Shown: one piece after another, positions 1 to 64,000 of the stretch
Layout of the letters: the number at the start of each line of letters is the position of its first letter
How positions within the stretch are numbered: the stretch's first letter is position 1
Assembly: GCA_017795005.1 (NCBI GenBank)
Contig: CP051242.1
Location: forward strand, 3,278,119 to 3,342,118
Origin: Balneolaceae bacterium
GTDB taxonomy: Bacteria; Bacteroidota; Rhodothermia; Balneolales; Balneolaceae
Direction: 5' to 3'
DNA: 64,000 bases
Notes under the pieces: model-generated
Databases searched by the model: none
Told to the model about the DNA's origin: nothing
The model's input: only the letters and a program-made list of their open reading frames with translations
Position numbers and translations under genes: made by a program

Positions 1-54
1 TTTTAGTCAAACCAGGAAAATGGTTCTAATGAAATAAACACACTAGACTTTTTT

Positions 55-87
55 AAGTGACTGGATTAACATTCAGTCACTTTTTTT
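55..87 (+). terminator. Rho-independent terminator of an upstream gene
   Basis: Two 9-base arms, AAGTGACTG (55-63) and CAGTCACTT (74-82), flank a 10-base loop and run into seven T residues (81-87). The T-run lies on the plus-strand side only, so it should end a plus-strand transcript that enters from left of the window. No coding remnant of that gene could be identified in bases 1-54. Confidence 0.8.
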
Positions 88-117
88 ATGTTCAATAATT
101 ACCCTAAGTAAAAAATT

Positions 118-645
118 ATGAGAATCATTTTATTAGCCCTATTTCTAACATCAACACTCCTTTCTGCTCAGGAAGCGAAACACCCTATTATTGAGAAATA
201 CGGTGGAATTTATGAAATAGAAAATGCAATTCTTCCCGACTCAGATATGGAGTATGATATTGTTATTGATTTAAAGCTTCTTGACCGTGATAAAGAAAGC
301 GTTAACCGTGGGTTAAATAATGTAGCCCGAATGATGAATCTTCATGGCCTAGGTGGAGTAAAAGCTGAAAACCTAACTGTTGCTGTGGTAATTCATGGTG
401 GCGCAACGGATCTTGTATTGACAAACGATGCATATCAAAATCGGTATGAAGTAGATAATCCTAATCTGGAACTTATTGATATCCTGAAAGAAGCCGGTGT
501 TGAAATCTATGTATGTGGTCAATCACTGCTTTCCAGAAATTATGCACAAAGTGAAGTAAACCCTCAGATTAATATCGGACTTTCAATGCTTACCGTTTTT
601 ACAACCTATATGCTTAACGGGTTTGCTCCATTGGTTTTTGGTTAA
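118..645 (+). CDS. DsrE/DsrF-like family protein, secreted
   Basis: The 175-residue product begins with a typical cleavable signal peptide (hydrophobic residues 3-16, Ala-Gln at the expected cleavage site), so it should act in the periplasm. The body resembles the DsrE fold: a strand near VAVVIHGGATDLVL followed by a helix-strand unit ending in the segment EIYVCGQS, which carries the single Cys found in many DsrE-like sulfur-relay proteins. Family members bind or relay sulfane sulfur; whether this one does is unproven. The stop codon shares the palindrome TTAA with the convergent HNH gene. It could be linked functionally to the sulfur genes at 22-28 kb, but nothing in the DNA ties them together. 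Confidence 0.75.
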   Translation: MRIILLALFLTSTLLSAQEAKHPIIEKYGGIYEIENAILPDSDMEYDIVIDLKLLDRDKESVNRGLNNVARMMNLHGLGGVKAENLTVAVVIHGGATDLVLTNDAYQNRYEVDNPNLELIDILKEAGVEIYVCGQSLLSRNYAQSEVNPQINIGLSMLTVFTTYMLNGFAPLVFG

Positions 646-1142
646 GTCATATATAAATATGGCTTCCAGGGATCCTGAACATTGCCATTATAATCTCTGA
701 AAAATGTAATGGGGATGGGACGATATGGCTTAGACTTTAACTCCATATTTGCCTCTTTAGGAGTTTTATTCCCTTTTTTAACATTACATTTTTCACATGC
801 AGTAGCGAGATTTTCCCAGGTATCCTGACCACCTCTGCTTTTTGGGAGCACGTGATCGATGGTAAGACTGGATTTCTTTCCACAATACTGACATGTAAAG
901 TTATCTCTTCTCATAACATTACGGCGAGAGAGAACTACCTTTGTATATGGAATCCTGATATAACTTCTCAGGCGAATGACTGATGGATATTGATAAGCGT
1001 CTCTGGGTGTTCTCAATTCTTTTTGTGGGTCATCATGAAGAAGTTCAGCTTTCTCCAGAAAAAGAAGTTTCATAGAGCGTTGCACCGAGCAAATGCTCAA
1101 AGGTTGATAGTCTTGATTCAGCACAAGTACGTTAGCGTTCAT
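642..1142 (-). CDS. HNH endonuclease domain protein
   Basis: This 166-residue protein has a classical HNH module at residues 84-124: a zinc-binding CxxC (84-87), the Asp-His pair at 96-97 within TIDHVLPKSRGGQDTWEN, and a second CxxC (116-119). The N-terminal 80 residues, beginning MNANVLVLNQDYQPL, are typical of a widespread chromosomal HNH family of unknown biological role rather than of homing endonucleases. It is probably a housekeeping or repair nuclease. The gene is convergent with the DsrE-like gene, and the two stop codons overlap in TTAA (642-645). Confidence 0.9.
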   Translation of the reverse strand: MNANVLVLNQDYQPLSICSVQRSMKLLFLEKAELLHDDPQKELRTPRDAYQYPSVIRLRSYIRIPYTKVVLSRRNVMRRDNFTCQYCGKKSSLTIDHVLPKSRGGQDTWENLATACEKCNVKKGNKTPKEANMELKSKPYRPIPITFFRDYNGNVQDPWKPYLYMT

Positions 1143-1213
1143 ATTACATCCTGTTTTGGATTGGAGTGTTTATATGTAGATGACTTTCTTTCGAAGAGAA
1201 TACAGGATATGAA

Positions 1214-1252
1214 CAATAAAAAAGGCGTACCCGCTTTGAGCAAGTACGCCTT
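1214..1252 (-). terminator. Rho-independent terminator of the PiT-like gene
   Basis: Arms AAGGCGTAC (1222-1230) and GTACGCCTT (1244-1252) form a perfect 9-bp stem with a 13-base loop. On the minus strand the stem is followed by a T-rich run (the A-run at 1215-1223 seen on plus). It lies 25 bases past the stop of the minus-strand permease gene and should terminate it before the HNH gene. Confidence 0.85.
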
Positions 1253-1277
1253 AGTATGATATATTTTGACTTCAATT

Positions 1278-2408
1278 TCAATAGCCGATCATGTTTAATA
1301 ACTCTTCCCTAACATCGGCATTAATGGAGATGGCCAGAAGTATGGAAACCAAAAGGCCGAACAAGGCATACGAAAGATCTTTAAAAATCATTTTAAGAAC
1401 CTTAGGCATTGGTTTACCCAAATCAAGTTTATCCATAATACTCATTCCCAGTTCCCGACCAGCAAGTAATCCTAGAAATACCCAGGTTGTACTCATAGGC
1501 ACCGTACTTACGGTAAGTTTATATGTAAGCAGGATTGCGTAAATAAAATCGATAATAGTTGCAGAGCGAATATCAGTTACTCGTGATTTCTCGGTAACAA
1601 TCTGCTGAATCTTATCCCCGCGAAGGTAAAATAAAAGTCCTAACCCAAAGAAAATGAATAAGGCGAAAGCAAGAAACTGACCGATATCGAGAGATCTTGG
1701 AAGATAGACAGCTACATTAGCGGCATCCTGCATCACCCAAGCAGCCCAAAGTGAGCCCGAAGTAATCCACTGAATTGGGGTCCAAAATTTTGCCGGCTCA
1801 GTTTTTGAAAATCTTTTCTCAAGTGATTTTGTAACGGCAATCCAGGTAATTAAACCTGCCGCTAAAGCTAATCCATATCCACTTAGACTTTTTCCCAAAA
1901 CGGAAGCTATGGCTTCGGCATCCGTTGCAAAACAACTTAGTAATAAGAATGTTGTAGATACCGGCATTCTCATTCTGGTAAGAATAAGTAAGAACACAGG
2001 AGCCGCTACCTGCAGAAACGTGAAATTCGTTGGACTTTCACTAAAGCCCTTAGAAGTAAGACGTTGATAGCTCACATCCCCATCAAACAAAATAAAACTG
2101 ACTGTAACAACTACCAGAAAGATTCCGCCAATGTATATCCATAGATGCCACCACTTTTTATCCATATTGGAGGCAAGAAAAGTCCCAATCGTCTGGATAC
2201 TATCATTCGCTATTGCAGAATATCCTGCAAAAAAGAAACCAACCCACATAGCAGCTTGTGCATAAGGAAATGTAATTCCGGCTATAAAAAAGAAAAGCCC
2301 GATTAGCCCTATAAAAATTCTTTCCTGTTTTATTACGGTATAAAAGCTGTTCGGAATTAGTCCCTCAATAAAACTTCCGCCATTTTTAGAATCTGATGAA
2401 TCTGCCAT
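1278..2408 (-). CDS. PiT-like inorganic anion permease
   Basis: The 376-residue protein is almost entirely hydrophobic, with about nine or ten membrane segments. Two PiT-family hallmarks are visible: an ANDSIQTIGTF segment near residue 67, matching the GANDxxNxxGT signature, and two PxSTT repeats, one in MRMPVSTTFLL and one in VPMSTTWVFLGLLAGREL. PiT proteins import phosphate (sometimes sulfate) with protons or sodium. The sequence is shorter than typical PiT proteins and has lost part of the first signature, so the substrate is uncertain. It is monocistronic with its own terminator. Confidence 0.65.
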   Translation of the reverse strand: MADSSDSKNGGSFIEGLIPNSFYTVIKQERIFIGLIGLFFFIAGITFPYAQAAMWVGFFFAGYSAIANDSIQTIGTFLASNMDKKWWHLWIYIGGIFLVVVTVSFILFDGDVSYQRLTSKGFSESPTNFTFLQVAAPVFLLILTRMRMPVSTTFLLLSCFATDAEAIASVLGKSLSGYGLALAAGLITWIAVTKSLEKRFSKTEPAKFWTPIQWITSGSLWAAWVMQDAANVAVYLPRSLDIGQFLAFALFIFFGLGLLFYLRGDKIQQIVTEKSRVTDIRSATIIDFIYAILLTYKLTVSTVPMSTTWVFLGLLAGRELGMSIMDKLDLGKPMPKVLKMIFKDLSYALFGLLVSILLAISINADVREELLNMIGY

Positions 2409-2579
2409 TAAAACCTTTGTTGTGCTGAATTTATTCCGGCTAAGTGTACCAAATGTATATTAACATAGTATTACGAGTTCCGTTCATTATTTGGGTCTGA
2501 TTATCACATTCTCATGTGAGTTCAACTATTTCACAAACTCTGTTCATTTCTTCAAGTCTGTAATAAAATTCTCCCTCTT

Positions 2580-3569
2580 ATGTCATCCAAAACAATTGCT
2601 CTTCTAATTCTTCTTTGCTCCCTCTTTCAAATTAATTTTATCCATGCACCTCAACAAAATCAGACCATTAATGCAGTAATTGGGGATGTTAGTTTTCTGG
2701 ATAAATTTGGGAGGTTACCCGATAACTCAGATTCTGAAATTATAAGAATTATTACACATCTTGAGTACGTGACATCTATACTCGAATCAAAAGATATAAG
2801 TCACTTAACTAATGAGCAGCTTGAAAACCGGAAACATTTGATTTATTTGTTGAAGAGGTATAAAGAAGAAAATGCCTTTCCTAAAAATTACAAGTACCAA
2901 AATGAACGGCGTCCTACCTTTATAGACAAACATGGAAATATTTGCGCAGTCGGATATCTTGTTCAGCAAACATCAGGGCCTGAATCAGCTGAGCTCATCA
3001 ATAAAAAATATAAATATGGGTACGTAATGGATATGGAGTCAAAGCTACTGGATAACTGGCTAAATGAACATGGACTTACAAAAATGGAAGCTGCTATGAT
3101 TCAGCCTCAGTATGGGCCAATAATTGATCCTGAACCAAGAGAAATAACCGTAAACTCAGTAAGTACCAGCTATGGTGTATCAAGTGGGGTGCTTATGGGT
3201 TGGCAGGCTGCTTTTACTGGTTTGTCTTTTGTAAAAACAAACACCTATAATACAAACATAAGATTGACGATTACCTCTTTAGGTCTGGCTATAATATCTG
3301 TTACAAATGGAGTATATCAATTAGATCGTAGTACACGAACTTACACAGATTCTTTTGGTGACAAAATCAGAGAAACAAATGTGTCGAAAAGAAATCTATC
3401 TATTGTCAATATTGCCTTCGGTTCCGCTTCCATTGCATTTAATACCTACCGGGCACTCCACCTAAAAAAAGAGCGGGACTCTAATCGATTTGCTATCAGA
3501 CCTTCGGTAGAATACCTGCCCGGATTAACTGAACCAATACCTACTGCGAGTCTGGCTCTTCGGTTTTAA
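2580..3569 (+). CDS. Secreted protein of unknown function
   Basis: The 329-residue product starts with a signal peptide (hydrophobic residues 5-22). Residues about 95-180 hold a conserved-looking block, RPTFIDKHGNICAVGYLV, followed by a Trp-containing GLTKMEAAMIQP motif. I have the impression of a recurring family of secreted proteins in Bacteroidota, but no named domain is recognised. The C-terminal third has two weakly hydrophobic stretches (about residues 205-245 and 270-285). The single Cys lies in the ICAVGY motif. No operon partner: 91 bases separate it from the next plus-strand gene. Confidence 0.7.
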   Translation: MSSKTIALLILLCSLFQINFIHAPQQNQTINAVIGDVSFLDKFGRLPDNSDSEIIRIITHLEYVTSILESKDISHLTNEQLENRKHLIYLLKRYKEENAFPKNYKYQNERRPTFIDKHGNICAVGYLVQQTSGPESAELINKKYKYGYVMDMESKLLDNWLNEHGLTKMEAAMIQPQYGPIIDPEPREITVNSVSTSYGVSSGVLMGWQAAFTGLSFVKTNTYNTNIRLTITSLGLAIISVTNGVYQLDRSTRTYTDSFGDKIRETNVSKRNLSIVNIAFGSASIAFNTYRALHLKKERDSNRFAIRPSVEYLPGLTEPIPTASLALRF

Positions 3570-3660
3570 CAATATATTTCCTTCGTTATTTCTCAATAAC
3601 TTGTTTCTGGAATACAAAAAGTATAGTATTACGGAAGAAGACAAAAGGGGAATCTTTTCA

Positions 3661-4068
3661 ATGAACATACGGAAGGAACTGGTTTTAAAATCAGAATACG
3701 AAGAAGTTGAGAAAGTAGAAGAGCTACTCAACGAACTACAGCAGGAAATTGGTTTTGACGACGAATTCTATGCCAAGTTAATGCTCACCGTTACCGAAGC
3801 AGCAACTAATGGAATCGTTCATGGCAATCAGTTGAATCCCACTAAAAAAGTGGTTGTTACAGCTCATTATGATGGCAAAAAACTCACGTTCACTTCAAAA
3901 GATGAAGGACCCGGATTTAACCCGGATGAAGTTCCCGATCCGCTTGCAGAAGAAAATTTGCTTAAGCCCAGCGGAAGAGGTGTTTTCTTAATGAAAGAAT
4001 ATGCGGAAGATGTAGAATATCAGGAGAATGGGACCAAGCTAGTTTTAGGATTTACTCTGTCTAAATAA
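3661..4068 (+). CDS. RsbW/SpoIIAB-like anti-sigma factor kinase
   Basis: This is a small GHKL-type ATPase of 135 residues. It has the N box TEAATNGIVHGN, the G1 box DEGPGF and the G2-like segment GRGVFLMKEYAEDV, as in RsbW/SpoIIAB serine kinases that bind sigma factors or phosphorylate anti-sigma antagonists. The start was set at ATG 3661 because AAAGGGG lies 10 bases upstream; a TTG at 3601 would add 20 unconvincing residues. No antagonist or PP2C phosphatase gene is adjacent, so its partner is elsewhere in the genome. Confidence 0.85.
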   Translation: MNIRKELVLKSEYEEVEKVEELLNELQQEIGFDDEFYAKLMLTVTEAATNGIVHGNQLNPTKKVVVTAHYDGKKLTFTSKDEGPGFNPDEVPDPLAEENLLKPSGRGVFLMKEYAEDVEYQENGTKLVLGFTLSK

Positions 4069-4079
4069 TTCTGAAAGAG

Positions 4080-4222
4080 TTCTATCCCTCTTTGGAGAGG
4101 GATAAATCAACACGCTTGCATGATGATCAGGGAGAGGACGAAGCCGACCCAGAGTTTTTTTCTAAACCGGTCCTCCCTCTGAAATCAAACAAGTTTGATT
4201 TCTGTCTCCCTCCTAAGGGAGA
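4080..4222. repeat. Intergenic palindromic repeat cluster
   Basis: The gap between the RsbW-like gene and trxA holds short inverted elements: CCTCTTTGGAGAGG near 4089, a perfect 10-bp inverted repeat GAAATCAAAC-AA-GTTTGATTTC at 4181-4202, and a CTCCCTCCTAAGGGAG hairpin near 4206-4221. An open frame of 66 codons crosses this area but has low-complexity, repeat-derived sequence and no ribosome-binding site. Related CCC...GGG pieces recur at about 15,100-15,125 and 22,280-22,330. Confidence 0.6.
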
Positions 4223-4225
4223 CAA

Positions 4226-4261
4226 CAAAAAAAAGCCCATTCAACTTAATGAACCGGCTTT
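4226..4261 (-). terminator. trxA terminator
   Basis: AAAGCC (4232-4237) pairs with GGCTTT (4256-4261), with an additional inner pairing TTCA/TGAA; on the minus strand the stem continues into a long T-run (A-run 4227-4234 on plus). It begins 24 bases after the trxA stop codon. Confidence 0.8.
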
Positions 4262-4284
4262 GATAATTCCTTTACGAATTCAGC

Positions 4285-4611
4285 TTAGTTAAGCTGTGCG
4301 TCTAATTGCTTGGTAAGGTGCGTTTTAGGAACTGCACCAATAATCTGATCAACCACTTGTCCGTCTTTGAAAATCAATAGCGCCGGAATACTTCTGATTC
4401 CGTATTTTACTGATACTTCAGGATTGTGATCTACATTTACTTTTCCAATTTTCGCTTTTCCTGCATATTCACCGGCCATTTCTTCTACAACAGGTCCAAT
4501 CATGCGGCAAGGGCCACACCATTCTGCCCAGAAGTCAACCAATACAGGATGCTCTGACTTCAATACTTCTTCATCGAAGTTGCTGTCAGTAAATTCTACT
4601 GTGTTTGCCAT
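4285..4611 (-). CDS. trxA: Thioredoxin
   Basis: The 108-residue product is a standard single-domain thioredoxin, with the redox motif WCGPC at residues 31-35, the buried Asp in VDFWAEW and the cis-proline in SIPALLIF. It reduces cytoplasmic disulfides and supplies electrons to ribonucleotide reductase and repair enzymes. The LMW-type arsenate reductase at 49.4-49.8 kb belongs to a thioredoxin-coupled class and could be a client. Length is exactly as expected. It is followed by its own terminator and lies 111 bases downstream of dnaE on the same strand. Confidence 0.97.
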   Translation of the reverse strand: MANTVEFTDSNFDEEVLKSEHPVLVDFWAEWCGPCRMIGPVVEEMAGEYAGKAKIGKVNVDHNPEVSVKYGIRSIPALLIFKDGQVVDQIIGAVPKTHLTKQLDAQLN

Positions 4612-4722
4612 AATAGTTGCCTCTATGTTTTAATTAATACTTTTTTCAAATTCGGTTGTAAATATCAGGATTTATAAACCCACATACACATTGTTTATCA
4701 TTATTGAGAGTATTGGGTTCCT

Positions 4723-7700
4723 TTATGAAGAAAGAACCAGTTCAACAGATTCTTCACCTAAAACTTCTTTCAATCCTTTCAGTAATTCATCGTTCGGTTC
4801 CACTACAAAATTACGGACATTCATCTTAATAGGAGCATTCGCTTCTTTACTATGTACCGCCATTTTCACCATGATAGTACCTTTATTCAGCTCAAACAAG
4901 GTTTGCATCTGATTAAGATCTTCGTGTGTTAAACCATCGGTAACAATATCCAGTTTGAGTCGAAGTCGATCCTGAAATTTCTCTCGTAGATTTTCCACTC
5001 GCTCCATGTTGGTCACAATCATACTGTTTCCACGATCCCTTTTACTGTATCGTCCGGTAAAATAAATCACATTATCGACCTGAAGAAGCGCTGAAAACTT
5101 ATCGAACTCTTTGCTAAAAACGGCTACTTCCAGCGAAGAGTACAAATCCTCAACCATAAGGAATGCTATCGGACGACCTTTACGATCGGTGGCCTGTCGT
5201 TTCGAAGTAATGATAGCTATAAACCGAAGCTCTGAATCGTGCTGAAGTTTACTCATACACTCTTCCGTCAGGTTTTGCTTTCCAAACAGCCGAATATCTT
5301 CCTGATACCGGTTTAATGGATGTCCACTCAAATAAAAACCGATTAATTCACGCTCTTTATTAAGTCGTTCAATACTGCTCCATTTTGGGACTTCTTTGAG
5401 TTTTGGTTCCTGAAGAACCCCGCTGCCTGAAGCTCCACCAAATAAGTTCACCTGGTTCAATCGCTGCTCCTCCTGCTTTCTTGATGCGAAAGCCAGAATA
5501 TCCTCTACTCCAAATAACAACTGAGCACGGTTCTCATTCAACTCATCAAAAGCTCCGGCCTGAATCAGACTTTCCAGAGTTCTTCGGTTGCATACTCTTA
5601 AATCAACCCGTGAAGCGAAGTCGAATACACTCGTAAACAAACCATTTTCCTCACGCTCTTCCACAATGTGTTTAATTGCAGAAGAGCCAACTCCTTTAAT
5701 AGCGCTCATTCCGTACTGAACCCGACCATCTTTAGCCACAAATTTTCCGCGGGCAGTATTGATATTCGGAGCATCAACGGGAATTCCCATCTTCTGACAT
5801 TCTTCTATAAACGACGCCACTTTCTTAATGTCGCTCATATTATGACTCATAACCGCCGCCATATATTCTGCAGGATAATTGGCTTTGAAATACATAGTGT
5901 GATAGGCCACTACCGAATATGCTGCAGAGTGAGATTTGTTAAATCCATAGCCCGCAAACATGGCCATTTTGTCAAACACTTCTTTCGCAGTATTTTCGTC
6001 ATAGCCAAGTTCTTTCGCCTGATTCACAAACTTTTCTTCCTCAGGTGGAAGAAGTTCCGGCTTCTTTTTACCCATGATCCGGCGAAGTACATCCGCTTCT
6101 CCAAGAGAGTAGCCACCCATTTGCTGTGCTACTTTCATGATCTGCTCCTGATAGATCATAATCCCGAACGTATTTTCCAGAAGCGGAATTAAATCTTCGT
6201 GATCATATTCTACTTTTTCCCGCCCATGTTTACGTTCGATATAATTTGGGATAAACTGTATTGGTCCGGGACGATAAAGCGCGTTCATCGCAATCAAATC
6301 GTTTATATCTGTTGGTTTCAAATCCTTCAGATATTTTCTCATCCCCTCACTCTCAAACTGAAATGTCCCTAAGGTGCCTCCCTTTTGATAGAGTTTGTAT
6401 GTTTTGGCATCGTCAAGAGGAATATCATCGAGGTTGTATTCGATACCGTGATTTTCTTTCACATATCCAATAGCCGTTTTCAGAATCGACAGCGTTTTTA
6501 GTCCCAGAAAGTCCATCTTCAGCATTCCCGCATATTCTATCACGCTTCCATCAAACTGAGTAACGGTCAGGTCTGCATCTTTAGCGGTACTAACCGGAAT
6601 GAACTCTGTAAGGTTATCAGGAGCAATGATAATACCTGCGGCATGGATTCCTGTGTTCCGAACCGAACCCTCCAGTACATGAGCCATTTTGAGGGTTTCA
6701 GCTTCAAGTCCTTCGCCCGCTTTAATATCTCTGAGTTCCTTCACTTCTGAAAAAGCGTCGTCCAGCGAAGTACCCGGGCGCTCGGGAACCAGTTTTGCAA
6801 TACGGTCGGCATCGGCTAAATCAAGATCAAGCACTCTGGCAACGTCTCGTACAGATGACCGTGCTGCCATCGATCCAAACGTGATAATATGAGCAACCTG
6901 ATCTTTCCCATATTTATCTACTACATACTCAATTACTTTTTGACGTCCATCATCGTCAAAATCGATATCTATATCAGGCATGGATACACGCTCGGGATTC
7001 AGAAAACGCTCGAAAAGCAGATCATATTCCAGTGGATCGATATTGGTAATTCCGGTACAATAAGCAACCACAGAACCAGCTGCTGATCCACGACCCGGAC
7101 CAACATACACCCCCATATCCCGTGCTGCAGCGATGAAATCCTGCACAATGAGAAAGTAGCCCGGAAAGCCCATGCTTTTAATAATTCCCAGCTCGAGATC
7201 AATACGTTCTTTTACTTCATCCAAAAAATCAGGATATCGTGTTTTGGCACCTTCCAGGGTTAAGTGTTTCAGATAATCATCTTCATCTTCAAAACCTTCA
7301 GGAATTTCAAATTTGGGAAGAATCACATCCCGCTTGAGCTTGATGAGTTCAATTTTATCTACAATTTCCTGTGTATTGGCAATAGCTTCCGGCATTTCCG
7401 GAAAAAGCTCTACCATCGCCTGCGTGTCTTTGAAATAAAATTCCTCATTGGGAAATCCATATCTGAATTCTCTTCCCTTTCCAATGGGAGTCCCCACCAA
7501 TGTGCCATCATCAATACAGATTAAGGCGTCATGCGCTTTTGCATCTTCCTGCTCAAGGTAAAAGGCATTGTTACTTGCAACCAGTTTTACACCGTATTTT
7601 TCAGAAAACTCTTTAAATACTTCGTTAACCCGTTGCTCTTCATCCAGTCCGTGATTAATGACTTCCAGATAGAAATCATCCCCAAAAACTTCCATCCACC

Positions 7701-8931
7701 ATTTCAGCTCTTCCTCTGCATACTCTTCACCCTTATTCAGTATCAAATCACCCAGCAAACCACGAGTGTTGCCACTCATACAAATCAGGTGTTCACTGTA
7801 TTGTTTGATTACCTCCTTATCTACACGGGGGAATTTGTAGTAATACCCTTCAGTGAATCCAACAGAACAGAGTTTAGCCAGATTTTTATAGCCCTCCTGA
7901 TTTTTGGCGAGCATCGGGATTTGATAGCGCCGGTCTCTGTTTTCACGGGTAAATTTCTTTTGAAGCCGGTCATCCACCACAAAAAATTCACAACCAACAA
8001 TCGGTTTAACTCCTTCTGCTTCGGCAGCCGATACGAAAGCAAAAGCACCATACATATTACCTTTATCGGTCAGAGCTACCGCCGGCATTCCCAATTCTTT
8101 AGCCTTGGCAACTAAATCTTTAACTCCCGCTGTGGCTTGCAATACTGAAAATTTGGAATGGCAATGCAGATGGGTAAAAACCACATCCTTATCAAGTTCT
8201 ACTTCCGGTTCAGTCGTTTCGACTCCGGAAGACTCTGATTCTGTTATTTCCTCATCTTTTTTTTTGAGCCGGGATGGAGAAACCAGATCGATGTAATGCT
8301 CTCTGACCATATAACTTTGAGACGACTCATATAGTCGGGCATCCAGCGGAAAGTTTACCGTAATTACACCCAATCTAACCAGTTCGAGGAAGGCACGGGT
8401 AGTCGCTTCCACATCGGCTGCGGCGTCGTGAGCATCTTCGAAGTCAGTTCCGAATAGTTTTTTATGCAGCTCCGTTAATGTAGGCCACTTAAAACCGCCT
8501 CTTCCGTTTGGAATCCCAACATATTCTGTACTCTCATCCTTCGTATCAATTTTGGGCTTATCCATGATAGCAGAGGCGATCTTCTTTCGAAGAAATTCTG
8601 CGCCCATCACACTTTCATCAAACGAAACATTGTGCCCAACAAGGAAATAAGCTTTGTCTATGTCTTTCCGAAATGCCTGAAGTACGAATTCAAGATCCTG
8701 ACCTTCTTTCTGCGCGCGTTTGGTAGAAATACCATGAATTTTCTCAGAGTTGAATGGGATTGTAAATCCTTCCGGTTTAACAATATAGTTCCCACTGCTC
8801 ATCAATTTCCCGGTGTGATCGTGGAGTTGCCACGCTAACTGGACTAGTCGCGGCCAGTTATCAAAATCGGTGATGGGTGCGGAATAATCCCGGGGAAGTC
8901 CCGTGGTTTCGGTATCAAAAATCAGATACAT
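4723..8931 (-). CDS. dnaE: DNA polymerase III alpha subunit with fused N-terminal exonuclease
   Basis: The 1402-residue protein joins a DnaQ-like proofreading exonuclease to a complete DnaE. Residues 1-190 form a DEDDh exonuclease with all motifs: FDTETTG (ExoI), GHNVSFDE near 99-106 (ExoII) and HDAAADVE near 168-175 (ExoIII). An acidic linker (about 220-250) leads to the PHP domain starting HLHCHS at 254. The polymerase palm carries GPGRGSAAGS near 611 and the metal-binding PDIDIDFDD at 652-660. The tail holds the helix-hairpin-helix region and an OB fold (about 1230-1320). It is larger than the roughly 1160-residue E. coli enzyme because of the fused domain, so polymerisation and proofreading may be in one chain. 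The start is supported by AAAGGCA about 8 bases upstream. Confidence 0.97.
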   Translation of the reverse strand: MYLIFDTETTGLPRDYSAPITDFDNWPRLVQLAWQLHDHTGKLMSSGNYIVKPEGFTIPFNSEKIHGISTKRAQKEGQDLEFVLQAFRKDIDKAYFLVGHNVSFDESVMGAEFLRKKIASAIMDKPKIDTKDESTEYVGIPNGRGGFKWPTLTELHKKLFGTDFEDAHDAAADVEATTRAFLELVRLGVITVNFPLDARLYESSQSYMVREHYIDLVSPSRLKKKDEEITESESSGVETTEPEVELDKDVVFTHLHCHSKFSVLQATAGVKDLVAKAKELGMPAVALTDKGNMYGAFAFVSAAEAEGVKPIVGCEFFVVDDRLQKKFTRENRDRRYQIPMLAKNQEGYKNLAKLCSVGFTEGYYYKFPRVDKEVIKQYSEHLICMSGNTRGLLGDLILNKGEEYAEEELKWWMEVFGDDFYLEVINHGLDEEQRVNEVFKEFSEKYGVKLVASNNAFYLEQEDAKAHDALICIDDGTLVGTPIGKGREFRYGFPNEEFYFKDTQAMVELFPEMPEAIANTQEIVDKIELIKLKRDVILPKFEIPEGFEDEDDYLKHLTLEGAKTRYPDFLDEVKERIDLELGIIKSMGFPGYFLIVQDFIAAARDMGVYVGPGRGSAAGSVVAYCTGITNIDPLEYDLLFERFLNPERVSMPDIDIDFDDDGRQKVIEYVVDKYGKDQVAHIITFGSMAARSSVRDVARVLDLDLADADRIAKLVPERPGTSLDDAFSEVKELRDIKAGEGLEAETLKMAHVLEGSVRNTGIHAAGIIIAPDNLTEFIPVSTAKDADLTVTQFDGSVIEYAGMLKMDFLGLKTLSILKTAIGYVKENHGIEYNLDDIPLDDAKTYKLYQKGGTLGTFQFESEGMRKYLKDLKPTDINDLIAMNALYRPGPIQFIPNYIERKHGREKVEYDHEDLIPLLENTFGIMIYQEQIMKVAQQMGGYSLGEADVLRRIMGKKKPELLPPEEEKFVNQAKELGYDENTAKEVFDKMAMFAGYGFNKSHSAAYSVVAYHTMYFKANYPAEYMAAVMSHNMSDIKKVASFIEECQKMGIPVDAPNINTARGKFVAKDGRVQYGMSAIKGVGSSAIKHIVEEREENGLFTSVFDFASRVDLRVCNRRTLESLIQAGAFDELNENRAQLLFGVEDILAFASRKQEEQRLNQVNLFGGASGSGVLQEPKLKEVPKWSSIERLNKERELIGFYLSGHPLNRYQEDIRLFGKQNLTEECMSKLQHDSELRFIAIITSKRQATDRKGRPIAFLMVEDLYSSLEVAVFSKEFDKFSALLQVDNVIYFTGRYSKRDRGNSMIVTNMERVENLREKFQDRLRLKLDIVTDGLTHEDLNQMQTLFELNKGTIMVKMAVHSKEANAPIKMNVRNFVVEPNDELLKGLKEVLGEESVELVLSS

Positions 8932-9078
8932 AAAATGCCTTTCGTACGTGCGTGATCTACTGAAATTACTCTTTGAATATAGGGTACAAAACGCAGCTTA
9001 TCTCGGGAAGTTTTCCACAAGTTGTTAAGGAATATTTTTCTGGAATTCTCAAAAAGGCATTTACATTCTCAATCAATA

Positions 9079-9107
9079 CACATATAATGCACATATAATT
9101 ATATGTG
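9079..9107 (+). promoter_or_regulatory. Candidate operator upstream of umuD
   Basis: A perfect 18-bp palindrome, CACATATAATTATATGTG (9090-9107), is preceded by a direct copy of its left arm, CACATATAAT, at 9079-9088, so left-arm starts are 11 bp (one helical turn) apart. It ends 14 bases before the umuD start and overlaps the probable promoter and ribosome-binding region (GAGGAG just after it). Its position suits a LexA-type or other dimeric repressor; the protein that binds is unknown. Confidence 0.55.
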
Positions 9108-9121
9108 AGGAGAATTGACTA

Positions 9122-9604
9122 ATGGACAAATTAACATCGTATTCCGCGCAGTCTTATGATGAAGACTCAGATATGCTGAAACTGTCGAGGAAAATTGAAA
9201 CCGGATTCCCGTCTCCTGCGGGAGATCATCTTGAAAAAGCACTGAGTCTGGAGGAACTGATTGTACACCGACCTACCTCCACTTTTTATGTACGGGCAGA
9301 AGGAAATGCAATGAAAGCCGCCGGGATTTATGACGGAGATATCCTGGTCGTTGACCGTTCTCTGAATCCACAAAATGGTTCCGTAATTATCGTTTCCTTA
9401 GATGAGGAAGTAATTATTCGTCGCTTTGTAAAAAAAGGAAATCGCGTATTCCTAGTTTCGGGAGATGTAAAATATGCGCCTATCCCTATTAATGAAGGTA
9501 CCGAGTGGATGGTATGGGGAGTAGCTACGTATCTGATTCACCGCTTTAGTAACAGACAGGAAGAAGAGAAAGGACGAGAGGAGAAAGTGTATGAGTTTGG
9601 TTGA
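9122..9604 (+). CDS. umuD: UmuD-like S24 family protein, catalytic dyad lost
   Basis: The 160-residue product aligns along its length with UmuD, the autocleaving partner of DNA polymerase V: GFPSPAGD at 28-35 matches the region after the E. coli cleavage site, and GIYDGDILVVDRS and the WGVATYLIH end are conserved. However, the nucleophile motif GDSM is here GNAM (Ala63 from codon GCA), and the general-base Lys position is Arg100 in VIIRRF. Both members of the Ser-Lys dyad are therefore replaced, and self-cleavage should be impossible. The frame is otherwise intact and preceded by a good ribosome-binding site, so this does not look like a decaying pseudogene. It lies upstream of umuC but is separated from it by an inserted gene. 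Confidence 0.85.
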   Translation: MDKLTSYSAQSYDEDSDMLKLSRKIETGFPSPAGDHLEKALSLEELIVHRPTSTFYVRAEGNAMKAAGIYDGDILVVDRSLNPQNGSVIIVSLDEEVIIRRFVKKGNRVFLVSGDVKYAPIPINEGTEWMVWGVATYLIHRFSNRQEEEKGREEKVYEFG

Positions 9605-9611
9605 AAGAAGG

Positions 9612-9652
9612 GACAAAGAAGACAAGACACAGAGGGACTAAGGCACAAAGTG
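9612..9652. repeat. Left flank repeat of the four-helix-bundle gene
   Basis: This stretch, read on the minus strand, contains CTTTGTGCC and CCCTCTGTGTCTTG, a degenerate inverted counterpart of the CTCTGTGC tandem array on the other side of the gene (10031-10083). Together they make imperfect inverted flanks around the four-helix-bundle gene. Confidence 0.5.
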
Positions 9653-9670
9653 TAACTCAAATGAATAATT

Positions 9671-10030
9671 ATGAATACAATTAAAAACTATCGTGATTTA
9701 ATTGTCTGGCAAAAAGCTATGGTATTGGTGAATAAGGTGTATAAAATTTCAACCGAATTCCCGGAGCAAGAGAAATATGCATTGACCAGTCAATTAAGAA
9801 GAAGTGTTGTATCCGTTCCTTCTAACATAGCTGAGGGTTATGGGAGACGGTCGTCCGGAGATTATATCAGATTCTTAAATATTGCTATGGGATCACTTTA
9901 TGAGATGCAAACACAACTTGAAATAGCTTTAAACCAGAATTATTCTAAGAAAGAAGCTTTTGATATTCTTTATGAAGACAGTCGTGAAGTTGAGCGAATG
10001 CTAAGTTCATTAATCAACAAATTAAAATAA
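9671..10030 (+). CDS. Four-helix-bundle protein (23S rRNA IVS/S23 family)
   Basis: This 119-residue helical protein belongs to the family of four-helix-bundle proteins first noticed inside 23S rRNA intervening sequences and related to the Avd accessory protein of diversity-generating retroelements. Diagnostic segments are YRDLIVWQKAM near the N-terminus, LRRSVVSVPSNIAEGYGR at about 42-59 and a long C-terminal helix. The biochemical role of free-standing members is unknown. It sits between umuD and umuC, flanked on both sides by degenerate CTCTGTGC-type repeats, which suggests that it arrived as a small unit. The start ATG at 9671 follows a poor ribosome-binding site. Confidence 0.9.
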   Translation: MNTIKNYRDLIVWQKAMVLVNKVYKISTEFPEQEKYALTSQLRRSVVSVPSNIAEGYGRRSSGDYIRFLNIAMGSLYEMQTQLEIALNQNYSKKEAFDILYEDSREVERMLSSLINKLK

Positions 10031-10083
10031 CTCTGTGCCTCTGTGCCTCTGTGCCTCTGTGCCTCTGTGCCTCTGTGCCTCTG
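10031..10083. repeat. 8-bp tandem repeat, 6.6 copies
   Basis: Six perfect copies of CTCTGTGC plus a partial CTCTG fill the space between the four-helix-bundle gene's stop and the umuC start at 10097. There is no spacer between units. Such arrays are prone to slipped-strand length change, here in the leader of umuC. Confidence 0.95.
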
Positions 10084-10096
10084 AAAATAAAACACC

Positions 10097-11452
10097 ATGA
10101 ACCTCAACTTCCTTCCATCGCATTCCCGGAACTTGGCTTATGCCATGATTGATTGCAACAATTTCTATGCATCGTGTGAAAGGGTATTTGACCCTGCTTT
10201 GAATAATAAACCTATCGCTATTTTATCGAATAATGATGGCTGTGTGATAGCTCGTTCTCAGGAAGCTAAAGATGCCGATATCCCGATGGGAGCCCCGGAA
10301 TTCAAATACAGAAAACTGTTCAAAGAAAAAGGAGTGGCGATTCGCTCCTCAAATTATGCGTTGTATGGAGATATGTCTCACCGGGTTATGGAAACACTCC
10401 GATTCCTTACTCACGATATTGAGGTATACAGTATCGATGAAGCTTTCGCAGAGCTTTCTACCAATATTTATCCAACACTGGATGAATATGGCACCGTCAT
10501 CAAAAACACCATTTTAAAATGGACCGGATTGCCTGTATCGGTAGGTATCGCACCAAGTAAAACCCTGGCAAAAATTGCGAATCATATTGCCAAGAAAAAC
10601 CCGGAATTCAATAATGTGTTAGACCTTACCAATCACCCGAATATCGACCGTTTATTAGAAAAAATACCCACACAAGATATATGGGGAATCGGACAGGGAC
10701 TCACCATCCGCCTGAACCGATATGGCATTAATACTGCGCTGGATTTAAAGAAAACCATTAACAACAAAAAATGGGTACGCAAGCATCTGGCAGTAACAGG
10801 ATTACGAACCGTACTGGAGTTGAATGGATTTCCCTGCTCAGGATTAAGTGAAGGAAGAGATTCGCGTAAAGGTATTCTTACCTCAAGAATGTTTGGAAAA
10901 CCTTTATACAAGCTTTCGGATGTTCAGGAAGCGGTTGCCACCTTTGTGAGTCGGGCAGCTGAAAAACTTCGGGCACAAAACTCTGTCGCTTCCAATATTC
11001 ACGTAAATTTAATTGGTGATAAATATGAGAACATCCGGGGGAAATATAAATTTGGCGCCAGTTATCCCATGAAAGTCCCCACTGCCCATACTCCTACCAT
11101 GATTAAAATAGGGAAAGCCCTCACCGCACACGCTTTTGAAGAAGGCCGGAAATATAAAAAAGCTTCAGTGATGCTTACCGGTATCTTTCCCAATAGTGAA
11201 GTTCAAATGGATTTGTTTGATCCTGAATTATACACCCAACGACAATACCAATTAATGGAATGTATTGACCGGATTAACTCCAAATTTGGAAGAAATCATG
11301 CCGCTTTTGCTGCAACCGGACTTCATAAAAAGGGGGGCCATAGAAATAAATGGCTGATGAATCAGAATTATCTGAGTAATCGCTACACCACCAGATGGGA
11401 TGAATTATTGATGGTGAAAACAGAGATTAATATTAATAAGACGTCATCCTGA
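10097..11452 (+). CDS. umuC: Y-family DNA polymerase V catalytic subunit UmuC
   Basis: The 451-residue protein is a full-length Y-family translesion polymerase. It starts with the palm motif MIDCNNFYASCE (residues about 17-28, first metal-binding Asp), has ARSQEAKDADIPMGAP, and carries the second metal site YSIDEAFAEL near 112-121. Thumb helix-hairpin-helix motifs (IWGIGQG) and a little-finger domain follow, with a C-terminal segment typical of UmuC rather than DinB. Together with UmuD it would copy past lesions. No Shine-Dalgarno sequence is obvious, because the octamer repeat occupies the leader. Confidence 0.95.
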   Translation: MNLNFLPSHSRNLAYAMIDCNNFYASCERVFDPALNNKPIAILSNNDGCVIARSQEAKDADIPMGAPEFKYRKLFKEKGVAIRSSNYALYGDMSHRVMETLRFLTHDIEVYSIDEAFAELSTNIYPTLDEYGTVIKNTILKWTGLPVSVGIAPSKTLAKIANHIAKKNPEFNNVLDLTNHPNIDRLLEKIPTQDIWGIGQGLTIRLNRYGINTALDLKKTINNKKWVRKHLAVTGLRTVLELNGFPCSGLSEGRDSRKGILTSRMFGKPLYKLSDVQEAVATFVSRAAEKLRAQNSVASNIHVNLIGDKYENIRGKYKFGASYPMKVPTAHTPTMIKIGKALTAHAFEEGRKYKKASVMLTGIFPNSEVQMDLFDPELYTQRQYQLMECIDRINSKFGRNHAAFAATGLHKKGGHRNKWLMNQNYLSNRYTTRWDELLMVKTEININKTSS

Positions 11453-11525
11453 ATACTGAATCAAGTTCAGCACAGGCTTGTTTCAGGATCTTATTATTAA
11501 GCTTTCTAGCTTTGACCAAACACTT

Positions 11526-11666
11526 ATTCTTTTGGACCGCCAAAAGAATCAAAAACTCTCGACTATGATTGCTTCCGGGCATTTAATCTCCCGAATTCTA
11601 CACAAAACCGAATGCCCCGCAAGCGAGACAGGTTTTGTGGTTTGAATTCTAGCGATGATTAAATGC
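11526..11666. repeat. Structured intergenic repeat element, copy 1
   Basis: The space between umuC and the dehydrogenase gene contains a perfect inverted repeat ATTCTTTTGG-ACCG-CCAAAAGAAT (11526-11549), then CAAAAACTC, then a nested inverted repeat whose outer arms are GCATTTAATC (11579-11588) and GATTAAATGC (11657-11666). Inner arms GAATTC...ACAAAACC and GGTTTTGTG...GAATTC also pair. The same order of parts occurs in reverse orientation at 19357-19517. No protein is encoded here. Confidence 0.6.
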
Positions 11667-11738
11667 TACTCCTTCACCAATCAGATGTCGAATTTATTTA
11701 TTTTCTTATGGAAGCCTTTATAAAGACAAACAAAATAA

Positions 11739-12665
11739 ATGTCACTACTACTCATTGCTAAAAACAGAGATATGAATCCATGGAAGGACGCTCTTCTTGA
11801 AGTGGACTCAAATCTGGATATTGAAATATGGCCACGGGTGGAAAAAAAAGAGCGAGTAACTTTTGCGGTAAGCTGGAATCATCCCGAAAAAGTATTGGAT
11901 GGGTATCCAAATTTAAAAGTAGTCAGCTCGTTAGGTGCCGGAGTTGACCATCTGTTGAAAGATGAAGCCATTTCTGAATCGGTAAAGCTGGTACGGGTAA
12001 TGATTCCATCACTGAAATCACAAATGGCTGATTATGTATTAAATGCGATTCAAAATTACCGCTTTCATACTTCCAGATATGTAGATCAAAAAAGAGAAGC
12101 GTACTGGAGCAAGCATGATCCGGTTCCCAAAGAAGATTGTACGGTTGGGTTAATGGGACTTGGAGAGATGGGAACCGCTGTCGCGGAATGGTTATTAGTT
12201 AATGGTTATTCTGTGCTTGGGTGGTCGAAATCGAAGAAAGAGATTAAAGGAGTTGAGTGCTTTAATGAAAGTGGATTTGATGAGTTTCTTTCTAAAAGCA
12301 AAATCCTTGTGTGCCTGCTTCCTCTTACAAAAGAAACTTCCGGTATTCTCGAACTATATTTGTTTAAGAAATTACAATCACCTGCTTTTATAATAAATGT
12401 AGCACGGGGTGCTCATCTGATTGAAGAAGATCTGATTTATGCGTTGGACACTGGAGTACTGAAAGGAGCCTGCCTCGATGTGTTTGAAGAAGAACCACTT
12501 CCATCAAATCATTTATTCTGGAACCGACCAAATATTATGATTACTCCTCATGTTGCTTCGATAACAGACCCGAATGAAGCTGCTGAACAAATTGTAGAGA
12601 ATTACAAAAGAAGCCTTTCCGGGATGGAGTTGCTGAATGAGGTGGATAGGGTGAGAGGGTATTAA
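11739..12665 (+). CDS. D-2-hydroxyacid dehydrogenase, glyoxylate/hydroxypyruvate reductase A type
   Basis: The 308-residue NAD(P)-dependent dehydrogenase has a Rossmann motif MGLGEMG (about residues 142-148), the catalytic Arg in NVARGAHL, the Glu in FEEEPLP and the His in TPHVASI near the C-terminus. The pattern and length fit GhrA, which reduces glyoxylate and hydroxypyruvate to glycolate and glycerate. The acid substrate cannot be settled from sequence alone. Its stop codon is shared as TTAA with the convergent lipoprotein gene, and a diverged copy of its last 65 bases lies at 13776-13853. Confidence 0.9.
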   Translation: MSLLLIAKNRDMNPWKDALLEVDSNLDIEIWPRVEKKERVTFAVSWNHPEKVLDGYPNLKVVSSLGAGVDHLLKDEAISESVKLVRVMIPSLKSQMADYVLNAIQNYRFHTSRYVDQKREAYWSKHDPVPKEDCTVGLMGLGEMGTAVAEWLLVNGYSVLGWSKSKKEIKGVECFNESGFDEFLSKSKILVCLLPLTKETSGILELYLFKKLQSPAFIINVARGAHLIEEDLIYALDTGVLKGACLDVFEEEPLPSNHLFWNRPNIMITPHVASITDPNEAAEQIVENYKRSLSGMELLNEVDRVRGY

Positions 12666-13591
12666 TTTCCTTTGGAGATAGATATCAACTTTTGTGAAGA
12701 AGAACCTGAACCAGTATGACCTCCATAACTTTCCTCAAAAAGAACTAATCCGGAATCTTGAGACTGAGTAAATCCTGAATGTAGACTAAAAAGTTTTTGC
12801 CCAGGAAGTCTTGAAGAAGGGAAATATCTTCTGAACGTTATATAATCCCAACCACAACAACTATTATTTTGAGAAACTGCTACAACATAGTCATACTCAT
12901 TAATATAAGGTGTAAGATAAAAAGTACCTCCACCCCAATATCCTTCTTGCTTGTGATCTACAGAAGATAAAATGCCAGTCAGCTTGTCTTCGAGAACTTT
13001 GTAGCTTCCTGTTGAAGAAAAAAAAGTTGTAGTTGAATCTGAGTTTGAAGTTTCTGAATAGTAACCTTCACGAAGTAAATTTATGCTATACACAAATTCA
13101 TTCTCATTCTCATTTGTGGACTCAATGAATACTTTTAAAGTTGACTGGGTTTCATAAGCAGAACTATTATCTCCACCTGTTACACTCCATGATTTTGAGT
13201 TAGCTCTTAATTCATAAGTCCATTCAGTACCTGTAGATAAAGGAGCAAAATCATAATAAATAGGCTCTAGTTGTACTGATAATTCAATATTTGTTGTATC
13301 TGTTACTTGGAATGAAGTATCAAAAGGTTCATGAAATTCTGAATAAAAGTTTACCTCATACTCTCCAATCTCTAAATTTCCTAGATTAAAAGTACCTTGT
13401 TCATCACTTACAATAGTTGAGTCGTTAAAAGCTATGGAAATATCTTTAAGAGGCATCGAATCTTGATCAAAAACATCGAAAACTAAACCAGAAACCTCAG
13501 CTTTTTCCACCATTTTATTTGTGCTAGTTGGTGCGTTTGTACAGTACACAAAAAAGAAGAGAGTGATAAGAAAGAAACTTACCCTTGACAT
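12662..13591 (-). CDS. Lipoprotein with a carboxypeptidase-regulatory-like domain
   Basis: The 309-residue product begins with a lipoprotein signal ending in FVYC (lipid Cys at about residue 17). Residues 33-110 look like a CarboxypepD_reg-like beta sandwich (SGLVFDVFDQDSMPLKDISI followed by a DEQGTFNLGNLEIGEYEV pattern), common in Bacteroidota surface proteins. The remaining 200 residues are Ser/Thr/Tyr-rich beta structure with no recognised family; a Cys-Cys pair occurs in NNSCCGWD. It is probably anchored in the outer membrane. It is wedged between the 3-prime end of the dehydrogenase gene and a relic of that same 3-prime end, which suggests it was inserted there. Confidence 0.75.
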   Translation of the reverse strand: MSRVSFFLITLFFFVYCTNAPTSTNKMVEKAEVSGLVFDVFDQDSMPLKDISIAFNDSTIVSDEQGTFNLGNLEIGEYEVNFYSEFHEPFDTSFQVTDTTNIELSVQLEPIYYDFAPLSTGTEWTYELRANSKSWSVTGGDNSSAYETQSTLKVFIESTNENENEFVYSINLLREGYYSETSNSDSTTTFFSSTGSYKVLEDKLTGILSSVDHKQEGYWGGGTFYLTPYINEYDYVVAVSQNNSCCGWDYITFRRYFPSSRLPGQKLFSLHSGFTQSQDSGLVLFEESYGGHTGSGSSSQKLISISKGN

Positions 13592-13775
13592 TATTAATGG
13601 TTTGAATAGTGAAAAACTTTCTGAAAAATAACTTTTTAAAACAATAATTAATAATTGAATAACCTATCCATATGAAGAATAATCCCAGTAAAACCTATCC
13701 TGGTAGATAAGTAATCCCGATTAGAAATCAATTATAAGTGAACACACAATAATGATCAATGATTGTAATTATCTA

Positions 13776-13853
13776 TTGTAGACTAAAGAACTATAAAGGA
13801 AGTCTTTCCGGTATGAGTTGATGAACGAGATAAACAGAGCAAAAGGTTATTAG
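13776..13853 (+). pseudogene. Relic of a dehydrogenase 3-prime end
   Basis: This stretch is a diverged copy of the last 65 or so bases of the GhrA-like gene (12601-12665). Both read NYK-SLSGM, then EL-NE and a final G-Y-stop, but the relic has lost one base after GGTATG, which breaks the frame; it ends in TAG at 13851-13853. The rest of the 335-base gap 13592-13926 shows no gene, only an 11-base T-run near 13858-13868. Confidence 0.75.
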
Positions 13854-13926
13854 GGTCTTTTTTTTTTGAAAAGCGCCGAACTTTGGTTATGTTAAAAGCG
13901 TAAATTGTTGATAAAATTTTTCTTAG

Positions 13927-14685
13927 GTGTCTCATATAAAATCTTTTGCGTTGTTTTTCTTTCTTATTTTAATGGCTTGTTCATCTGGAGTTGGAATAGA
14001 TGTATTCAGTGATCTTAGAAATGCAGATGATTCTTCTCTTTCCGAGGATAAAAAAGTCCTTATCCAAAAAAATGCCACACTGCTTGCCTATCAGAATCGA
14101 TCAGAAAAGGATTCCGATTTTATTGATATATCTGAAGACTTAATTGACTATTACTACGATGTATTGGTTACCGTTGCGACATCCGAGGCCGGTTCCCAGT
14201 TTAGCGTCGCCACAGATTTACTTTCGTTCTCTCATGAAAATTTATATTCGATATTAGCCCAGCCTAGATCAAAAGCTCCTTTTTTAAAAAATTGGAGTGA
14301 TTCGAATATTAAAACCAGAATCTTTGAGATCGATGCCATACTATCCCAAAAAGGATTTCGAATTTCTGAAATATATACCTGGGAGCATGTTTTATCTGGT
14401 AAGCATTTCCTGATTGAAAATGAAACACCAAAGAACACTGAACTCATTGCTCAAATGCTTGAAACAACCGGATATTTTAAATATGCTGAGGTAAATTATA
14501 GAACCACAGTCGGCGATCCGGGAAATATTACGATAAAAGAATTAAACGAAGAAGAGCCTTACCTGAAAGTTATATATAAAGATAGTTACCATACATGTAC
14601 TAACGGTTGCAACGATAACAGATATTATAATTTCATAGTCTATACAGATGGACAAGTTGAGTTTGCGGGTAATGATTCTAATTAA
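13927..14685 (+). CDS. Lipoprotein of unknown function
   Basis: The 252-residue protein starts from GTG (13927) and has a compact lipoprotein signal with lipobox LMAC (Cys at about residue 18). The middle is mostly helical, and the C-terminal 40 residues are Cys/Asn/Tyr-rich (YHTCTNGCNDNRYYN). No domain was recognised. It is convergent with crcB, with six bases between the stops. The start was chosen because it gives the n-region HIKS followed directly by the hydrophobic core; no better ATG exists. Confidence 0.7.
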   Translation: MSHIKSFALFFFLILMACSSGVGIDVFSDLRNADDSSLSEDKKVLIQKNATLLAYQNRSEKDSDFIDISEDLIDYYYDVLVTVATSEAGSQFSVATDLLSFSHENLYSILAQPRSKAPFLKNWSDSNIKTRIFEIDAILSQKGFRISEIYTWEHVLSGKHFLIENETPKNTELIAQMLETTGYFKYAEVNYRTTVGDPGNITIKELNEEEPYLKVIYKDSYHTCTNGCNDNRYYNFIVYTDGQVEFAGNDSN

Positions 14686-14691
14686 CCGTTG

Positions 14692-15084
14692 TTAGCTAAA
14701 TAATTTTACTAAAGAATATCCCACCCAAACAAAAAGAAGTCCAAGGACTACCTGCCCGCCAACATTAAGCAAAGCAGCTAACACCTCCCCTTCTTTCCCA
14801 AGTAGAAAAGTGTCGTTTGCAAAGGTTGAAAAGGTAGTAAAACCTCCAAGAAATCCGGCAAAAGTGAACAGTCTGAGTTCGGGATTCATCCACCCCTTTA
14901 CTTCAAAAATACCTGCAAATAAACCTATCAACAGACAGCCAAATATGTTGACTAAAAAAATACCGAAAGGAAATTGGTCGGCTTTGATATAGTCATCGAT
15001 CGACACAGATAACAGATAGCGGCTAATAGCTCCAAAGAAGCCACCCATTCCAACTGCAAGAAGACTGAATAAACTAAATTGCAT
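14692..15084 (-). CDS. crcB: Fluoride channel Fluc/CrcB
   Basis: The 130-residue, four-helix membrane protein matches the Fluc/CrcB family, dimeric channels that let fluoride leak out of the cytoplasm. Diagnostic features are GGFFGAISRYLLS at about 14-26, the Asn in FLVNIFGCLLIG and the phenylalanine-rich GFLGGFTTFSTF at about 78-89. Length is typical. No fluoride riboswitch is visible in the 60 bases upstream, which hold only a short CCC/GGG inverted repeat, so expression may depend on the upstream ilvE transcript. Confidence 0.95.
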   Translation of the reverse strand: MQFSLFSLLAVGMGGFFGAISRYLLSVSIDDYIKADQFPFGIFLVNIFGCLLIGLFAGIFEVKGWMNPELRLFTFAGFLGGFTTFSTFANDTFLLGKEGEVLAALLNVGGQVVLGLLFVWVGYSLVKLFS

Positions 15085-15144
15085 TTAATTGAATTAACAC
15101 ACCCCTAAATCCCTTCTCTAGAGGGGACTTTATAAGCGCTAAGA

Positions 15145-16233
15145 TTAAACTTCTACTGAATGAACCCAATTATGGCGGTCTTCAATCTTACCGTACTGAA
15201 TTCCAGTAATCTCATCGAACAATTTCTGTGCAAAATCACCAATTTTACCATTCCCAATATGAATGGTATTTCCATCATGTTCTATGGTGCCTACCGGAGA
15301 AATAACTGCAGCGGTACCAGATCCAAACACTTCTTTTAAAGTTCCATTAGATGAAGCTTCAAAAACTTCGTCGATAGAAATCTTCCTTTCTTCTACATTG
15401 TAGCCCCATTCAGCAGCCAGAGCTGTAACAGAACGTCTGGTTACTCCGGGAAGAACAGAACCTGTAAGCTTTGGAGTAATTAATGTATCTCCAATTAAGA
15501 AGTGAATATTCATAGTTCCAACTTCTTCGATATACTTATTTTCGATTGCATCGAGCCAAAGTACCTGAGTGTATCCAGCCTGTTGTGCCTTTTTAGCCGG
15601 CAAGAAGCTGGCGGCGTAATTACCTGCAGTTTTAGCTTCTCCCGTTCCGCCTTTAACTGCCCGAACATACCCATTTGGTGTAGTTAATGAGACCGGATTA
15701 AATCCTTCAGCGTAATAAGCACCAACCGGTGAAGTAATGATGTAATAACTATATATATCAGAAACTCTGGCAGCCAGATAATCATCACTTGCAAAAATTA
15801 CCGGACGAATATACATGGCTGTTCCCGGCTTTTTTGGAATCCATTTTTTATCTAATCGAATAAGTTCTTCTAAGGCCGAGATGAATGTTTCATAATCTGA
15901 TTCTGGTATGCACATCCTTCTCGCAGAATTATTGAATCGCTCAAAGTGTACATCGGGTCTGAAAATATTAACTGTGTTTTCATCCACATAAAAAGCCTTC
16001 ATTCCCTCAAAAACAGCCTGACCATAATGCATTACATTAAGCGCCGGAGTGATTTCAATTTTACCAAATGGTTTAATAACAGGCTCGCCCCACTCTCCAT
16101 TTCTGAATTCCATTTCGAACATATGATCTCCAAAATGTTTCCCGAATTGAAGATTGTCAAAATCTACTTCACCTATATTACTATACTCTGCCTGTTTTAT
16201 CTTAATTGCTGTTTTTGTCAATGTTTCGTTCAT
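15145..16233 (-). CDS. ilvE: Branched-chain amino acid aminotransferase
   Basis: The 362-residue fold-type IV PLP enzyme interconverts leucine, isoleucine and valine with their 2-oxo acids. The N-terminal GQAVFEGMKAF, the PLP lysine in GEAKTAGNYAAS (about residue 208) and the EEVGTMNIHF and FGSGTAAVISPVG motifs place it in the longer eukaryote/Bacteroidota-type BCAT subgroup. Length is as expected. It lies 67 bases downstream of ppc on the same strand. No leader peptide or T-box was seen. Confidence 0.96.
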   Translation of the reverse strand: MNETLTKTAIKIKQAEYSNIGEVDFDNLQFGKHFGDHMFEMEFRNGEWGEPVIKPFGKIEITPALNVMHYGQAVFEGMKAFYVDENTVNIFRPDVHFERFNNSARRMCIPESDYETFISALEELIRLDKKWIPKKPGTAMYIRPVIFASDDYLAARVSDIYSYYIITSPVGAYYAEGFNPVSLTTPNGYVRAVKGGTGEAKTAGNYAASFLPAKKAQQAGYTQVLWLDAIENKYIEEVGTMNIHFLIGDTLITPKLTGSVLPGVTRRSVTALAAEWGYNVEERKISIDEVFEASSNGTLKEVFGSGTAAVISPVGTIEHDGNTIHIGNGKIGDFAQKLFDEITGIQYGKIEDRHNWVHSVEV

Positions 16234-16300
16234 GGTTCTCTTTATTCAAATTCTTTATGAGGGGAGCTCGTTAATATACGTTTTTTCTTACTCCCTTTCA

Positions 16301-19102
16301 TCAACCTGTACTCTGCATTGCAGCAGCAATTCCGTTGATATTCAGAAAGATTAATTCTGTTAATTCTTCTTTTTCTTTATCCGTTTTCACATCATCCCAA
16401 CGTTTCAATAATTCGGACTGAATGATATTCAGTGGATAAGTAAATGGGTTTCTGAACAATATAGAACGTTGAATCACAGGATTATGATCTAAAATCTTTT
16501 CTGTGCCAGCTACTCCGGTTATTCCTTCAATAGCCAGATCCAAATCTCCGGTAATTTTATTATGGAAATAATGGTCTTTCGGATCATTATAAATAACTGA
16601 TGTTGCTATATGTGTCCGGGCAATCTCTCTTTGAGAGTTATTCATAACCGTGTAAAAGAATCTCCATTCCTTTTGCCACTTTGTTATGATTTCTTTCCCG
16701 TCAGGATATTTTTCAAAAATAGCTGCAAGTCCTTTTCCAATTCCGTACCAACCCGGAACGTTATACCTAACCTGAGTCCATGCAAATACCCATGGAATTG
16801 CGCGTAATCCACTGAAGTCCAGCTTCCCTCCTGCTCCCCTTGAAACGGGTCTGGAGGCAATTGGAAGTTTACCAATATGTTCAATCGGAGTAATTCCGGA
16901 ATACCAATCCCAGAATTTACTGTCGTCTATTAAATCCCGATATGCCGACATGGTGGTAAATGCCAGTTCCTGCATCATATCCCATTCGTAATCTGAATCG
17001 CTTAAATAGCCCGGTTTATCTTTCTGAGCCATGGTAACCTGAACCATTGCATTTACCAGTTGCTCAAGGTGTCGGTGAGCAATAGACGCCAGCGAATATC
17101 GGAATGAAATCACTTCTCCTTGTTCGGTAAATCGGATCCGACCGTTATTTGCAACCGGAGGCATTGCCACAATAGCCTTATTGGATTGTCCACCACCCCG
17201 ACCAACGGTTCCACCTGTTCCATGGAAAAGACGGAAATCAATTCCGTATTTTCGGCAGACAATCCCGAGGTCATACTGAGCTTTATTCAGAGCCCAGTTT
17301 GCCATCCAATACCCTCCGTCTTTATTGCTGTCAGAATAGCCAAGCATGATTTCCTGGAAATTACCACGTGCCTTAATCTGCTTCCCGAACATCTCATGTT
17401 CGAACATTTCTGCCATTACTTTACTGCTGGCACCGAGATCTTCAATCGTCTCAAATAATGGAACTACATCTAAAGAAGTTTCCACTTTTCCATCTATATA
17501 GCTCCAGAGACCAAGTTCTTTAGCGATGATAAGTACCTCCAGCATATCACTCACGCCGTGCGTCATACTAATGATATAGCTTCCAAAGGAATTTGAATCC
17601 AGTGCAATCATATCCCGAATTTCTTCAAATACGGTCATAACCCTGCTGGCAACTTCCGATCTCTTACTTTTGAAGGGACTAAATGGTCTCGGGTTTTCCA
17701 GTTCTTTTACCAGAACCTTTATCTTTTCTTCTTCAGACAATTTTCCGTATCCATCAACAACATTGCCCTTGCTAAGTAGTTCTTCCACCGTTTCTTCATG
17801 TAATCGGCTGTGTTGTCGGATATCCAGAGATGTTAGATGGAATCCAAAAGTCTCCGCACAAATCAATAAATCCTGTAGCCTTCCCTGTTCGCTCAGTCCC
17901 GATAAATTATTCTCAATCAGGCTACTTCGAATGAGCTTCAGGTCATTTATAAAATCTGCTGAAGTATATTTTTCTGCAACTTTAAGAACCTCATCTTTTT
18001 CTTTTGATGCCGCATCCAATTGCTCCTGAATGTATTGCATCATATGAGTAAGCTTGCGACGATAAGGTTCTCTTTGATACCTACGTTCATAAAGTTCGCT
18101 TAGTGGATTTGCCGTTTCTTCATCCCTTAATGAAAGTCTGAGTTCATCCGAAATATTGGTCTCTTTATAGGAAACACTCAAATATCTGCGCAGGTGATCC
18201 AGCTTTTTTAAATAGGTCTTTAGCGCTGTTTTTCGTTGCTCAATCATCGTGCGCCAGGTAACCGATGAAGTAACATTAGGATTACCATCCCGATCACTTC
18301 CTATCCACGAACGATACTTAAGCACAATTGGAATATCTCCGGATTCTCCATAATAGGTTTCCAGAGCCAGACGAATATCTCTGTACAAACTCGGAACTAC
18401 ATCCCAAATGGTATGGGTAAAAAAGAACAACCCATTTTCCACTTCATCTTCCACCGACATCCGTTCTGCACGAACTTCATCCGTCATCAGAAGCAGCTTC
18501 ATTTGATTGAAAATCTCTTTTTTAAGATGTCTCTTCTCATCTTCTGTATGCGAATCACTGCCTACATCAGCAATCATAGTACTGATTTCATGCTGTTTGG
18601 TAAGTACACTTCGCCGACGTGCTTCGGTTGGATGAGCCGTAATTGTTGGCTGGATATCCATGGTTTCGAACACCCCTATTGCCTGTTCTAAAGAGTAGCC
18701 GGCTTTTTTCATTTTGTGAACGGCTTCCAGAATGCTCTCATTTCTCGGACTTTCAGGTGTTTCTTCAAATTCACGTTTTCTGTTAATCCGACTAATCTCG
18801 TGCTGTTCAAGAGAATTGATTAAATGAAAGAAGGTGGTATAAATGCGCAGGTACTCTTTGATGTCTTTGCCTGGCATCCCTTCCACCAATTTTCTTAGGC
18901 GATTTAATTCTTGCTCATCTGCCCCATCCAGAGCGGCTTTACTATCAACCGGGAATTCTCCTAATAGTTTGATGAAGTCTTCACCTGATCGCTCAGCCGT
19001 TAGCTGTTCCAGGATTTCTGTAAGGGTGATAATATGATTTGCCAGATTCTCGCTGATCTTACTTTCTTCAGCGAGCTTTTCTACAGTCGATTGCCAATGC
19101 AT
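16301..19102 (-). CDS. ppc: Phosphoenolpyruvate carboxylase
   Basis: The 933-residue protein carries all PEP carboxylase hallmarks: TAHPTEARRRS with catalytic His157, GSDRDGNP, the second active-site motif GYSDSNKDGG, FHGTGGTVGRGGG, and a C-terminus INGIAAAMQSTG in which the terminal Gly is typical. It fixes bicarbonate onto PEP to make oxaloacetate, refilling the TCA cycle. Length matches bacterial enzymes. It is probably the first gene of a ppc-ilvE-crcB string on the minus strand. Confidence 0.97.
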   Translation of the reverse strand: MHWQSTVEKLAEESKISENLANHIITLTEILEQLTAERSGEDFIKLLGEFPVDSKAALDGADEQELNRLRKLVEGMPGKDIKEYLRIYTTFFHLINSLEQHEISRINRKREFEETPESPRNESILEAVHKMKKAGYSLEQAIGVFETMDIQPTITAHPTEARRRSVLTKQHEISTMIADVGSDSHTEDEKRHLKKEIFNQMKLLLMTDEVRAERMSVEDEVENGLFFFTHTIWDVVPSLYRDIRLALETYYGESGDIPIVLKYRSWIGSDRDGNPNVTSSVTWRTMIEQRKTALKTYLKKLDHLRRYLSVSYKETNISDELRLSLRDEETANPLSELYERRYQREPYRRKLTHMMQYIQEQLDAASKEKDEVLKVAEKYTSADFINDLKLIRSSLIENNLSGLSEQGRLQDLLICAETFGFHLTSLDIRQHSRLHEETVEELLSKGNVVDGYGKLSEEEKIKVLVKELENPRPFSPFKSKRSEVASRVMTVFEEIRDMIALDSNSFGSYIISMTHGVSDMLEVLIIAKELGLWSYIDGKVETSLDVVPLFETIEDLGASSKVMAEMFEHEMFGKQIKARGNFQEIMLGYSDSNKDGGYWMANWALNKAQYDLGIVCRKYGIDFRLFHGTGGTVGRGGGQSNKAIVAMPPVANNGRIRFTEQGEVISFRYSLASIAHRHLEQLVNAMVQVTMAQKDKPGYLSDSDYEWDMMQELAFTTMSAYRDLIDDSKFWDWYSGITPIEHIGKLPIASRPVSRGAGGKLDFSGLRAIPWVFAWTQVRYNVPGWYGIGKGLAAIFEKYPDGKEIITKWQKEWRFFYTVMNNSQREIARTHIATSVIYNDPKDHYFHNKITGDLDLAIEGITGVAGTEKILDHNPVIQRSILFRNPFTYPLNIIQSELLKRWDDVKTDKEKEELTELIFLNINGIAAAMQSTG

Positions 19103-19356
19103 CTGCTACTTCTTGTCTTAAATTAGTCTTATTTGAATGAGTGTATCAGAATGTAACTAATAATTCTCCCTTTTTTAATTATTGGTAAGAGAAGTTTTCT
19201 TTCTTGATTTAAATGTTAGGAACATCCTCCGTCTCAGCACAAAAGTTTTTGTACTGAGCCACCTCCCTGTCTGCCGAACAGGCTTCAAAGGAGAACTGAA
19301 AATACCCCTTAATTAAAGTTCGGCATTTGAATAGTGAGCGGAGCAGTGAGTGCAAT

Positions 19357-19517
19357 GATTCAATGTACCCTAAGGGTGAATAAATCCGCTCCGGATGAAA
19401 GAACAATATGGATTTACAGATCATGGACCTTCGGATTTATTCAGTTGAATCATAGACGAACCCGCGAAGTATTCATCGCCGATGGGTTTTGCCTACTTTT
19501 GACCACTCAAAAGTAGG
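19357..19517. repeat. Structured intergenic repeat element, copy 2 (reverse orientation)
   Basis: In the 464-base gap between ppc and tag, nested arms GATTCAA (19357-19363)/TTGAATC (19445-19451) and TGAATAAATCCG (19377-19388)/CGGATTTATTCA (19432-19443) precede a perfect inverted repeat CCTACTTTTG-ACCACT-CAAAAGTAGG (19492-19517). Read on the minus strand, the order hairpin, CAAAA, TATGATT, large nested hairpin matches the element at 11526-11666. The rest of the gap (19103-19356) shows no gene. Confidence 0.6.
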
Positions 19518-19566
19518 AAAGCTCTGGTGTTGAGTATATTTTAGGGGTCAAGAAAAACCAAAAACC

Positions 19567-20142
19567 ATGAGTAATAAAACCCGCTGCGCCTGGGCTGAAA
19601 ACCAATTCGAAGAATACATTACCTACCACGATGAAGAATGGGGTGTACCGGTTCGCAATGACCGTAAACACTTTGAATTTCTGATTCTGGAAGGTGCCCA
19701 GGCAGGATTAAGCTGGGCCACCATTTTAAAACGCAGAGAAGGGTACCGAACAGCCTTTGCCCATTTTGATCCTGAAGTGGTCGCCACTTTTGATGAAGAT
19801 AAAATTCAGGAACTACTTCAGTTCGAAGGTATTATCCGCAACAAACTGAAAGTACGTGGTGCTGTTACCAATGCCCAGAAGTTTCTGGAAGTCCGGAAAG
19901 AATTCGGGAGCTTTGATACCTACATCTGGAGTTTTGTGGATAACAAACCCATTGTAAACACATGGGTAAAAAGAGAAGAAGTCCCGGCCACCTCAAAAGA
20001 ATCAGATGCCCTTAGCAAAGACATGAAAAAGCGAGGTTTTAAATTTGTTGGGAGTACCATTATGTACGCTCATATGCAGGCCTGCGGATTGGTTAACGAC
20101 CATACCGTAGATTGTTTTAGGTATGGGGAGATTCTTGGATGA
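19567..20142 (+). CDS. tag: DNA-3-methyladenine glycosylase I
   Basis: The 191-residue protein is a Tag-type base-excision glycosylase that removes 3-methyladenine. It starts with the zinc ligand and motif RCAWAEN, followed by YHDEEWGVP (the Tyr and Glu of the base pocket), EGAQAGLSWATIL, and the C-terminal MQACGLVNDHTVDCFRY with the remaining zinc ligands. Length is typical. Its stop overlaps the next gene's start (ATGA), so the downstream membrane gene is probably translationally coupled. Confidence 0.96.
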   Translation: MSNKTRCAWAENQFEEYITYHDEEWGVPVRNDRKHFEFLILEGAQAGLSWATILKRREGYRTAFAHFDPEVVATFDEDKIQELLQFEGIIRNKLKVRGAVTNAQKFLEVRKEFGSFDTYIWSFVDNKPIVNTWVKREEVPATSKESDALSKDMKKRGFKFVGSTIMYAHMQACGLVNDHTVDCFRYGEILG

Positions 20143-21023
20143 CAGATTTATTTAACAATAGAGAGATAGCAGTAATTACTTGGACTATTATTTTGGTGAT
20201 TGGTCTAATTTTAAACAAAAAGATACAAGATTCTTTTTTTGATAAGGATTTAAAAAGAACCCTCTTTTTACCAATAAAATTTTTTTTCAACCCCAAAATC
20301 ATAATCCCTATTCTTCTTTTTATTTCCTATATCTCGTTCATAGTTTTCTTTTTAGAAGAGGTAGGGCTTTGGGAGTTTTACCTTTTAAAAGAAACTATAC
20401 TTTGGGTATTTTTTGCAGGGGTTATTTCATTATTCCGTTTTGGTTCTTCAAGGAAATCCGTTTCACTATTCAAAGAAACAATTTTAGATAATATTAAGAT
20501 TGTCATCATCTTTGAGTTCATAATTAATGCTTACACTTTTTCTTTTGTTGGAGAAATGTTTTTGGTGCCAATTGTATCAATTATTGGATTTGTTGATGGA
20601 TTTTCTGATTCAGATGATGAGCTTAGAGTTATTAAAAAAATAACTAGCCCTATTTTGGCAGTGGCTGGATGGGGAGTATTATTTTTCACCTTATTTCAAG
20701 CGATATCTGATTTTAGAAATTTTGGAAGTTTAGAAAACTTGAAGAGTTTTATTCTTCCAATCTTCTTAACCATTAGCTCACTTCCTTATCTATATTTTTA
20801 TTGTCTTCTTATTGATTATGAGCAATTATTTATGCGAGTCGAAATAGGTTTTGAGAATAGTTCAAAATTTAAAAGAAAGATTAAGAGAAACATATTCTGG
20901 CATTGTAATTTGAATCTTAAAAAGACTAATAAAGCTCTTAATATGGGGCTCTTCAATCTTATGGGTATTAAAAATGAAACTGACCTAGAAGAGATGAAAC
21001 GTGTATACAAAGAGAAATTATAA
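20139..21023 (+). CDS. Integral membrane protein of unknown function
   Basis: The 294-residue protein has about six hydrophobic segments (near residues 10-26, 52-72, 83-98, 118-146, 168-190 and 200-220) and a basic, cytoplasmic-looking C-terminal 70 residues. No family was recognised. It starts within the tag stop codon (4-base ATGA overlap). Base composition is visibly richer in A/T than tag, with many Phe, Ile and Lys codons, which hints at separate ancestry despite the coupling. It might be a fringe gene brought in with the following toxin-antitoxin pair. Confidence 0.7.
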   Translation: MTDLFNNREIAVITWTIILVIGLILNKKIQDSFFDKDLKRTLFLPIKFFFNPKIIIPILLFISYISFIVFFLEEVGLWEFYLLKETILWVFFAGVISLFRFGSSRKSVSLFKETILDNIKIVIIFEFIINAYTFSFVGEMFLVPIVSIIGFVDGFSDSDDELRVIKKITSPILAVAGWGVLFFTLFQAISDFRNFGSLENLKSFILPIFLTISSLPYLYFYCLLIDYEQLFMRVEIGFENSSKFKRKIKRNIFWHCNLNLKKTNKALNMGLFNLMGIKNETDLEEMKRVYKEKL

Positions 21024-21145
21024 AAATATGCCCTTCCCCTCGTCACGTAGCTCTCCTGCGTGATGCGTTCCAGAAGCTCCTGCTTCTAATTGCATTCCAC
21101 AAAGTTTTTAATCAACTTATTTCAGTTAAATCAAACTTTACCTTC

Positions 21146-21358
21146 ATGGAATACACCCTGATTAAAGAACTATCCCGACTCAATAAAAATGAGAAACTAA
21201 TTTTAGTTGAGGCTTTATGGGACTCCATAGCCGCTGATCCTGATCAAGTTGAGGTTCCGGAATATCACCAGTCCATTATTGAGGAAAGGCTTCAAACTCT
21301 GAAAGAAGACAAAGCCAACGGTAAATCCTGGAATGAAATCCGGAAAAACTATTTATAG
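21146..21358 (+). CDS. Addiction-module antitoxin
   Basis: The 70-residue protein matches the short helical addiction-module component family (TIGR02574-like): LSRLNKNEKLILVEALWDSIAAD followed by a basic tail ending in SWNEIRKNYL. These proteins neutralise RelE/ParE toxins through the C-terminal part. It sits 6 bases upstream of the toxin gene, the standard order for this module. Confidence 0.88.
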   Translation: MEYTLIKELSRLNKNEKLILVEALWDSIAADPDQVEVPEYHQSIIEERLQTLKEDKANGKSWNEIRKNYL

Positions 21359-21364
21359 TATCGT

Positions 21365-21664
21365 GTGACTAGAAACCTGATTTTAACTTCTGCAGCGGAA
21401 AAGGATTTTACTACCTCCTACCATTGGTATGAAAAGCAGGATCAGGGGCTGGGAAAAGAATTTGCCCGTTGTATTGATGTTGCGATAAATTCGATACAAC
21501 GAAACCCTTATCATTATCAGTTTATTAATACAAATGACGTCCGAAGAGCGCTGGTCAATCGCTTCCCTTTTTCAATATATTTTATTTCGGAGCCAGAATT
21601 AGTCACTGTATTCGCTATTCTTCATCAACATCGAAACCCGGAATTCTGGAAATCCCGCATTTAA
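21365..21664 (+). CDS. RelE/ParE-type toxin
   Basis: The 99-residue protein has the RelE/ParE fold pattern: TSAAEKDFTTSYHWYEKQD at the N-terminus, a central helix pair, and the strand NRFPFSIYFISEPELVTVFAILHQHRNPEFW, the form seen in partners of TIGR02574-type antitoxins. The start is GTG at 21365. Whether it cuts mRNA on ribosomes or poisons gyrase cannot be said. Confidence 0.88.
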   Translation: MTRNLILTSAAEKDFTTSYHWYEKQDQGLGKEFARCIDVAINSIQRNPYHYQFINTNDVRRALVNRFPFSIYFISEPELVTVFAILHQHRNPEFWKSRI

Positions 21665-21681
21665 TTTATAGTCAATCTTCC

Positions 21682-22191
21682 ATGTCTTTCAACAAACAAC
21701 CTACCTTAACCGGAGAACTACTTTCTCTTCGTCCTGTTCAGGAAGAAGATTTTGAAGCTCTCTTTGAAGCTGCTTCCGATCCTGAAATATGGGAGCAGCA
21801 CCCGGCATGGGATCGGTACAAAGAACCGGTCTTCAGAAAGTTTTTTGATGAGGCAATTGAGTCCGGAGGGGCTTTACTTGCTATCGATAATAGCACCGGA
21901 AAGGTGATTGGTTCTTCACGATATCATGGGTTTAATCCTGAGAGAAGTGAAATTGAAATTGGGTGGACGTTCCTTGCTACTCAATATTGGGGTGGAGCTT
22001 ACAACGGTGAAATGAAACGCCTAATGATTAACCATGCCCTTCAATATGTGGATCGGGTGTTATTACTCATTGGTCCGGATAACATCCGGTCTCAAAAAGC
22101 CGCGGAAAAAATAGGAGCAATTAAAGCGGGTACCAGAAAAAATGCCTATGGCCTGGAGAGTTTGGTATATGCGGTTGAAAAACAACAATAG
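21682..22191 (+). CDS. GNAT family N-acetyltransferase (RimJ/RimL-like)
   Basis: The 169-residue acetyltransferase has the RimL-type start GELLSLRPVQEEDFEALFEAA, an acceptor-side strand EIEIGWTFLATQYWGGAYN and the late LIGPDNIRSQKAAEKIGA motif, in which NxxSQKxxEKxG is diagnostic of the group. These enzymes acetylate protein N-termini or small amines; the substrate is unknown. The gene follows the toxin gene by 17 bases, so read-through from the toxin-antitoxin promoter is possible. Confidence 0.88.
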   Translation: MSFNKQPTLTGELLSLRPVQEEDFEALFEAASDPEIWEQHPAWDRYKEPVFRKFFDEAIESGGALLAIDNSTGKVIGSSRYHGFNPERSEIEIGWTFLATQYWGGAYNGEMKRLMINHALQYVDRVLLLIGPDNIRSQKAAEKIGAIKAGTRKNAYGLESLVYAVEKQQ

Positions 22192-22438
22192 AAGGTCATT
22201 CCTGCGCAGGCAGAAATCCGGAGTTATTAAAAAACTACATATTCCTCCTTCCCGGGGATTGACTTAGAAAAACCGAAGTACGTTTCCGACCTCATCCCCA
22301 ACCCTTCTCCTACCAAAGGGAAGGGAGCTCATAGATCTGATTCTGAGCTATGCAGAAAGTCCTCCTCCTTGAGAAGCCTGCCTGTCGCCTGCCTGCCGGC
22401 AAAGGCAGGGCAGACAGGTTCAGAATGACAATAAAAAA
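22192..22438. repeat. Intergenic region with degenerate repeat pieces
   Basis: The 247-base gap between the convergent GNAT and YeeE-type genes holds several short palindromic pieces: a GGTCATTCCTGCGCAGG-like end at about 22195, a CCCTTCTCC/GGGAAGGG pair near 22300-22328, and nested CCTGCC/GGCAGG units at about 22376-22420 ending in a GTTCAGAATGAC tail. No open frame is credible. Confidence 0.5.
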
Positions 22439-22846
22439 TCAATGCGGCAACTTCGATTGCAAGACACCATACATTCCTGCACCAATGAAAGCACTGAATA
22501 ATGGAACAAGAAGAATGAAGTAACCACTACCTATTAATGCGTATAGCGGTCCCGGACAAGTTCCTACGAGTCCCCATCCCAATCCGAAGAAAGCTCCGCC
22601 CAAAACATATCGTTTAGTAACTGTGTTATCCTTTTCTCCGATTACAATAGGATTTCCGTCGATATCTTTAACATTGAATTTTCTGATTACAAAAAGAGAA
22701 ACTACTCCGGTAAGAATTGCCAGAGCGAAAACTCCGTACATGTAAATATGATCAAACAAAAACATTTCCTGAATGCGAAACCAGGAAACCACTTCTGTTT
22801 TCACTAATACAAATCCGAAAAAAATACCTGTAAAAATAAATCTCAT
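22439..22846 (-). CDS. YeeE/YedE-type (TsuA-like) transporter, C-terminal half, copy A
   Basis: This 135-residue protein has about four membrane helices and corresponds to the second half of the YeeE/YedE fold. The conserved transport Cys lies in GLVGTCPGPLYALIGSG. It begins 9 bases after the 188-residue first half (22856-23422), with a strong AGGAGG upstream, and the pair together equals one full-length thiosulfate-importer-like protein. A close paralogue of the pair lies at 27354-28338. Confidence 0.9.
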   Translation of the reverse strand: MRFIFTGIFFGFVLVKTEVVSWFRIQEMFLFDHIYMYGVFALAILTGVVSLFVIRKFNVKDIDGNPIVIGEKDNTVTKRYVLGGAFFGLGWGLVGTCPGPLYALIGSGYFILLVPLFSAFIGAGMYGVLQSKLPH

Positions 22847-22855
22847 GATGGCCTC

Positions 22856-23422
22856 CTATCCTAATAAATAAGGGATGATGAATTGTGCTGAGATCATTCC
22901 ACCAATAAAAAAGCTGATAGTCGCAATCAATGAAGCTTTCTGAAAATTGGCCATGCCGGAAATTCCATGTCCAGCTGTACACCCACTCCCATATCTGGTT
23001 CCAAATCCGATCAGGAATCCACCCAGAATTAGAATAGATAGCCCTGGAAGAGTAAGTAGTGTATCCAATGAGAATACTTCTTCTGGCATAAATCCATTGA
23101 AATTGGTAATTCCATATCCCTGTAAAGTCGAAACGGTTTCTGAAGTAATATCTATGCGATAATCATCAGGAGTAAAATAAGCTGCAATTGCGCCACCAAT
23201 AAGAATTCCTATGACAAGCTTCAGGTTCCATCCACCAACTTTCTTCCAGTCGTAATTAAAAAATGGAAGTTTACTTGGAATAACAGCCGAACAAACATGC
23301 CGGTAACTGGATGATATTCCAAATGCTTTGTTACCAACAATAAAAAGAATAGGTACCATCAGCCCTAACAAAGGGCCTGCCACATACCATGGGATAGGTT
23401 GTGCTAAAAAATCAAATATCAT
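22856..23422 (-). CDS. YeeE/YedE-type (TsuA-like) transporter, N-terminal half, copy A
   Basis: The 188-residue membrane protein has about five helices and the signature GTRYGSGCTAGHGISG near residue 150, whose Cys is the sulfur-relay residue in TsuA-type thiosulfate transporters. A second Cys-containing motif, RHVCSAVIP, lies near residue 42. It pairs with the 135-residue gene directly downstream. The best guess is movement of thiosulfate or a related sulfur species across the inner membrane. Confidence 0.9.
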   Translation of the reverse strand: MIFDFLAQPIPWYVAGPLLGLMVPILFIVGNKAFGISSSYRHVCSAVIPSKLPFFNYDWKKVGGWNLKLVIGILIGGAIAAYFTPDDYRIDITSETVSTLQGYGITNFNGFMPEEVFSLDTLLTLPGLSILILGGFLIGFGTRYGSGCTAGHGISGMANFQKASLIATISFFIGGMISAQFIIPYLLG

Positions 23423-23576
23423 AATTGTAGAGTGAGTGTTATCGTAAATCTAAGAGATCACGATTGAAGTTCTATAATAGCTATTCAAGTCCTTATTGCC
23501 TAGTTGGATCATCAATTGGAACCTATTATTAGTTTTCTTACCATTTCAGAAACTCCAATAACCAACCTTACAAACT

Positions 23577-24884
23577 ATGTCTGAGTTTGCGACAAGTGCT
23601 GAAAAACTCCCTCGAAAACTAGGAGTCTGGGGACTTTGGATGCTCGTGGTAAACGGATTAATAGGCGCCGGTATTTTTGGATTACCAAGCGGTGCTTCTG
23701 AACTTGCCGGAGAATACAGCGTTTGGGTCTATGCACTTTGTGCTCTGCTGATTTTACCTATCATTTTATGTTTTGCAGAACTCGGAAGTTATTTCCGGGG
23801 AACCGGTGGTCCGGTTAGATATGGAACAGAAGCATTCGGACATTTTGTGGGTTTCCAAAGTGGGTGGCTGTATTACTTTGCACGAGTTATTTCATTTTCT
23901 GCAAATTCGGTTCTGTTGGTGGAAAGCATAGGATACTTTTATGCACCTGCCGGAGAAGGTATCGGACGACTAATTTGTCTGGCTTTAATTTGCGGAGCCC
24001 TTACTATTATAAATGTATTGGGATCGGTGGAATCTATCCGGTCACTGGCGGTTTTTACGATTATTAAATTTTCGGTGCTTATTCTCCTCATTTTTGGAGG
24101 CTTGGTATTTCTTGGTGGCGAAATCATTCCGTCTTTTGATTCTCCTGCCCCATCAGGTAGTGATCTGGGAGCTGCCGTTTTATTATTGATTTATGCTTTT
24201 GTTGGATTTGAAGGAGGAGTTGTTCCAGCTGGTGAAGCAAAAAATCCGAATAAAGATATGCCCCGAGCACTTATTTTAGCCTTGGCATCTATCGTGGTCT
24301 TATATATGTTGATTCAGCTGGTAGCCGAGGCTGCTGTTCCTGATCTGGCTTCTTCTGAGTCCCCGCTTTTGGATGCTTCTGATGCTTTGTTCGGAGAAGT
24401 CGGAGCAGTAATACTTATGATTGGGGTTGTTACTTCTGTGACCGGAAATTTGGTAAGTAATATGTTTTCTACTCCCCGACTTACTTACGCGCTTTCATTG
24501 GATAAATCCTTACCGGGTTGGTTTGGAAATGTTCATCCAAAGTTTCTGACTCCTTCTAATTCCGTGATCTTCTTTGGAGTTTTCACTTTTATAGGAGCTG
24601 CATTAGGTTCTTTTACGGCTCTTGCAGCTATGACAGTTTTGGCACGGGCTTTCTTTTATATCATAACCTGTGCTGCAGTCCCCAAACTTCGCAATCAATT
24701 TAAAGGAACTGAAACCTTCACCTTAAGAGGTGGATACACAATTCCTGTTTTGGGGATACTTGCCTGCATCTGGCTGATGTTTCAAGTCAGCCTTACCAAT
24801 ATTTGTATGACGGCAGCTTTTATCGCAGTTGGATCGGTGTTGTATTGGGTATCGAAGAGGAATACAAGCTCTGAAGGAGCTTAA
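23577..24884 (+). CDS. APC family amino acid permease
   Basis: The 435-residue protein has twelve predicted membrane helices and the APC signature near the first helix, NGLIGAGIFGLPSG, with the unwound Gly-rich turn that binds substrate. FVGFEGGVVPAGEAKNPNKDMPRAL is the conserved helix-6 to loop region, also typical. It should import an amino acid with protons. It faces away from the split transporter of copy A with 154 bases between the starts. Its placement among sulfur genes invites the guess of a sulfur amino acid, but nothing in the sequence proves it. Confidence 0.93.
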   Translation: MSEFATSAEKLPRKLGVWGLWMLVVNGLIGAGIFGLPSGASELAGEYSVWVYALCALLILPIILCFAELGSYFRGTGGPVRYGTEAFGHFVGFQSGWLYYFARVISFSANSVLLVESIGYFYAPAGEGIGRLICLALICGALTIINVLGSVESIRSLAVFTIIKFSVLILLIFGGLVFLGGEIIPSFDSPAPSGSDLGAAVLLLIYAFVGFEGGVVPAGEAKNPNKDMPRALILALASIVVLYMLIQLVAEAAVPDLASSESPLLDASDALFGEVGAVILMIGVVTSVTGNLVSNMFSTPRLTYALSLDKSLPGWFGNVHPKFLTPSNSVIFFGVFTFIGAALGSFTALAAMTVLARAFFYIITCAAVPKLRNQFKGTETFTLRGGYTIPVLGILACIWLMFQVSLTNICMTAAFIAVGSVLYWVSKRNTSSEGA

Positions 24885-24894
24885 TATAAAATAG

Positions 24895-24914
24895 CCCCAG
24901 GATTTATCCTGGGG
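24895..24914 (+). terminator. Hairpin repeat after the APC permease
   Basis: A perfect 9-bp stem CCCCAGGAT-TT-ATCCTGGGG starts 10 bases after the permease stop. It has no long T-run, so it may be a terminator-like dispersed repeat. An inverted relative (CCCCGGGAT-AA-ATCCCGGGG) lies at 25079-25098. Confidence 0.55.
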
Positions 24915-25078
24915 TGAATAGAGTCGACAGAATAAAACCCGAGTAGACATACCAAATAAGGTTAACAATTGTTTCGAGGGTTGGATTTTTTCATATAAAC
25001 GGCTACATACCAATCCTTCGATACTGAATCTCTTCTAAATTAACTCATTGCCTAGGGTTGTTGTTTGCCTTAATCTTA

Positions 25079-25098
25079 CCCCGGGATAAATCCCGGGG
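25079..25098 (-). terminator. Hairpin repeat after the TauE gene
   Basis: A perfect 9-bp stem with a two-base AA loop lies 45 bases past the minus-strand TauE stop. Read on the minus strand it is nearly the same sequence as the hairpin at 24895-24914, so the two bracket the 160-base intergenic space as inverted copies. Confidence 0.5.
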
Positions 25099-25143
25099 CT
25101 ATGAGAATTTAATTCCTCCGGAATTTCTAACTAAGTAGGTTTC

Positions 25144-25899
25144 CTAAAACAAACTACTCCCCAAAATATACACGCCCATCACAACCAAAAAGAAACCGAA
25201 TCCTTTCTTTAATTTAGCTTGTGGAATTTTCTGACTGAGTCTTCCTCCTACGAAGCTTCCTATGATTCCAATCACAGTAAATATTGCCAGTAACTCCCAA
25301 TTAACGTTTAGTTTTTCGAGTCGAAGAACATCCAGGTATTTATAGAAACCTAACATGCTTTTCGCAGCAATAATGAAAAGACTGGTACCTACTGCAATTC
25401 TCATATCCAGTCCGCCAATCAGAACAAGAGCCGGAATAATCAGGAATCCACCTCCTACTCCAACTAATCCTGTAATTACACCCACAACCAAACCCTCTGC
25501 GATTAATACCCATTTTGGTGCTGAATATCCTTCCTTTCTTTCAACAGGCTTTCCATTCCGGATCATCATAATTGCAGCAAGGATCATTACCACTGCAAAA
25601 ATCAATAATTGTGTATTCCCCGAAATAAACTGAGATAAAGATGCTCCTCCATAGGTCCCCAGCATACCGGGAATCCCAAAAAAGAAGACACTTTTCCAAT
25701 CAACTTCTTTACGGATGGCATAGGGTATCGCTCCTACCAAACTTATCGAAGCAACAACTCCAAGAGATTCAGCAATTGCCACTTTCTCTGGTTCACCAAC
25801 TAAATAAACGAGTACAGGTACCGTAAGAATGGACCCGCCTGAGCCTAAGAGCCCAAGCGATATACCAATCAGTAAGGCACCCAGTAGTGCCCAAAACAT
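25144..25899 (-). CDS. TauE/SafE family sulfite/sulfoacetate exporter
   Basis: The 251-residue membrane protein has the two-repeat TauE/SafE pattern: GISLGLLGSGGSILTVPVLVYL in the first half and GVITGLVGVGGGFLIIPALVLIGG in the second, eight helices in all. Family members export sulfite, sulfoacetate or related organosulfur anions. The start overlaps the stop of the CstB-like gene (TAATG), so the two are translated together. A TauE protein next to a persulfide dioxygenase is what the staphylococcal cst operon has. Confidence 0.93.
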   Translation of the reverse strand: MFWALLGALLIGISLGLLGSGGSILTVPVLVYLVGEPEKVAIAESLGVVASISLVGAIPYAIRKEVDWKSVFFFGIPGMLGTYGGASLSQFISGNTQLLIFAVVMILAAIMMIRNGKPVERKEGYSAPKWVLIAEGLVVGVITGLVGVGGGFLIIPALVLIGGLDMRIAVGTSLFIIAAKSMLGFYKYLDVLRLEKLNVNWELLAIFTVIGIIGSFVGGRLSQKIPQAKLKKGFGFFLVVMGVYILGSSLF

Positions 25900-27317
25900 T
25901 AATTTACCTCAGCAAGAAGATTTTTCTTCTCTAACCAGGGATCAACTGCATCATCGATAAATTGAACATCGTAACCCTTCGACTCCATCAGAGCGGTTGC
26001 AAAGGATGCTCTGTTTCCTGACTTACAGTGAATTAATACAGGTTTATCTTGAGGCACTTCATTTATTCGGTCGAGCAATCTTGTGTGTGAAATATTGATC
26101 GCGTCAGGATGATGACCCGCATCATATTCAGATTTTTTACGGACATCCAGCAAATTATATCCACCAGTTTCCATAAGTGTATCCACCGTTCCTAAATCGA
26201 TAGTAGTAGTGGAAATAAGTTCTACTCCACTTTCAGAAAGCTCTGAAGGTGTAGCATAACCAAGGATGTTATCCAATCCGATTCTTATTAAATCTACTAC
26301 TGCTTCATCTACTTTATCTTCCTCAATAATGAGATAGATATCCTGATCTTCTGTGATATAAGATCCTGCAATCGTGTTAAATTGTTTGTTTATTGTTGAT
26401 AGTAAAGAACCTTCCAGATGTCCGGACATAAACTCGGTTCTTTTACGGGTATCAACGATAACAGCATTGTCTGAAGCACCTTTCGCAACAATCTCTTTCA
26501 CACTCATTTTTTTTGGGGAAGGAAAATCACCAAGTACCTTAGGACCTAACTTGTTGTCCCTTTTCATTCGTGCAAAATACAGAGGCGGCTCAGGTTGTCC
26601 ATCTAAAATATAATCCAAAAAATCCTGTTCAGTAATTGCTGAACGAATAGATGTATTAAATTTCTGCTCGTAGCCCACCGTAGATTTTGGAACAGCACCT
26701 AATGCCTTTCCACATGCACTACCTGCTCCATGTCCGGGCCACAGCTGGAGGTATTCCGGCATTTGTTTGAATTTCTCGAGCGACTTATACAAAACTTTAG
26801 CTGATCCTTCCATTGCCCCAACTTGTCCGGCTGCCGTTTCTAATAAATCCGGGCGACCAACATCTCCAACAAATACAAAATCACCGGAAAGAATACCCAT
26901 TGGCTGATCTGTAGCAGCGCCATCAGTAACTAAATAGCTTACATGCTCGGGTGTATGTCCCGGGCTATATACCGTTGTAAATTTAATGTTCCCGATGTTG
27001 AACTCGTCACCATCTTTGAGCAACTGGAAGTTGTTATCACTTCCTTTCAACCATTCATATTTCCAGTCTTTATCCCCTTCATCCGAAGCGTATACTTTTA
27101 CGCCCCGTTCTGCGAATTCTCTTAATCCGGATAAATAGTCTGCGTGGATATGTGTTTCAGCAGCTGCTACAATTTTCAGATTGTGTTTAGCAGCCAGTTT
27201 TTCGTATCTATCGATATCACGCATTGGGTCAATTACAATTGCCTGTCCGTTTCTTTGACATCCAATCAGGTATGCGTATTGTGCGAGTTTTTCTTCAAAT
27301 ATTTGCTCAAAAAACAT
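25899..27317 (-). CDS. CstB-like persulfide dioxygenase with two rhodanese domains
   Basis: The 472-residue protein has a metallo-beta-lactamase domain (residues 1-240) with iron ligands in THIHADY (55-61), SPGHTPEH and WPGHGAGSACGKA. A degenerate rhodanese domain follows (about 265-350) whose active-site Cys is replaced (LIIEEDK), then an active rhodanese (about 370-465) with the loop HCKSGNRA (Cys near 431). This MBL, pseudo-rhodanese, rhodanese order is that of Staphylococcus CstB, which oxidises persulfides and forms thiosulfate. It should detoxify sulfide-derived persulfides. A clear GGAGTG lies upstream of the ATG. The gene follows the copy B transporter by 36 bases and overlaps tauE. 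Confidence 0.92.
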   Translation of the reverse strand: MFFEQIFEEKLAQYAYLIGCQRNGQAIVIDPMRDIDRYEKLAAKHNLKIVAAAETHIHADYLSGLREFAERGVKVYASDEGDKDWKYEWLKGSDNNFQLLKDGDEFNIGNIKFTTVYSPGHTPEHVSYLVTDGAATDQPMGILSGDFVFVGDVGRPDLLETAAGQVGAMEGSAKVLYKSLEKFKQMPEYLQLWPGHGAGSACGKALGAVPKSTVGYEQKFNTSIRSAITEQDFLDYILDGQPEPPLYFARMKRDNKLGPKVLGDFPSPKKMSVKEIVAKGASDNAVIVDTRKRTEFMSGHLEGSLLSTINKQFNTIAGSYITEDQDIYLIIEEDKVDEAVVDLIRIGLDNILGYATPSELSESGVELISTTTIDLGTVDTLMETGGYNLLDVRKKSEYDAGHHPDAINISHTRLLDRINEVPQDKPVLIHCKSGNRASFATALMESKGYDVQFIDDAVDPWLEKKNLLAEVN

Positions 27318-27353
27318 GTTGTCACTCCTTTAACTTCTAATTTACTAAAATTC

Positions 27354-27761
27354 TTAATGAGGTAATTTACTTTGTAATACTCCGTATGCACCCGCTCCTG
27401 CAATAGCTGCAACTAAAGGCACAATGAAAATGAGGTATCCTGTACCAATCAATGCATACAGCGGTCCTGGACACGCTCCCACTAACGCCCAGCCTAACCC
27501 AAATAATGAACCACCAATGATATATCTTTTTGTGAGGCTGTTATCTTTGGGCTTAATGTTGATTTCATTTCCGGATGTATCCTTTATGTTGAAGCGTCTA
27601 ATCAACATGGTTCCTATCAAACCTACTAAAACTGCCGAACCGATCACGCCATACATATGAAATGAATCGAAAAGAAACATTTCCTGAATTCTGAACCATG
27701 ACACCACTTCTGATTTAATAAGTATAAAACCGAATGCAATTCCTGCTATAATAAATCTCAT
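27354..27761 (-). CDS. YeeE/YedE-type (TsuA-like) transporter, C-terminal half, copy B
   Basis: The 135-residue protein is a close paralogue of the protein at 22439-22846, with the same length and the same Cys motif, ALVGACPGPLYALIGTG, with Ala before Cys instead of Thr. Two of the N-terminal segments are nearly identical between copies (SEVVSWFRIQEMFLFD). It is preceded by AGGAG and lies 10 bases after its partner half. It is the second gene of the operon that continues into the CstB-like gene. Confidence 0.9.
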   Translation of the reverse strand: MRFIIAGIAFGFILIKSEVVSWFRIQEMFLFDSFHMYGVIGSAVLVGLIGTMLIRRFNIKDTSGNEINIKPKDNSLTKRYIIGGSLFGLGWALVGACPGPLYALIGTGYLIFIVPLVAAIAGAGAYGVLQSKLPH

Positions 27762-27771
27762 AATAATCTCC

Positions 27772-28338
27772 TTATCCTAATATGTTTGGAAGAATGAAAT
27801 AGGTTGAAATAATGCCACCTACGAAAAAGCCAATCACTGCAATGAGAGATGCCTTTTGCAAAGTTGCTAACCCTGTGATTGCATGTCCGGAAGTACAGCC
27901 TCCTGCATATCTGGTACCAAAACCGATTAAGAAACCTCCGACAACCAGAATTATAATTCCGGGTAAACTCCCAAGAGCTGACCAGCTAAATAATTCCGAA
28001 GGTACAAAACCGCTTAAATCGGTTAGCCCCATTGCCTGAAGTGAACTTACTGTATCATTTGAAAGGTTTATTGTGTAATTTTCCGGAATAAATAAAGCGG
28101 CGAGAACTCCACCCAGAATAATTCCCAGGGATAATTGTAGATGCCATCTTCCATCTTTCCACCAATTATAGTTGAAGTAAGGAAATTTTTTGGGCATCAC
28201 TGCAGCACACATATGTTGGAAGCTTGAAGAAATACCAAATGTTTTGTTGCCCAGAATCAATAATAAAGGTACCGTCAATCCTATAAGCGGACCCGCTACG
28301 TACCAGGGCATTGGATTAAGTAATAATTCGTAGATCAT
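27772..28338 (-). CDS. YeeE/YedE-type (TsuA-like) transporter, N-terminal half, copy B
   Basis: The 188-residue paralogue of 22856-23422 has the same MPWYVAGPL start and the sulfur-relay motif [16 protein letters not shown]. It is the promoter-proximal gene of the sulfur operon on the minus strand (copy B halves, CstB-like, TauE) and diverges from the GntR regulator gene, with the candidate operator between them. Confidence 0.9.
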
Positions 28339-28388
28339 TTTTGTATTAATTTTATTTGTTGATCAAAACTAAGAGTTTTGTTAAACTT

Positions 28389-28406
28389 GTTACAACATGT
28401 TATAAC
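28389..28406. promoter_or_regulatory. Candidate GntR operator
   Basis: An 18-bp palindrome with one mismatched pair, GTTACAACATGTTATAAC, lies between the divergent sulfur operon and the gntR-type gene; it contains the perfect 10-mer TGTTATAACA (28398-28407). Symmetric GT...AC half-sites are usual for GntR-family regulators, and the position allows control of both directions. Confidence 0.5.
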
Positions 28407-28427
28407 AACATAATTAAAACATTATTG

Positions 28428-29216
28428 ATGATCGATCATTCTGTTCCCAGACATAAGCAAATAGCAGACCATCTTCGTAAGGAAATCGCAGATAAGGAAT
28501 TTGAACCGGGAGATAAATTACCCTCAGAAAAGAGACTCTGTGATTATTTCGGTGTAAGTCGTATTACCGTACGTCAGGCATTAAAAGCATTAGAAAACGA
28601 AGGACTGATTTTCAAAAAGCAAGGACTTGGTGCTTTTGTAAGTGATGACACAAATGCACAACAGCTTGTACAATTGACCGACTTTTCTGAGGATATGCGG
28701 AGAGCCGGATTTTCAAGTTCTTCGAAGCTTATCAGCTTCAAAAAAGTAGATCCGGAACCCGAAATTAATCCAATATTAGAAGTCCCGCCTAACAGCCCTC
28801 TTATTCGTATAGACCGGGTTAGAATTGGAAATGGTATTCCTGTTGCTGTTGATATAACCTGGTTACCGGCAAGTTATGGGCAACTACTTCTGGATGAAGA
28901 TTTACGTAATAAAACTCTGTACCAAATTTTGGAAGACACCTATTCCATTCCAATTTCTGCGGGCAGGTATAAATTTACTGCTACCAAAGCCGATGCTTAT
29001 ATCGCTAAGCATTTAAATGTTGAAGAAGGAAGTCCCGTCTTTGAAATTGATCGTTGTTCCAGAACTACTGCCGGTAAGAAAGTGTATTATCAAAAACGAT
29101 ATAATAATCCGGAATATATTTCTTATGAAATTGAATTATTCAGAGGTGATGACAGCAGTGAGTCGTGCAAGCAAGGTTTACCCCTTAAAGAATTCATACC
29201 AAAATTTAATCTCTAG
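28428..29216 (+). CDS. GntR family regulator with UTRA domain
   Basis: From ATG 28428 the protein has 262 residues: a winged-helix domain (residues about 5-75) with the GntR signature EPGDKLPSEKRLCDYFGVSRITVRQAL split across recognition helix and wing, then a UTRA effector domain (about 95-240) with the typical LIRIDRVRIGNGIPVAVD strand pair. UTRA members (HutC subfamily) sense small metabolites. An earlier TTG at 28356 would add 24 residues and run through the palindromic site, so it was rejected. Its place opposite the sulfur operon suggests it controls it, which would be unusual because such operons normally use CsoR- or ArsR-type sensors. Confidence 0.92.
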   Translation: MIDHSVPRHKQIADHLRKEIADKEFEPGDKLPSEKRLCDYFGVSRITVRQALKALENEGLIFKKQGLGAFVSDDTNAQQLVQLTDFSEDMRRAGFSSSSKLISFKKVDPEPEINPILEVPPNSPLIRIDRVRIGNGIPVAVDITWLPASYGQLLLDEDLRNKTLYQILEDTYSIPISAGRYKFTATKADAYIAKHLNVEEGSPVFEIDRCSRTTAGKKVYYQKRYNNPEYISYEIELFRGDDSSESCKQGLPLKEFIPKFNL

Positions 29217-29274
29217 TTAGTTATTCATTCGTCAATTCACTATATAATATGAAATTGGAATTTAGCTTTTAGAT

Positions 29275-29811
29275 ATGGACATCTGGGACAATGAATATCC
29301 TGAAAGTACGGAGTATGCGCATTTTTATTCTACCTATGTAGAACTGGTTGACAAAACGAATATCATCAGCACATTAAATAATCAGATGCATGAAGTGTTC
29401 ACACTTATGAACTCTGTACCAGGTAATAAAGCTTATTTTAAATATGCCCCGGATAAATGGACGCTTAAAGAAGTACTCGGGCACATGATTGAGACAGAAC
29501 GTGTTTTTTCCTTTCGGGCTTTAGCAATTAGCCGGGGTGAAAAACAGGAAATCCCTGGGATGGATCAGGATGAGTACATGGAGGGTAACAACTACAATAA
29601 ACGTACGATTTCGAATCTAACTAATGAATATCTGGCTGTTCGGGTTTCTACTATTCATTTGTTAAGCAGTATGACTAAAGAAATGATTAGTAGAAAGGGT
29701 ACTGCCAGTGGGACTGAAGTTACAGTCAGAGCTTTAGCTTTTATTATGGCTGGTCATGTAGCCCATCATTTCGAAATATTGAAAGACAGGTATTTGGGGG
29801 AAGATCAATAG
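29275..29811 (+). CDS. DinB/YfiT-like four-helix metalloprotein
   Basis: The 178-residue protein fits the DinB_2 superfamily, four-helix bundles with a three-His metal site. WTLKEVLGHMIETERVFSFRAL supplies the first His and the C-terminal GHVAHHFEILKDRYL the others. Members include thiol-dependent transferases (bacillithiol or mycothiol S-transferases), and a thiol link would suit the neighbouring sulfur genes, but this is speculation. It follows the regulator gene by 58 bases on the same strand. Confidence 0.85.
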   Translation: MDIWDNEYPESTEYAHFYSTYVELVDKTNIISTLNNQMHEVFTLMNSVPGNKAYFKYAPDKWTLKEVLGHMIETERVFSFRALAISRGEKQEIPGMDQDEYMEGNNYNKRTISNLTNEYLAVRVSTIHLLSSMTKEMISRKGTASGTEVTVRALAFIMAGHVAHHFEILKDRYLGEDQ

Positions 29812-29851
29812 AGCGACCATTTCTACCTTAGGATTCTTAGTTGAAAAAGGC

Positions 29852-30877
29852 TTAATCTTCAGTTAAATATTTGAACAAACCTCTATTAGTACCTAAATAT
29901 AGAACTTCCCTTCCTTCTTCTATTTGAACTATCATATCATTTACCTCGATATTTTCTGGTACTTCATCGAATTGAATTTCTTCCCATGTATAACCATTAT
30001 TGTAACTGGTAAAAAGAAAAAAGGATTTATCGTAAGCTTGTCCACTCAAATAAATTTTACCGGGAGTTAAAGAGCTTGAAGAAAAAACTTTAAAAATATA
30101 CTGTCCAGTTAAAATAGTTTCCCAAGTCTCTCCAAAGTCAAGTGACGAACGAACACCACCTGCAAGCCCCACGACTACATGATCAGAATTGGTTTTATCA
30201 AAATGAATGTCATGATTTTCGTTTTCAGCAAACTCGAGTGTTCTAATAAAATCCCAATTTTGACCATTATCTGTGGATCTATATAAAGTAGGCCTTCCGA
30301 TACTATTAGAACCTCCCATCCAGATTGTGTCACTAGTTTGAGTTTGAAACTCTAAAAAATTTGTTCTGGAAATAGAATCCCATGAGCCAAGTATCACTTC
30401 CCAAGTACTTCCAGAGTCAGTACTTAGTGAAACATTCCCAGCTCCCGATGCATAGAGGCTATTATTTTTTGAATCTAATGTTAAGTTTGACACTCTCGTA
30501 TAAAGACCTTCCTCTCCTCCATAATTAGCCATAAATTCATTCCATTCTCCATCCTCATTCTTATAAATTGTTTCAACTCCATCAGCTAATTCAAAAGTAT
30601 AAGTTCCCGCTAAATAGCTTCCTGATTCTAAATAAACTAACCCTATTACATCCTTTCCCTTTAAACCGAAGCGAGTAATGTTCCCATCTTTTTTTAAATA
30701 AATACCTTCATCAGTTAATAAGAATATTTCATTAGAATAGGCATTAATAGCATTAATATTAACCCCTTTTAAACCTATCCTATTAAGAGGACCTTCAATT
30801 TTAACTTCTGGGTCAGTTGTGCAAAAGGAGATCAGTAGTATTAAACTTAGGAAAATCAGATATGCTCTCTTGTCCAA
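29852..30877 (-). CDS. Lipoprotein with BNR/sialidase-like beta-propeller
   Basis: The 341-residue product has a lipoprotein signal ending LISFC (Cys at residue 19) and a series of BNR-type blades with Asp-box-like S-x-D-x-G-x-T-W motifs (STDSGSTWE, STDNGQNWD, SLDFGETWE, YNNGYTWE). It is probably a surface-exposed propeller of unknown ligand. The only usable start is TTG at 30877; an in-frame stop lies 5 codons upstream. A perfect 20-bp hairpin (30878-30921) abuts that start, leaving no free ribosome-binding site. Confidence 0.8.
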   Translation of the reverse strand: MDKRAYLIFLSLILLISFCTTDPEVKIEGPLNRIGLKGVNINAINAYSNEIFLLTDEGIYLKKDGNITRFGLKGKDVIGLVYLESGSYLAGTYTFELADGVETIYKNEDGEWNEFMANYGGEEGLYTRVSNLTLDSKNNSLYASGAGNVSLSTDSGSTWEVILGSWDSISRTNFLEFQTQTSDTIWMGGSNSIGRPTLYRSTDNGQNWDFIRTLEFAENENHDIHFDKTNSDHVVVGLAGGVRSSLDFGETWETILTGQYIFKVFSSSSLTPGKIYLSGQAYDKSFFLFTSYNNGYTWEEIQFDEVPENIEVNDMIVQIEEGREVLYLGTNRGLFKYLTED

Positions 30878-30921
30878 TTGTTGAGACTTTTATTCTTGAA
30901 TAAGAATAAAAGTCTCAACAA
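30878..30921. repeat. Perfect 20-bp-arm hairpin abutting a start codon
   Basis: Arms 30878-30897 and 30902-30921 are exact reverse complements with the four-base loop GAAT. It lies between the glycosyltransferase stop and the TTG start of the propeller lipoprotein, both on the minus strand. No T-run follows on the minus strand, but TTTTCTTT follows on the plus strand, so it is not a standard terminator for the genes present. Confidence 0.9.
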
Positions 30922-30939
30922 TTTTCTTTAGACGTAAAA

Positions 30940-31944
30940 TCAGACATATTCCGATTTTACTACACCAGCGGAAATGATCCGCTGAACCAACACATCCTCA
31001 TCCGAAATTTCAGGAAGCGTTAAAGCATCTGCATTGATAAGCCAATCCGTTACTTTCTCTTTAAAAGTACCATCTATTGTATAGACAATATGTCCGCCCA
31101 ATTGTTCTAGAGCAGCCGCATTACTTAGTTGTTCGTACTGATTTTTAATTGGAATCGTTAGCAGTTTTTTCCCAAGAAACATTGACTCTGAAGTGGTCTC
31201 AAATCCGGTCGAGGAAATCACACCTGAGCAACTTTCAAAGCTTTTAAGGAAAGTTTCTTTTCCTATTGGTTTTACCTTCACATTTCCTTTTTGATATTCC
31301 TTATTACAAGCAGGTGAAAATATGTGCCATTCAATCTGTTTGATTTGATTAAAGATTGAACATAATGTTTCATGATCAAAAGCGGGCAGATATACGGTAA
31401 TATGATCCCCGGATGTAGGATTTAAGTCTTTAATCTGTTTCCTGATTATTGGTGGTTCAATAAAAGAATCATATCTAAGATAATGTGATCCTACAGCCTC
31501 ACTGAAAGGTGCAAAGTGTTTCATTATCCCTTCGGCCACTAATGATTTCCTTTCTGGTCTGGGTACTTTGGGGGACAGAAACGAAGCTTGATGACTAATT
31601 CCTACACAAGGAATACCAGCTGATTGTGCAGCCCATGCTGTCACTGGCTCAAAATCATTTACTACAAAATCATATTCTTCAACGGGAGCTGACTGTACAT
31701 CTTTGATCAGTTTAACCGGATTCAGGTTTATTGCAGTATTAAACAAATCGACGCTTCCTTTGCTGTCGTAGGTAAGACTTATTCCCCGTGCTTTATACGC
31801 GATCTCACCATCCAGGTCCATGTGAAAGTTATAGCCACTTATTAACACATCCACTTCGGCAAACTCACGAAGTTTAGGTAAAACTACTCTGGCTCTGCTT
31901 ATATGACCATGCCCTGTTCCTTGTACTCCATACAGAATTCTCAT
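30940..31944 (-). CDS. Glycosyltransferase of the MurG/UGT-like fold
   Basis: The 334-residue protein starts ILYGVQGTGHGHISRA, the GxGH nucleotide-sugar glycosyltransferase loop of GT-B enzymes such as MurG, and its C-terminal half has the donor-binding block GVISSTGFETTSESMFLGKKLLTIP. It overlaps the upstream phosphoesterase gene by four bases (ATGA). The acceptor is unknown; coupling to an LpxH-like enzyme points towards a glycolipid or envelope saccharide. Confidence 0.85.
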   Translation of the reverse strand: MRILYGVQGTGHGHISRARVVLPKLREFAEVDVLISGYNFHMDLDGEIAYKARGISLTYDSKGSVDLFNTAINLNPVKLIKDVQSAPVEEYDFVVNDFEPVTAWAAQSAGIPCVGISHQASFLSPKVPRPERKSLVAEGIMKHFAPFSEAVGSHYLRYDSFIEPPIIRKQIKDLNPTSGDHITVYLPAFDHETLCSIFNQIKQIEWHIFSPACNKEYQKGNVKVKPIGKETFLKSFESCSGVISSTGFETTSESMFLGKKLLTIPIKNQYEQLSNAAALEQLGGHIVYTIDGTFKEKVTDWLINADALTLPEISDEDVLVQRIISAGVVKSEYV

Positions 31945-32756
31945 CCGATCATTACTTTTGAATTCATGGTATGTCGCTGAACCAATTGGGTTACTTTCGG
32001 ACTTTCTTTAAGAACTGCATCTTCTTCGTATCTATACAGACTCCATTCAGCTCCATCGTATTCCAAACAGGTCAGATTTTCGATCCAATCACCTGAGTTC
32101 AGATAAATAACCGAACCATGTTCATTTTCATAGCCTCTGATTTTAGGCTGATGAATGTGCCCGCAAACTACATAATCGTAACCTTCATCAATGGCTAACT
32201 CCATTGCAGTTACTTCAAAATCATCAATAAAATTAACGGCTGTTTTTACACTGTCTTTTATTTTCTTGGACAGAGAAATCTTGCCATACCCCAATTTCAT
32301 CGAAATAGTGTTGACCCATCTGTTCAGAAGAATTAATAACTCATACCCTTTTCCTCCAAGTTTGGCTAACCACTTGGAATACTTCATTGTGACGTCAAAA
32401 ATATCACCATGAAAAAACCAAACCTTTTCCCCATTCATCTCTAAAACCAGTTTATCACGAATAAAGAGAGGACCTAATTGCAGACTGGAAATTTTTCTAA
32501 GTGTCTCATCATGGTTACCTGTGAGGTAGTAAATATCCACACCATTTGTCATCATTGTGATGAGTGTACGAATAACGTGCATATGCGCATCCGGCCAGTA
32601 ATACTTTTTAAACTGCCACATATCAATGAAGTCGCCATTGAGTATCACGCGCTTGGGATCGATAGAATTCAGATACTGTACAAGCTCAACGGCATGGCAA
32701 CCTACCGTTCCCAGATGTACATCCGAGATAACAACTGTATCCAGGGTTCTTTTCAT
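31941..32756 (-). CDS. LpxH-like metallophosphoesterase
   Basis: Taking ATG 32756 gives 271 residues beginning MKRTLDTVVISDVHLG. The calcineurin-like motifs are complete: DVHLG, LNGDFIDMW, LTGNHDE, FHGDIFD and VCGHIHQP. The order and spacing match the UDP-2,3-diacylglucosamine hydrolase (LpxH) branch. Upstream in-frame residues from ATG 32819 do not look like a signal peptide or domain. It may act in lipid A synthesis, or on another pyrophosphate, in concert with the overlapping glycosyltransferase. Confidence 0.87.
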   Translation of the reverse strand: MKRTLDTVVISDVHLGTVGCHAVELVQYLNSIDPKRVILNGDFIDMWQFKKYYWPDAHMHVIRTLITMMTNGVDIYYLTGNHDETLRKISSLQLGPLFIRDKLVLEMNGEKVWFFHGDIFDVTMKYSKWLAKLGGKGYELLILLNRWVNTISMKLGYGKISLSKKIKDSVKTAVNFIDDFEVTAMELAIDEGYDYVVCGHIHQPKIRGYENEHGSVIYLNSGDWIENLTCLEYDGAEWSLYRYEEDAVLKESPKVTQLVQRHTMNSKVMIG

Positions 32757-32935
32757 AGTCTGTAATAGATGATTTACCCATAAATATCTCACTATAGTAT
32801 TATCACAGATTAGCTTCATTGTTATTAATTGGTAATCGAAATGTTACCGAATCGTAACCTGATAACTCAGAATCCGGGTTTCGTTTTACAAAATTTGGTT
32901 TACATTGTGGAAGCACTTTTAATCGGAAAAAAGAG

Positions 32936-33388
32936 ATGGCAGAATCAACAGAGAAAAAAATCGTACATGTTCATCTTCCTAAAGAGGAAGCATTTAAAAC
33001 CACATTAACTGCCGGTAAACATGAACTTGTTTCGGACGAACCAACTACGGTAGAAGGCGGTCAAAATCTTGGAGCCGATCCATATGATTACCTGCTCATG
33101 TCTTTAGGAACCTGCACGGTAATGACGGTGAAAATGTATGCCCAACGTAAAGGATGGGAAATTGGAGATATGTATATGGAGCTTCGGCATAACAAGAGTC
33201 ATGTTGAAGATTGCAAAACCTGTGAAGATCCGTCTTCGAAGATTGATGTAATTGAAAAGGAACTCATTATTAAGGGCAACATATCAGATGAGCAAAAGGA
33301 GAAACTCCTGGAAATTTCCAAAAAGTGCCCGGTCCATCGTACCTTACTAAACGAAGTTAGAATAGAAAGTCATATTAGCATTCAATAA
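32936..33388 (+). CDS. OsmC/YhfA-family protein
   Basis: The 150-residue OsmC-fold protein has the two redox cysteines of the family: one in LGTCTVMTVKMYAQRKGW and one in ISKKCPVHRTL, here with extra cysteines in the loop VEDCKTCED. OsmC/Ohr proteins reduce organic hydroperoxides, whereas the YhfA group, which this resembles by its KCPVHRTL end, has no settled role. It is probably cytoplasmic. The start is supported by GGAAAAAAGAG just upstream. Confidence 0.9.
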   Translation: MAESTEKKIVHVHLPKEEAFKTTLTAGKHELVSDEPTTVEGGQNLGADPYDYLLMSLGTCTVMTVKMYAQRKGWEIGDMYMELRHNKSHVEDCKTCEDPSSKIDVIEKELIIKGNISDEQKEKLLEISKKCPVHRTLLNEVRIESHISIQ

Positions 33389-33429
33389 ATCCCTCTGATC
33401 CCCGTTCCTCTCTTCAAGTAAATTGAGTT

Positions 33430-33771
33430 ATGCTTTATAAAACCGCCCTGTTACTAGCTTTACTCCTTTGGGGATGTGAATACCCTTTTCAAAATGAACA
33501 AAATAAGGATGCCCCTATCTGGGTATTTGTAGAATCTGCTGAGCGACAGTGTATAACCCCTGATTATTCATCTCTGGAAGAAGCTGTACAGCAGCTTGAA
33601 AACAACAATATTCAGGTTTTTGATTCCAGCGAAGTTAATTATGTGGTTTGCAGAGCCTGCACATGCCCTTCCGGAACTAACTATAACGCTTTAATAAATT
33701 TAGAAGACGAGAATAACGCTTTAGAATTGGGTTGGCAACGGGTTGACGAGGGCGATGATACCCCCGATTAA
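33430..33771 (+). CDS. Small Cys-rich lipoprotein
   Basis: The 113-residue product has a lipoprotein signal ending LLWGC (Cys at residue 16). After it come a Cys in RQCITPDYSS and a CRACTC cluster, then an acidic tail. No family was recognised. The clustered cysteines could form disulfides or bind a metal. It follows osmC by 41 bases and may share its promoter. Confidence 0.7.
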   Translation: MLYKTALLLALLLWGCEYPFQNEQNKDAPIWVFVESAERQCITPDYSSLEEAVQQLENNNIQVFDSSEVNYVVCRACTCPSGTNYNALINLEDENNALELGWQRVDEGDDTPD

Positions 33772-33835
33772 TTTTTAAACTCTCACTTAGTTTTTCACAA
33801 TTCCTCCCACCATTTTCTATATTCCTTTCAAATAA

Positions 33836-35197
33836 ATGGTGATCATGACAAAAGAAGAAATTGTTCAGCTCATTCAGGAGCTTGGTGTTAGAAATATAAA
33901 ATTTGGGGTTACCGACATTGATGGTGTACTAAGAGGGAAAATCATCAGTACTCAGAAATTTCTAAAAGCAATTGAGCAAGATATTGGTTTCTGTAATGTG
34001 ATTTTTGGCTGGGATATGAATGACCTTTGCTATGACAATTCAGAAGTAAGTGGTTGGCATACGGGCTATCCCGATTCTTTTGCGACAATCGATCCTTCCA
34101 GCTATAGAAAAATTCCCTGGGAAAATAATAAACCCTTCTTTCTTGCAGATTTTTCAAACTCTACAGACATGAAAGAAGTTTGTCCTCGCACTCTTTTAAA
34201 GAAAATCTGCGATGAGGCCAATAAACTGGAATTTACACCGAAATTTTCAGCGGAATTCGAGTGGTTTAATTTTGATGAAACCATGCATTCTTTAAAAGAA
34301 AAGGACTACACTGATCCAAACCCTCTTACACCGGGAATGTTCGGGTACTCCATACTAAGAGCATCTCAAAACGGAGATTATATCAATGACTTATTTGATT
34401 TACTTGATGGTTTTGGAATACCTCTGGAAGGAATACATACCGAAACCGGGGACGGTGTGTATGAAGCGGCCATAACGTATGACGAGATTATTGAATCTGC
34501 TGATCGTGCAGCTTTGTTCAAAACAGCTGTGAAAGAAATAGCATCTCAATATGATTTAACTGCCAGCTTTATGGCGAAGTGGAATTCAAAGCTTCCTGGA
34601 TGTAGTGGTCATATTCATCAAAGCCTTTGGAACAACGAAGGTATGAATCTGTTTCATTCTGATTCAGATAAAGATTTAATGAGTGATTTGATACGGCACT
34701 ATATAGCCGGTCAACTACATTGTTTGCCTCATATTCTTCCCATGTTTGCACCAACCGTAAACAGTTATAAACGTTACGTAGAAGGCTCATGGGCAGCGAC
34801 TTCTGTTAGCTGGGGAATTGAAAACAGAACTACTGCATTACGTGTCATCAATCATGGCAGTAGTTCAATGAGGGTTGAGAATCGAGTTCCGGGAGCAGAT
34901 GCCAATCCTTATTTAAGTATGGCTGCTAGTCTCGCTTCGGGTTTATATGGAATAAAGCATAAGTTGGAATTAAAGAAGGCGCCAACTATTGGTAATGAAT
35001 ATGAAAATAAGGAGTCCATATCATTACCTGAAAATCTGCATAAAGCTACGGAAGCAATGAAGAAGTCAGATATTGCCAGAGAATTATTTGGAGAAGTTTT
35101 TACAGATCACTTCATAAAAACGAGAGAATGGGAATGGCGGCAATATAAACCTGAACAAAAAAACTGGGAACTAAAACGTTATTTTGAAATCATCTAA
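33836..35197 (+). CDS. Glutamine-synthetase-family ligase
   Basis: The 453-residue protein has the GS catalytic barrel: SAEFEWFNF (first metal Glu), HTETGDGVYEAAI (Glu pair), GCSGHIHQSLW, APTVNSYKRY with the ATP/glutamate Arg region, and ENRVPGADANPYLSMAASLASG. Spacing is closest to the GSI-like gamma-glutamyl-amine ligases (PuuA, IpuC-type) rather than the housekeeping enzyme: no adenylylation Tyr motif was found. It likely couples glutamate to an amine. The next three genes follow at 11, 2 and 1 bases, so this is an operon. The start could also be ATG 33845. Confidence 0.85.
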   Translation: MVIMTKEEIVQLIQELGVRNIKFGVTDIDGVLRGKIISTQKFLKAIEQDIGFCNVIFGWDMNDLCYDNSEVSGWHTGYPDSFATIDPSSYRKIPWENNKPFFLADFSNSTDMKEVCPRTLLKKICDEANKLEFTPKFSAEFEWFNFDETMHSLKEKDYTDPNPLTPGMFGYSILRASQNGDYINDLFDLLDGFGIPLEGIHTETGDGVYEAAITYDEIIESADRAALFKTAVKEIASQYDLTASFMAKWNSKLPGCSGHIHQSLWNNEGMNLFHSDSDKDLMSDLIRHYIAGQLHCLPHILPMFAPTVNSYKRYVEGSWAATSVSWGIENRTTALRVINHGSSSMRVENRVPGADANPYLSMAASLASGLYGIKHKLELKKAPTIGNEYENKESISLPENLHKATEAMKKSDIARELFGEVFTDHFIKTREWEWRQYKPEQKNWELKRYFEII

Positions 35198-35208
35198 CCA
35201 ACCTGAAT

Positions 35209-36252
35209 ATGTCGTTCATCAACTTTAATGAAATTGTACATGAAGCCTGGACAGCCTACGACAGTTCGAGAGAAATTGTACGTATTGAGGATATCAGTGC
35301 GAAGGTATCTACCAACCATGTGTACCGCATAACTTTGAAAGACCACAATTTTATTGTAGCAAAGTTGTCTTATTTCGGGAAGTTTGAACATTTTGTGGAA
35401 GATCATACCATAATTAATGCACTTTCGAATAATCTCCCATCTCCTTTCGAAAACTTTCTTGCCCGATCTTTGATGAAGGGAAACGAACTTTTTGTGCACC
35501 GCCGTCAAAGTGAGATTATTGATGCATGGGTGGTCTTTTACCGACCCATCAAAATCAGAAACAGATTACCACGCAGACTTAACGAAAAGCAAATTCGTCG
35601 AATTGGAAGAGAAGCCGCTAAATTCCATAAAGCTTGTCATACCGTACGTGGAACACTCCCTCCATCTGCAAAAAGTATGAATGTTGATATAGACGGACTT
35701 CTAGGTGAGCTGGACACAGAAGAAGGAGATTTTCATTTCCATCAATACAGAGACTTGATAAAAAAACATTGTGATCTGTTCAGAGAGAATTATCAGGAAC
35801 TGGATGCCGACTCTATGGATACTATTCCCGTTTTTGTAGACTGGAATATTGGTAATTTTTCTGTTAACGAAAGTTTTCGGTTTTTTTCCCGGTGGGACTA
35901 CGACTGGTTTAGAATGAGCTCGAGAATAATGGACTTCTACTTCTTCAGCAGAGTGGTTTCAGACAGAGGGGATCGAACTATTTTTACTTATAACATCGAT
36001 ATCCTGATGGAAGAACGATTCATTCTCTTCCTTAAAAGCTATCATGAAGTATTTCCACTTACCAAAAGAGAAGTTTTGCTTCTTCAGGAAACATACCGGT
36101 TCTTCCTACTTAACTATGTAATTAAATATGGGCGATACTTTTTTCATGAGGTTTTTGCCACTAAACTCCAGAAAGAAACTTTCGATATTCATCTCCCATC
36201 CATAGAAGAAAAATTCGATCCGGAACCTCTACTCACTGCACTCAACCTATAA
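35209..36252 (+). CDS. APH-fold phosphotransferase
   Basis: The 347-residue protein has the aminoglycoside/choline kinase fold: an ATP-binding N-lobe (about residues 20-110, with VAKLSYFGKFEHFVEDH as the Lys-Glu region), the catalytic loop VDWNIGNF in place of HxDxxxxN (the His is Val-Asp here), and RWDYDWFRMSSRIMDFYF in place of the metal-binding DFG/DxD. It should phosphorylate a hydroxyl on a small molecule. The operon gives a GS-like ligase before it and a HAD phosphatase after it. Confidence 0.75.
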   Translation: MSFINFNEIVHEAWTAYDSSREIVRIEDISAKVSTNHVYRITLKDHNFIVAKLSYFGKFEHFVEDHTIINALSNNLPSPFENFLARSLMKGNELFVHRRQSEIIDAWVVFYRPIKIRNRLPRRLNEKQIRRIGREAAKFHKACHTVRGTLPPSAKSMNVDIDGLLGELDTEEGDFHFHQYRDLIKKHCDLFRENYQELDADSMDTIPVFVDWNIGNFSVNESFRFFSRWDYDWFRMSSRIMDFYFFSRVVSDRGDRTIFTYNIDILMEERFILFLKSYHEVFPLTKREVLLLQETYRFFLLNYVIKYGRYFFHEVFATKLQKETFDIHLPSIEEKFDPEPLLTALNL

Positions 36253-36254
36253 TT

Positions 36255-37103
36255 ATGAATTATCCTTCTTTTTTTGAAATAGCCAAAGACTTTAAAGTGA
36301 TTATGCTCGACTCCTATGGGGTAGTAAAAAATCACAAAGGACTCATTGTAGGTATTGATAAAACGATCGACTGGATCAAAAGTGAAGGAAAAACGTTCCG
36401 ATTACTTACCAATGATGCTTCCCGAAGTCAGAACCAGCAGAAAGAGAGTCTTGCTAAACTTGGTTTGCCCGGAATTGAACTACATGAAATTGTTACTTCA
36501 GGAATGATGGCAAAACAGTTTCTGGAGCAAAAAATTACCGAGGGCCGGATTGCCTATCTGGGAACGGAGAATTCTGCAGAATATATTCTGCAGTCAGGTT
36601 TACAACATGTGGCAGTAGCTGATGTAGATCTAGAAGATATCGATGACATTTCTGCTTTTGTGTTTCTGGATGATGAAGGCTTTGACTGGAATACAGATAT
36701 CAACAAAACGGTAAATTTACTTCGGAAAAAGACCATGCCGGTTATTCTTGCTAATTCCGACCGGTTTTATCCGGTATCCAGAAATGATGTGGCTGTAGCA
36801 ACCGGGGGAATTGCGAAATTGGTTGAAAGCATGCTTCATAAGAAGTTTATTCACTTTGGAAAACCGGATTCCCAAATGTTTATGTATGCCTATGAAGGCT
36901 TGATTGAAGAGCTGGGCGAAATTGACAAAAAAGATATCCTTATGGTAGGCGATACTCTTGAAACTGATATTCTGGGTGGAAATAAATTTGGTGTTCAAAC
37001 TATGCTGGTGCTTTCAGGAAATACCAGGGAGGAAAAAGTTAATCTGAATATTAGTTCTTCGGGTATTATCCCTGATTTTTTATGTAAATCAGTGGTGGAG
37101 TAA
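36255..37103 (+). CDS. HAD superfamily IIA hydrolase (TIGR01459-like)
   Basis: The 282-residue protein is a NagD-type HAD hydrolase: MLDSYGVVKN (nucleophile Asp, but Tyr where most have the second Asp), LLTNDAS (motif II), FGKPDSQMF (motif III Lys) and GDTLETDILGG (motif IV). It should dephosphorylate a small molecule, perhaps the product of the kinase encoded two bases upstream. The DxY variant is normal in this subgroup to my knowledge, so it is probably active. Confidence 0.87.
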   Translation: MNYPSFFEIAKDFKVIMLDSYGVVKNHKGLIVGIDKTIDWIKSEGKTFRLLTNDASRSQNQQKESLAKLGLPGIELHEIVTSGMMAKQFLEQKITEGRIAYLGTENSAEYILQSGLQHVAVADVDLEDIDDISAFVFLDDEGFDWNTDINKTVNLLRKKTMPVILANSDRFYPVSRNDVAVATGGIAKLVESMLHKKFIHFGKPDSQMFMYAYEGLIEELGEIDKKDILMVGDTLETDILGGNKFGVQTMLVLSGNTREEKVNLNISSSGIIPDFLCKSVVE

Positions 37104-37104
37104 T

Positions 37105-38073
37105 ATGAGAGTACTTTTAGCCATTCCTGTTTTTTGTCTTTTCATTCTTAGTTCATGTTCTACATCGAAAGAAATTGTACCAGGCGAATTCTCGGGAGAG
37201 ATCATCTATAAAACTACCATTATCCCAAAAATAGCCTCTCTGAATGTAGACAGTGTTTTAAGCAATCTCACTGGTGATGAAACCCATTATATGATAAATG
37301 ATAGTTTATATAAGTCGTCTTATTACAGGAATGGGAGCTTCGTATATTCGTTTACTTATGATTCGCAAAGTAAACGAATGTATGACTACACTGCTGGAAA
37401 AGAATACATCACTTACAGAGATTCCCAACAACCGAATGATACGGAGCTTGATCTAATTATAAACCGAGATTCGACGATAACTATTTTAGGGTACGAAGCA
37501 TATCAAACAATTAATAACACGTATGAACACACCTCTACTACGTATTATTCTGATGCGGTCAGAGTTAATTATACTGCCTTTGAAGGACATAATGTAGGTC
37601 ATTGGTATGAAAGACTTCAGCTTACCGATGGGGCTATTTCTCTGAAAAGCATCACCTATAAAGAAACTCACAATGAAGTACTAGAAGCGGTTAGTGTTAC
37701 ACAAAAAGATTTACATCCCAGTGAGTTTGAACTTCCAGAGGGACTCCCTCTTGTACCATCCTATTCCATGTTGGATGAACAGGTTGAACTTATTAACCCA
37801 ACGCCAAATCAAATTAGGTGTTATCAAACTAAGATTGCTACAGCTCCCGATATTTTTGAAAACGAGGACCGGCCTTTTACTTCATATGTAGGTTTTATTG
37901 TAACAAAACAGGGGAAAGCTATCCTTCCATTTGTTCCTGAGCCTGATGAATATGGCTTATCAGAAATTTCAGTGGATATTATAAAGACGTGTAATCTGAA
38001 TTTCAGACCTGGAAAAATCGATGGTGAAGTGGTTGAAAGTGAATCTTATTTACCGGTTAATTTTCAGCTTTGA
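37105..38073 (+). CDS. Lipoprotein with TonB-C-like end
   Basis: The 322-residue product has lipobox LSSC (Cys at about residue 18). Residues 25-200 form a beta-rich region with repeated Tyr/Ser strands, resembling DUF4412-type barrel proteins. The last 70 residues, VGFIVTKQGKAILPF to RPGKIDGEVVESESYLPVNF, follow the TonB C-terminal pattern (strand, helix, NFRPGKxxGxxV, PVNF). TonB itself needs a transmembrane helix; this protein has a lipid anchor instead. It begins one base after the HAD gene and may only be co-expressed. Confidence 0.7.
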   Translation: MRVLLAIPVFCLFILSSCSTSKEIVPGEFSGEIIYKTTIIPKIASLNVDSVLSNLTGDETHYMINDSLYKSSYYRNGSFVYSFTYDSQSKRMYDYTAGKEYITYRDSQQPNDTELDLIINRDSTITILGYEAYQTINNTYEHTSTTYYSDAVRVNYTAFEGHNVGHWYERLQLTDGAISLKSITYKETHNEVLEAVSVTQKDLHPSEFELPEGLPLVPSYSMLDEQVELINPTPNQIRCYQTKIATAPDIFENEDRPFTSYVGFIVTKQGKAILPFVPEPDEYGLSEISVDIIKTCNLNFRPGKIDGEVVESESYLPVNFQL

Positions 38074-38078
38074 AATTT

Positions 38079-40046
38079 TTACCAACCTTTTCTTAGTTCC
38101 AGATTGTAACCATTAAAACTTAAACCTGAACTATATCCAAACATCTGATTTTTATCACCATCATATTTAAAGACATAAGCAATATTAGTAAAAAAGTTAT
38201 GTCTCCATATCAAACGCGCATTTCCATCGCTACAAGTAGCTTCCCAAGTACCGGTACTGCTTGAAGTCCTCCATTCAGATTCACCAGCAAATCTATATTC
38301 TTTTTCAGTCCATTTTCCATCAGCACTATAAGTTTGTCGGTCTTCTTGTTGAAGTTGACTCCTTGTATCATCGGTATAATATCTTAACCGCCATTGACCA
38401 GGAATAAAAAGGGAGAAATCTGGGCAACTTGAAGTAAAAAAAGCGAAATCGAATTCATCATATTCTTCATCCTGATAATATTGGAGCCAAATTGGAAACT
38501 CCCAATCTCCATATACAGTATCTCCTTGTTCATCAACAAATGGTTTGGCTGTTATAATAAATTCACCTGTAGATTCATCCTTTTCGACATCAAACATATC
38601 AAAAAAATTTATATATGAGCTGTTACTCGCATCAATAAACTCAAGGTATTTAGAATTAATTGTTGTACTAATATTTGTAGTATCCTCGCGCATTAAAGGG
38701 AATAACGGTGTGTATCTCAGCACTCCATCATTAAAATAGAACTCATCTAACATATCGTACAATTCACCAGTGATTACATTTAAAATCTTTGGATCTGACC
38801 ATTGCGTACCATTATCAGGTGCTTCGTCCCACGGGTCTTCTCTAAGGTTCTCATAAATTCCTGTAAACGAAAGTCTTGTTGGTTGACCAAACTCGAAATA
38901 CAATGAGTCACTATATGGCCATGGCATCCCAAAATTAGCCGACTTATCTCTCTCTGAATCGAGTTTTAACTCTGCATTTAATTTATCTGTTGTCAATGTA
39001 AAGACCTTTGTAAACCTTTCTTGTATACCAGTGATTATGCTGATTGCCCAACCCGTAATATGCCAAGTCTTTGCTGTTTCAACAACGTCACCTTCTCCAA
39101 CTTGTACATTTTCAGTATCGGATCCCCAAAAAGAATCCAATATTCCCTTAAAATTTATTTTATTCGTAAGCCAACCTTTTGATTTTTCATATTCTTTTTC
39201 GGGTTCTAAGGGCAGCTCATCATTAAGTTTATTGAGTGATTCTTCGTAGGATTCATACTCTTCATTTAATAATTCATCGTAGGCTTTAAAATAATAGGCC
39301 AATCTCTCAAGTTGTTCTGGACTTGCTGTTTCTAACTCAATGAACACTTTCTGCTCAAGTTCTTCGTACAACCCAATTGCTGTTTCCATTCTTTCTATAA
39401 ATACATCATCAATTTCAGAATCTATATTATGCTCGGGAACATTATCGATCACCTTACGAGCGTCTTCTAATACCATACTCATTTGATTTCTGAATTCAGA
39501 AAACTCTGTATGTATAAAATTAGCGGGATCATTAATCACGCCAATCGATAAAATTTCTGCTTCCCCAGTCAGCAATAAATCATCTCTTAAAATTACTTTA
39601 AAAGTATAGGAACCAGGTTCTATTCTGGGAATTGTAATAGACCACTGCCCCCATTCTTTTACTTTTGCTGATAATGTATCCCCAACTGCTAGTGTATCCT
39701 GATAATAGACCAGATCAAACCGTTTGTATAAATCATATTCAGAGTCTTCAGGATCTACTCCATTCACAAATTCGAATCCATAATCTTCAATATCGAATTC
39801 GTCCGAATAATAAATCAGTGACTGATAGGGATAAAAAGCAGAGTAGGTGTTCGGTATTTCAATAATAGTGATTTCTGGTTCTTCATCACCATCATCATCG
39901 TCTTCATCATCTGATCCATCATCCCCTGAATTATCCGGGTTATCAATTGGATCATCATCGCTATTTGAGGAAGTAGGAGAAGATTCGCACTGAAAAAGAA
40001 ACAGACTTATTCCTAAAAATAGCAGTACAAAAAATCTAATATTCAT
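38079..40046 (-). CDS. Large lipoprotein with acidic linker
   Basis: The 655-residue product has lipobox SLFLFQC (Cys about residue 20) followed by an extremely Asp/Glu-rich linker to about residue 58, the type of segment that can act as an outer-surface lipoprotein export signal. Residues about 60-165 are beta-rich, 180-290 strongly helical (possible coiled coil around HNIDSEIDDVFIERMETA), and the rest a mixed domain with many Tyr and Asp. No family was recognised. It is convergent with the preceding lipoprotein. Confidence 0.75.
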   Translation of the reverse strand: MNIRFFVLLFLGISLFLFQCESSPTSSNSDDDPIDNPDNSGDDGSDDEDDDDGDEEPEITIIEIPNTYSAFYPYQSLIYYSDEFDIEDYGFEFVNGVDPEDSEYDLYKRFDLVYYQDTLAVGDTLSAKVKEWGQWSITIPRIEPGSYTFKVILRDDLLLTGEAEILSIGVINDPANFIHTEFSEFRNQMSMVLEDARKVIDNVPEHNIDSEIDDVFIERMETAIGLYEELEQKVFIELETASPEQLERLAYYFKAYDELLNEEYESYEESLNKLNDELPLEPEKEYEKSKGWLTNKINFKGILDSFWGSDTENVQVGEGDVVETAKTWHITGWAISIITGIQERFTKVFTLTTDKLNAELKLDSERDKSANFGMPWPYSDSLYFEFGQPTRLSFTGIYENLREDPWDEAPDNGTQWSDPKILNVITGELYDMLDEFYFNDGVLRYTPLFPLMREDTTNISTTINSKYLEFIDASNSSYINFFDMFDVEKDESTGEFIITAKPFVDEQGDTVYGDWEFPIWLQYYQDEEYDEFDFAFFTSSCPDFSLFIPGQWRLRYYTDDTRSQLQQEDRQTYSADGKWTEKEYRFAGESEWRTSSSTGTWEATCSDGNARLIWRHNFFTNIAYVFKYDGDKNQMFGYSSGLSFNGYNLELRKGW

Positions 40047-40119
40047 TCGAAAAAATTACCTTAAATCTGAATTATAATAACAGAATGATTTTACAGATAA
40101 AAATTACAAGAAAAATTGA

Positions 40120-41412
40120 CTAGTAATTTAGCCTGTAAAGTAACAAAGCCGCCCTTTTAGCTTGTCTTGGAAATTGATTTAAATAACCCACTTCTTCTAC
40201 GGTATGGTCTGCATCACCACTCATACCTAATGCATCTATTGCCATTTCAACATATTCAGCAGTAAAAGAAACATCTGCCGCTCCAGCTCTAAGTGGGTTT
40301 ACAGCTACCACTTCTCCGAAACCTAAATCCATGCTTACTTTATTGTAAATCGAAAGTAATTCATTATTTCCTTCCGTTGGCGCCATAGGTGGGTAACCTT
40401 CACTAAAAGTGATAGAAGCAGATGTTCCAGGTAAATTTTCTGAGACAATTTCCTGCATTTTACCTTTTACCCTTTCCAGTTGCTCCTGAGAAACAGCTCT
40501 GATGTCACCTGTAACAAGAGCCGTTTCTGCTACAACATTATCTTTACCAAAAGCAGATCCTGAGTTTGTAGAGGCATCATGATCTACAGTTGTTCCACCA
40601 AGAATCTTTCCCGGATTGAAGGTCAGATATTCTTCGCTTCTCAATTCTTCATAAAAGGTAGTAAGGATTCGGGAGGCTTCGTAAATGGCTCCTGCACCTA
40701 TGTCTTCACGGAATACCTGAGAAGAGTGCGCCGGGGTACCGGTTACCTTAAGTTCCCAACCAATGGATCCTCTTCTGGAAACATTTGCTGTACCCGGATT
40801 TCCATCTCCGTTTTCAAAGCCAATCGAAATATCTGCCCATTTAGCAGCATCGATTAATGCTTTTTTGGAAAGACTTAGAGGACTGCCACTGAGTTCCTCA
40901 TCGCCGGTCATTACAACAGTTATATTCATATCATCTAACTCACTTGATGCTTTCAATGCTCCTAATGCCTGTAGAATAATCACATTTCCACCTTTCATGT
41001 CTGCGATTCCCGGAGCTCTGGCTGTTGTATCGTTTACCAATTCATACTTCTGAAACGGACTATCCGGTTCGAAAACGGTATCCAGATGACCAATCAACAA
41101 CAGTTTAGGATTGTTCCTCCCGGAATGATGCTCCGCTATCAGATGTCCCGCCCGATTAAATCCTGAACCATCTTCCCAACGTGTTTCAAAACCAAGGGCA
41201 TCAAATTCTGCCATTAAAACATCACCAACTTCACGCACTCCATCAAAATTCATGGTTCCACTATTGATGTTGATGGTTTTGATCAGTAGTTCCAGAGCGT
41301 CTTCATTGGTCTCATCAATGTGAGCAATCATTTTTTGTTCAGTCTCTGAAACCTGACCAAAAACTGAGCTGGTAAGAAGTAAACTGAGTACCAATGTTTT
41401 TAACAAGTTCAT
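40120..41412 (-). CDS. Secreted M20 family metallopeptidase
   Basis: The 430-residue enzyme has a signal peptide (residues 1-19) and the M20 dizinc site: [24 protein letters not shown] and the C-terminal HTVEE. A dimerisation domain is inserted from about 205 to 320 (GTPAHSSQ). The pattern resembles glutamate carboxypeptidase (CPG2-like). It should hydrolyse peptides or acyl amino acids in the periplasm. The start overlaps the stop of gcvP by four bases (ATGA), an unexpected coupling. Confidence 0.9.
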
Positions 41413-44303
41413 CCTTCCACCTCGTCAATTTCATAGGCATCGATAGGAATACAGGAACAAATCAAATTACGATCTCCATAAGCATCGTCTACTCTGGAAA
41501 CACTTGGCCAGAATTTGTTGTATCTCAATTCTTCGATTGGGAATACACCTTTTTCGCGGGAATAAGGTCGGTCCCAGTTTTCATCCATCACAACTCTCAT
41601 CGTATGGGGAGCATGTTTCAATACATTACTTTCTTTATCTGCTTTGCCCTCTTCGATTTCACGAATTTCATTTCGAATACCAATCATTGCCTCACAAAAA
41701 CGATCCAACTCTTCTTTGCTTTCGCTTTCGGTAGGTTCAATCATTAATGTTCCCGCAACCGGAAAACTCATGGTAGGAGCATGGAAGCCATAATCCATTA
41801 AACGCTTAGCTACATCTACCGCTTCTATTCCCGCAGATTGTTTAAATGGACGTAAATCGATTATGAATTCATGTGCCGATCTACCCGTTTTACCAGTGTA
41901 TAATACAGGGTAATGTGCATCCAGTCGGTCTTTTATATAGTTTGCATTCAGAATAGCATGACGGGTGGCGTCTGTTAATCCTTCACTCCCCATCATTTTG
42001 ATATAAGCATAAGAAATGGTAAGTATACTTGCACTACCATAAGGGGCTGCTGAAATAGCTGAAATTGCTTCATCTCCTCCCGTTTTAATAACCGAATGTC
42101 CTGATAAGAATGGAGCCAGGTGTTTCGCAACTCCAATCGGTCCCATACCAGGACCTCCTCCTCCATGAGGTATACAAAATGTCTTATGCAGGTTCAGGTG
42201 GCAGACATCAGCTCCTATTTCTCCCGGACTTGTTAAACCAACCTGGGCATTCATATTAGCTCCATCCATATAAACCTGTCCGCCATGCTTGTGAATGAGA
42301 TCACAGAATTCTTTCACTTTATGTTCGAACACACCGTGAGTCGATGGATATGTAATCATCAAAGCTGCGAGTCGGTCACTGTATTTCTCTGCCTTTTCAG
42401 TTAGATCTTCCGTCGAGATATTACCATGATTATCAGTCGCAACTACTACTACATCCATTCCTGCCATTACAGCACTTGCCGGATTGGTACCATGTGCAGA
42501 AGCCGGAATCAGCGCAACATTTCGATGTCCTTCTCCCCTGTGTTTGTGATACGCCCTGATAGTCATAAGACCGGCATATTCCCCTTGAGCACCGGAGTTA
42601 GGTTGAAGCGAAATTGAATCAAATCCTGTGATTTCACAAAGCCATGTATTTAAATCATTAAATAACTGAATATATCCTTCTACCTGGTCGGACGGTGCAA
42701 AAGGATGAATCTGCCCGAATTCCGGCCATGTAACCGGAATCATTTCTGCTGTTGCATTCAGTTTCATAGTGCATGATCCCAATGAGATCATCGAATGAAC
42801 CAATGAAAGATCTTTGTTTTCTAATTGCTTCATATAGCGAAGCATTTCATGCTCGGTTTGATACAAATGAAATACCGGATGACCCATAAACTCTGACGAT
42901 CTGGATAGCTCTGAAGGAAAATCAACTTCTGCCGTTTCAGCATGTGCATCCACATCAAAATTAGATGTTCTTCCTTCCGCTTCTGCAAAAATAGAAAGCA
43001 CTAATTTCACATCTTCCAGTTCTTTTGCTTCATCAAAAGCGATACTAATGGTATTATCATCAAAATAACGGAAGTTTACTTCCTTCGATTCTGCAATTTT
43101 TCGAACCTTCTTACTATTTCCTTTTACTGTGATAGTATCAAAATAGGTTTTGGTAACAACTTCTATTCCCAGTGCTTCAAGTCCGGTCTTAGTAAGTTTT
43201 GTTAGCCCGTGTACTTTAGCCGCTATCTTTTTTAAGCCTGATGGTCCATGATACACTCCATACATTCCCGCCATCACTGCCAGCAAAACCTGAGCAGTAC
43301 AGATATTGGAAGTAGCTTTTTCTCTTCGAATATGTTGTTCCCGGGTTTGAAGAGCCATTCGGTAAGCCGGCTTTCCTTCGGTATCTTGTGTTACTCCGAT
43401 AATCCGTCCTGGAATTTGTCTTTTAAAATCTTCTTTTGTAGCGAAATATGCAGCGTGTGGTCCACCATATCCCATTGGCACTCCAAAGCGTTGTGTAGTA
43501 CCAACTACAACATCTGCCCCCATCTCTCCGGGGGGTGTTAGCAAAGTCAAGCTCAGGAGATCTGCAGCAACAACCGTATGAACCTGATGTTCTTGTGCTG
43601 CAGCAAATAAATTAGAATAATTCTCCACTCTCCCATCGGTTGCAGGATATTGAAGCAGAATTCCATAAAGGTTTGGATTTGTTACGTCCAGCTCTTTATG
43701 ATCACCTACAACTATTGTTACTCCAATTGGTTCTGCTCTGGTCTGTAGAACATCTATGGTTTGCGGGTGACAAAGTTCACTTACAAAAAATTCGGTGGCT
43801 TCTTTTCTTTTCGCTCCCTTTCGTTGACCCAACAGCATACTCATTGCTTCAGCAGCCGCAGTCCCTTCATCCAATAATGAAGCATTAGCTATTTCCATTC
43901 CGGTAAGATCACTTACCATTGTTTGAAAATTAATAAGTGCTTCTAAACGACCTTGAGCAATTTCAGCTTGATAGGGAGTGTAGGCGGTATACCATGCAGG
44001 GTTCTCTAAAATATTTCTCTTTATCACATTAGGAACATGAGTATCGTAATATCCCATTCCAATGAATGACTTAAACATTTTGTTTTTAGAAGCCAGCGCT
44101 TTGAACTCCTCCAGAAATTCTACTTCACTCAATGCTTCTGGAAGATTTAACGCCTTTGAAAGTCTGATTCCATCCGGGATAGTTTCATCAATTAACTGAT
44201 CAAGACTTTGTGCCTTAATCGTTTGTAACATTTCCTGAGTTGCCTGTGTGTCTGATCCGTTATGTCGAGATGCGAAGAGTTCTTTCTTAAAGTCGATACT
44301 CAT
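41409..44303 (-). CDS. gcvP: Glycine dehydrogenase (decarboxylating), P protein
   Basis: The 964-residue single-chain P protein joins the P1 and P2 halves. P1 carries [22 protein letters not shown] and the [12 protein letters not shown] block; P2 carries [23 protein letters not shown] with the PLP Lys and SIISLG-like [13 protein letters not shown]. With lipoylated H protein it decarboxylates glycine; gcvT and gcvH are not in the window. No glycine riboswitch is visible in the 257-base upstream gap. Confidence 0.97.
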
Positions 44304-44560
44304 TAGAAAATAGCCTGTATTAAGATTACTAACGTAGTTTTTTCTACAATGTATGTAGTGAACAAATGCTGAGTTCGGGAGTTCCGAGACGGCTTCAAAA
44401 AATACGTAAAATCATATTTAAATAAGCGTAAAATCGAAGGGCAAATGATGTTATTTCTCCTTTTTTTTTGATTTATTCTAACCTGCTTCGAAATTTGAAA
44501 ATGAGCTAATGAATTCAGGAATATAATCGAATGATGAAGCCCTACATAATCATATAATAA

Positions 44561-46564
44561 ATGACCATGAATACTCTTAAAAAACTTGGATTTCAAATTC
44601 TGTTACTGATGCTACTTTCGTTTTCAACGCTTGCAACGGCTCAGGAAAAAAGCATTGTGTTTGAAATGGAAGAAATGACATTAAAAATTGATGAAGAAAC
44701 TAAAATAACTGCTAAAGTACTTGATGCAGATGGAAATATACTTCCAGATACGGTAATATTTTTCTCGGGAAACCGAAGATCGTTAATCGTAAATCAACTT
44801 GGCGATGTAAAAGCCGTTAAGCCGGGATCTTTTTCCATCATTGCTATTACTTTAGGTCAGAATAGGATTCGAAAAGATTTACCAGTAACAGTAGAGTTCC
44901 CTCCTGTTACTTCTATCGAATTCGTTGAAAAACCTGAGAATGTATATTCAGGCACATCCTTTCCTCTCACTTTTGTTGTAAAGGACGCTTCAGGGGCTAT
45001 CAGAGATAATGTAGATGTAATGATTACCAGTGACAAAGAGGATGTCGTTTCGATTAACTCGTTCAATGATTTAAAAGCGCTCAAAAAAGGGAACTCTACA
45101 GTTAGTGCATCTGCAGAAGGTATTACTGCTGAATGGAAAATCAGAGTGAGTGATAATCCAACCCGCTCAATTTCACTAACCCATGATTATGAACATAAAT
45201 CAGTGAGAACAGGGGATGTAATTCATTTCGAAGCAACCGCATTAGATAACAGGAACAGAGAAGTATCAGACGCTCCAATAAATTATACTTTTATAGCAAG
45301 CCCGGATGACAATCTGGGACAGGGAGCATCAGCACAAATTGAACAAGATGGTCGTTTTGTTGCTAATCATCCGGGTAAATATACAGTAATGGCTCGTTCG
45401 GGGAACAACATTGCCGAAACTTCATTTCGGGTTGAAATAAGAAATGTACAACGACCAATAGAAGTAGTTGGGAAAGGAATTGTACCAGATGTAAAAACTT
45501 CTGATCTCTGGGTTTGGGAGGGCGTTGATGGTCGTGATTATGCAGTAACAGGAACCTGGGGAGCAAGAGGCGAGGCTTTCTTCTGGGATGTAACTGATCC
45601 AACTAATATTCATACTATCGACACTGTTCAGGTAGATGCCAGGACTGTGAATGATGTGAAAGTTTCAGAAGACGGAACCATTGCCGTTATCACCAGAGAA
45701 GGCGCTTCGAATCGTAGAAATGGGATCATTATTTTAGATGTTACTGATCCTTCAAATGTTGAAATCCTCTCAGAATACACCGAAGATTTAACAGGCGGTG
45801 TACACAATGTATTTATTTATGAAGATCATGTGTATGCAGTTAATAATGGTCGTAAATACGACATTATTAATATCGAAGACCCAAGAAATCCAAGAACAGT
45901 TAGTCAGTTCGAATTAGATACCCCCGGCCATGCTATCCATGATGTTTGGATTGAAGACGGAATCGCTTACTCTTCAAATTGGGGAGATGGAATTATTGCG
46001 GTAGATATCGGAAGCAATACATCAGCTGACATGCCTGGTGCAGGTGGTTCTCCTGAAAATCCTGTTAAACTTGGATCTTATACTTACCCAAGTGGTTGGA
46101 ATCATGCGGCTTTTCCGTTCAAGAGTAAATCAACCGGAAGCTTTTATGTTGCTGCCGGCGACGAAGCATTTCCGTATGGTTTAGATACTCAAGGTCCAAA
46201 CAGGGCTGCCGGATGGATTCATTTTGTGAAATTTGATGGCTGGGATAATCCTGAAGAAGTTGCACGATATCAGGTACCGGAAGCCGGTTCTCATAACTAC
46301 TGGATTGAAGATGATATCATGTATGCTGCTTTTTATAACGGTGGACTGAGAGTTGTAGATATCTCCGGAGAACTTATGGGAGACCTTTATCAGCAAGGGC
46401 GGGAAATTGGTTTGTTCCTTCCACGTGATAAAAATGCTGCAATTCCCAATGCACCATTTACCTGGGGCCCTATGCCATATAAAGGATTAATCTTTTTATC
46501 AGACTGGAATTCAGGACTTTGGGCTGTAAGAGTTGGGGAGGACCCAACAGCGGGAACTAACTAA
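44561..46564 (+). CDS. Secreted LVIVD-repeat protein with Ig-like domains
   Basis: The 667-residue product has a signal peptide ending near residue 28 (ATAQ), three Ig-like (BIG2-type) modules over about 30-300, each with a LADAKAVKPG-like G-strand, and a C-terminal beta-propeller made of LVIVD repeats (blades such as DYAVTGTWGARGEAFFWDVTD, IIILDVTDPSNVEILSEY, YDIINIEDPRNPRTVSQF). It is extracytoplasmic and likely surface-bound. The next gene, a second propeller with a copper-type loop, follows by 13 bases. The start could also be ATG 44567. Confidence 0.85.
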   Translation: MTMNTLKKLGFQILLLMLLSFSTLATAQEKSIVFEMEEMTLKIDEETKITAKVLDADGNILPDTVIFFSGNRRSLIVNQLGDVKAVKPGSFSIIAITLGQNRIRKDLPVTVEFPPVTSIEFVEKPENVYSGTSFPLTFVVKDASGAIRDNVDVMITSDKEDVVSINSFNDLKALKKGNSTVSASAEGITAEWKIRVSDNPTRSISLTHDYEHKSVRTGDVIHFEATALDNRNREVSDAPINYTFIASPDDNLGQGASAQIEQDGRFVANHPGKYTVMARSGNNIAETSFRVEIRNVQRPIEVVGKGIVPDVKTSDLWVWEGVDGRDYAVTGTWGARGEAFFWDVTDPTNIHTIDTVQVDARTVNDVKVSEDGTIAVITREGASNRRNGIIILDVTDPSNVEILSEYTEDLTGGVHNVFIYEDHVYAVNNGRKYDIINIEDPRNPRTVSQFELDTPGHAIHDVWIEDGIAYSSNWGDGIIAVDIGSNTSADMPGAGGSPENPVKLGSYTYPSGWNHAAFPFKSKSTGSFYVAAGDEAFPYGLDTQGPNRAAGWIHFVKFDGWDNPEEVARYQVPEAGSHNYWIEDDIMYAAFYNGGLRVVDISGELMGDLYQQGREIGLFLPRDKNAAIPNAPFTWGPMPYKGLIFLSDWNSGLWAVRVGEDPTAGTN

Positions 46565-46577
46565 GCGTATTTGATCT

Positions 46578-47684
46578 ATGCTCAGAATTATTTGTTTAGC
46601 CATAATAAGCTTATTACTAACCTTTTTTGAAAACAGTGTTGCACAGGAATATTTTCTGTATGTAGCAGCTGAGTCAGAAGATCAGGTTCATCTGGTTCAT
46701 TTTAATGCCGAAACAGAGAAAGCAGAAATTGCCAAAACTATTGATGTGGGTCGTTACCCAACAGAGATTGACGGACCTCATGGTGTTTCTGTTTCTCCGG
46801 ACGGAGAATACTGGTTTGTTTCCATCGCTCATGGAAATCCTTATGGTTGGCTTGCAAAATATAAAACAGGTACCGATGAGTTAGTCGGAACTACAGAACT
46901 GGGAATGTTCCCTGCTACCATGGAAATCTCGCAGGCTACAGGTTTACTTTATGTAGTTAACTTTAATCTGCATGGAGAAATGGTACCCAGCACCGTATCT
47001 GTTGTAGATCCTGAATCAATGTTTCGTTTAACCGATATTGATACAGGAATTATGCCCCATGGATCAAGAGTGAGTAGTAATGGAAAGCATATGTATCATG
47101 TTTCTATGATGACTGATGAACTTATTGAGGTAAACACAGCTTCAATGGAAGTCTCCAGAAAATTGAAACTCTCGGAGTCGGGAGGCATGGATCATTCATC
47201 CATGGATCATTCTGGTATGAATCATGGAAACATGAAACACAGCCCCAAAGAAAAACCAACCTGGGCTGATCCACATCCCACTAAACCATTTGTATATGTT
47301 GCTGGAAACGGATCTAATGAGCTTCTGGAAATAAATACAGATAACTGGGAAATAACCCGAAGGTTTACTACCGGAAAAGCACCTTACAACCTTGAAGTTA
47401 GTCCAAATGGCAAACTTGTTGTAGTTAGTTACAAAGGTGAAGGTTCTACTGGTATTTGGGATATAGAAACCGGAAAAGAATTAGCAAAGGTTGCCAATAC
47501 CCGAAGAGTAAGTCATGGAGTGACAATATCTCCTGACAGCAAATACGCCTTCATTTCTGTTGAAGGAATTGGTGGTGAACCGGGATCTGTAGATGTTATT
47601 AACCTAGAAACCAATACATTGGTTGATTATGTAGAAACCGGCAAACAGGCCGGTGGAATCTACTTCTGGAAACAGGTTAATTAA
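46578..47684 (+). CDS. YVTN/cytochrome-d1-like propeller with Met-x-His loop
   Basis: The 368-residue product has a signal peptide (to about residue 22, VAQ) and seven-blade YVTN-type repeats (PHGVSVSPDGEYWFVS, YNLEVSPNGKLVVVSYKG, HGVTISPDSKYAFISVEG). Between blades 4 and 5 lies the loop MDHSSMDHSGMNHGNMKH (residues 204-221), four Met-x-His units with a regular 5-residue period, of the kind that binds copper in PcoC/CopA-type proteins. It may bind or sense copper in the periplasm. It is co-transcribed with the LVIVD protein. The stop overlaps the convergent gene in TTAA. Confidence 0.85.
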   Translation: MLRIICLAIISLLLTFFENSVAQEYFLYVAAESEDQVHLVHFNAETEKAEIAKTIDVGRYPTEIDGPHGVSVSPDGEYWFVSIAHGNPYGWLAKYKTGTDELVGTTELGMFPATMEISQATGLLYVVNFNLHGEMVPSTVSVVDPESMFRLTDIDTGIMPHGSRVSSNGKHMYHVSMMTDELIEVNTASMEVSRKLKLSESGGMDHSSMDHSGMNHGNMKHSPKEKPTWADPHPTKPFVYVAGNGSNELLEINTDNWEITRRFTTGKAPYNLEVSPNGKLVVVSYKGEGSTGIWDIETGKELAKVANTRRVSHGVTISPDSKYAFISVEGIGGEPGSVDVINLETNTLVDYVETGKQAGGIYFWKQVN

Positions 47685-48415
47685 GCCCGTTCTTTAAGGA
47701 AAATAGAGTGGCTAACATTTTCGCCACTCGCTTCCATATCCAGAATTATTTCTTTTGAAAGTGGTTCCACTTCATAACCTAACTTATCCGCAATACCAAC
47801 GATTAGTGGCTCGAGCTTACCTTTATCGGTATTAAACTTTACATAAGCTCCCCCAATTCTTAAATCAATTTTTCGAATCGAACGGTTCAGCATGTCTGCA
47901 CAACGGATAACTTCAGTAGCGGAAAAAGTTTCTTTACCTGAAATTCTGGGGACCTTGTATTTCTTTTTCGAAATACTCATGGTTTTGATTTCCCCGGACT
48001 TCATATCTGGTTGTAACCACTCAAACTGGTGGTCTAATTCCTTGATGTAATAAGCCAAATATCTGGAATTCTTACTTTGCAGAACAAAACCAAGGTCAGC
48101 AACCCAAATGTCCTTAACCTGATCGATGTTAATATCAAACCAGATTGTATCATTAATAGCTAAAAAAGTAGCTGATTCACTTTCGCTAGAATTTTCTTTG
48201 AGCCTTAAATTGTAAGGTTTCTCAAATTCGGCTATACTGATTTTTGAATCTGTAGGAAGTTCAACTTTAAGTGTTACTTCATCCTGTTTAGTAGAGATGA
48301 AATCCGGAGCACTATTTTCAACTTCGCACTTAATTTCCCCTAGCCTGAGCAGAATCCTGGCTTTTCCTTCCTTTATTGGAATGTCAAAAGCCTCATTATC
48401 TTTAATCATTTCCAT
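47681..48415 (-). CDS. Conserved-looking cytoplasmic protein, function unknown
   Basis: The 244-residue protein has no signal peptide or membrane segment. It is beta-rich in the first half (about 10-110) with alternating charged and hydrophobic residues; the second half has a basic stretch (SISKKKYKVPRISGKETFSA) and a C-terminal alpha/beta part. No family was recognised. The first codon may be ATG 48409 (MIKDN). Its start faces the ZIP gene across 124 bases that carry the DtxR-like palindrome, so both could share control. Confidence 0.6.
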   Translation of the reverse strand: MEMIKDNEAFDIPIKEGKARILLRLGEIKCEVENSAPDFISTKQDEVTLKVELPTDSKISIAEFEKPYNLRLKENSSESESATFLAINDTIWFDINIDQVKDIWVADLGFVLQSKNSRYLAYYIKELDHQFEWLQPDMKSGEIKTMSISKKKYKVPRISGKETFSATEVIRCADMLNRSIRKIDLRIGGAYVKFNTDKGKLEPLIVGIADKLGYEVEPLSKEIILDMEASGENVSHSIFLKERA

Positions 48416-48480
48416 ACCTTTTCCTATAAGGTATATAATTTATTTTTTATCTAACGTGAGAATAGATTAACATTTTAATG

Positions 48481-48496
48481 TTTAGCCTAGGCTAAA
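48481..48496. promoter_or_regulatory. DtxR/MntR-like palindrome
   Basis: The perfect 16-bp palindrome TTTAGCCTAGGCTAAA lies 44 bases before the ZIP gene. It resembles the TTAGGnTnnCCTAA-type boxes of DtxR/IdeR/MntR metal repressors. It sits just upstream of the TATCTTTG promoter element. It could serve the ZIP gene, the divergent gene, or both. Confidence 0.6.
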
Positions 48497-48520
48497 TTTT
48501 TTTCTTTTCAAGACAAATCT

Positions 48521-48528
48521 TATCTTTG
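48521..48528 (+). promoter_or_regulatory. Bacteroidota-type -7 element for the ZIP gene
   Basis: TATCTTTG matches TAnnTTTG, the -7 consensus of Bacteroidota sigma-A promoters. It ends 11 bases before the ATG, so the transcript would have a very short leader. No convincing -33 TTTG was seen in the T-rich region upstream. Confidence 0.45.
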
Positions 48529-48539
48529 AAATAAAAAAT

Positions 48540-49367
48540 ATGATTTTACCACAATGGTTTTTTGAACTCAACCCAATCGCCCAGTCATTAATGGGTGGAC
48601 TTTTTACATGGGGTTTAACAGCACTTGGTGCGGCTCTTGTATTTTTCACTAAGAAAGTAAACTATACTCTTCTTGATAGTATGATGGGATTTGCTGCCGG
48701 AGTGATGATTGCAGCGAGTGTTTGGTCACTTATTATACCCTCCATAGATATGGCAGAAGCACAGGGAATTATTTCCTGGTTACCTGCTGTAATAGGGTTT
48801 CTGACCGGAGGCTTGTTTCTACGTGTTTGTGATCATTATTTACCTCACCTTCACATTGGACTTCCTAAAGATGAAGCTGAAGGAATTCCTACTAAATGGA
48901 GACGATCTACTCTTCTTGTACTTGCGATTACCTTGCATAACATTCCTGAAGGACTTGCAGTTGGAGTACTTTTTGGAGCAGCAGCTTCTGGAGTAGATCC
49001 AACAGGTACCGCTACTGTTGCCGCAGCAATTGCACTTGCCTTAGGAATTGGTATTCAGAATTTTCCGGAAGGAACTGCAGTATCTATGCCACTGAGAAGA
49101 GATGGTATGTCTGTTGGTAAAAGCTTCTGGTATGGACAATTATCCGGAGTTGTTGAACCCGTTTCAGCGGTAATTGGCGCAGCTGCCGTTATTTTCGTGC
49201 AACCGATTCTTCCCTATGCATTAGCTTTTGCTGCAGGCGCAATGATTTATGTTGTGATAGAAGAACTGATACCAGAAAGTCAGCAACACGGGAATACAGA
49301 TATCGCAACACTAGGCACCATGGTTGGTTTTAGTGTTATGATGGTACTGGATGTAGCTTTAGGATAA
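48540..49367 (+). CDS. ZIP family metal transporter
   Basis: The 275-residue protein has eight membrane helices and the ZIP core: helix IV with [20 protein letters not shown] (His and Glu of the metal site) and helix V with [19 protein letters not shown]. It imports zinc, iron or manganese, as in the ZupT group. An upstream palindrome of metal-repressor type suggests repression by metal. It is convergent with arsC with no bases between the stops. Confidence 0.94.
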
Positions 49368-49787
49368 TTAGTTTGTCACTTCAGAGACCAGATTTTTTGC
49401 ATAATCTCTAATCTGGTCTCTTACACTTCTAAACTGGTCTAGTATTTCATCCGGTGTTCCTACTGCTTTTGCAGGATCAGGAAAATTATAGTGTCTTTTA
49501 TCCGAGTTAGAAGGGAACACAGGACATCGCTCTTTGGCATGGTCACAAACAGTTATTACCATATCAAAACTCTCACTCAGGTATTCATCTATATGGTTTG
49601 AAGTATGATTTGAAATATCAACATCTGCCTCCGCCATTACCTTAATTGCTTTTGGATTTACCCCATGAGTTTCAACCCCTGCACTTTTTACAGAAACTGA
49701 ATCTTTTCCAAAGAATCGAATCCAACCTTCCATCATTTGGCTTCTGCAGCTATTCCCGGTACATAAAACCAGTATTTTTTTCTTCAT
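49368..49787 (-). CDS. arsC: Arsenate reductase, LMW-PTP/thioredoxin type
   Basis: The 139-residue protein is the low-molecular-weight phosphatase type arsenate reductase. The P-loop CTGNSCRSQ has Cys9, and the redox pair is Cys81 and Cys88 in VCDHAKERC, matching C10/C82/C89 of the pI258 enzyme. It reduces arsenate to arsenite using thioredoxin. No arsenite pump (Acr3 or ArsB) is found in the window, so export must come from elsewhere. It is the last gene of the minus-strand ars set. Confidence 0.95.
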   Translation of the reverse strand: MKKKILVLCTGNSCRSQMMEGWIRFFGKDSVSVKSAGVETHGVNPKAIKVMAEADVDISNHTSNHIDEYLSESFDMVITVCDHAKERCPVFPSNSDKRHYNFPDPAKAVGTPDEILDQFRSVRDQIRDYAKNLVSEVTN

Positions 49788-49866
49788 CCAAAATCATTTA
49801 GTTAATTGTTAATGATACAAACACAACTATTAAGGAACTGTGAAGTCTTAATATGAGAAGATTAAA

Positions 49867-50304
49867 TCAGCAACAAGCTAATTCATTATTGAACCTGGGT
49901 TTGCATACTGTTGGTTTAACATAAAGTCTGATTACTAACTTTTCTCCTTCCCTATTCATTGATTCTATCGAAAATTTAGAAGTTTGAGTTTTACTATCAC
50001 CAAATTCAAAAAATACCTCGCTTGAGTGATCAATAGGTTGCTTGGCACGTACTTTATTTAAAATATTTGCTGCTTTTTCTACCGTCCATTGAGCTTTTTT
50101 TTCTGATTGTTCATTTAACCAAAGCTGAATAATGGTTTCGTTAAAAGTATGAGCATTAGATCCACAATCCATAGATTTCACATTCACGCTTTTCACCTCC
50201 GTAAAATGCAGATCACCTTCCAGCTTTCTTCCATCAGAAAGTATAAATGTTAATTCATTTCCTGTATTTGCGTCCAGTTGATCAAAGAGATTTTGAGTAT
50301 TCAT
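49867..50304 (-). CDS. DUF6428-like protein of the ars cluster
   Basis: The 145-residue protein matches a family that regularly occurs between arsR and arsC in Bacteroidota (DUF6428-like): FDQLDANTGNELTFILSDGR at the N-terminus, NETIIQLW, and a Cys-rich end PTVCKPRFNNELACC. Three cysteines near the C-terminus and one at MDCGS could bind arsenite. Its function is not established. An ArsR-type operator (50308-50323) lies 3 bases upstream of its start, indicating it is a target of the repressor. Confidence 0.8.
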   Translation of the reverse strand: MNTQNLFDQLDANTGNELTFILSDGRKLEGDLHFTEVKSVNVKSMDCGSNAHTFNETIIQLWLNEQSEKKAQWTVEKAANILNKVRAKQPIDHSSEVFFEFGDSKTQTSKFSIESMNREGEKLVIRLYVKPTVCKPRFNNELACC

Positions 50305-50307
50305 ATT

Positions 50308-50323
50308 ATCGTAATTTTGCGAT
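50308..50323 (-). promoter_or_regulatory. ArsR operator candidate, second copy
   Basis: ATCGTAATTTTGCGAT is an imperfect copy of the palindrome before arsR. It lies between arsR and the DUF6428-like gene, 3 bases before the latter's start. Confidence 0.7.
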
Positions 50324-50341
50324 TATTAGTTTAAAAAAAAA

Positions 50342-50668
50342 TTAGCAACAGTGCTTATTCTCTGGTTGAGTGATAAACCGATTCAACTGGTCTGTTAATG
50401 CATTCCAATTCTTATAATCAATGCAATAACAAACGCTGGCACCCTCAACGTCTCCTTTAATTAATCCTGCTGCTTTTAATTCTTTAAGGTGTTGAGATAC
50501 GGTTGATTGAGAAAGAGGAAGTTCATCCACTATATCACCACAAAAACAGCTTTGCTTTTGCGCCAGATACTGGAGAATAGCAATTCGTGCGGGATGCCCC
50601 AACGCTTTAGCTGTTGCGGCTAACCGGTTTTGATTTTCGGTAAAAGCAAAAGTTTTCGTTTTTCCCAT
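50342..50668 (-). CDS. arsR: ArsR family repressor
   Basis: The 108-residue winged-helix repressor has the family signature [47 protein letters not shown], given here as parts; Cys41 and Cys43 lie in the CFCGD segment, and the C-terminus ends HCC. This is a plausible arsenite site. It likely represses itself and the following DUF6428-like gene and arsC. A perfect palindrome abuts its start codon. Confidence 0.95.
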
Positions 50669-50684
50669 ATCGTAATATTACGAT
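50669..50684 (-). promoter_or_regulatory. ArsR operator, arsR promoter
   Basis: The perfect 16-bp palindrome ATCGTAATATTACGAT directly precedes the arsR start codon. Its relative at 50308-50323 has the same relation to the next gene. ArsR repressors bind such sites in the early transcribed region. Confidence 0.75.
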
Positions 50685-50705
50685 GATAATTTCAAAAATA
50701 AAACC

Positions 50706-51149
50706 CTAACCCAGATTTTTTTTCATAAGTACTGCTGTTGATGGGCAAAGTTCAGAAAATTCTGTACTCCCTGTAATTTGTGCGGGTGCCTGACTTCTAT
50801 CTTCTTTAATAAAACCATGCTCCAGAAAAAACGATTCGGCTGTTTCTGTGAGAAGATATAACGATGTAATCTCAAGGTTTCTTGATTCATCTAAAACATG
50901 TCTAACTAATTTAGACCCTATTCCCCTTCCTCTTGACCCTTGGTAAACTGCAACAGACCTTAATAATCCGGTAGTTTCAAATAGTTCAATTCCAGCACAA
51001 GCGATTAGCTTTTCCCCATTCTTTATAGTATAAAAATGTATGTTGGAAGTTCCAATGTCTCCTGTAGGAAGATGATGCGAATTTAAAAGGTCTTTGATCA
51101 CAGACAGATCACTTTTCCCGGCTTTCTGAATGTTGATCTCATTCTTCAT
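50706..51149 (-). CDS. arsN2: ArsN2-like N-acetyltransferase
   Basis: The 147-residue GNAT protein has VYQGSRGRGIGSKLVRHVL (acetyl-CoA loop), a LTETAESFFLEHGF segment and the C-terminal FSELCPSTAVLMKK, the ending I associate with the ArsN2 group that occurs in ars operons. Proposed substrates are arsenic-containing compounds, but the reaction is not settled. It overlaps the end of the PH-domain gene by 11 bases, and its stop is 37 bases from the arsR start, so arsN2 is likely read from the PH-gene promoter, not from the arsR operator. Confidence 0.85.
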   Translation of the reverse strand: MKNEINIQKAGKSDLSVIKDLLNSHHLPTGDIGTSNIHFYTIKNGEKLIACAGIELFETTGLLRSVAVYQGSRGRGIGSKLVRHVLDESRNLEITSLYLLTETAESFFLEHGFIKEDRSQAPAQITGSTEFSELCPSTAVLMKKNLG

Positions 51150-52581
51150 GTTTTGCCCCTACTGACCAATTAATAATTTTTTGGGCGTCTTGTTCATCTA
51201 AATCAATTACTGAAAAATCTTTCCCTCCTGCACCCGATGCGACAGTTATATGAGTAGTTGCTAACTTTTTAAAACTTTGGAATGGGTTCCTTGTTAATTC
51301 AGAAACCTGAGCTCTGTTTCTTTTCAAATATGCAGTTCTTTTAGCAAGCACTCTGTACTGAAGCTTCATCATGTTTCCGTTAAAGCTCAATTTAGCGTCA
51401 TTGAATCTTAACCACCCCAGGAAAGTAGCCGGGACCAAAAAGCCGAAGAAAATCCAACCCAAATCCCAAAACCACCAGATTCCTAATATCGCAGTAATAA
51501 GTATGTAATTAGGTCTTCTTAAGTACCGAAAAAAAGCTCTACCTGGAGGTGTAATTGTAAACTCAGGTTGTTCAACCTCTTCGATAAAGTCGCTCAAAAA
51601 TGCATTAAGCTTATCCTTTTTTATAAATGGCAGCAGAACAATAGATCGCTCGTTTGTTTTTTGTTCAAAACCTGCACTTTCAACATAAAGCATTCCATAC
51701 CCAAATGGCTCCCTGAATATACCTTCCACAAACCTTAAAGCCTGAATTCTGTTAAACGGAATAGTTGTATGCTTTCTTTCTAATAAACCACTGGTGATAT
51801 GAAGTTCTTTCTCTTTTTTCTCGACTTTAAAATCAGCGTACTGAAAAATCACCCCAATGAAAGAAAAGATATAAGACACCACAAAAATCAAAATGAACAC
51901 ACCTACAAACAAAGAGGTATTCCCTAATCCTGGAACTTTATCCAGGATAAAGTATAGGTTTTCTTCGGTTACGAATTGATCAAGCTGACCTGAAATTGCC
52001 CCCAAAATAGAAGCAATCAATCCAAAATTTCCGGATGTAAGAGCTGCCAGTAAAAGACTTTTTCCAGAGAGTCTCCACTCCAAAACCTCTGAGGTTTGGT
52101 CAGAAATTTCTTCCTCTGATACAACAGTTTCTTCACTTTGCAAAGCACTTTGTTCACCCCTTAACAACGCTCGTAATTCTAACGCCTCATCCCTACTGAT
52201 AGCGCTTATGGTGGCATTATCTGTGCCACTCCCTGCTGATTTAACCTCTACTTTCACAAGACCAAAAATACGTTGTAATAGTCCTTCTGTAATGTCGATC
52301 ACCTGGATTCGGTCTTTAGTGAGATACAGCTTTTTTCGTACTAAAACACCTTTGTTAATCTGAAGTTCGTCACCATCAACACGATAGGTAAATCTAATCC
52401 AGCCAAGGAAGCCAATTACTAACGTTGAGATAACACCAGCTACAAAAAAATACCAGAAATAATCATCTGTATTTCGTGAACCAAGTACTAGAAATATGGC
52501 AATAGGAATCAGGTTTTGACGAAGAACTGACAGAAACTGTGTGACAGCGGCAATAGGATGTTGTCTTCTGAACTCAGACAT
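51139..52581 (-). CDS. YdbT-like PH domain membrane protein
   Basis: The 480-residue protein has three repeats of the bacterial PH (bPH2) domain (about 60-150, 250-340 and 400-470), each with the turn VDGDELQINKGVL or KEKELHITSGLLER and a following DRIQVIDI or NRIQALRF strand. Pairs of hydrophobic helices precede each. It is the large partner of the YdbS-like protein encoded just upstream (8-base overlap). Homologues form a membrane complex of unclear role in stress tolerance. Confidence 0.88.
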   Translation of the reverse strand: MSEFRRQHPIAAVTQFLSVLRQNLIPIAIFLVLGSRNTDDYFWYFFVAGVISTLVIGFLGWIRFTYRVDGDELQINKGVLVRKKLYLTKDRIQVIDITEGLLQRIFGLVKVEVKSAGSGTDNATISAISRDEALELRALLRGEQSALQSEETVVSEEEISDQTSEVLEWRLSGKSLLLAALTSGNFGLIASILGAISGQLDQFVTEENLYFILDKVPGLGNTSLFVGVFILIFVVSYIFSFIGVIFQYADFKVEKKEKELHITSGLLERKHTTIPFNRIQALRFVEGIFREPFGYGMLYVESAGFEQKTNERSIVLLPFIKKDKLNAFLSDFIEEVEQPEFTITPPGRAFFRYLRRPNYILITAILGIWWFWDLGWIFFGFLVPATFLGWLRFNDAKLSFNGNMMKLQYRVLAKRTAYLKRNRAQVSELTRNPFQSFKKLATTHITVASGAGGKDFSVIDLDEQDAQKIINWSVGAKHEE

Positions 52582-53059
52582 CTTCCTTCACTTTTCGAAC
52601 TAATTCGGAAATCATGCTTCTTAAATGGGTAGCCGTTTCATCATCGAGCGCCGGTATTTCATGGGTAGTTGCTGCCGTAGAAATACTAATCGATGAAAGC
52701 CCGAATTTTCTATAAATAGGACCTTGTTTGGTATCAACATGCTGAATTCGGTTTACAGGAACTATGGTTCTTTTTAGCACAAAAATACCTCTGTACATAT
52801 CAACACCTTTTTCATTCACATCAAAGCGCCATCTGCTCCATCTTATCTTTGGAAAAATGAAAATCAATCCCATATGTATGATAAAAGTAGTCGGTGCAGT
52901 TGCAATTGGAACCATTAAAGCTACATCATTATTCAGATATAAAAGATATAATAACGCAGGAACTGCATATAGCAGTAATCCGAAGAGAGCTACTGATATT
53001 CTCCATGCCTTAATGGCATTTTCATTTATTCTGGTTTGAGGTAGAATCAGGTCGTTCAA
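52574..53059 (-). CDS. YdbS-like PH domain membrane protein
   Basis: The 161-residue protein has two transmembrane helices (about 20-70) and one bPH2 domain with the turn VNEKGVDMYRGIFVLKRT followed by PVNRIQHVDTKQGPIYRKFGL. This is the same signature as in the larger partner, which overlaps it by eight bases. The MFS gene ends directly before its start, so the three genes form one operon. Confidence 0.88.
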   Translation of the reverse strand: MNDLILPQTRINENAIKAWRISVALFGLLLYAVPALLYLLYLNNDVALMVPIATAPTTFIIHMGLIFIFPKIRWSRWRFDVNEKGVDMYRGIFVLKRTIVPVNRIQHVDTKQGPIYRKFGLSSISISTAATTHEIPALDDETATHLRSMISELVRKVKEDV

Positions 53060-54343
53060 TTAATCCTCCAGTTTTTTAATCGCCTCTTTCTCATCCACGG
53101 TTAGCATGACCAGAAAACCTATGAGAAGTAACACCAATACCACAACCATCCCGGCTTGTTGAGTTCCAAATAGCAGAGTAAAAGTTCCGAATAAAATAGT
53201 ACCCGCCCAGGCTGTCGCTTTACCTGATAATGCTAATAATCCAAACATTTGAGTGGATAGCTCCGGGGGTGCAATCCTTGCCATAAAAGATCTGGATGAC
53301 GACTGATTAGGTCCAAAAAATAATCCAAGGAATAATCCCCATATAATAAACCACATTGAACTTTCAGTGAAAATTACTGCTATGACCGGAATTGCTACAC
53401 CAACCAATGAAACAAGAATAGTGAATTTACTCCCTGATTTATCATCAAGCCATGCAAACAGAGCGGCTCCAATCCCGGCAGTAATATTTAGTCCTACTCC
53501 AAATATTAGAATTTCGGATTGATCCATTCCAAAAGTACCAGCAGCATAAATCCCTCCCATCGCATAAATAGTTACAATAGCATCGTTGTAGAACATACGT
53601 GCAATTAAAAACCGTACGATATACTTATACTTTTTAACTTCCTTAAAAGTAGATTTTAATTGTTTAAAGCCATCTGTTATTGAAGTTGATATTGCTTTGT
53701 TTTTTGATGGCACATCAGGGGTCCTGAAAAAAAGTGGCAAACTAAACACGGCATACCAAACCGCAGTTAATATAAAAGTTGCTCTTACCGGCTCTGATTG
53801 CTCCGTATCAAGTCCAAGCCAGAATCCGTCTGTTTCTATAAATGCATATAGTGCTACGAGTAAACAGGCTAAGCCTCCGGCATATCCCATGCCCCATCCC
53901 CAACCACTCCATCTTCCAATTTTAGATGCTGGTACAAGATCAGGTAGCATCGCATTATAAAAAATATAAACCAGCTCAGCTGCTATCGTGGATATAAAGC
54001 CTAAAGAAAGTGCTAACCAGAGATAGCTGGGATCTGGCTTTGCAAACCAGAGAAAACCACTTCCCAGTACACAGATTATTGTAAATATGGCGATCCAGGG
54101 CTTACGTTTTCCGGCCTGATCTGCAATCGCACCAAATATTGGAGCTGTAATCGCAACAACAATTCCGGCAAAGCCAATCATATTACCCCACTGAGCAGTC
54201 CCGATTTCTACATTTTTTGCAATGGTTTCACTGAAATAAGCAGCAAATACAAAGGTTTGAATAATTACGAAATAGGAGCTATTTGCCCAGTCGTATAAAG
54301 CCCACGAAAAGAGCCCTTTAGATGATTTCTCAGGATTCGTCAT
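53060..54343 (-). CDS. UMF1/Atg22-type MFS transporter
   Basis: The 427-residue protein has about eleven or twelve helices and the UMF1 start SWALYDWANSSYFVIIQTFVFAAYF, which is characteristic of the Atg22-like MFS family. The GAIADQAGKRKPW loop is the MFS motif between helices 2 and 3. The substrate is unknown (yeast Atg22 exports vacuolar amino acids). It is the first gene of the minus-strand operon with the PH-domain pair and arsN2. Confidence 0.92.
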   Translation of the reverse strand: MTNPEKSSKGLFSWALYDWANSSYFVIIQTFVFAAYFSETIAKNVEIGTAQWGNMIGFAGIVVAITAPIFGAIADQAGKRKPWIAIFTIICVLGSGFLWFAKPDPSYLWLALSLGFISTIAAELVYIFYNAMLPDLVPASKIGRWSGWGWGMGYAGGLACLLVALYAFIETDGFWLGLDTEQSEPVRATFILTAVWYAVFSLPLFFRTPDVPSKNKAISTSITDGFKQLKSTFKEVKKYKYIVRFLIARMFYNDAIVTIYAMGGIYAAGTFGMDQSEILIFGVGLNITAGIGAALFAWLDDKSGSKFTILVSLVGVAIPVIAVIFTESSMWFIIWGLFLGLFFGPNQSSSRSFMARIAPPELSTQMFGLLALSGKATAWAGTILFGTFTLLFGTQQAGMVVVLVLLLIGFLVMLTVDEKEAIKKLED

Positions 54344-54587
54344 TTATATATGTACATGAAAAAGTATTTGAATATCGGGCGAGGCTAGCAAAGTTAAAAG
54401 GAGTTTTTTGTTCTATTTATACTCTTTAAATCTTTTTGTGTGGTTCTTCTCCTACCAAGAAGATGTTATATCAAAAATCTGATTAGAGTAGAATTGCACA
54501 AATTCTTAAAACATTTGAGCAGTCTGTGATAATGATTTTTTGAGATATTTAAGCAACGAGGTATGGATCATTGATTTATCGTAATAC

Positions 54588-56411
54588 ATGAAGGACTACA
54601 TTTATTCGGTTGGGGAAACTGTATTTGAAAGTTTCTGCTTTGGATGCTTACTAGTAGATGCTAAGGGCAGAATACGTTTCACAAATAAGGCTCTCGCGGA
54701 CATGCTAAATTGGTCTGTTCAGGAACTTAAAGAACTTTCTATTGATGATTTCCTAAATCAGGAAGACAAAAAAAAAGCACATAAGGCTATTATCGATTTC
54801 TTGAATAAAGGTATAAGACCTCCAAGAACCTGGACTTTCTACACAAGATTAAACAAGCCAGTAGCTGTTTCGGTAGGAGCAAAGCCAGCAACGATTAAGA
54901 ACGAAAAACTTGCATGCCTACTTGTAAAAAATATCACTGAAAAAGTGATGCTTGAAAACGTGGTTAGAGAAAAGAATATAGAACTAGAGGAAGTACTAAG
55001 GCAGAGTGATCTGGCCATTAAAACAGCAGGCTTAGGGATTTGGAAATATGTGATAGATACAAAAGAACTATTTTGGAATAATGTGATGTTTGATATATAC
55101 GAGATGGATCCAACTGATTTTAAAGGATGTATATCTGATTTTAATCACATGCTTCATCCGGAAGATTTGGAACTTGCAAAACAAAATATGAAACGCGCAG
55201 TATCTGGGGAACAAATACTCAATTCTACGTTCCGAATAATTACAAATAAAAAAAACCTGAAATATATTTGTGCTTCAGGTACTCCGGTTTTTAATGAAAG
55301 AGGAGCAGTAAAAGAAGTAATTGGAGTTAATATTGATATTACCAAAATCAAGGAAAATGAGCTGGAACTAGTAAGGCATAAAGAGCAAATCCAAAGTATT
55401 ACTGATAATATTCCTGGCTTGGTGTTGAAACATGTACTCCATCCGGATGGAACCGATGAAGCCATTTATATTAGCAGGAGAGTACATAACTTCTATGGGT
55501 TTAAACCAGAGGAAGTACTTAAAGATTTTTCTTTGATATGGAATCAAGTATTACCTCAGGATGTCAAACTTTTAAAAAATAATATTCGGTATTCGGCTAA
55601 GAACCTTTCTTTTTGGAGTCACAAATTCCGTGTTAAAGATAGATTTGGAACCATAAGATGGTTGCAAGGAATGGGAAACCCAAAAGAACGCTCAAATGGT
55701 GATATTGAGTGGGATTCAATTTTCTTAGATGTAACAAAACTTGAAGAATATAGGATAAATTTAGAATCTTCCTTGGAAGAACGTGAAGTTTTGCTTCAGG
55801 AAATTCATCATAGAGTAAAAAACAACCTGGCAATAGTTTGTGGGCTTCTAGAACTTCAAATAATGAAGTCTGGAGATACTTCGAGTAATCAACTAAAAGA
55901 TGCACGGAACCGAATACAAACTATTGCTTTGGTTCACGAACAGTTGTATTCCGGCATGAGATTTAACCATATAGATATCGAAGAATATTTTAAAAATCTA
56001 CTTAATAACCTTCAAAAAACAACTTTAGAACCAAACACCAAAGTGTCGTTTTACTTAAAATTTAAAATTGATTCTTTAAACATAAATCAGGCTATTCCTC
56101 TCGGTTTGCTAACTTCAGAACTTTTCACAAATTCAGTCAAGCATGCTTTTGATAGGAAAAAAAATTTTATCCGATTACATATTAATAAAGAAGGTGACTT
56201 AATTGAGGTTTTTTATAAGGATAGTGGTAAAGGGTATAATGAATCTGAAATAAATAAAAAGTCTTTAGGTAACGAACTAATTATCACGCTTCTTGAACAG
56301 TTGAATGCTGATTATTCTATAGTTACAGACGGAACTTTTGAGCTTTGCTTCTCATTCGCCCATAAAACTAAGGGAGCTCATTCTAATTTAGATGAAAATC
56401 AAACAAGATAA
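54588..56411 (+). CDS. PAS-containing sensor histidine kinase (HisKA_2)
   Basis: The 607-residue kinase has three PAS domains (about residues 10-125, 145-260 and 265-385) and no membrane segment. A HisKA_2 domain begins at about 395 with EIHHRVKNNLAIV (phospho-acceptor His407), and a HATPase domain follows (about 485-600) with N box TSELFTNSVKHAF and G1 box YKDSGKGY. HWE/HisKA_2 kinases often signal to response regulators encoded elsewhere; none is adjacent. It is probably cytoplasmic, sensing redox, light or a small ligand through PAS. Confidence 0.9.
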   Translation: MKDYIYSVGETVFESFCFGCLLVDAKGRIRFTNKALADMLNWSVQELKELSIDDFLNQEDKKKAHKAIIDFLNKGIRPPRTWTFYTRLNKPVAVSVGAKPATIKNEKLACLLVKNITEKVMLENVVREKNIELEEVLRQSDLAIKTAGLGIWKYVIDTKELFWNNVMFDIYEMDPTDFKGCISDFNHMLHPEDLELAKQNMKRAVSGEQILNSTFRIITNKKNLKYICASGTPVFNERGAVKEVIGVNIDITKIKENELELVRHKEQIQSITDNIPGLVLKHVLHPDGTDEAIYISRRVHNFYGFKPEEVLKDFSLIWNQVLPQDVKLLKNNIRYSAKNLSFWSHKFRVKDRFGTIRWLQGMGNPKERSNGDIEWDSIFLDVTKLEEYRINLESSLEEREVLLQEIHHRVKNNLAIVCGLLELQIMKSGDTSSNQLKDARNRIQTIALVHEQLYSGMRFNHIDIEEYFKNLLNNLQKTTLEPNTKVSFYLKFKIDSLNINQAIPLGLLTSELFTNSVKHAFDRKKNFIRLHINKEGDLIEVFYKDSGKGYNESEINKKSLGNELIITLLEQLNADYSIVTDGTFELCFSFAHKTKGAHSNLDENQTR

Positions 56412-56585
56412 ACTATCCTAAATTTACCCTTAATATTGCGCAGGCATGCAAATTAAAAGGAGTTTTTCATCTTAATATTCTTAGTGTTTTTATACTATTA
56501 AGACTAAACAAAACGTTTCCATTAATTAAGTAAGCTATTATACTCGTTTAAGTTAGAGAAATTTGAGTAAGCAAGAATTAATTAT

Positions 56586-57155
56586 TTGATGAAAAAACTT
56601 ATCCTTCTACCCTTTTTCTTGCTCGTTTGGCACACTCATTCTTTTGCACAGAATAATTTCAACTTGGTACTTGGACTGGGATATTCATTCCAAAATAACA
56701 CAACCTCAGTTCAATCGGATTTTTATGATACTGATACTTTTAGCTTCAGACTTGGTGGAAACTATCGAACCGGTTTAACTAATAAACTCTTTATTGAATC
56801 CGGATTAATAGGAAAATATAGCAGGGGGGAAAAAGAAACAGAGGTAGTTAATTTTGTATCTCACAATTTCAGAATACAATTGCCGGTTTATTTTGGTATA
56901 AAAGCTTCATCAAGGTTTAGTATTATGATGGGAATTGGAATTGAAAATAACCGGGATATTAAAGACATAAACCTGTTCAATAAAGATCATAATCTGCGTT
57001 TAGATTTCATTAACAAGATCAATTTTTTGTATACAGAAAGAGTTCACTTCAATGTTTATAGTAATTGGTCTGTAAGTAAATCTCCAATTTTATACTCAAT
57101 AAGTAACCCTGATAATGGAATATTCATCGGGCTATCATTTCATTTTGGGAAATGA
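56586..57155 (+). CDS. Outer-membrane beta-barrel-like protein
   Basis: The 189-residue product has a signal peptide (residues 1-21, SFAQ) and alternating hydrophobic/polar strands with a terminal Phe (SIFIGLSFHFGK), the feature of an eight-strand outer-membrane barrel. Its stop overlaps the start of the CotH-family gene (ATGA). It may form a conduit or scaffold for the surface lipoprotein kinase. Confidence 0.75.
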   Translation: MMKKLILLPFFLLVWHTHSFAQNNFNLVLGLGYSFQNNTTSVQSDFYDTDTFSFRLGGNYRTGLTNKLFIESGLIGKYSRGEKETEVVNFVSHNFRIQLPVYFGIKASSRFSIMMGIGIENNRDIKDINLFNKDHNLRLDFINKINFLYTERVHFNVYSNWSVSKSPILYSISNPDNGIFIGLSFHFGK

Positions 57156-58396
57156 ATATTAAGGTTAACGAATACATAACATCCTTGATTTTAATCCTGA
57201 TTGTACAATCAAGTTGTAGTGTATACAATGAGGAAATTAATTTTAGAGTTCAGAATTTTGAAACCATTACCCCATCAACAATCGACACAGATTTAAAAAT
57301 TATAAATCTGGAAGTAGATCCGGTCGAATTTGAAGCTATGTATAAGGATTATGAAGATGAAATTGAAATAGATGCTGTTTTTAATCTTTATAAAAATGGT
57401 GAAACTCTTATTCAGAATCAGGCTGCAGAAATTGAAGTGAAAGGTTCATTCAGTGCTGCTTTCGAATTAAAATCTCTAGGTGTCAAATTTGATAAAGCCT
57501 TTGACAATAGTAATAGAGAGTTAATTGATGTAGAGACTTTGCCTTTTCATTCAATCGATAAAATTAAGTCCTTCCGACTTCGGAATTCAGGAAATGACTT
57601 CAGATATACAATGCTTAAAGATATGAGCTTATCACGGTTGGCAGTTAAAGCCGAATTAGATTTAGAAGTAATGTATTCTGAACAGGCTGTTGTGTTTTTA
57701 AACAATTCGTTTTTGGGACTAATGAATATCAGAACAGAGGTAAATGGACATGGACTTTCCCGACTCTATGAAAAAAAACGAGATGATATAACACTTGCCA
57801 GCTTAAGCGCCGGTGGAGTCATTGAAAAAAAGGATGGAGATTTTGAGAGGATTGATCTTTTTTTTCAAGCCATTTCCGACCAGAATACTGAGTATTTATT
57901 GGATGAAATTGATCATTCAAATTTTATAGACTATGTAATTTTTGAAACCTATATAGGAAATATTGATTGGCCATTAAATAATGTCAGAATACTTTCAATT
58001 GATGAACAGCCATTTAGATTTGTTCTTTTTGATATGGATTTAGCAATTCTTCAAAGAACAAATATTCCTCCCCTTGATTTTATTCTAGCCCCCAAGAATG
58101 ATGAAGAGCCAAACCCAATATCCAGCCTGTTCAAGTTGATGTATGAAAATCAAGAATTCAAAGAAAGGTATGATGAACGCTTTGAAGAACTTGTTAAATC
58201 GGGCTTATTATCATACAGTGTGTTTAACGAAATAGTGGATTTGTATAAAATTAATATCCAGGATTTAATCCCAACCCAGGTTGATAAATATGGATTTCCC
58301 AAATCTATGACTGAATGGATTATTGAAATGGATCGTCTGAAATACAATTTCTCTAAAAGAGAAGAAACGGCGTTAAAGGTGCTGGAATTGAATTAA
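57152..58396 (+). CDS. CotH-family protein kinase, lipoprotein
   Basis: The 414-residue protein has lipobox VQSSC (Cys about residue 23) and the CotH kinase pattern: VKGSFSAAFELKSLGVKFDKA (Lys-bearing strand), FRLRNSGNDFRYTMLKDMSLSRLA, FLNNSFLGLMNIRTEVN, the catalytic-loop equivalent ETYIGNIDWPLNNVRIL and FDMDLA (metal Asp). CotH in Bacillus phosphorylates coat proteins; this organism is not expected to sporulate. The lipid anchor puts the kinase on the outer membrane, where an ATP source is unclear. It overlaps the upstream barrel gene by four bases. Confidence 0.85.
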   Translation: MNIKVNEYITSLILILIVQSSCSVYNEEINFRVQNFETITPSTIDTDLKIINLEVDPVEFEAMYKDYEDEIEIDAVFNLYKNGETLIQNQAAEIEVKGSFSAAFELKSLGVKFDKAFDNSNRELIDVETLPFHSIDKIKSFRLRNSGNDFRYTMLKDMSLSRLAVKAELDLEVMYSEQAVVFLNNSFLGLMNIRTEVNGHGLSRLYEKKRDDITLASLSAGGVIEKKDGDFERIDLFFQAISDQNTEYLLDEIDHSNFIDYVIFETYIGNIDWPLNNVRILSIDEQPFRFVLFDMDLAILQRTNIPPLDFILAPKNDEEPNPISSLFKLMYENQEFKERYDERFEELVKSGLLSYSVFNEIVDLYKINIQDLIPTQVDKYGFPKSMTEWIIEMDRLKYNFSKREETALKVLELN

Positions 58397-58408
58397 TAGG
58401 GCACTTTT

Positions 58409-59104
58409 TTACCCAACAAATTTATATCCGAATCCATGCACTGTAAGAATGTGCTTTGGGTATCTGCTGTCTTCTTCCAGTTTTTGTCGTAGCCATGCAA
58501 TGTGTACGTCTACTGTTCGGGTTGATGGAAGCGCATCATATCCCCAAACCTCATTCAGCAACTGATCCCGGGTTAAAATATCCCCTTCATTTTCTACGAG
58601 AAACTGGAGTAATTGAAATTCTTTTGCCGAAAGAGTGAGCACTTCTCCCGCTTTAGAAACCACCATTTTTTTGAAATTTAAATGTACATCAGCAAACGAA
58701 AACTCTCCAATTTCAACTTTCTCTTTAGCCCTTTTCTTCTTTCTTAACTGAACTTCAACCCTTGCCATTAACTCCATCATCTCAAATGGTTTTTGCATGT
58801 AGTCATCAGCGCCGAGTTTAAGTCCCAGTACTTTATCAATAACCTGACCTTTTGCGGTGAGCATCAAGATGGGTGTTTCTATTCCTTGTTGCCTCAGGTC
58901 TCTGCAAATATCTAACCCGCCTTTACCGGGAAGCATTAAATCCAGAATAATTAAATCGAAGCTTCCTTTACTCGCTTCCTGATATCCTTTTTCCCCATCC
59001 TTTGCAACCTGAACTTTGTATCGTTCCTCTTCCAGCCGGTCTCTTATGGTCATTACTAATCCGGCTTCGTCTTCTATTAATAATATTTCAGGTTGTTCAG
59101 ACAT
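58409..59104 (-). CDS. OmpR/PhoB-family response regulator
   Basis: From ATG 59104 (GAGGAAG lies 6 bases upstream; a TTG at 59116 is less likely) the protein has 231 residues. A receiver domain (IEDE, phospho-Asp in LIILDLMLPG, Lys in MQKPF) is joined to a winged-helix effector (about 130-230) ending VHIAWLRQKLEEDSRYPKHILTVHGFGYKFVG. It pairs with the kinase gene that overlaps it by eight bases. Confidence 0.95.
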   Translation of the reverse strand: MSEQPEILLIEDEAGLVMTIRDRLEEERYKVQVAKDGEKGYQEASKGSFDLIILDLMLPGKGGLDICRDLRQQGIETPILMLTAKGQVIDKVLGLKLGADDYMQKPFEMMELMARVEVQLRKKKRAKEKVEIGEFSFADVHLNFKKMVVSKAGEVLTLSAKEFQLLQFLVENEGDILTRDQLLNEVWGYDALPSTRTVDVHIAWLRQKLEEDSRYPKHILTVHGFGYKFVG

Positions 59105-61013
59105 CCGCTTCCTCAATAGGAAGCGTTACAATAAATACAGAACCTTCCCCTTCTTTACTTTTTACTTCAATTTCTCCCTGGTGAGCATTCACGACTTTTT
59201 TTACTAGGCTCAATCCAATTCCATTTCCTTTGACCTGATCATTGGTAGGTTTTTCACCCCTGAAGAATGGTTTAAAAATTGAAACCTGCTCCTCAACTGG
59301 AATACCAATTCCATAATCATGTACCTGAATTTTTAGTGCAGGCTTATTTTTGGACAAATCATCATCAACTTTAAGAAGTATTTTTTTGCTATCACCGCTA
59401 AACTTGATCGCATTATTAATAAGATTAGATATACACAGAAATAAAGCGTCGGAATCCCCATAAATACTTTTCTGTTTTGTATTGATAGAATATTCCAAGT
59501 GCATTCCTTTTTCTTCGAGCAGATGCAGGCTTTCTTCTTTTATTGAATTAAACAGCTTTTCAAGGTCTATTTGAGTTAAATGATATACCCGTTTACCAGT
59601 TTGAATTCCAGAAAACTCCATGATCTGATCTATCATATCGCTTAATCTTCGGCCTTCTTTTACCATCAAATGAGCGTATTCTTTTTTTCGGGCTTCTGAC
59701 TGTACAACTCCCTCACTTAAATTTTCGGCGGCAGACCTTATCACCGTAATTGGTGTTCTCAATTCATGAGAAACACCGGCAACAAACAACATTTGTTGAT
59801 CGGCTAACTCCCTTGAGCGCTGAGTAAAAACTACAATCAGTACTACACTTATTCCCAGAATAAATAATATTCCAAAGCTGATTCCCAGATTTCTATTTCT
59901 TGTTTTATTTACAAAAGCATCCAAAGAACCTTCCTTAAAACTTAACCAGAATTGCCATGGTGAGCTTGCCAATGAAGCTGCAAAGTTTGATGAAAACGTT
60001 GTATCACTGGTTTGAACATTCCATTGACTGGAGTCCCCTGTTCTTATTGTTGAATAACTTTGAGACATAAAGTGCGTTTGTATTTCACGTTCTCCGGCTA
60101 CGTTTAGCTTTAAACCCCCTTCCACAAACTCATCAGTTTCTCTTAGTCCAATTCTCAAACTGTCTGAGAAGGGTGTTCTTCCCCGACCAAAAGGGCTTGA
60201 CTGGAACACAAGAACATTATTAAAACTGAATTGATCTAATGAAGTTGAAACATCCGGATTTGGCAATTCTTTACTTTCACCATTTGTAAAGTATACATAA
60301 GGAACTTCGTCGTTTCTTAAGAGACTAAGTGTATACTGATCATCGTAGGAATCCGAGTAGTATGTACTTGCTATATCCGGTATTATTTCCTTTCTGATTA
60401 CTTCATTATCGAGTTTTATAAGCACTACATCATCAAGCTGATCCACACTTAATTGTACTTCCACTTTCTTTCCGAACTCTTTATTCGAAACCTGAATCAT
60501 ATCAATAAACTGCACAGGGATAGAAAGAAATGAGTCTTCACCAAATTCAGGTTGTACTCTTAGTGATACTTTATTTTGAATAGCTTCATCTTTGTTCTTT
60601 TCAACCCAATCCTCAATAGCTTCTGAAGGTTGGACAGAATTCAATAAAACCGGATCAGTAGAAAAAAGAAATACACCCTGAGCTTCTGTATCGCTTGTAT
60701 TTACAACAAACACAGAATCAACTAATCCCGGATAATTACTGTTAGCTAACCAGGTTTGTAAGGATAGGCTTAAAGAAGGTCTGATGTCCTCATCAGGTGA
60801 TGAAACCTGAATTTTAAATACAGTTCCTAAATCAGTGAAGACCTCATTGAAATCCTCCACAAAATTCTTTGATGCAGCCGTAAGATTTTGGTCCAGTCTT
60901 TCTTTTTCTGCATCACTCACACTTCCCAGCCATTGGTATTGTAATACTGCTAGAGTTAGCAAGGCTACTACCATTAGTCCTAAAAATGCGTATATGTATT
61001 TCGTGTTGTTCAC
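59097..61013 (-). CDS. Two-component sensor histidine kinase
   Basis: The 638-residue kinase has two membrane helices (about 7-24 and 372-393) bounding a 345-residue periplasmic sensor without recognised domain. HisKA follows (FVAGVSHELRTPITVIRS) and a HATPase domain with NNAIKFS, DYGIGIP and GNGIGLSLVKK. It should phosphorylate the overlapping OmpR-type regulator. Large extracytoplasmic sensor domains of this size suggest envelope sensing. It diverges from the PDZ gene by 147 bases. Confidence 0.95.
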   Translation of the reverse strand: MNNTKYIYAFLGLMVVALLTLAVLQYQWLGSVSDAEKERLDQNLTAASKNFVEDFNEVFTDLGTVFKIQVSSPDEDIRPSLSLSLQTWLANSNYPGLVDSVFVVNTSDTEAQGVFLFSTDPVLLNSVQPSEAIEDWVEKNKDEAIQNKVSLRVQPEFGEDSFLSIPVQFIDMIQVSNKEFGKKVEVQLSVDQLDDVVLIKLDNEVIRKEIIPDIASTYYSDSYDDQYTLSLLRNDEVPYVYFTNGESKELPNPDVSTSLDQFSFNNVLVFQSSPFGRGRTPFSDSLRIGLRETDEFVEGGLKLNVAGEREIQTHFMSQSYSTIRTGDSSQWNVQTSDTTFSSNFAASLASSPWQFWLSFKEGSLDAFVNKTRNRNLGISFGILFILGISVVLIVVFTQRSRELADQQMLFVAGVSHELRTPITVIRSAAENLSEGVVQSEARKKEYAHLMVKEGRRLSDMIDQIMEFSGIQTGKRVYHLTQIDLEKLFNSIKEESLHLLEEKGMHLEYSINTKQKSIYGDSDALFLCISNLINNAIKFSGDSKKILLKVDDDLSKNKPALKIQVHDYGIGIPVEEQVSIFKPFFRGEKPTNDQVKGNGIGLSLVKKVVNAHQGEIEVKSKEGEGSVFIVTLPIEEADV

Positions 61014-61063
61014 AGCCCAAAATTACCGCCTTTTATGGCTATTAAAAAAGTTTTAGCGTGGAT

Positions 61064-61100
61064 TTAACATCCTTAACAAAATTTTTGCGAGTGCTTAACA
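61064..61100. promoter_or_regulatory. TTAACA repeats between kinase and PDZ genes
   Basis: Three TTAACA hexamers start at 61064, 61073 and 61095. The last two are 22 bases apart, two helical turns, as expected for an OmpR/PhoP-type regulator that binds direct repeats. They sit in the divergent promoter region. Confidence 0.35.
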
Positions 61101-61160
61101 ACTCCAACACTCAGCTTTCGAATATTGGCACCGAATTAAATCTTAAGCCAATAACGAATT

Positions 61161-61892
61161 ATGAAAGCAACAAAACTATCCGTTTTAATTTTACCTCTGC
61201 TCTTTTTCTTTCCTCAACTATCTGATGCACAAGAACGTCAAATGATGACCTTTGATGCCAGTACCAGTCTGATGCTTCAGGAATTTCAAAGCATGCTTGT
61301 TCTTGAGAACGACGAAGTAATTGTACGTTTACGCATGGGACGAGAGGAAGCAAAAGAAGGTGTAGACCGACTTGAACAAGGAGATGTTATCCTGATGATG
61401 AATGGGAAACGTGCTACCGATATCGAAGCCTTACGATCCATTTACGATGAAATTGAAAAAGACGCGGAAATTAAAATCGGAGTTCGAAGAGGTAACGAAC
61501 GATTTATTCTGAATGCAATTAAAGGAGATATTCCGGAAGGTGGGCCTCGAATGGTTATGTCAGTAGACAGAGAAGGTGACGGACCAGCTCCCGCAATTGC
61601 ACCTGAACTTGGTGCTGTACTTGCCGATGTAGATGGAAAAGTTGTGATAGAACGAATAATCCCGCCACTTCAACCAGATGAATTAAAAGCATTTGAAATT
61701 CAAGGCTATGCCATTACCAAGTTAAATGGTGAAACCCCTGAGAATGCAGAACAAATACAGTCTTTATTAGCTGCGCTTGAAATAGGAGATGAGATTTCAA
61801 TCACTCTTGAAAAGGAAGGCGATGAAAAAAGCATCGTATTCAAAAAACCTGAATCCCGAGGTTCAATCAACTTCTCAACCGATGGTAAGTAA
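61161..61892 (+). CDS. Secreted PDZ-domain protein
   Basis: The 243-residue product has a signal peptide (residues 1-24, SDAQ) and two PDZ-like domains: about 45-115 with RLEQGDVILMMNGKRATDIEALRSI, and about 155-235 with PDELKAFEIQGYAITKLNGETPENAEQI. No protease domain is present, so it should bind C-termini or peptides in the periplasm. The next gene begins 3 bases later, so it is first in an envelope transport operon. Confidence 0.88.
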   Translation: MKATKLSVLILPLLFFFPQLSDAQERQMMTFDASTSLMLQEFQSMLVLENDEVIVRLRMGREEAKEGVDRLEQGDVILMMNGKRATDIEALRSIYDEIEKDAEIKIGVRRGNERFILNAIKGDIPEGGPRMVMSVDREGDGPAPAIAPELGAVLADVDGKVVIERIIPPLQPDELKAFEIQGYAITKLNGETPENAEQIQSLLAALEIGDEISITLEKEGDEKSIVFKKPESRGSINFSTDGK

Positions 61893-61895
61893 TTT

Positions 61896-63395
61896 ATGAG
61901 AAGGCTATTTCTATTATTCATTTTACTGCTTTTTTCCGGAATGCTGATCTCTGAGTCGGTCATGGCTCAGAGTGCTTTTCCGAATGCCAGAGATGACAGT
62001 TACCCTTTGCTTGGTCTTAAACGTGCTAAAAGTTCCTATGAACGTGCACAAAACGAGCTTAATCGTAAAGCTGAGCTGTACAAAAAGAAGCTCATCTCTC
62101 CTGAGGAGTATGAATCTGCAGTTAACTCTTATGAGGATGCAGAAGTAAACTACCAGCAATCATTACTTGTACTTTTGTTTGAACAGCAATTCGTGAGTAT
62201 TAAAAGAGCTGTTAAATCGCAGGATGATGATTCTAAAAAAAGAGTCCGTGTTACATTAGAGAATACTTCCGGAGCAACAGCTGAGTTTGCACAGATAGTA
62301 AATATGGAAGATGAGCTATTCAGATCTCTTCAACCAGATATCATCAATAATATTTATGTCTCTCTTAGTAATGATGACGGAGCAATCATAAGTTCTCCCT
62401 ATGAGATCAAGCTCAATGAATTACGAAGCGGCAGCCCAGAAACAGTTGAGTTTGAGTTACTCCAGGACATAGATGAAGTAACAGTAAATATTATTTACGG
62501 AAACGGTGCATCCAGAAGTCCGAAAGTATTCCTGGAAAAAGACGCTTCTGCTAACCGGGTACTCATTCAGTCTGAGCGCTTTTCCCAGGAAGTTGAACTG
62601 GGTAATAATGCTACATATGGACTTGGTCTAGAGCTTTTTAGTGGATTAAATGACACTTATAAACTGGAAGTTCTCAATCTTCCATCGTCAGTAACCCGCT
62701 ATTTCTCTGAACAGGGAGCATCGGGTCGTATTAGTCAGATTAAGTTCACTGAGAGTAAAAATAACATTTCGGCAAACTTGGATATCTCTCTGCCCGATCG
62801 TCCGACAAATGATGTACCGATGGATGAGCCTATTAGTTTTTATGTAGTCGCACTTCCTATTAATCAGTTGGATGAAGTAAATCCACGATTAAATGAAAAA
62901 TGGACAGAAGCTGAAATAGAAGCTCTAAATGCCGGTTTTGTTCGACTTGAAATGATCCCTAAAGGAATTGGGCAACTGGTGATCAAAGCGCCACAACTTT
63001 ATAACGAAAGTGTGGGTGAAGGTCCTGTAGAATTTACTTTCCGTGTTGTAAATGAAGGTTCGAGAAGACTCGATAATATCGAATTTGAACTGGACGCTCC
63101 GTTCGAATGGGAGAAACGGATTGAGCCTGCCATCATTCCGGAATTGGATATCAGAGAAGAGCAAACCGTTAAGTTATATCTCACTCCTCCTTCCGACATT
63201 AGTGTAGGCAGATATGAAACAAGAATGCGGTCTACTTCTTTGTCTGATAGTCAACCTGTTAACGCCGAAGACAAAACTTTCACCGTCCAGGTTGCTGCAC
63301 AGGCAAGTGTACTTGGCACTACATTGATTTTATTCTTGATAATCGGTCTGGTTGGCGGATTGGTGTTCTTCGGTATCAAACTTTCGAGGAAGTAA
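61896..63395 (+). CDS. Membrane-anchored NEW3-like protein
   Basis: The 499-residue product has a signal peptide (to about residue 25), a helical coiled-coil-like segment (about 45-90, YERAQNELNRKAELYKKKL), several Ig-like modules, and a C-terminal TM helix (TLILFLIIGLVGGLVFFGI) with a basic tail SRK. The domain at about 360-465 resembles NPCBM-associated/NEW3 modules. It is probably held in the inner membrane facing the periplasm. The ABC ATPase gene follows by 138 bases that hold a long hairpin. Confidence 0.75.
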   Translation: MRRLFLLFILLLFSGMLISESVMAQSAFPNARDDSYPLLGLKRAKSSYERAQNELNRKAELYKKKLISPEEYESAVNSYEDAEVNYQQSLLVLLFEQQFVSIKRAVKSQDDDSKKRVRVTLENTSGATAEFAQIVNMEDELFRSLQPDIINNIYVSLSNDDGAIISSPYEIKLNELRSGSPETVEFELLQDIDEVTVNIIYGNGASRSPKVFLEKDASANRVLIQSERFSQEVELGNNATYGLGLELFSGLNDTYKLEVLNLPSSVTRYFSEQGASGRISQIKFTESKNNISANLDISLPDRPTNDVPMDEPISFYVVALPINQLDEVNPRLNEKWTEAEIEALNAGFVRLEMIPKGIGQLVIKAPQLYNESVGEGPVEFTFRVVNEGSRRLDNIEFELDAPFEWEKRIEPAIIPELDIREEQTVKLYLTPPSDISVGRYETRMRSTSLSDSQPVNAEDKTFTVQVAAQASVLGTTLILFLIIGLVGGLVFFGIKLSRK

Positions 63396-63465
63396 AGCAA
63401 TGGAAATCAATAGTCTATTTATCAAACCTTGCAAACTTACTGCTAAAAATAATCTTCAATTATGG

Positions 63466-63510
63466 ATTATGAATTTTGAATTCCCTTCAACTCAATTCAA
63501 AATTCATAAT
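63466..63510. repeat. 17-bp inverted repeat before the ABC gene
   Basis: Perfect arms of 17 bases (63466-63482 and 63494-63510, ATTATGAATTTTGAATT and its complement) flank an 11-base loop. A/T-rich palindromes of this style are frequent in related genomes. It might tune read-through between the NEW3-like gene and the ABC gene. Confidence 0.8.
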
Positions 63511-63533
63511 TCAGCATTTAAAATTTCATAATC

Positions 63534-64000
63534 ATGCAAAACGAAACGATCAAACAAGCCCCATTACTGGAAGCACGAAACCTGACTAAAGTGTATGAAG
63601 ACGGTGTAAAAGCACTGGATAACCTTCAACTTACCGTTCACCCCGGTGAAATCTTCGCCATGCTGGGTGGTAACGGTGCCGGAAAAACGACCACCATCAA
63701 TATCTTTTTGGATTTCATTCAACCCACTAGTGGAAATGCTTTTATAAATGGTATTGATGCAAATTCCGACCCGTTAGAAGCCAAAAAGAATGTCGCGTTT
63801 GTATCTGAAAATGTTCAATTGTATCCCAACTTCACGGCTATGCAGAATGTCGATTTTTTTGTTCGATTGGGAGGCAAAAGTCAATATAAAAGGAGTGATT
63901 ATGAGGATGCCCTTGTACGGGTTGGACTTCAGAGAGAGGCTTTTGATAAAAAACTCAAAGATTTCTCAAAAGGAATGCGTCAGAAATGTGGGATCGCTAT
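63534..64000 (+). CDS. ABC transporter ATP-binding protein, partial
   Basis: The frame is open from ATG 63534 to the window edge (155 codons seen). It has the Walker A motif GGNGAGKT (residues 45-52), a Q-loop region SENVQLYPNF, and a signature FSKGMRQK in place of LSGGQ, as in ABC-2 type exporters. The Walker B motif lies beyond the window. The PDZ and NEW3-like proteins upstream suggest an envelope export system. Confidence 0.92.
   Translation, partial: MQNETIKQAPLLEARNLTKVYEDGVKALDNLQLTVHPGEIFAMLGGNGAGKTTTINIFLDFIQPTSGNAFINGIDANSDPLEAKKNVAFVSENVQLYPNFTAMQNVDFFVRLGGKSQYKRSDYEDALVRVGLQREAFDKKLKDFSKGMRQKCGIA

Follow-up and report, generated by a model that had tools for sequence, protein, structure and literature searches.

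In the window, a stretch of 64,000 nucleotides from a Balneolaceae genome, positions 9122–9604 (+) hold a umuD gene with a predicted dismantled self-cleavage apparatus, as judged from the open reading frame, S24 match, alignment and fold. The open reading frame encodes 160 amino acids, begins with an ATG preceded by a GAGGAG ribosome-binding site, and contained no stop or frameshift when these were looked for. The product was assigned to the S24 peptidase family by Pfam S24 (E = 4.7e-25). The core of its AlphaFold monomer, with a pLDDT above 90, matched the UmuD' crystal structures 1umu and 1ay9 as well as full-length UmuD (8gmt), with TM values of 0.91–0.93 by target length. Both the S24 domain (profile match) and the UmuD' fold (AlphaFold model) are thus present, and an earlier sequence-only reading of this DNA, which had described the fold, the GFPSP region and the open frame as intact, is borne out.

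The same reading had placed alanine and arginine at the catalytic positions, and alignment with E. coli UmuD agreed in both cases. Ala63 (codon GCA; 9308–9310, +) sits in GNAM and aligns with the nucleophile Ser60, while Arg100 (codon CGT; 9419–9421, +) aligns with the general base Lys97. The E. coli reference letters were verified against PDB entry 8gmt, which has Ala at the aligned position where the wild type is Lys97. The former scissile bond aligns with Thr27-Gly28 (9200–9205, +), giving a P1 residue of Thr, in contrast to the Ala-Gly or Cys-Gly of cleavable UmuDs. The GFPSPA block, in which GFPSP corresponds to the N-terminus of UmuD', is intact in the alignment. Upstream of the old cut site is an uncut N-terminal arm, residues 1–27 (MDKLTSYSAQSYDEDSDMLKLSRKIET; 9122–9202, +), defined by alignment and start-site reading, which ends in E-T and has no PL[FY] anchor, the Pro-Leu-Phe of E. 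coli (L17/F18) being gone. Self-cleaving S24 proteins require the Ser/Lys dyad and an Ala-Gly or Cys-Gly scissile bond, and this UmuD has neither. With Ser60, Lys97, the Ala/Cys-Gly bond and the PLF anchor all lost, it is predicted to be without any basis for self-cleavage.

A second, intact umuD serving the same umuC would have overturned this picture. The genome (one contig, 3.75 Mb, 99.5% complete) was scanned for S24 genes and has just two over the cut-off, umuD and an intact lexA, with no second UmuD. A sequencing error or strain-specific defect in umuD was ruled out because 40 genomes carry the same losses.

To judge from its residues, the dyad loss in UmuD is wider than first stated and is a property of the whole Balneolaceae, a family from marine and saline habitats, rather than of one genome. 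The Ser/Lys pair is kept in 0/40 readable UmuDs of this GTDB family compared with 108/113 elsewhere, the latter being those of the rest of the class plus the nearest matches among about 85,000 species genomes. This contrast (Fisher 1e-31) counts kin genomes separately and is therefore one of lineages, not of independent events. The outside UmuDs were retrieved with the dead Balneolaceae family as the query, so close dead relatives elsewhere should rank high if they exist. The sequence-only reading had asked if relatives conserve the Ala/Arg pair; the loss of the dyad is conserved, but the exact residues are not. Of the 40, 27 have Arg and 13 have Cys at the Lys position, and the Ser position is Ala in 22, with Gly, Asp, Glu or Asn in the rest apart from three that still have Ser, all three of which have Cys at the Lys position.

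The cleavage site and the arm differ across the family as well. P1 is Thr in 38/40 Balneolaceae UmuDs, compared with Ala or Cys in 108/110 outside, and this column (C24) separates the two sets best, followed by L17, K97, F18 and P16, with S60 and the neighbours of Lys97 ranking close behind. The L17 column is mostly K, E or N in the family and Leu in 84% outside; the P16 column is mostly Leu or Val, as against Pro in 92% outside. The alignment columns thus display loss of the L17/F18 anchor, the mark of the state exemplified by the E. coli variant UmuD3A. Part of the family keeps another L-x-L pair, at arm residues 19 and 21 in this protein, by which the arm could conceivably still dock. The Glu-Thr just before the old cut site is nearly invariant (ETGFPSP), and the arm is 22–29 residues long, with a length of 27 in most of one half of the family.

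UmuDs of the sister family, in the same order, have an intact dyad in 8/8 cases. In the UmuC tree the Balneolaceae form one clade (support 100), sister to this intact-UmuD family (support 95), so that a single loss of the dyad in the Balneolaceae ancestor would be the simplest account. This single origin is taken from the UmuC tree, since a tree of UmuD alone, with 111 columns, did not resolve the three Balneolaceae groups. In other families of the class, 4/5 dead-dyad UmuDs (L058, L060, L061 and L084) have little or nothing left of the arm, a sign that selection may keep the UmuD' state once the protease is lost. Among L058, L060 and L061, which belong to another family of the class, L058 begins exactly at the old cleavage point (MAFPSP), and L060 and L061 begin at MRF. 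L084 has a 12-residue arm with Thr-Gly, and Glu and Arg.

The umuD gene is maintained by selection. Between close pairs its dN/dS, a check proposed with the sequence-only reading, is mostly 0.02–0.2, indicating purifying selection, and pseudogene status was rejected on this basis. Pooled over ten pairs, dN/dS was 0.11 for the arm and 0.065 for the core. The uncut arm is therefore itself under selection, although it would be disposable if merely left behind. The idea that an internal start yields UmuD' directly was also rejected, as no conserved start was found near the old cut site across the family. In AlphaFold monomer models the arm had a pLDDT under 50 in both the dead UmuD and a cleavable UmuD, so these models leave its state undecided.

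The partner gene umuC (10097–11452, +) was identified by profile match and motif reading, with its catalytic Asp and Asp-Glu motifs intact (MIDCNNFYASCE and YSIDEAF), as they are in 38/38 Balneolaceae genomes examined. Genomic partnership with umuC, one mark of a genuine UmuD, was found: among Balneolaceae genomes, several of them drafts, 40 have both genes, 3 and 1 have umuD or umuC alone, and 48 have neither (P = 2.5e-21). In one genus, where umuD and umuC are non-adjacent, three species have a broken umuD, and umuC is broken in two of these and was not found in the other; the two genes decay together. UmuC differs sharply between groups at several positions beside its catalytic motifs (A118, M17, I42, R83 and E68) and in the C-terminal tail that binds UmuD'. 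Examples of the changes are Leu to Ala three positions beyond the catalytic Asp-Glu and ELP to ELM in the tail. These differences would fit co-adaptation with an uncut UmuD, with long-branch divergence an alternative.

Between umuD and umuC lies an insertion (9625–10086, +; profile match and repeat reading). It contains a four-helix-bundle gene of the 23S-rRNA-IVP type (PF05635; 9671–10030, +; profile match), flanked by inverted CTCTGTGC-type repeats at 9625–9651 and in an array at 10031–10086 (repeat reading). The gene was not found at this position in two congeners or in G036, and a divergent copy fills the same gap in G032 and G033. Together with its repeat-rich border, the PF05635 insertion looks like a putative mobile unit. 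A longer (CTCTGTGC)n array is found elsewhere in the genome (G000:C1:3186762-3186856). There are 15 PF05635 genes in this genome, and 5–15 in many Balneolaceae. One of them (G000:C1:219489-219758) directly adjoins dinB (218369), so that each of the genome's two Y-family polymerase genes has a PF05635 neighbour, possibly by chance; in a congener, the PF05635 gene at G039:C3:456546 adjoins dinB (455437).

The upstream region contains a putative LexA operator, the direct repeat ATACACATATAATGCACATA (9076–9095, +), at −46 from the umuD start codon, which matches the published Balneolaeota motif TTACACATATTTTWTACATA at 15/20 positions. In other Balneolaeota, LexA is published to bind this direct repeat at SOS promoters, with polymerase V among the genes of its regulon (PMC7739468); the operator here was identified by sequence. 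A LexA-type box is located at −34 to −54 in most Balneolaceae members whose umuD adjoins umuC, while a pattern search before umuD in the sister family found none. Boxes in this genome were sought by pattern alone, with 4 matches and 0 for a reversed control. Of the other three matches, two adjoin no obvious SOS gene and the last is close to a radical-SAM-like gene. Control of the operon by LexA, as part of the SOS response, is another mark of a UmuD and is represented here by a putative operator, and the LexA of the genome, having Ser, Lys and the Ala-Gly site, is predicted to be cleavable. Because a LexA-type box precedes umuD and LexA is intact, damage-dependent transcription of umuD appears to have been kept, with only the protein-level switch lost.

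A perfect 18-bp palindrome, CACATATAATTATATGTG (9090–9107), overlaps the second half of the LexA direct repeat and precedes the ribosome-binding site. The box lies in the intergenic region common to umuD and the genome's only DnaE (window 4723–8931, −), which is divergent from umuD and by reading has an exonuclease-like N-terminal part. In genus g3 (L027–L029 and L031) umuD is not next to umuC, encodes Gly in place of Ser and is without a LexA box; given this absence, umuD may be expressed there without SOS control. The first description can now be sharpened, in that the loss appears to be ancestral and family-wide, in a gene under joint purifying selection with umuC and with LexA control seemingly kept. 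That description had mentioned neither the Thr at P1, the lost arm anchor, the LexA-type box nor the gene inserted before umuC.

In the textbook account, RecA-driven self-cleavage of UmuD acts as a timer by which mutagenic repair is delayed. We consider it fairly probable that Balneolaceae UmuD has lost autoproteolysis wholly and that the uncut protein serves a Pol V-type polymerase as its accessory dimer. Residues 14, 17 and 18 of E. coli UmuD fasten the arm to the globular domain, and the laboratory variant UmuD3A (T14A L17A F18A), which is full length and non-cleavable with a weakly bound arm, mimics UmuD' (PMC5342242). Balneolaceae UmuD resembles UmuD3A in its changed anchor positions L17/F18; UmuD3A, however, was engineered at the three anchor residues only, whereas the Balneolaceae protein is natural and family-wide, and its dyad and P1 are also lost. 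UmuD3A was reportedly first described by Beuning et al. in 2006.

Since dyad and anchor residues are both lost, Balneolaceae UmuD would combine a dead protease with a released arm. The arm would no longer be anchored over the old active site, and full-length UmuD2 would adopt the same conformation as UmuD'2 and bind UmuC in the same way. To switch the polymerase on, derepression by LexA and loading of RecA would then be enough, without the delay of RecA-triggered cleavage, and the ~27 additional residues that precede the old cut site would have become a lasting component of the complex, kept by selection. In models of E. coli Pol V, the N-terminus of UmuD' enters the UmuC cleft close to the active site (PMC11791011, PMC12926913), so the extra residues would have to pass over or through UmuC, and the retained arm probably lies on UmuC or near its active-site cleft. 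The suggestion of the sequence-only reading, that UmuD is either held in one constant state or activated independently of RecA-driven cleavage, has gained support. As for the state, which we infer from the residues, loss of the arm anchor would favour a UmuD'-like, polymerase-competent form over a locked full-length one. More tentatively, and as a serious possibility, we propose a family-wide Pol V in which RecA-driven cleavage was abolished once, full-length UmuD is permanently active and UmuC has co-adapted to hold the arm.

It is unlikely, but conceivable, that the uncut UmuD2-UmuC complex is instead locked 'off' or as a checkpoint, mainly slowing replication or restraining other polymerases, with lesion bypass being rare or carried out by others. 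Full-length UmuD with UmuC acts in this way early in the E. coli SOS response, and uncleaved UmuDC delays mutagenesis. UV mutagenesis is also greatly reduced when E. coli UmuD carries S60A and cannot be cleaved (PMC5342242). A locked form would also agree with an arm that is retained and selected, and with the presence of a DinB-type polymerase in the genome. However, the anchor needed for the arms-down state has been lost in Balneolaceae, the polymerase motifs of UmuC are kept in every genome examined, and elsewhere in the class a dead dyad accompanies arm loss (L058 and L060/L061), which points to selection of the UmuD' state.

Slightly less probable again is that another enzyme cuts UmuD in trans, be it LexA, some general protease or a peptidase associated with SOS, with UmuD' still made. 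A partner subunit can cut E. coli UmuD S60A in trans (PMC5342242), the LexA of this genome has an intact dyad, and GFPSP, the would-be N-terminus of UmuD', stays conserved. Yet there is no second UmuD in the genome, selection acts on the arm, whose length hardly varies, and P1, the anchor and the residues beside Lys97 have changed together, as expected if no S24-type active site recognises the site. Decay of the operon, with the substitutions as early pseudogene damage, seems very improbable. It would account for the broken umuD of three species in a single genus, whose umuC is broken or missing, and for the foreign gene between umuD and umuC here, but not for the low dN/dS (0.02–0.2) or for the frames that stay intact in about 40 genomes sharing these losses, most of them with LexA boxes. 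Purifying selection thus contradicts decay as a general explanation, although individual species could still fit it.

Balneolaceae UmuD shares with E. coli UmuD/Pol V (UmuD'2C) the S24 fold, GFPSPA, the operon with an intact umuC and a LexA-type operator, and differs in being without Ser60, Lys97, the Ala/Cys-Gly bond and the PLF anchor. The HumD gene of phage P1 encodes UmuD' directly. HumD, L058, L060 and L061 are UmuD-type subunits needing no cleavage, as is probably the case for Balneolaceae UmuD, but they have no arm, whereas the Balneolaceae proteins keep a selected arm of 22–29 residues. The YqjX/YolD-type UmuD analogues of Gram-positive bacteria, small predicted partners of UmuC-like polymerases with no S24 protease, belong to a different protein family (PMC6511836, PMC12926913). 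UmuDAb of Acinetobacter is likewise a UmuD homologue with altered regulation but, unlike Balneolaceae UmuD, is a self-cleaving repressor with an N-terminal domain for repression (PMC8565304, PMC4807011). Among the open-access papers searched, with the subscription literature outside the search, no prior report of a UmuD loss of this type was found.

Removal of the cleavage apparatus, with the gene, the arm, the polymerase and the SOS operator kept, suggests that a Pol V can be maintained without the timer. The Balneolaceae offer a natural full-length UmuD with which to ask what the arm does in the complex, and in this family the mutagenesis switch probably operates without a cut in UmuD.
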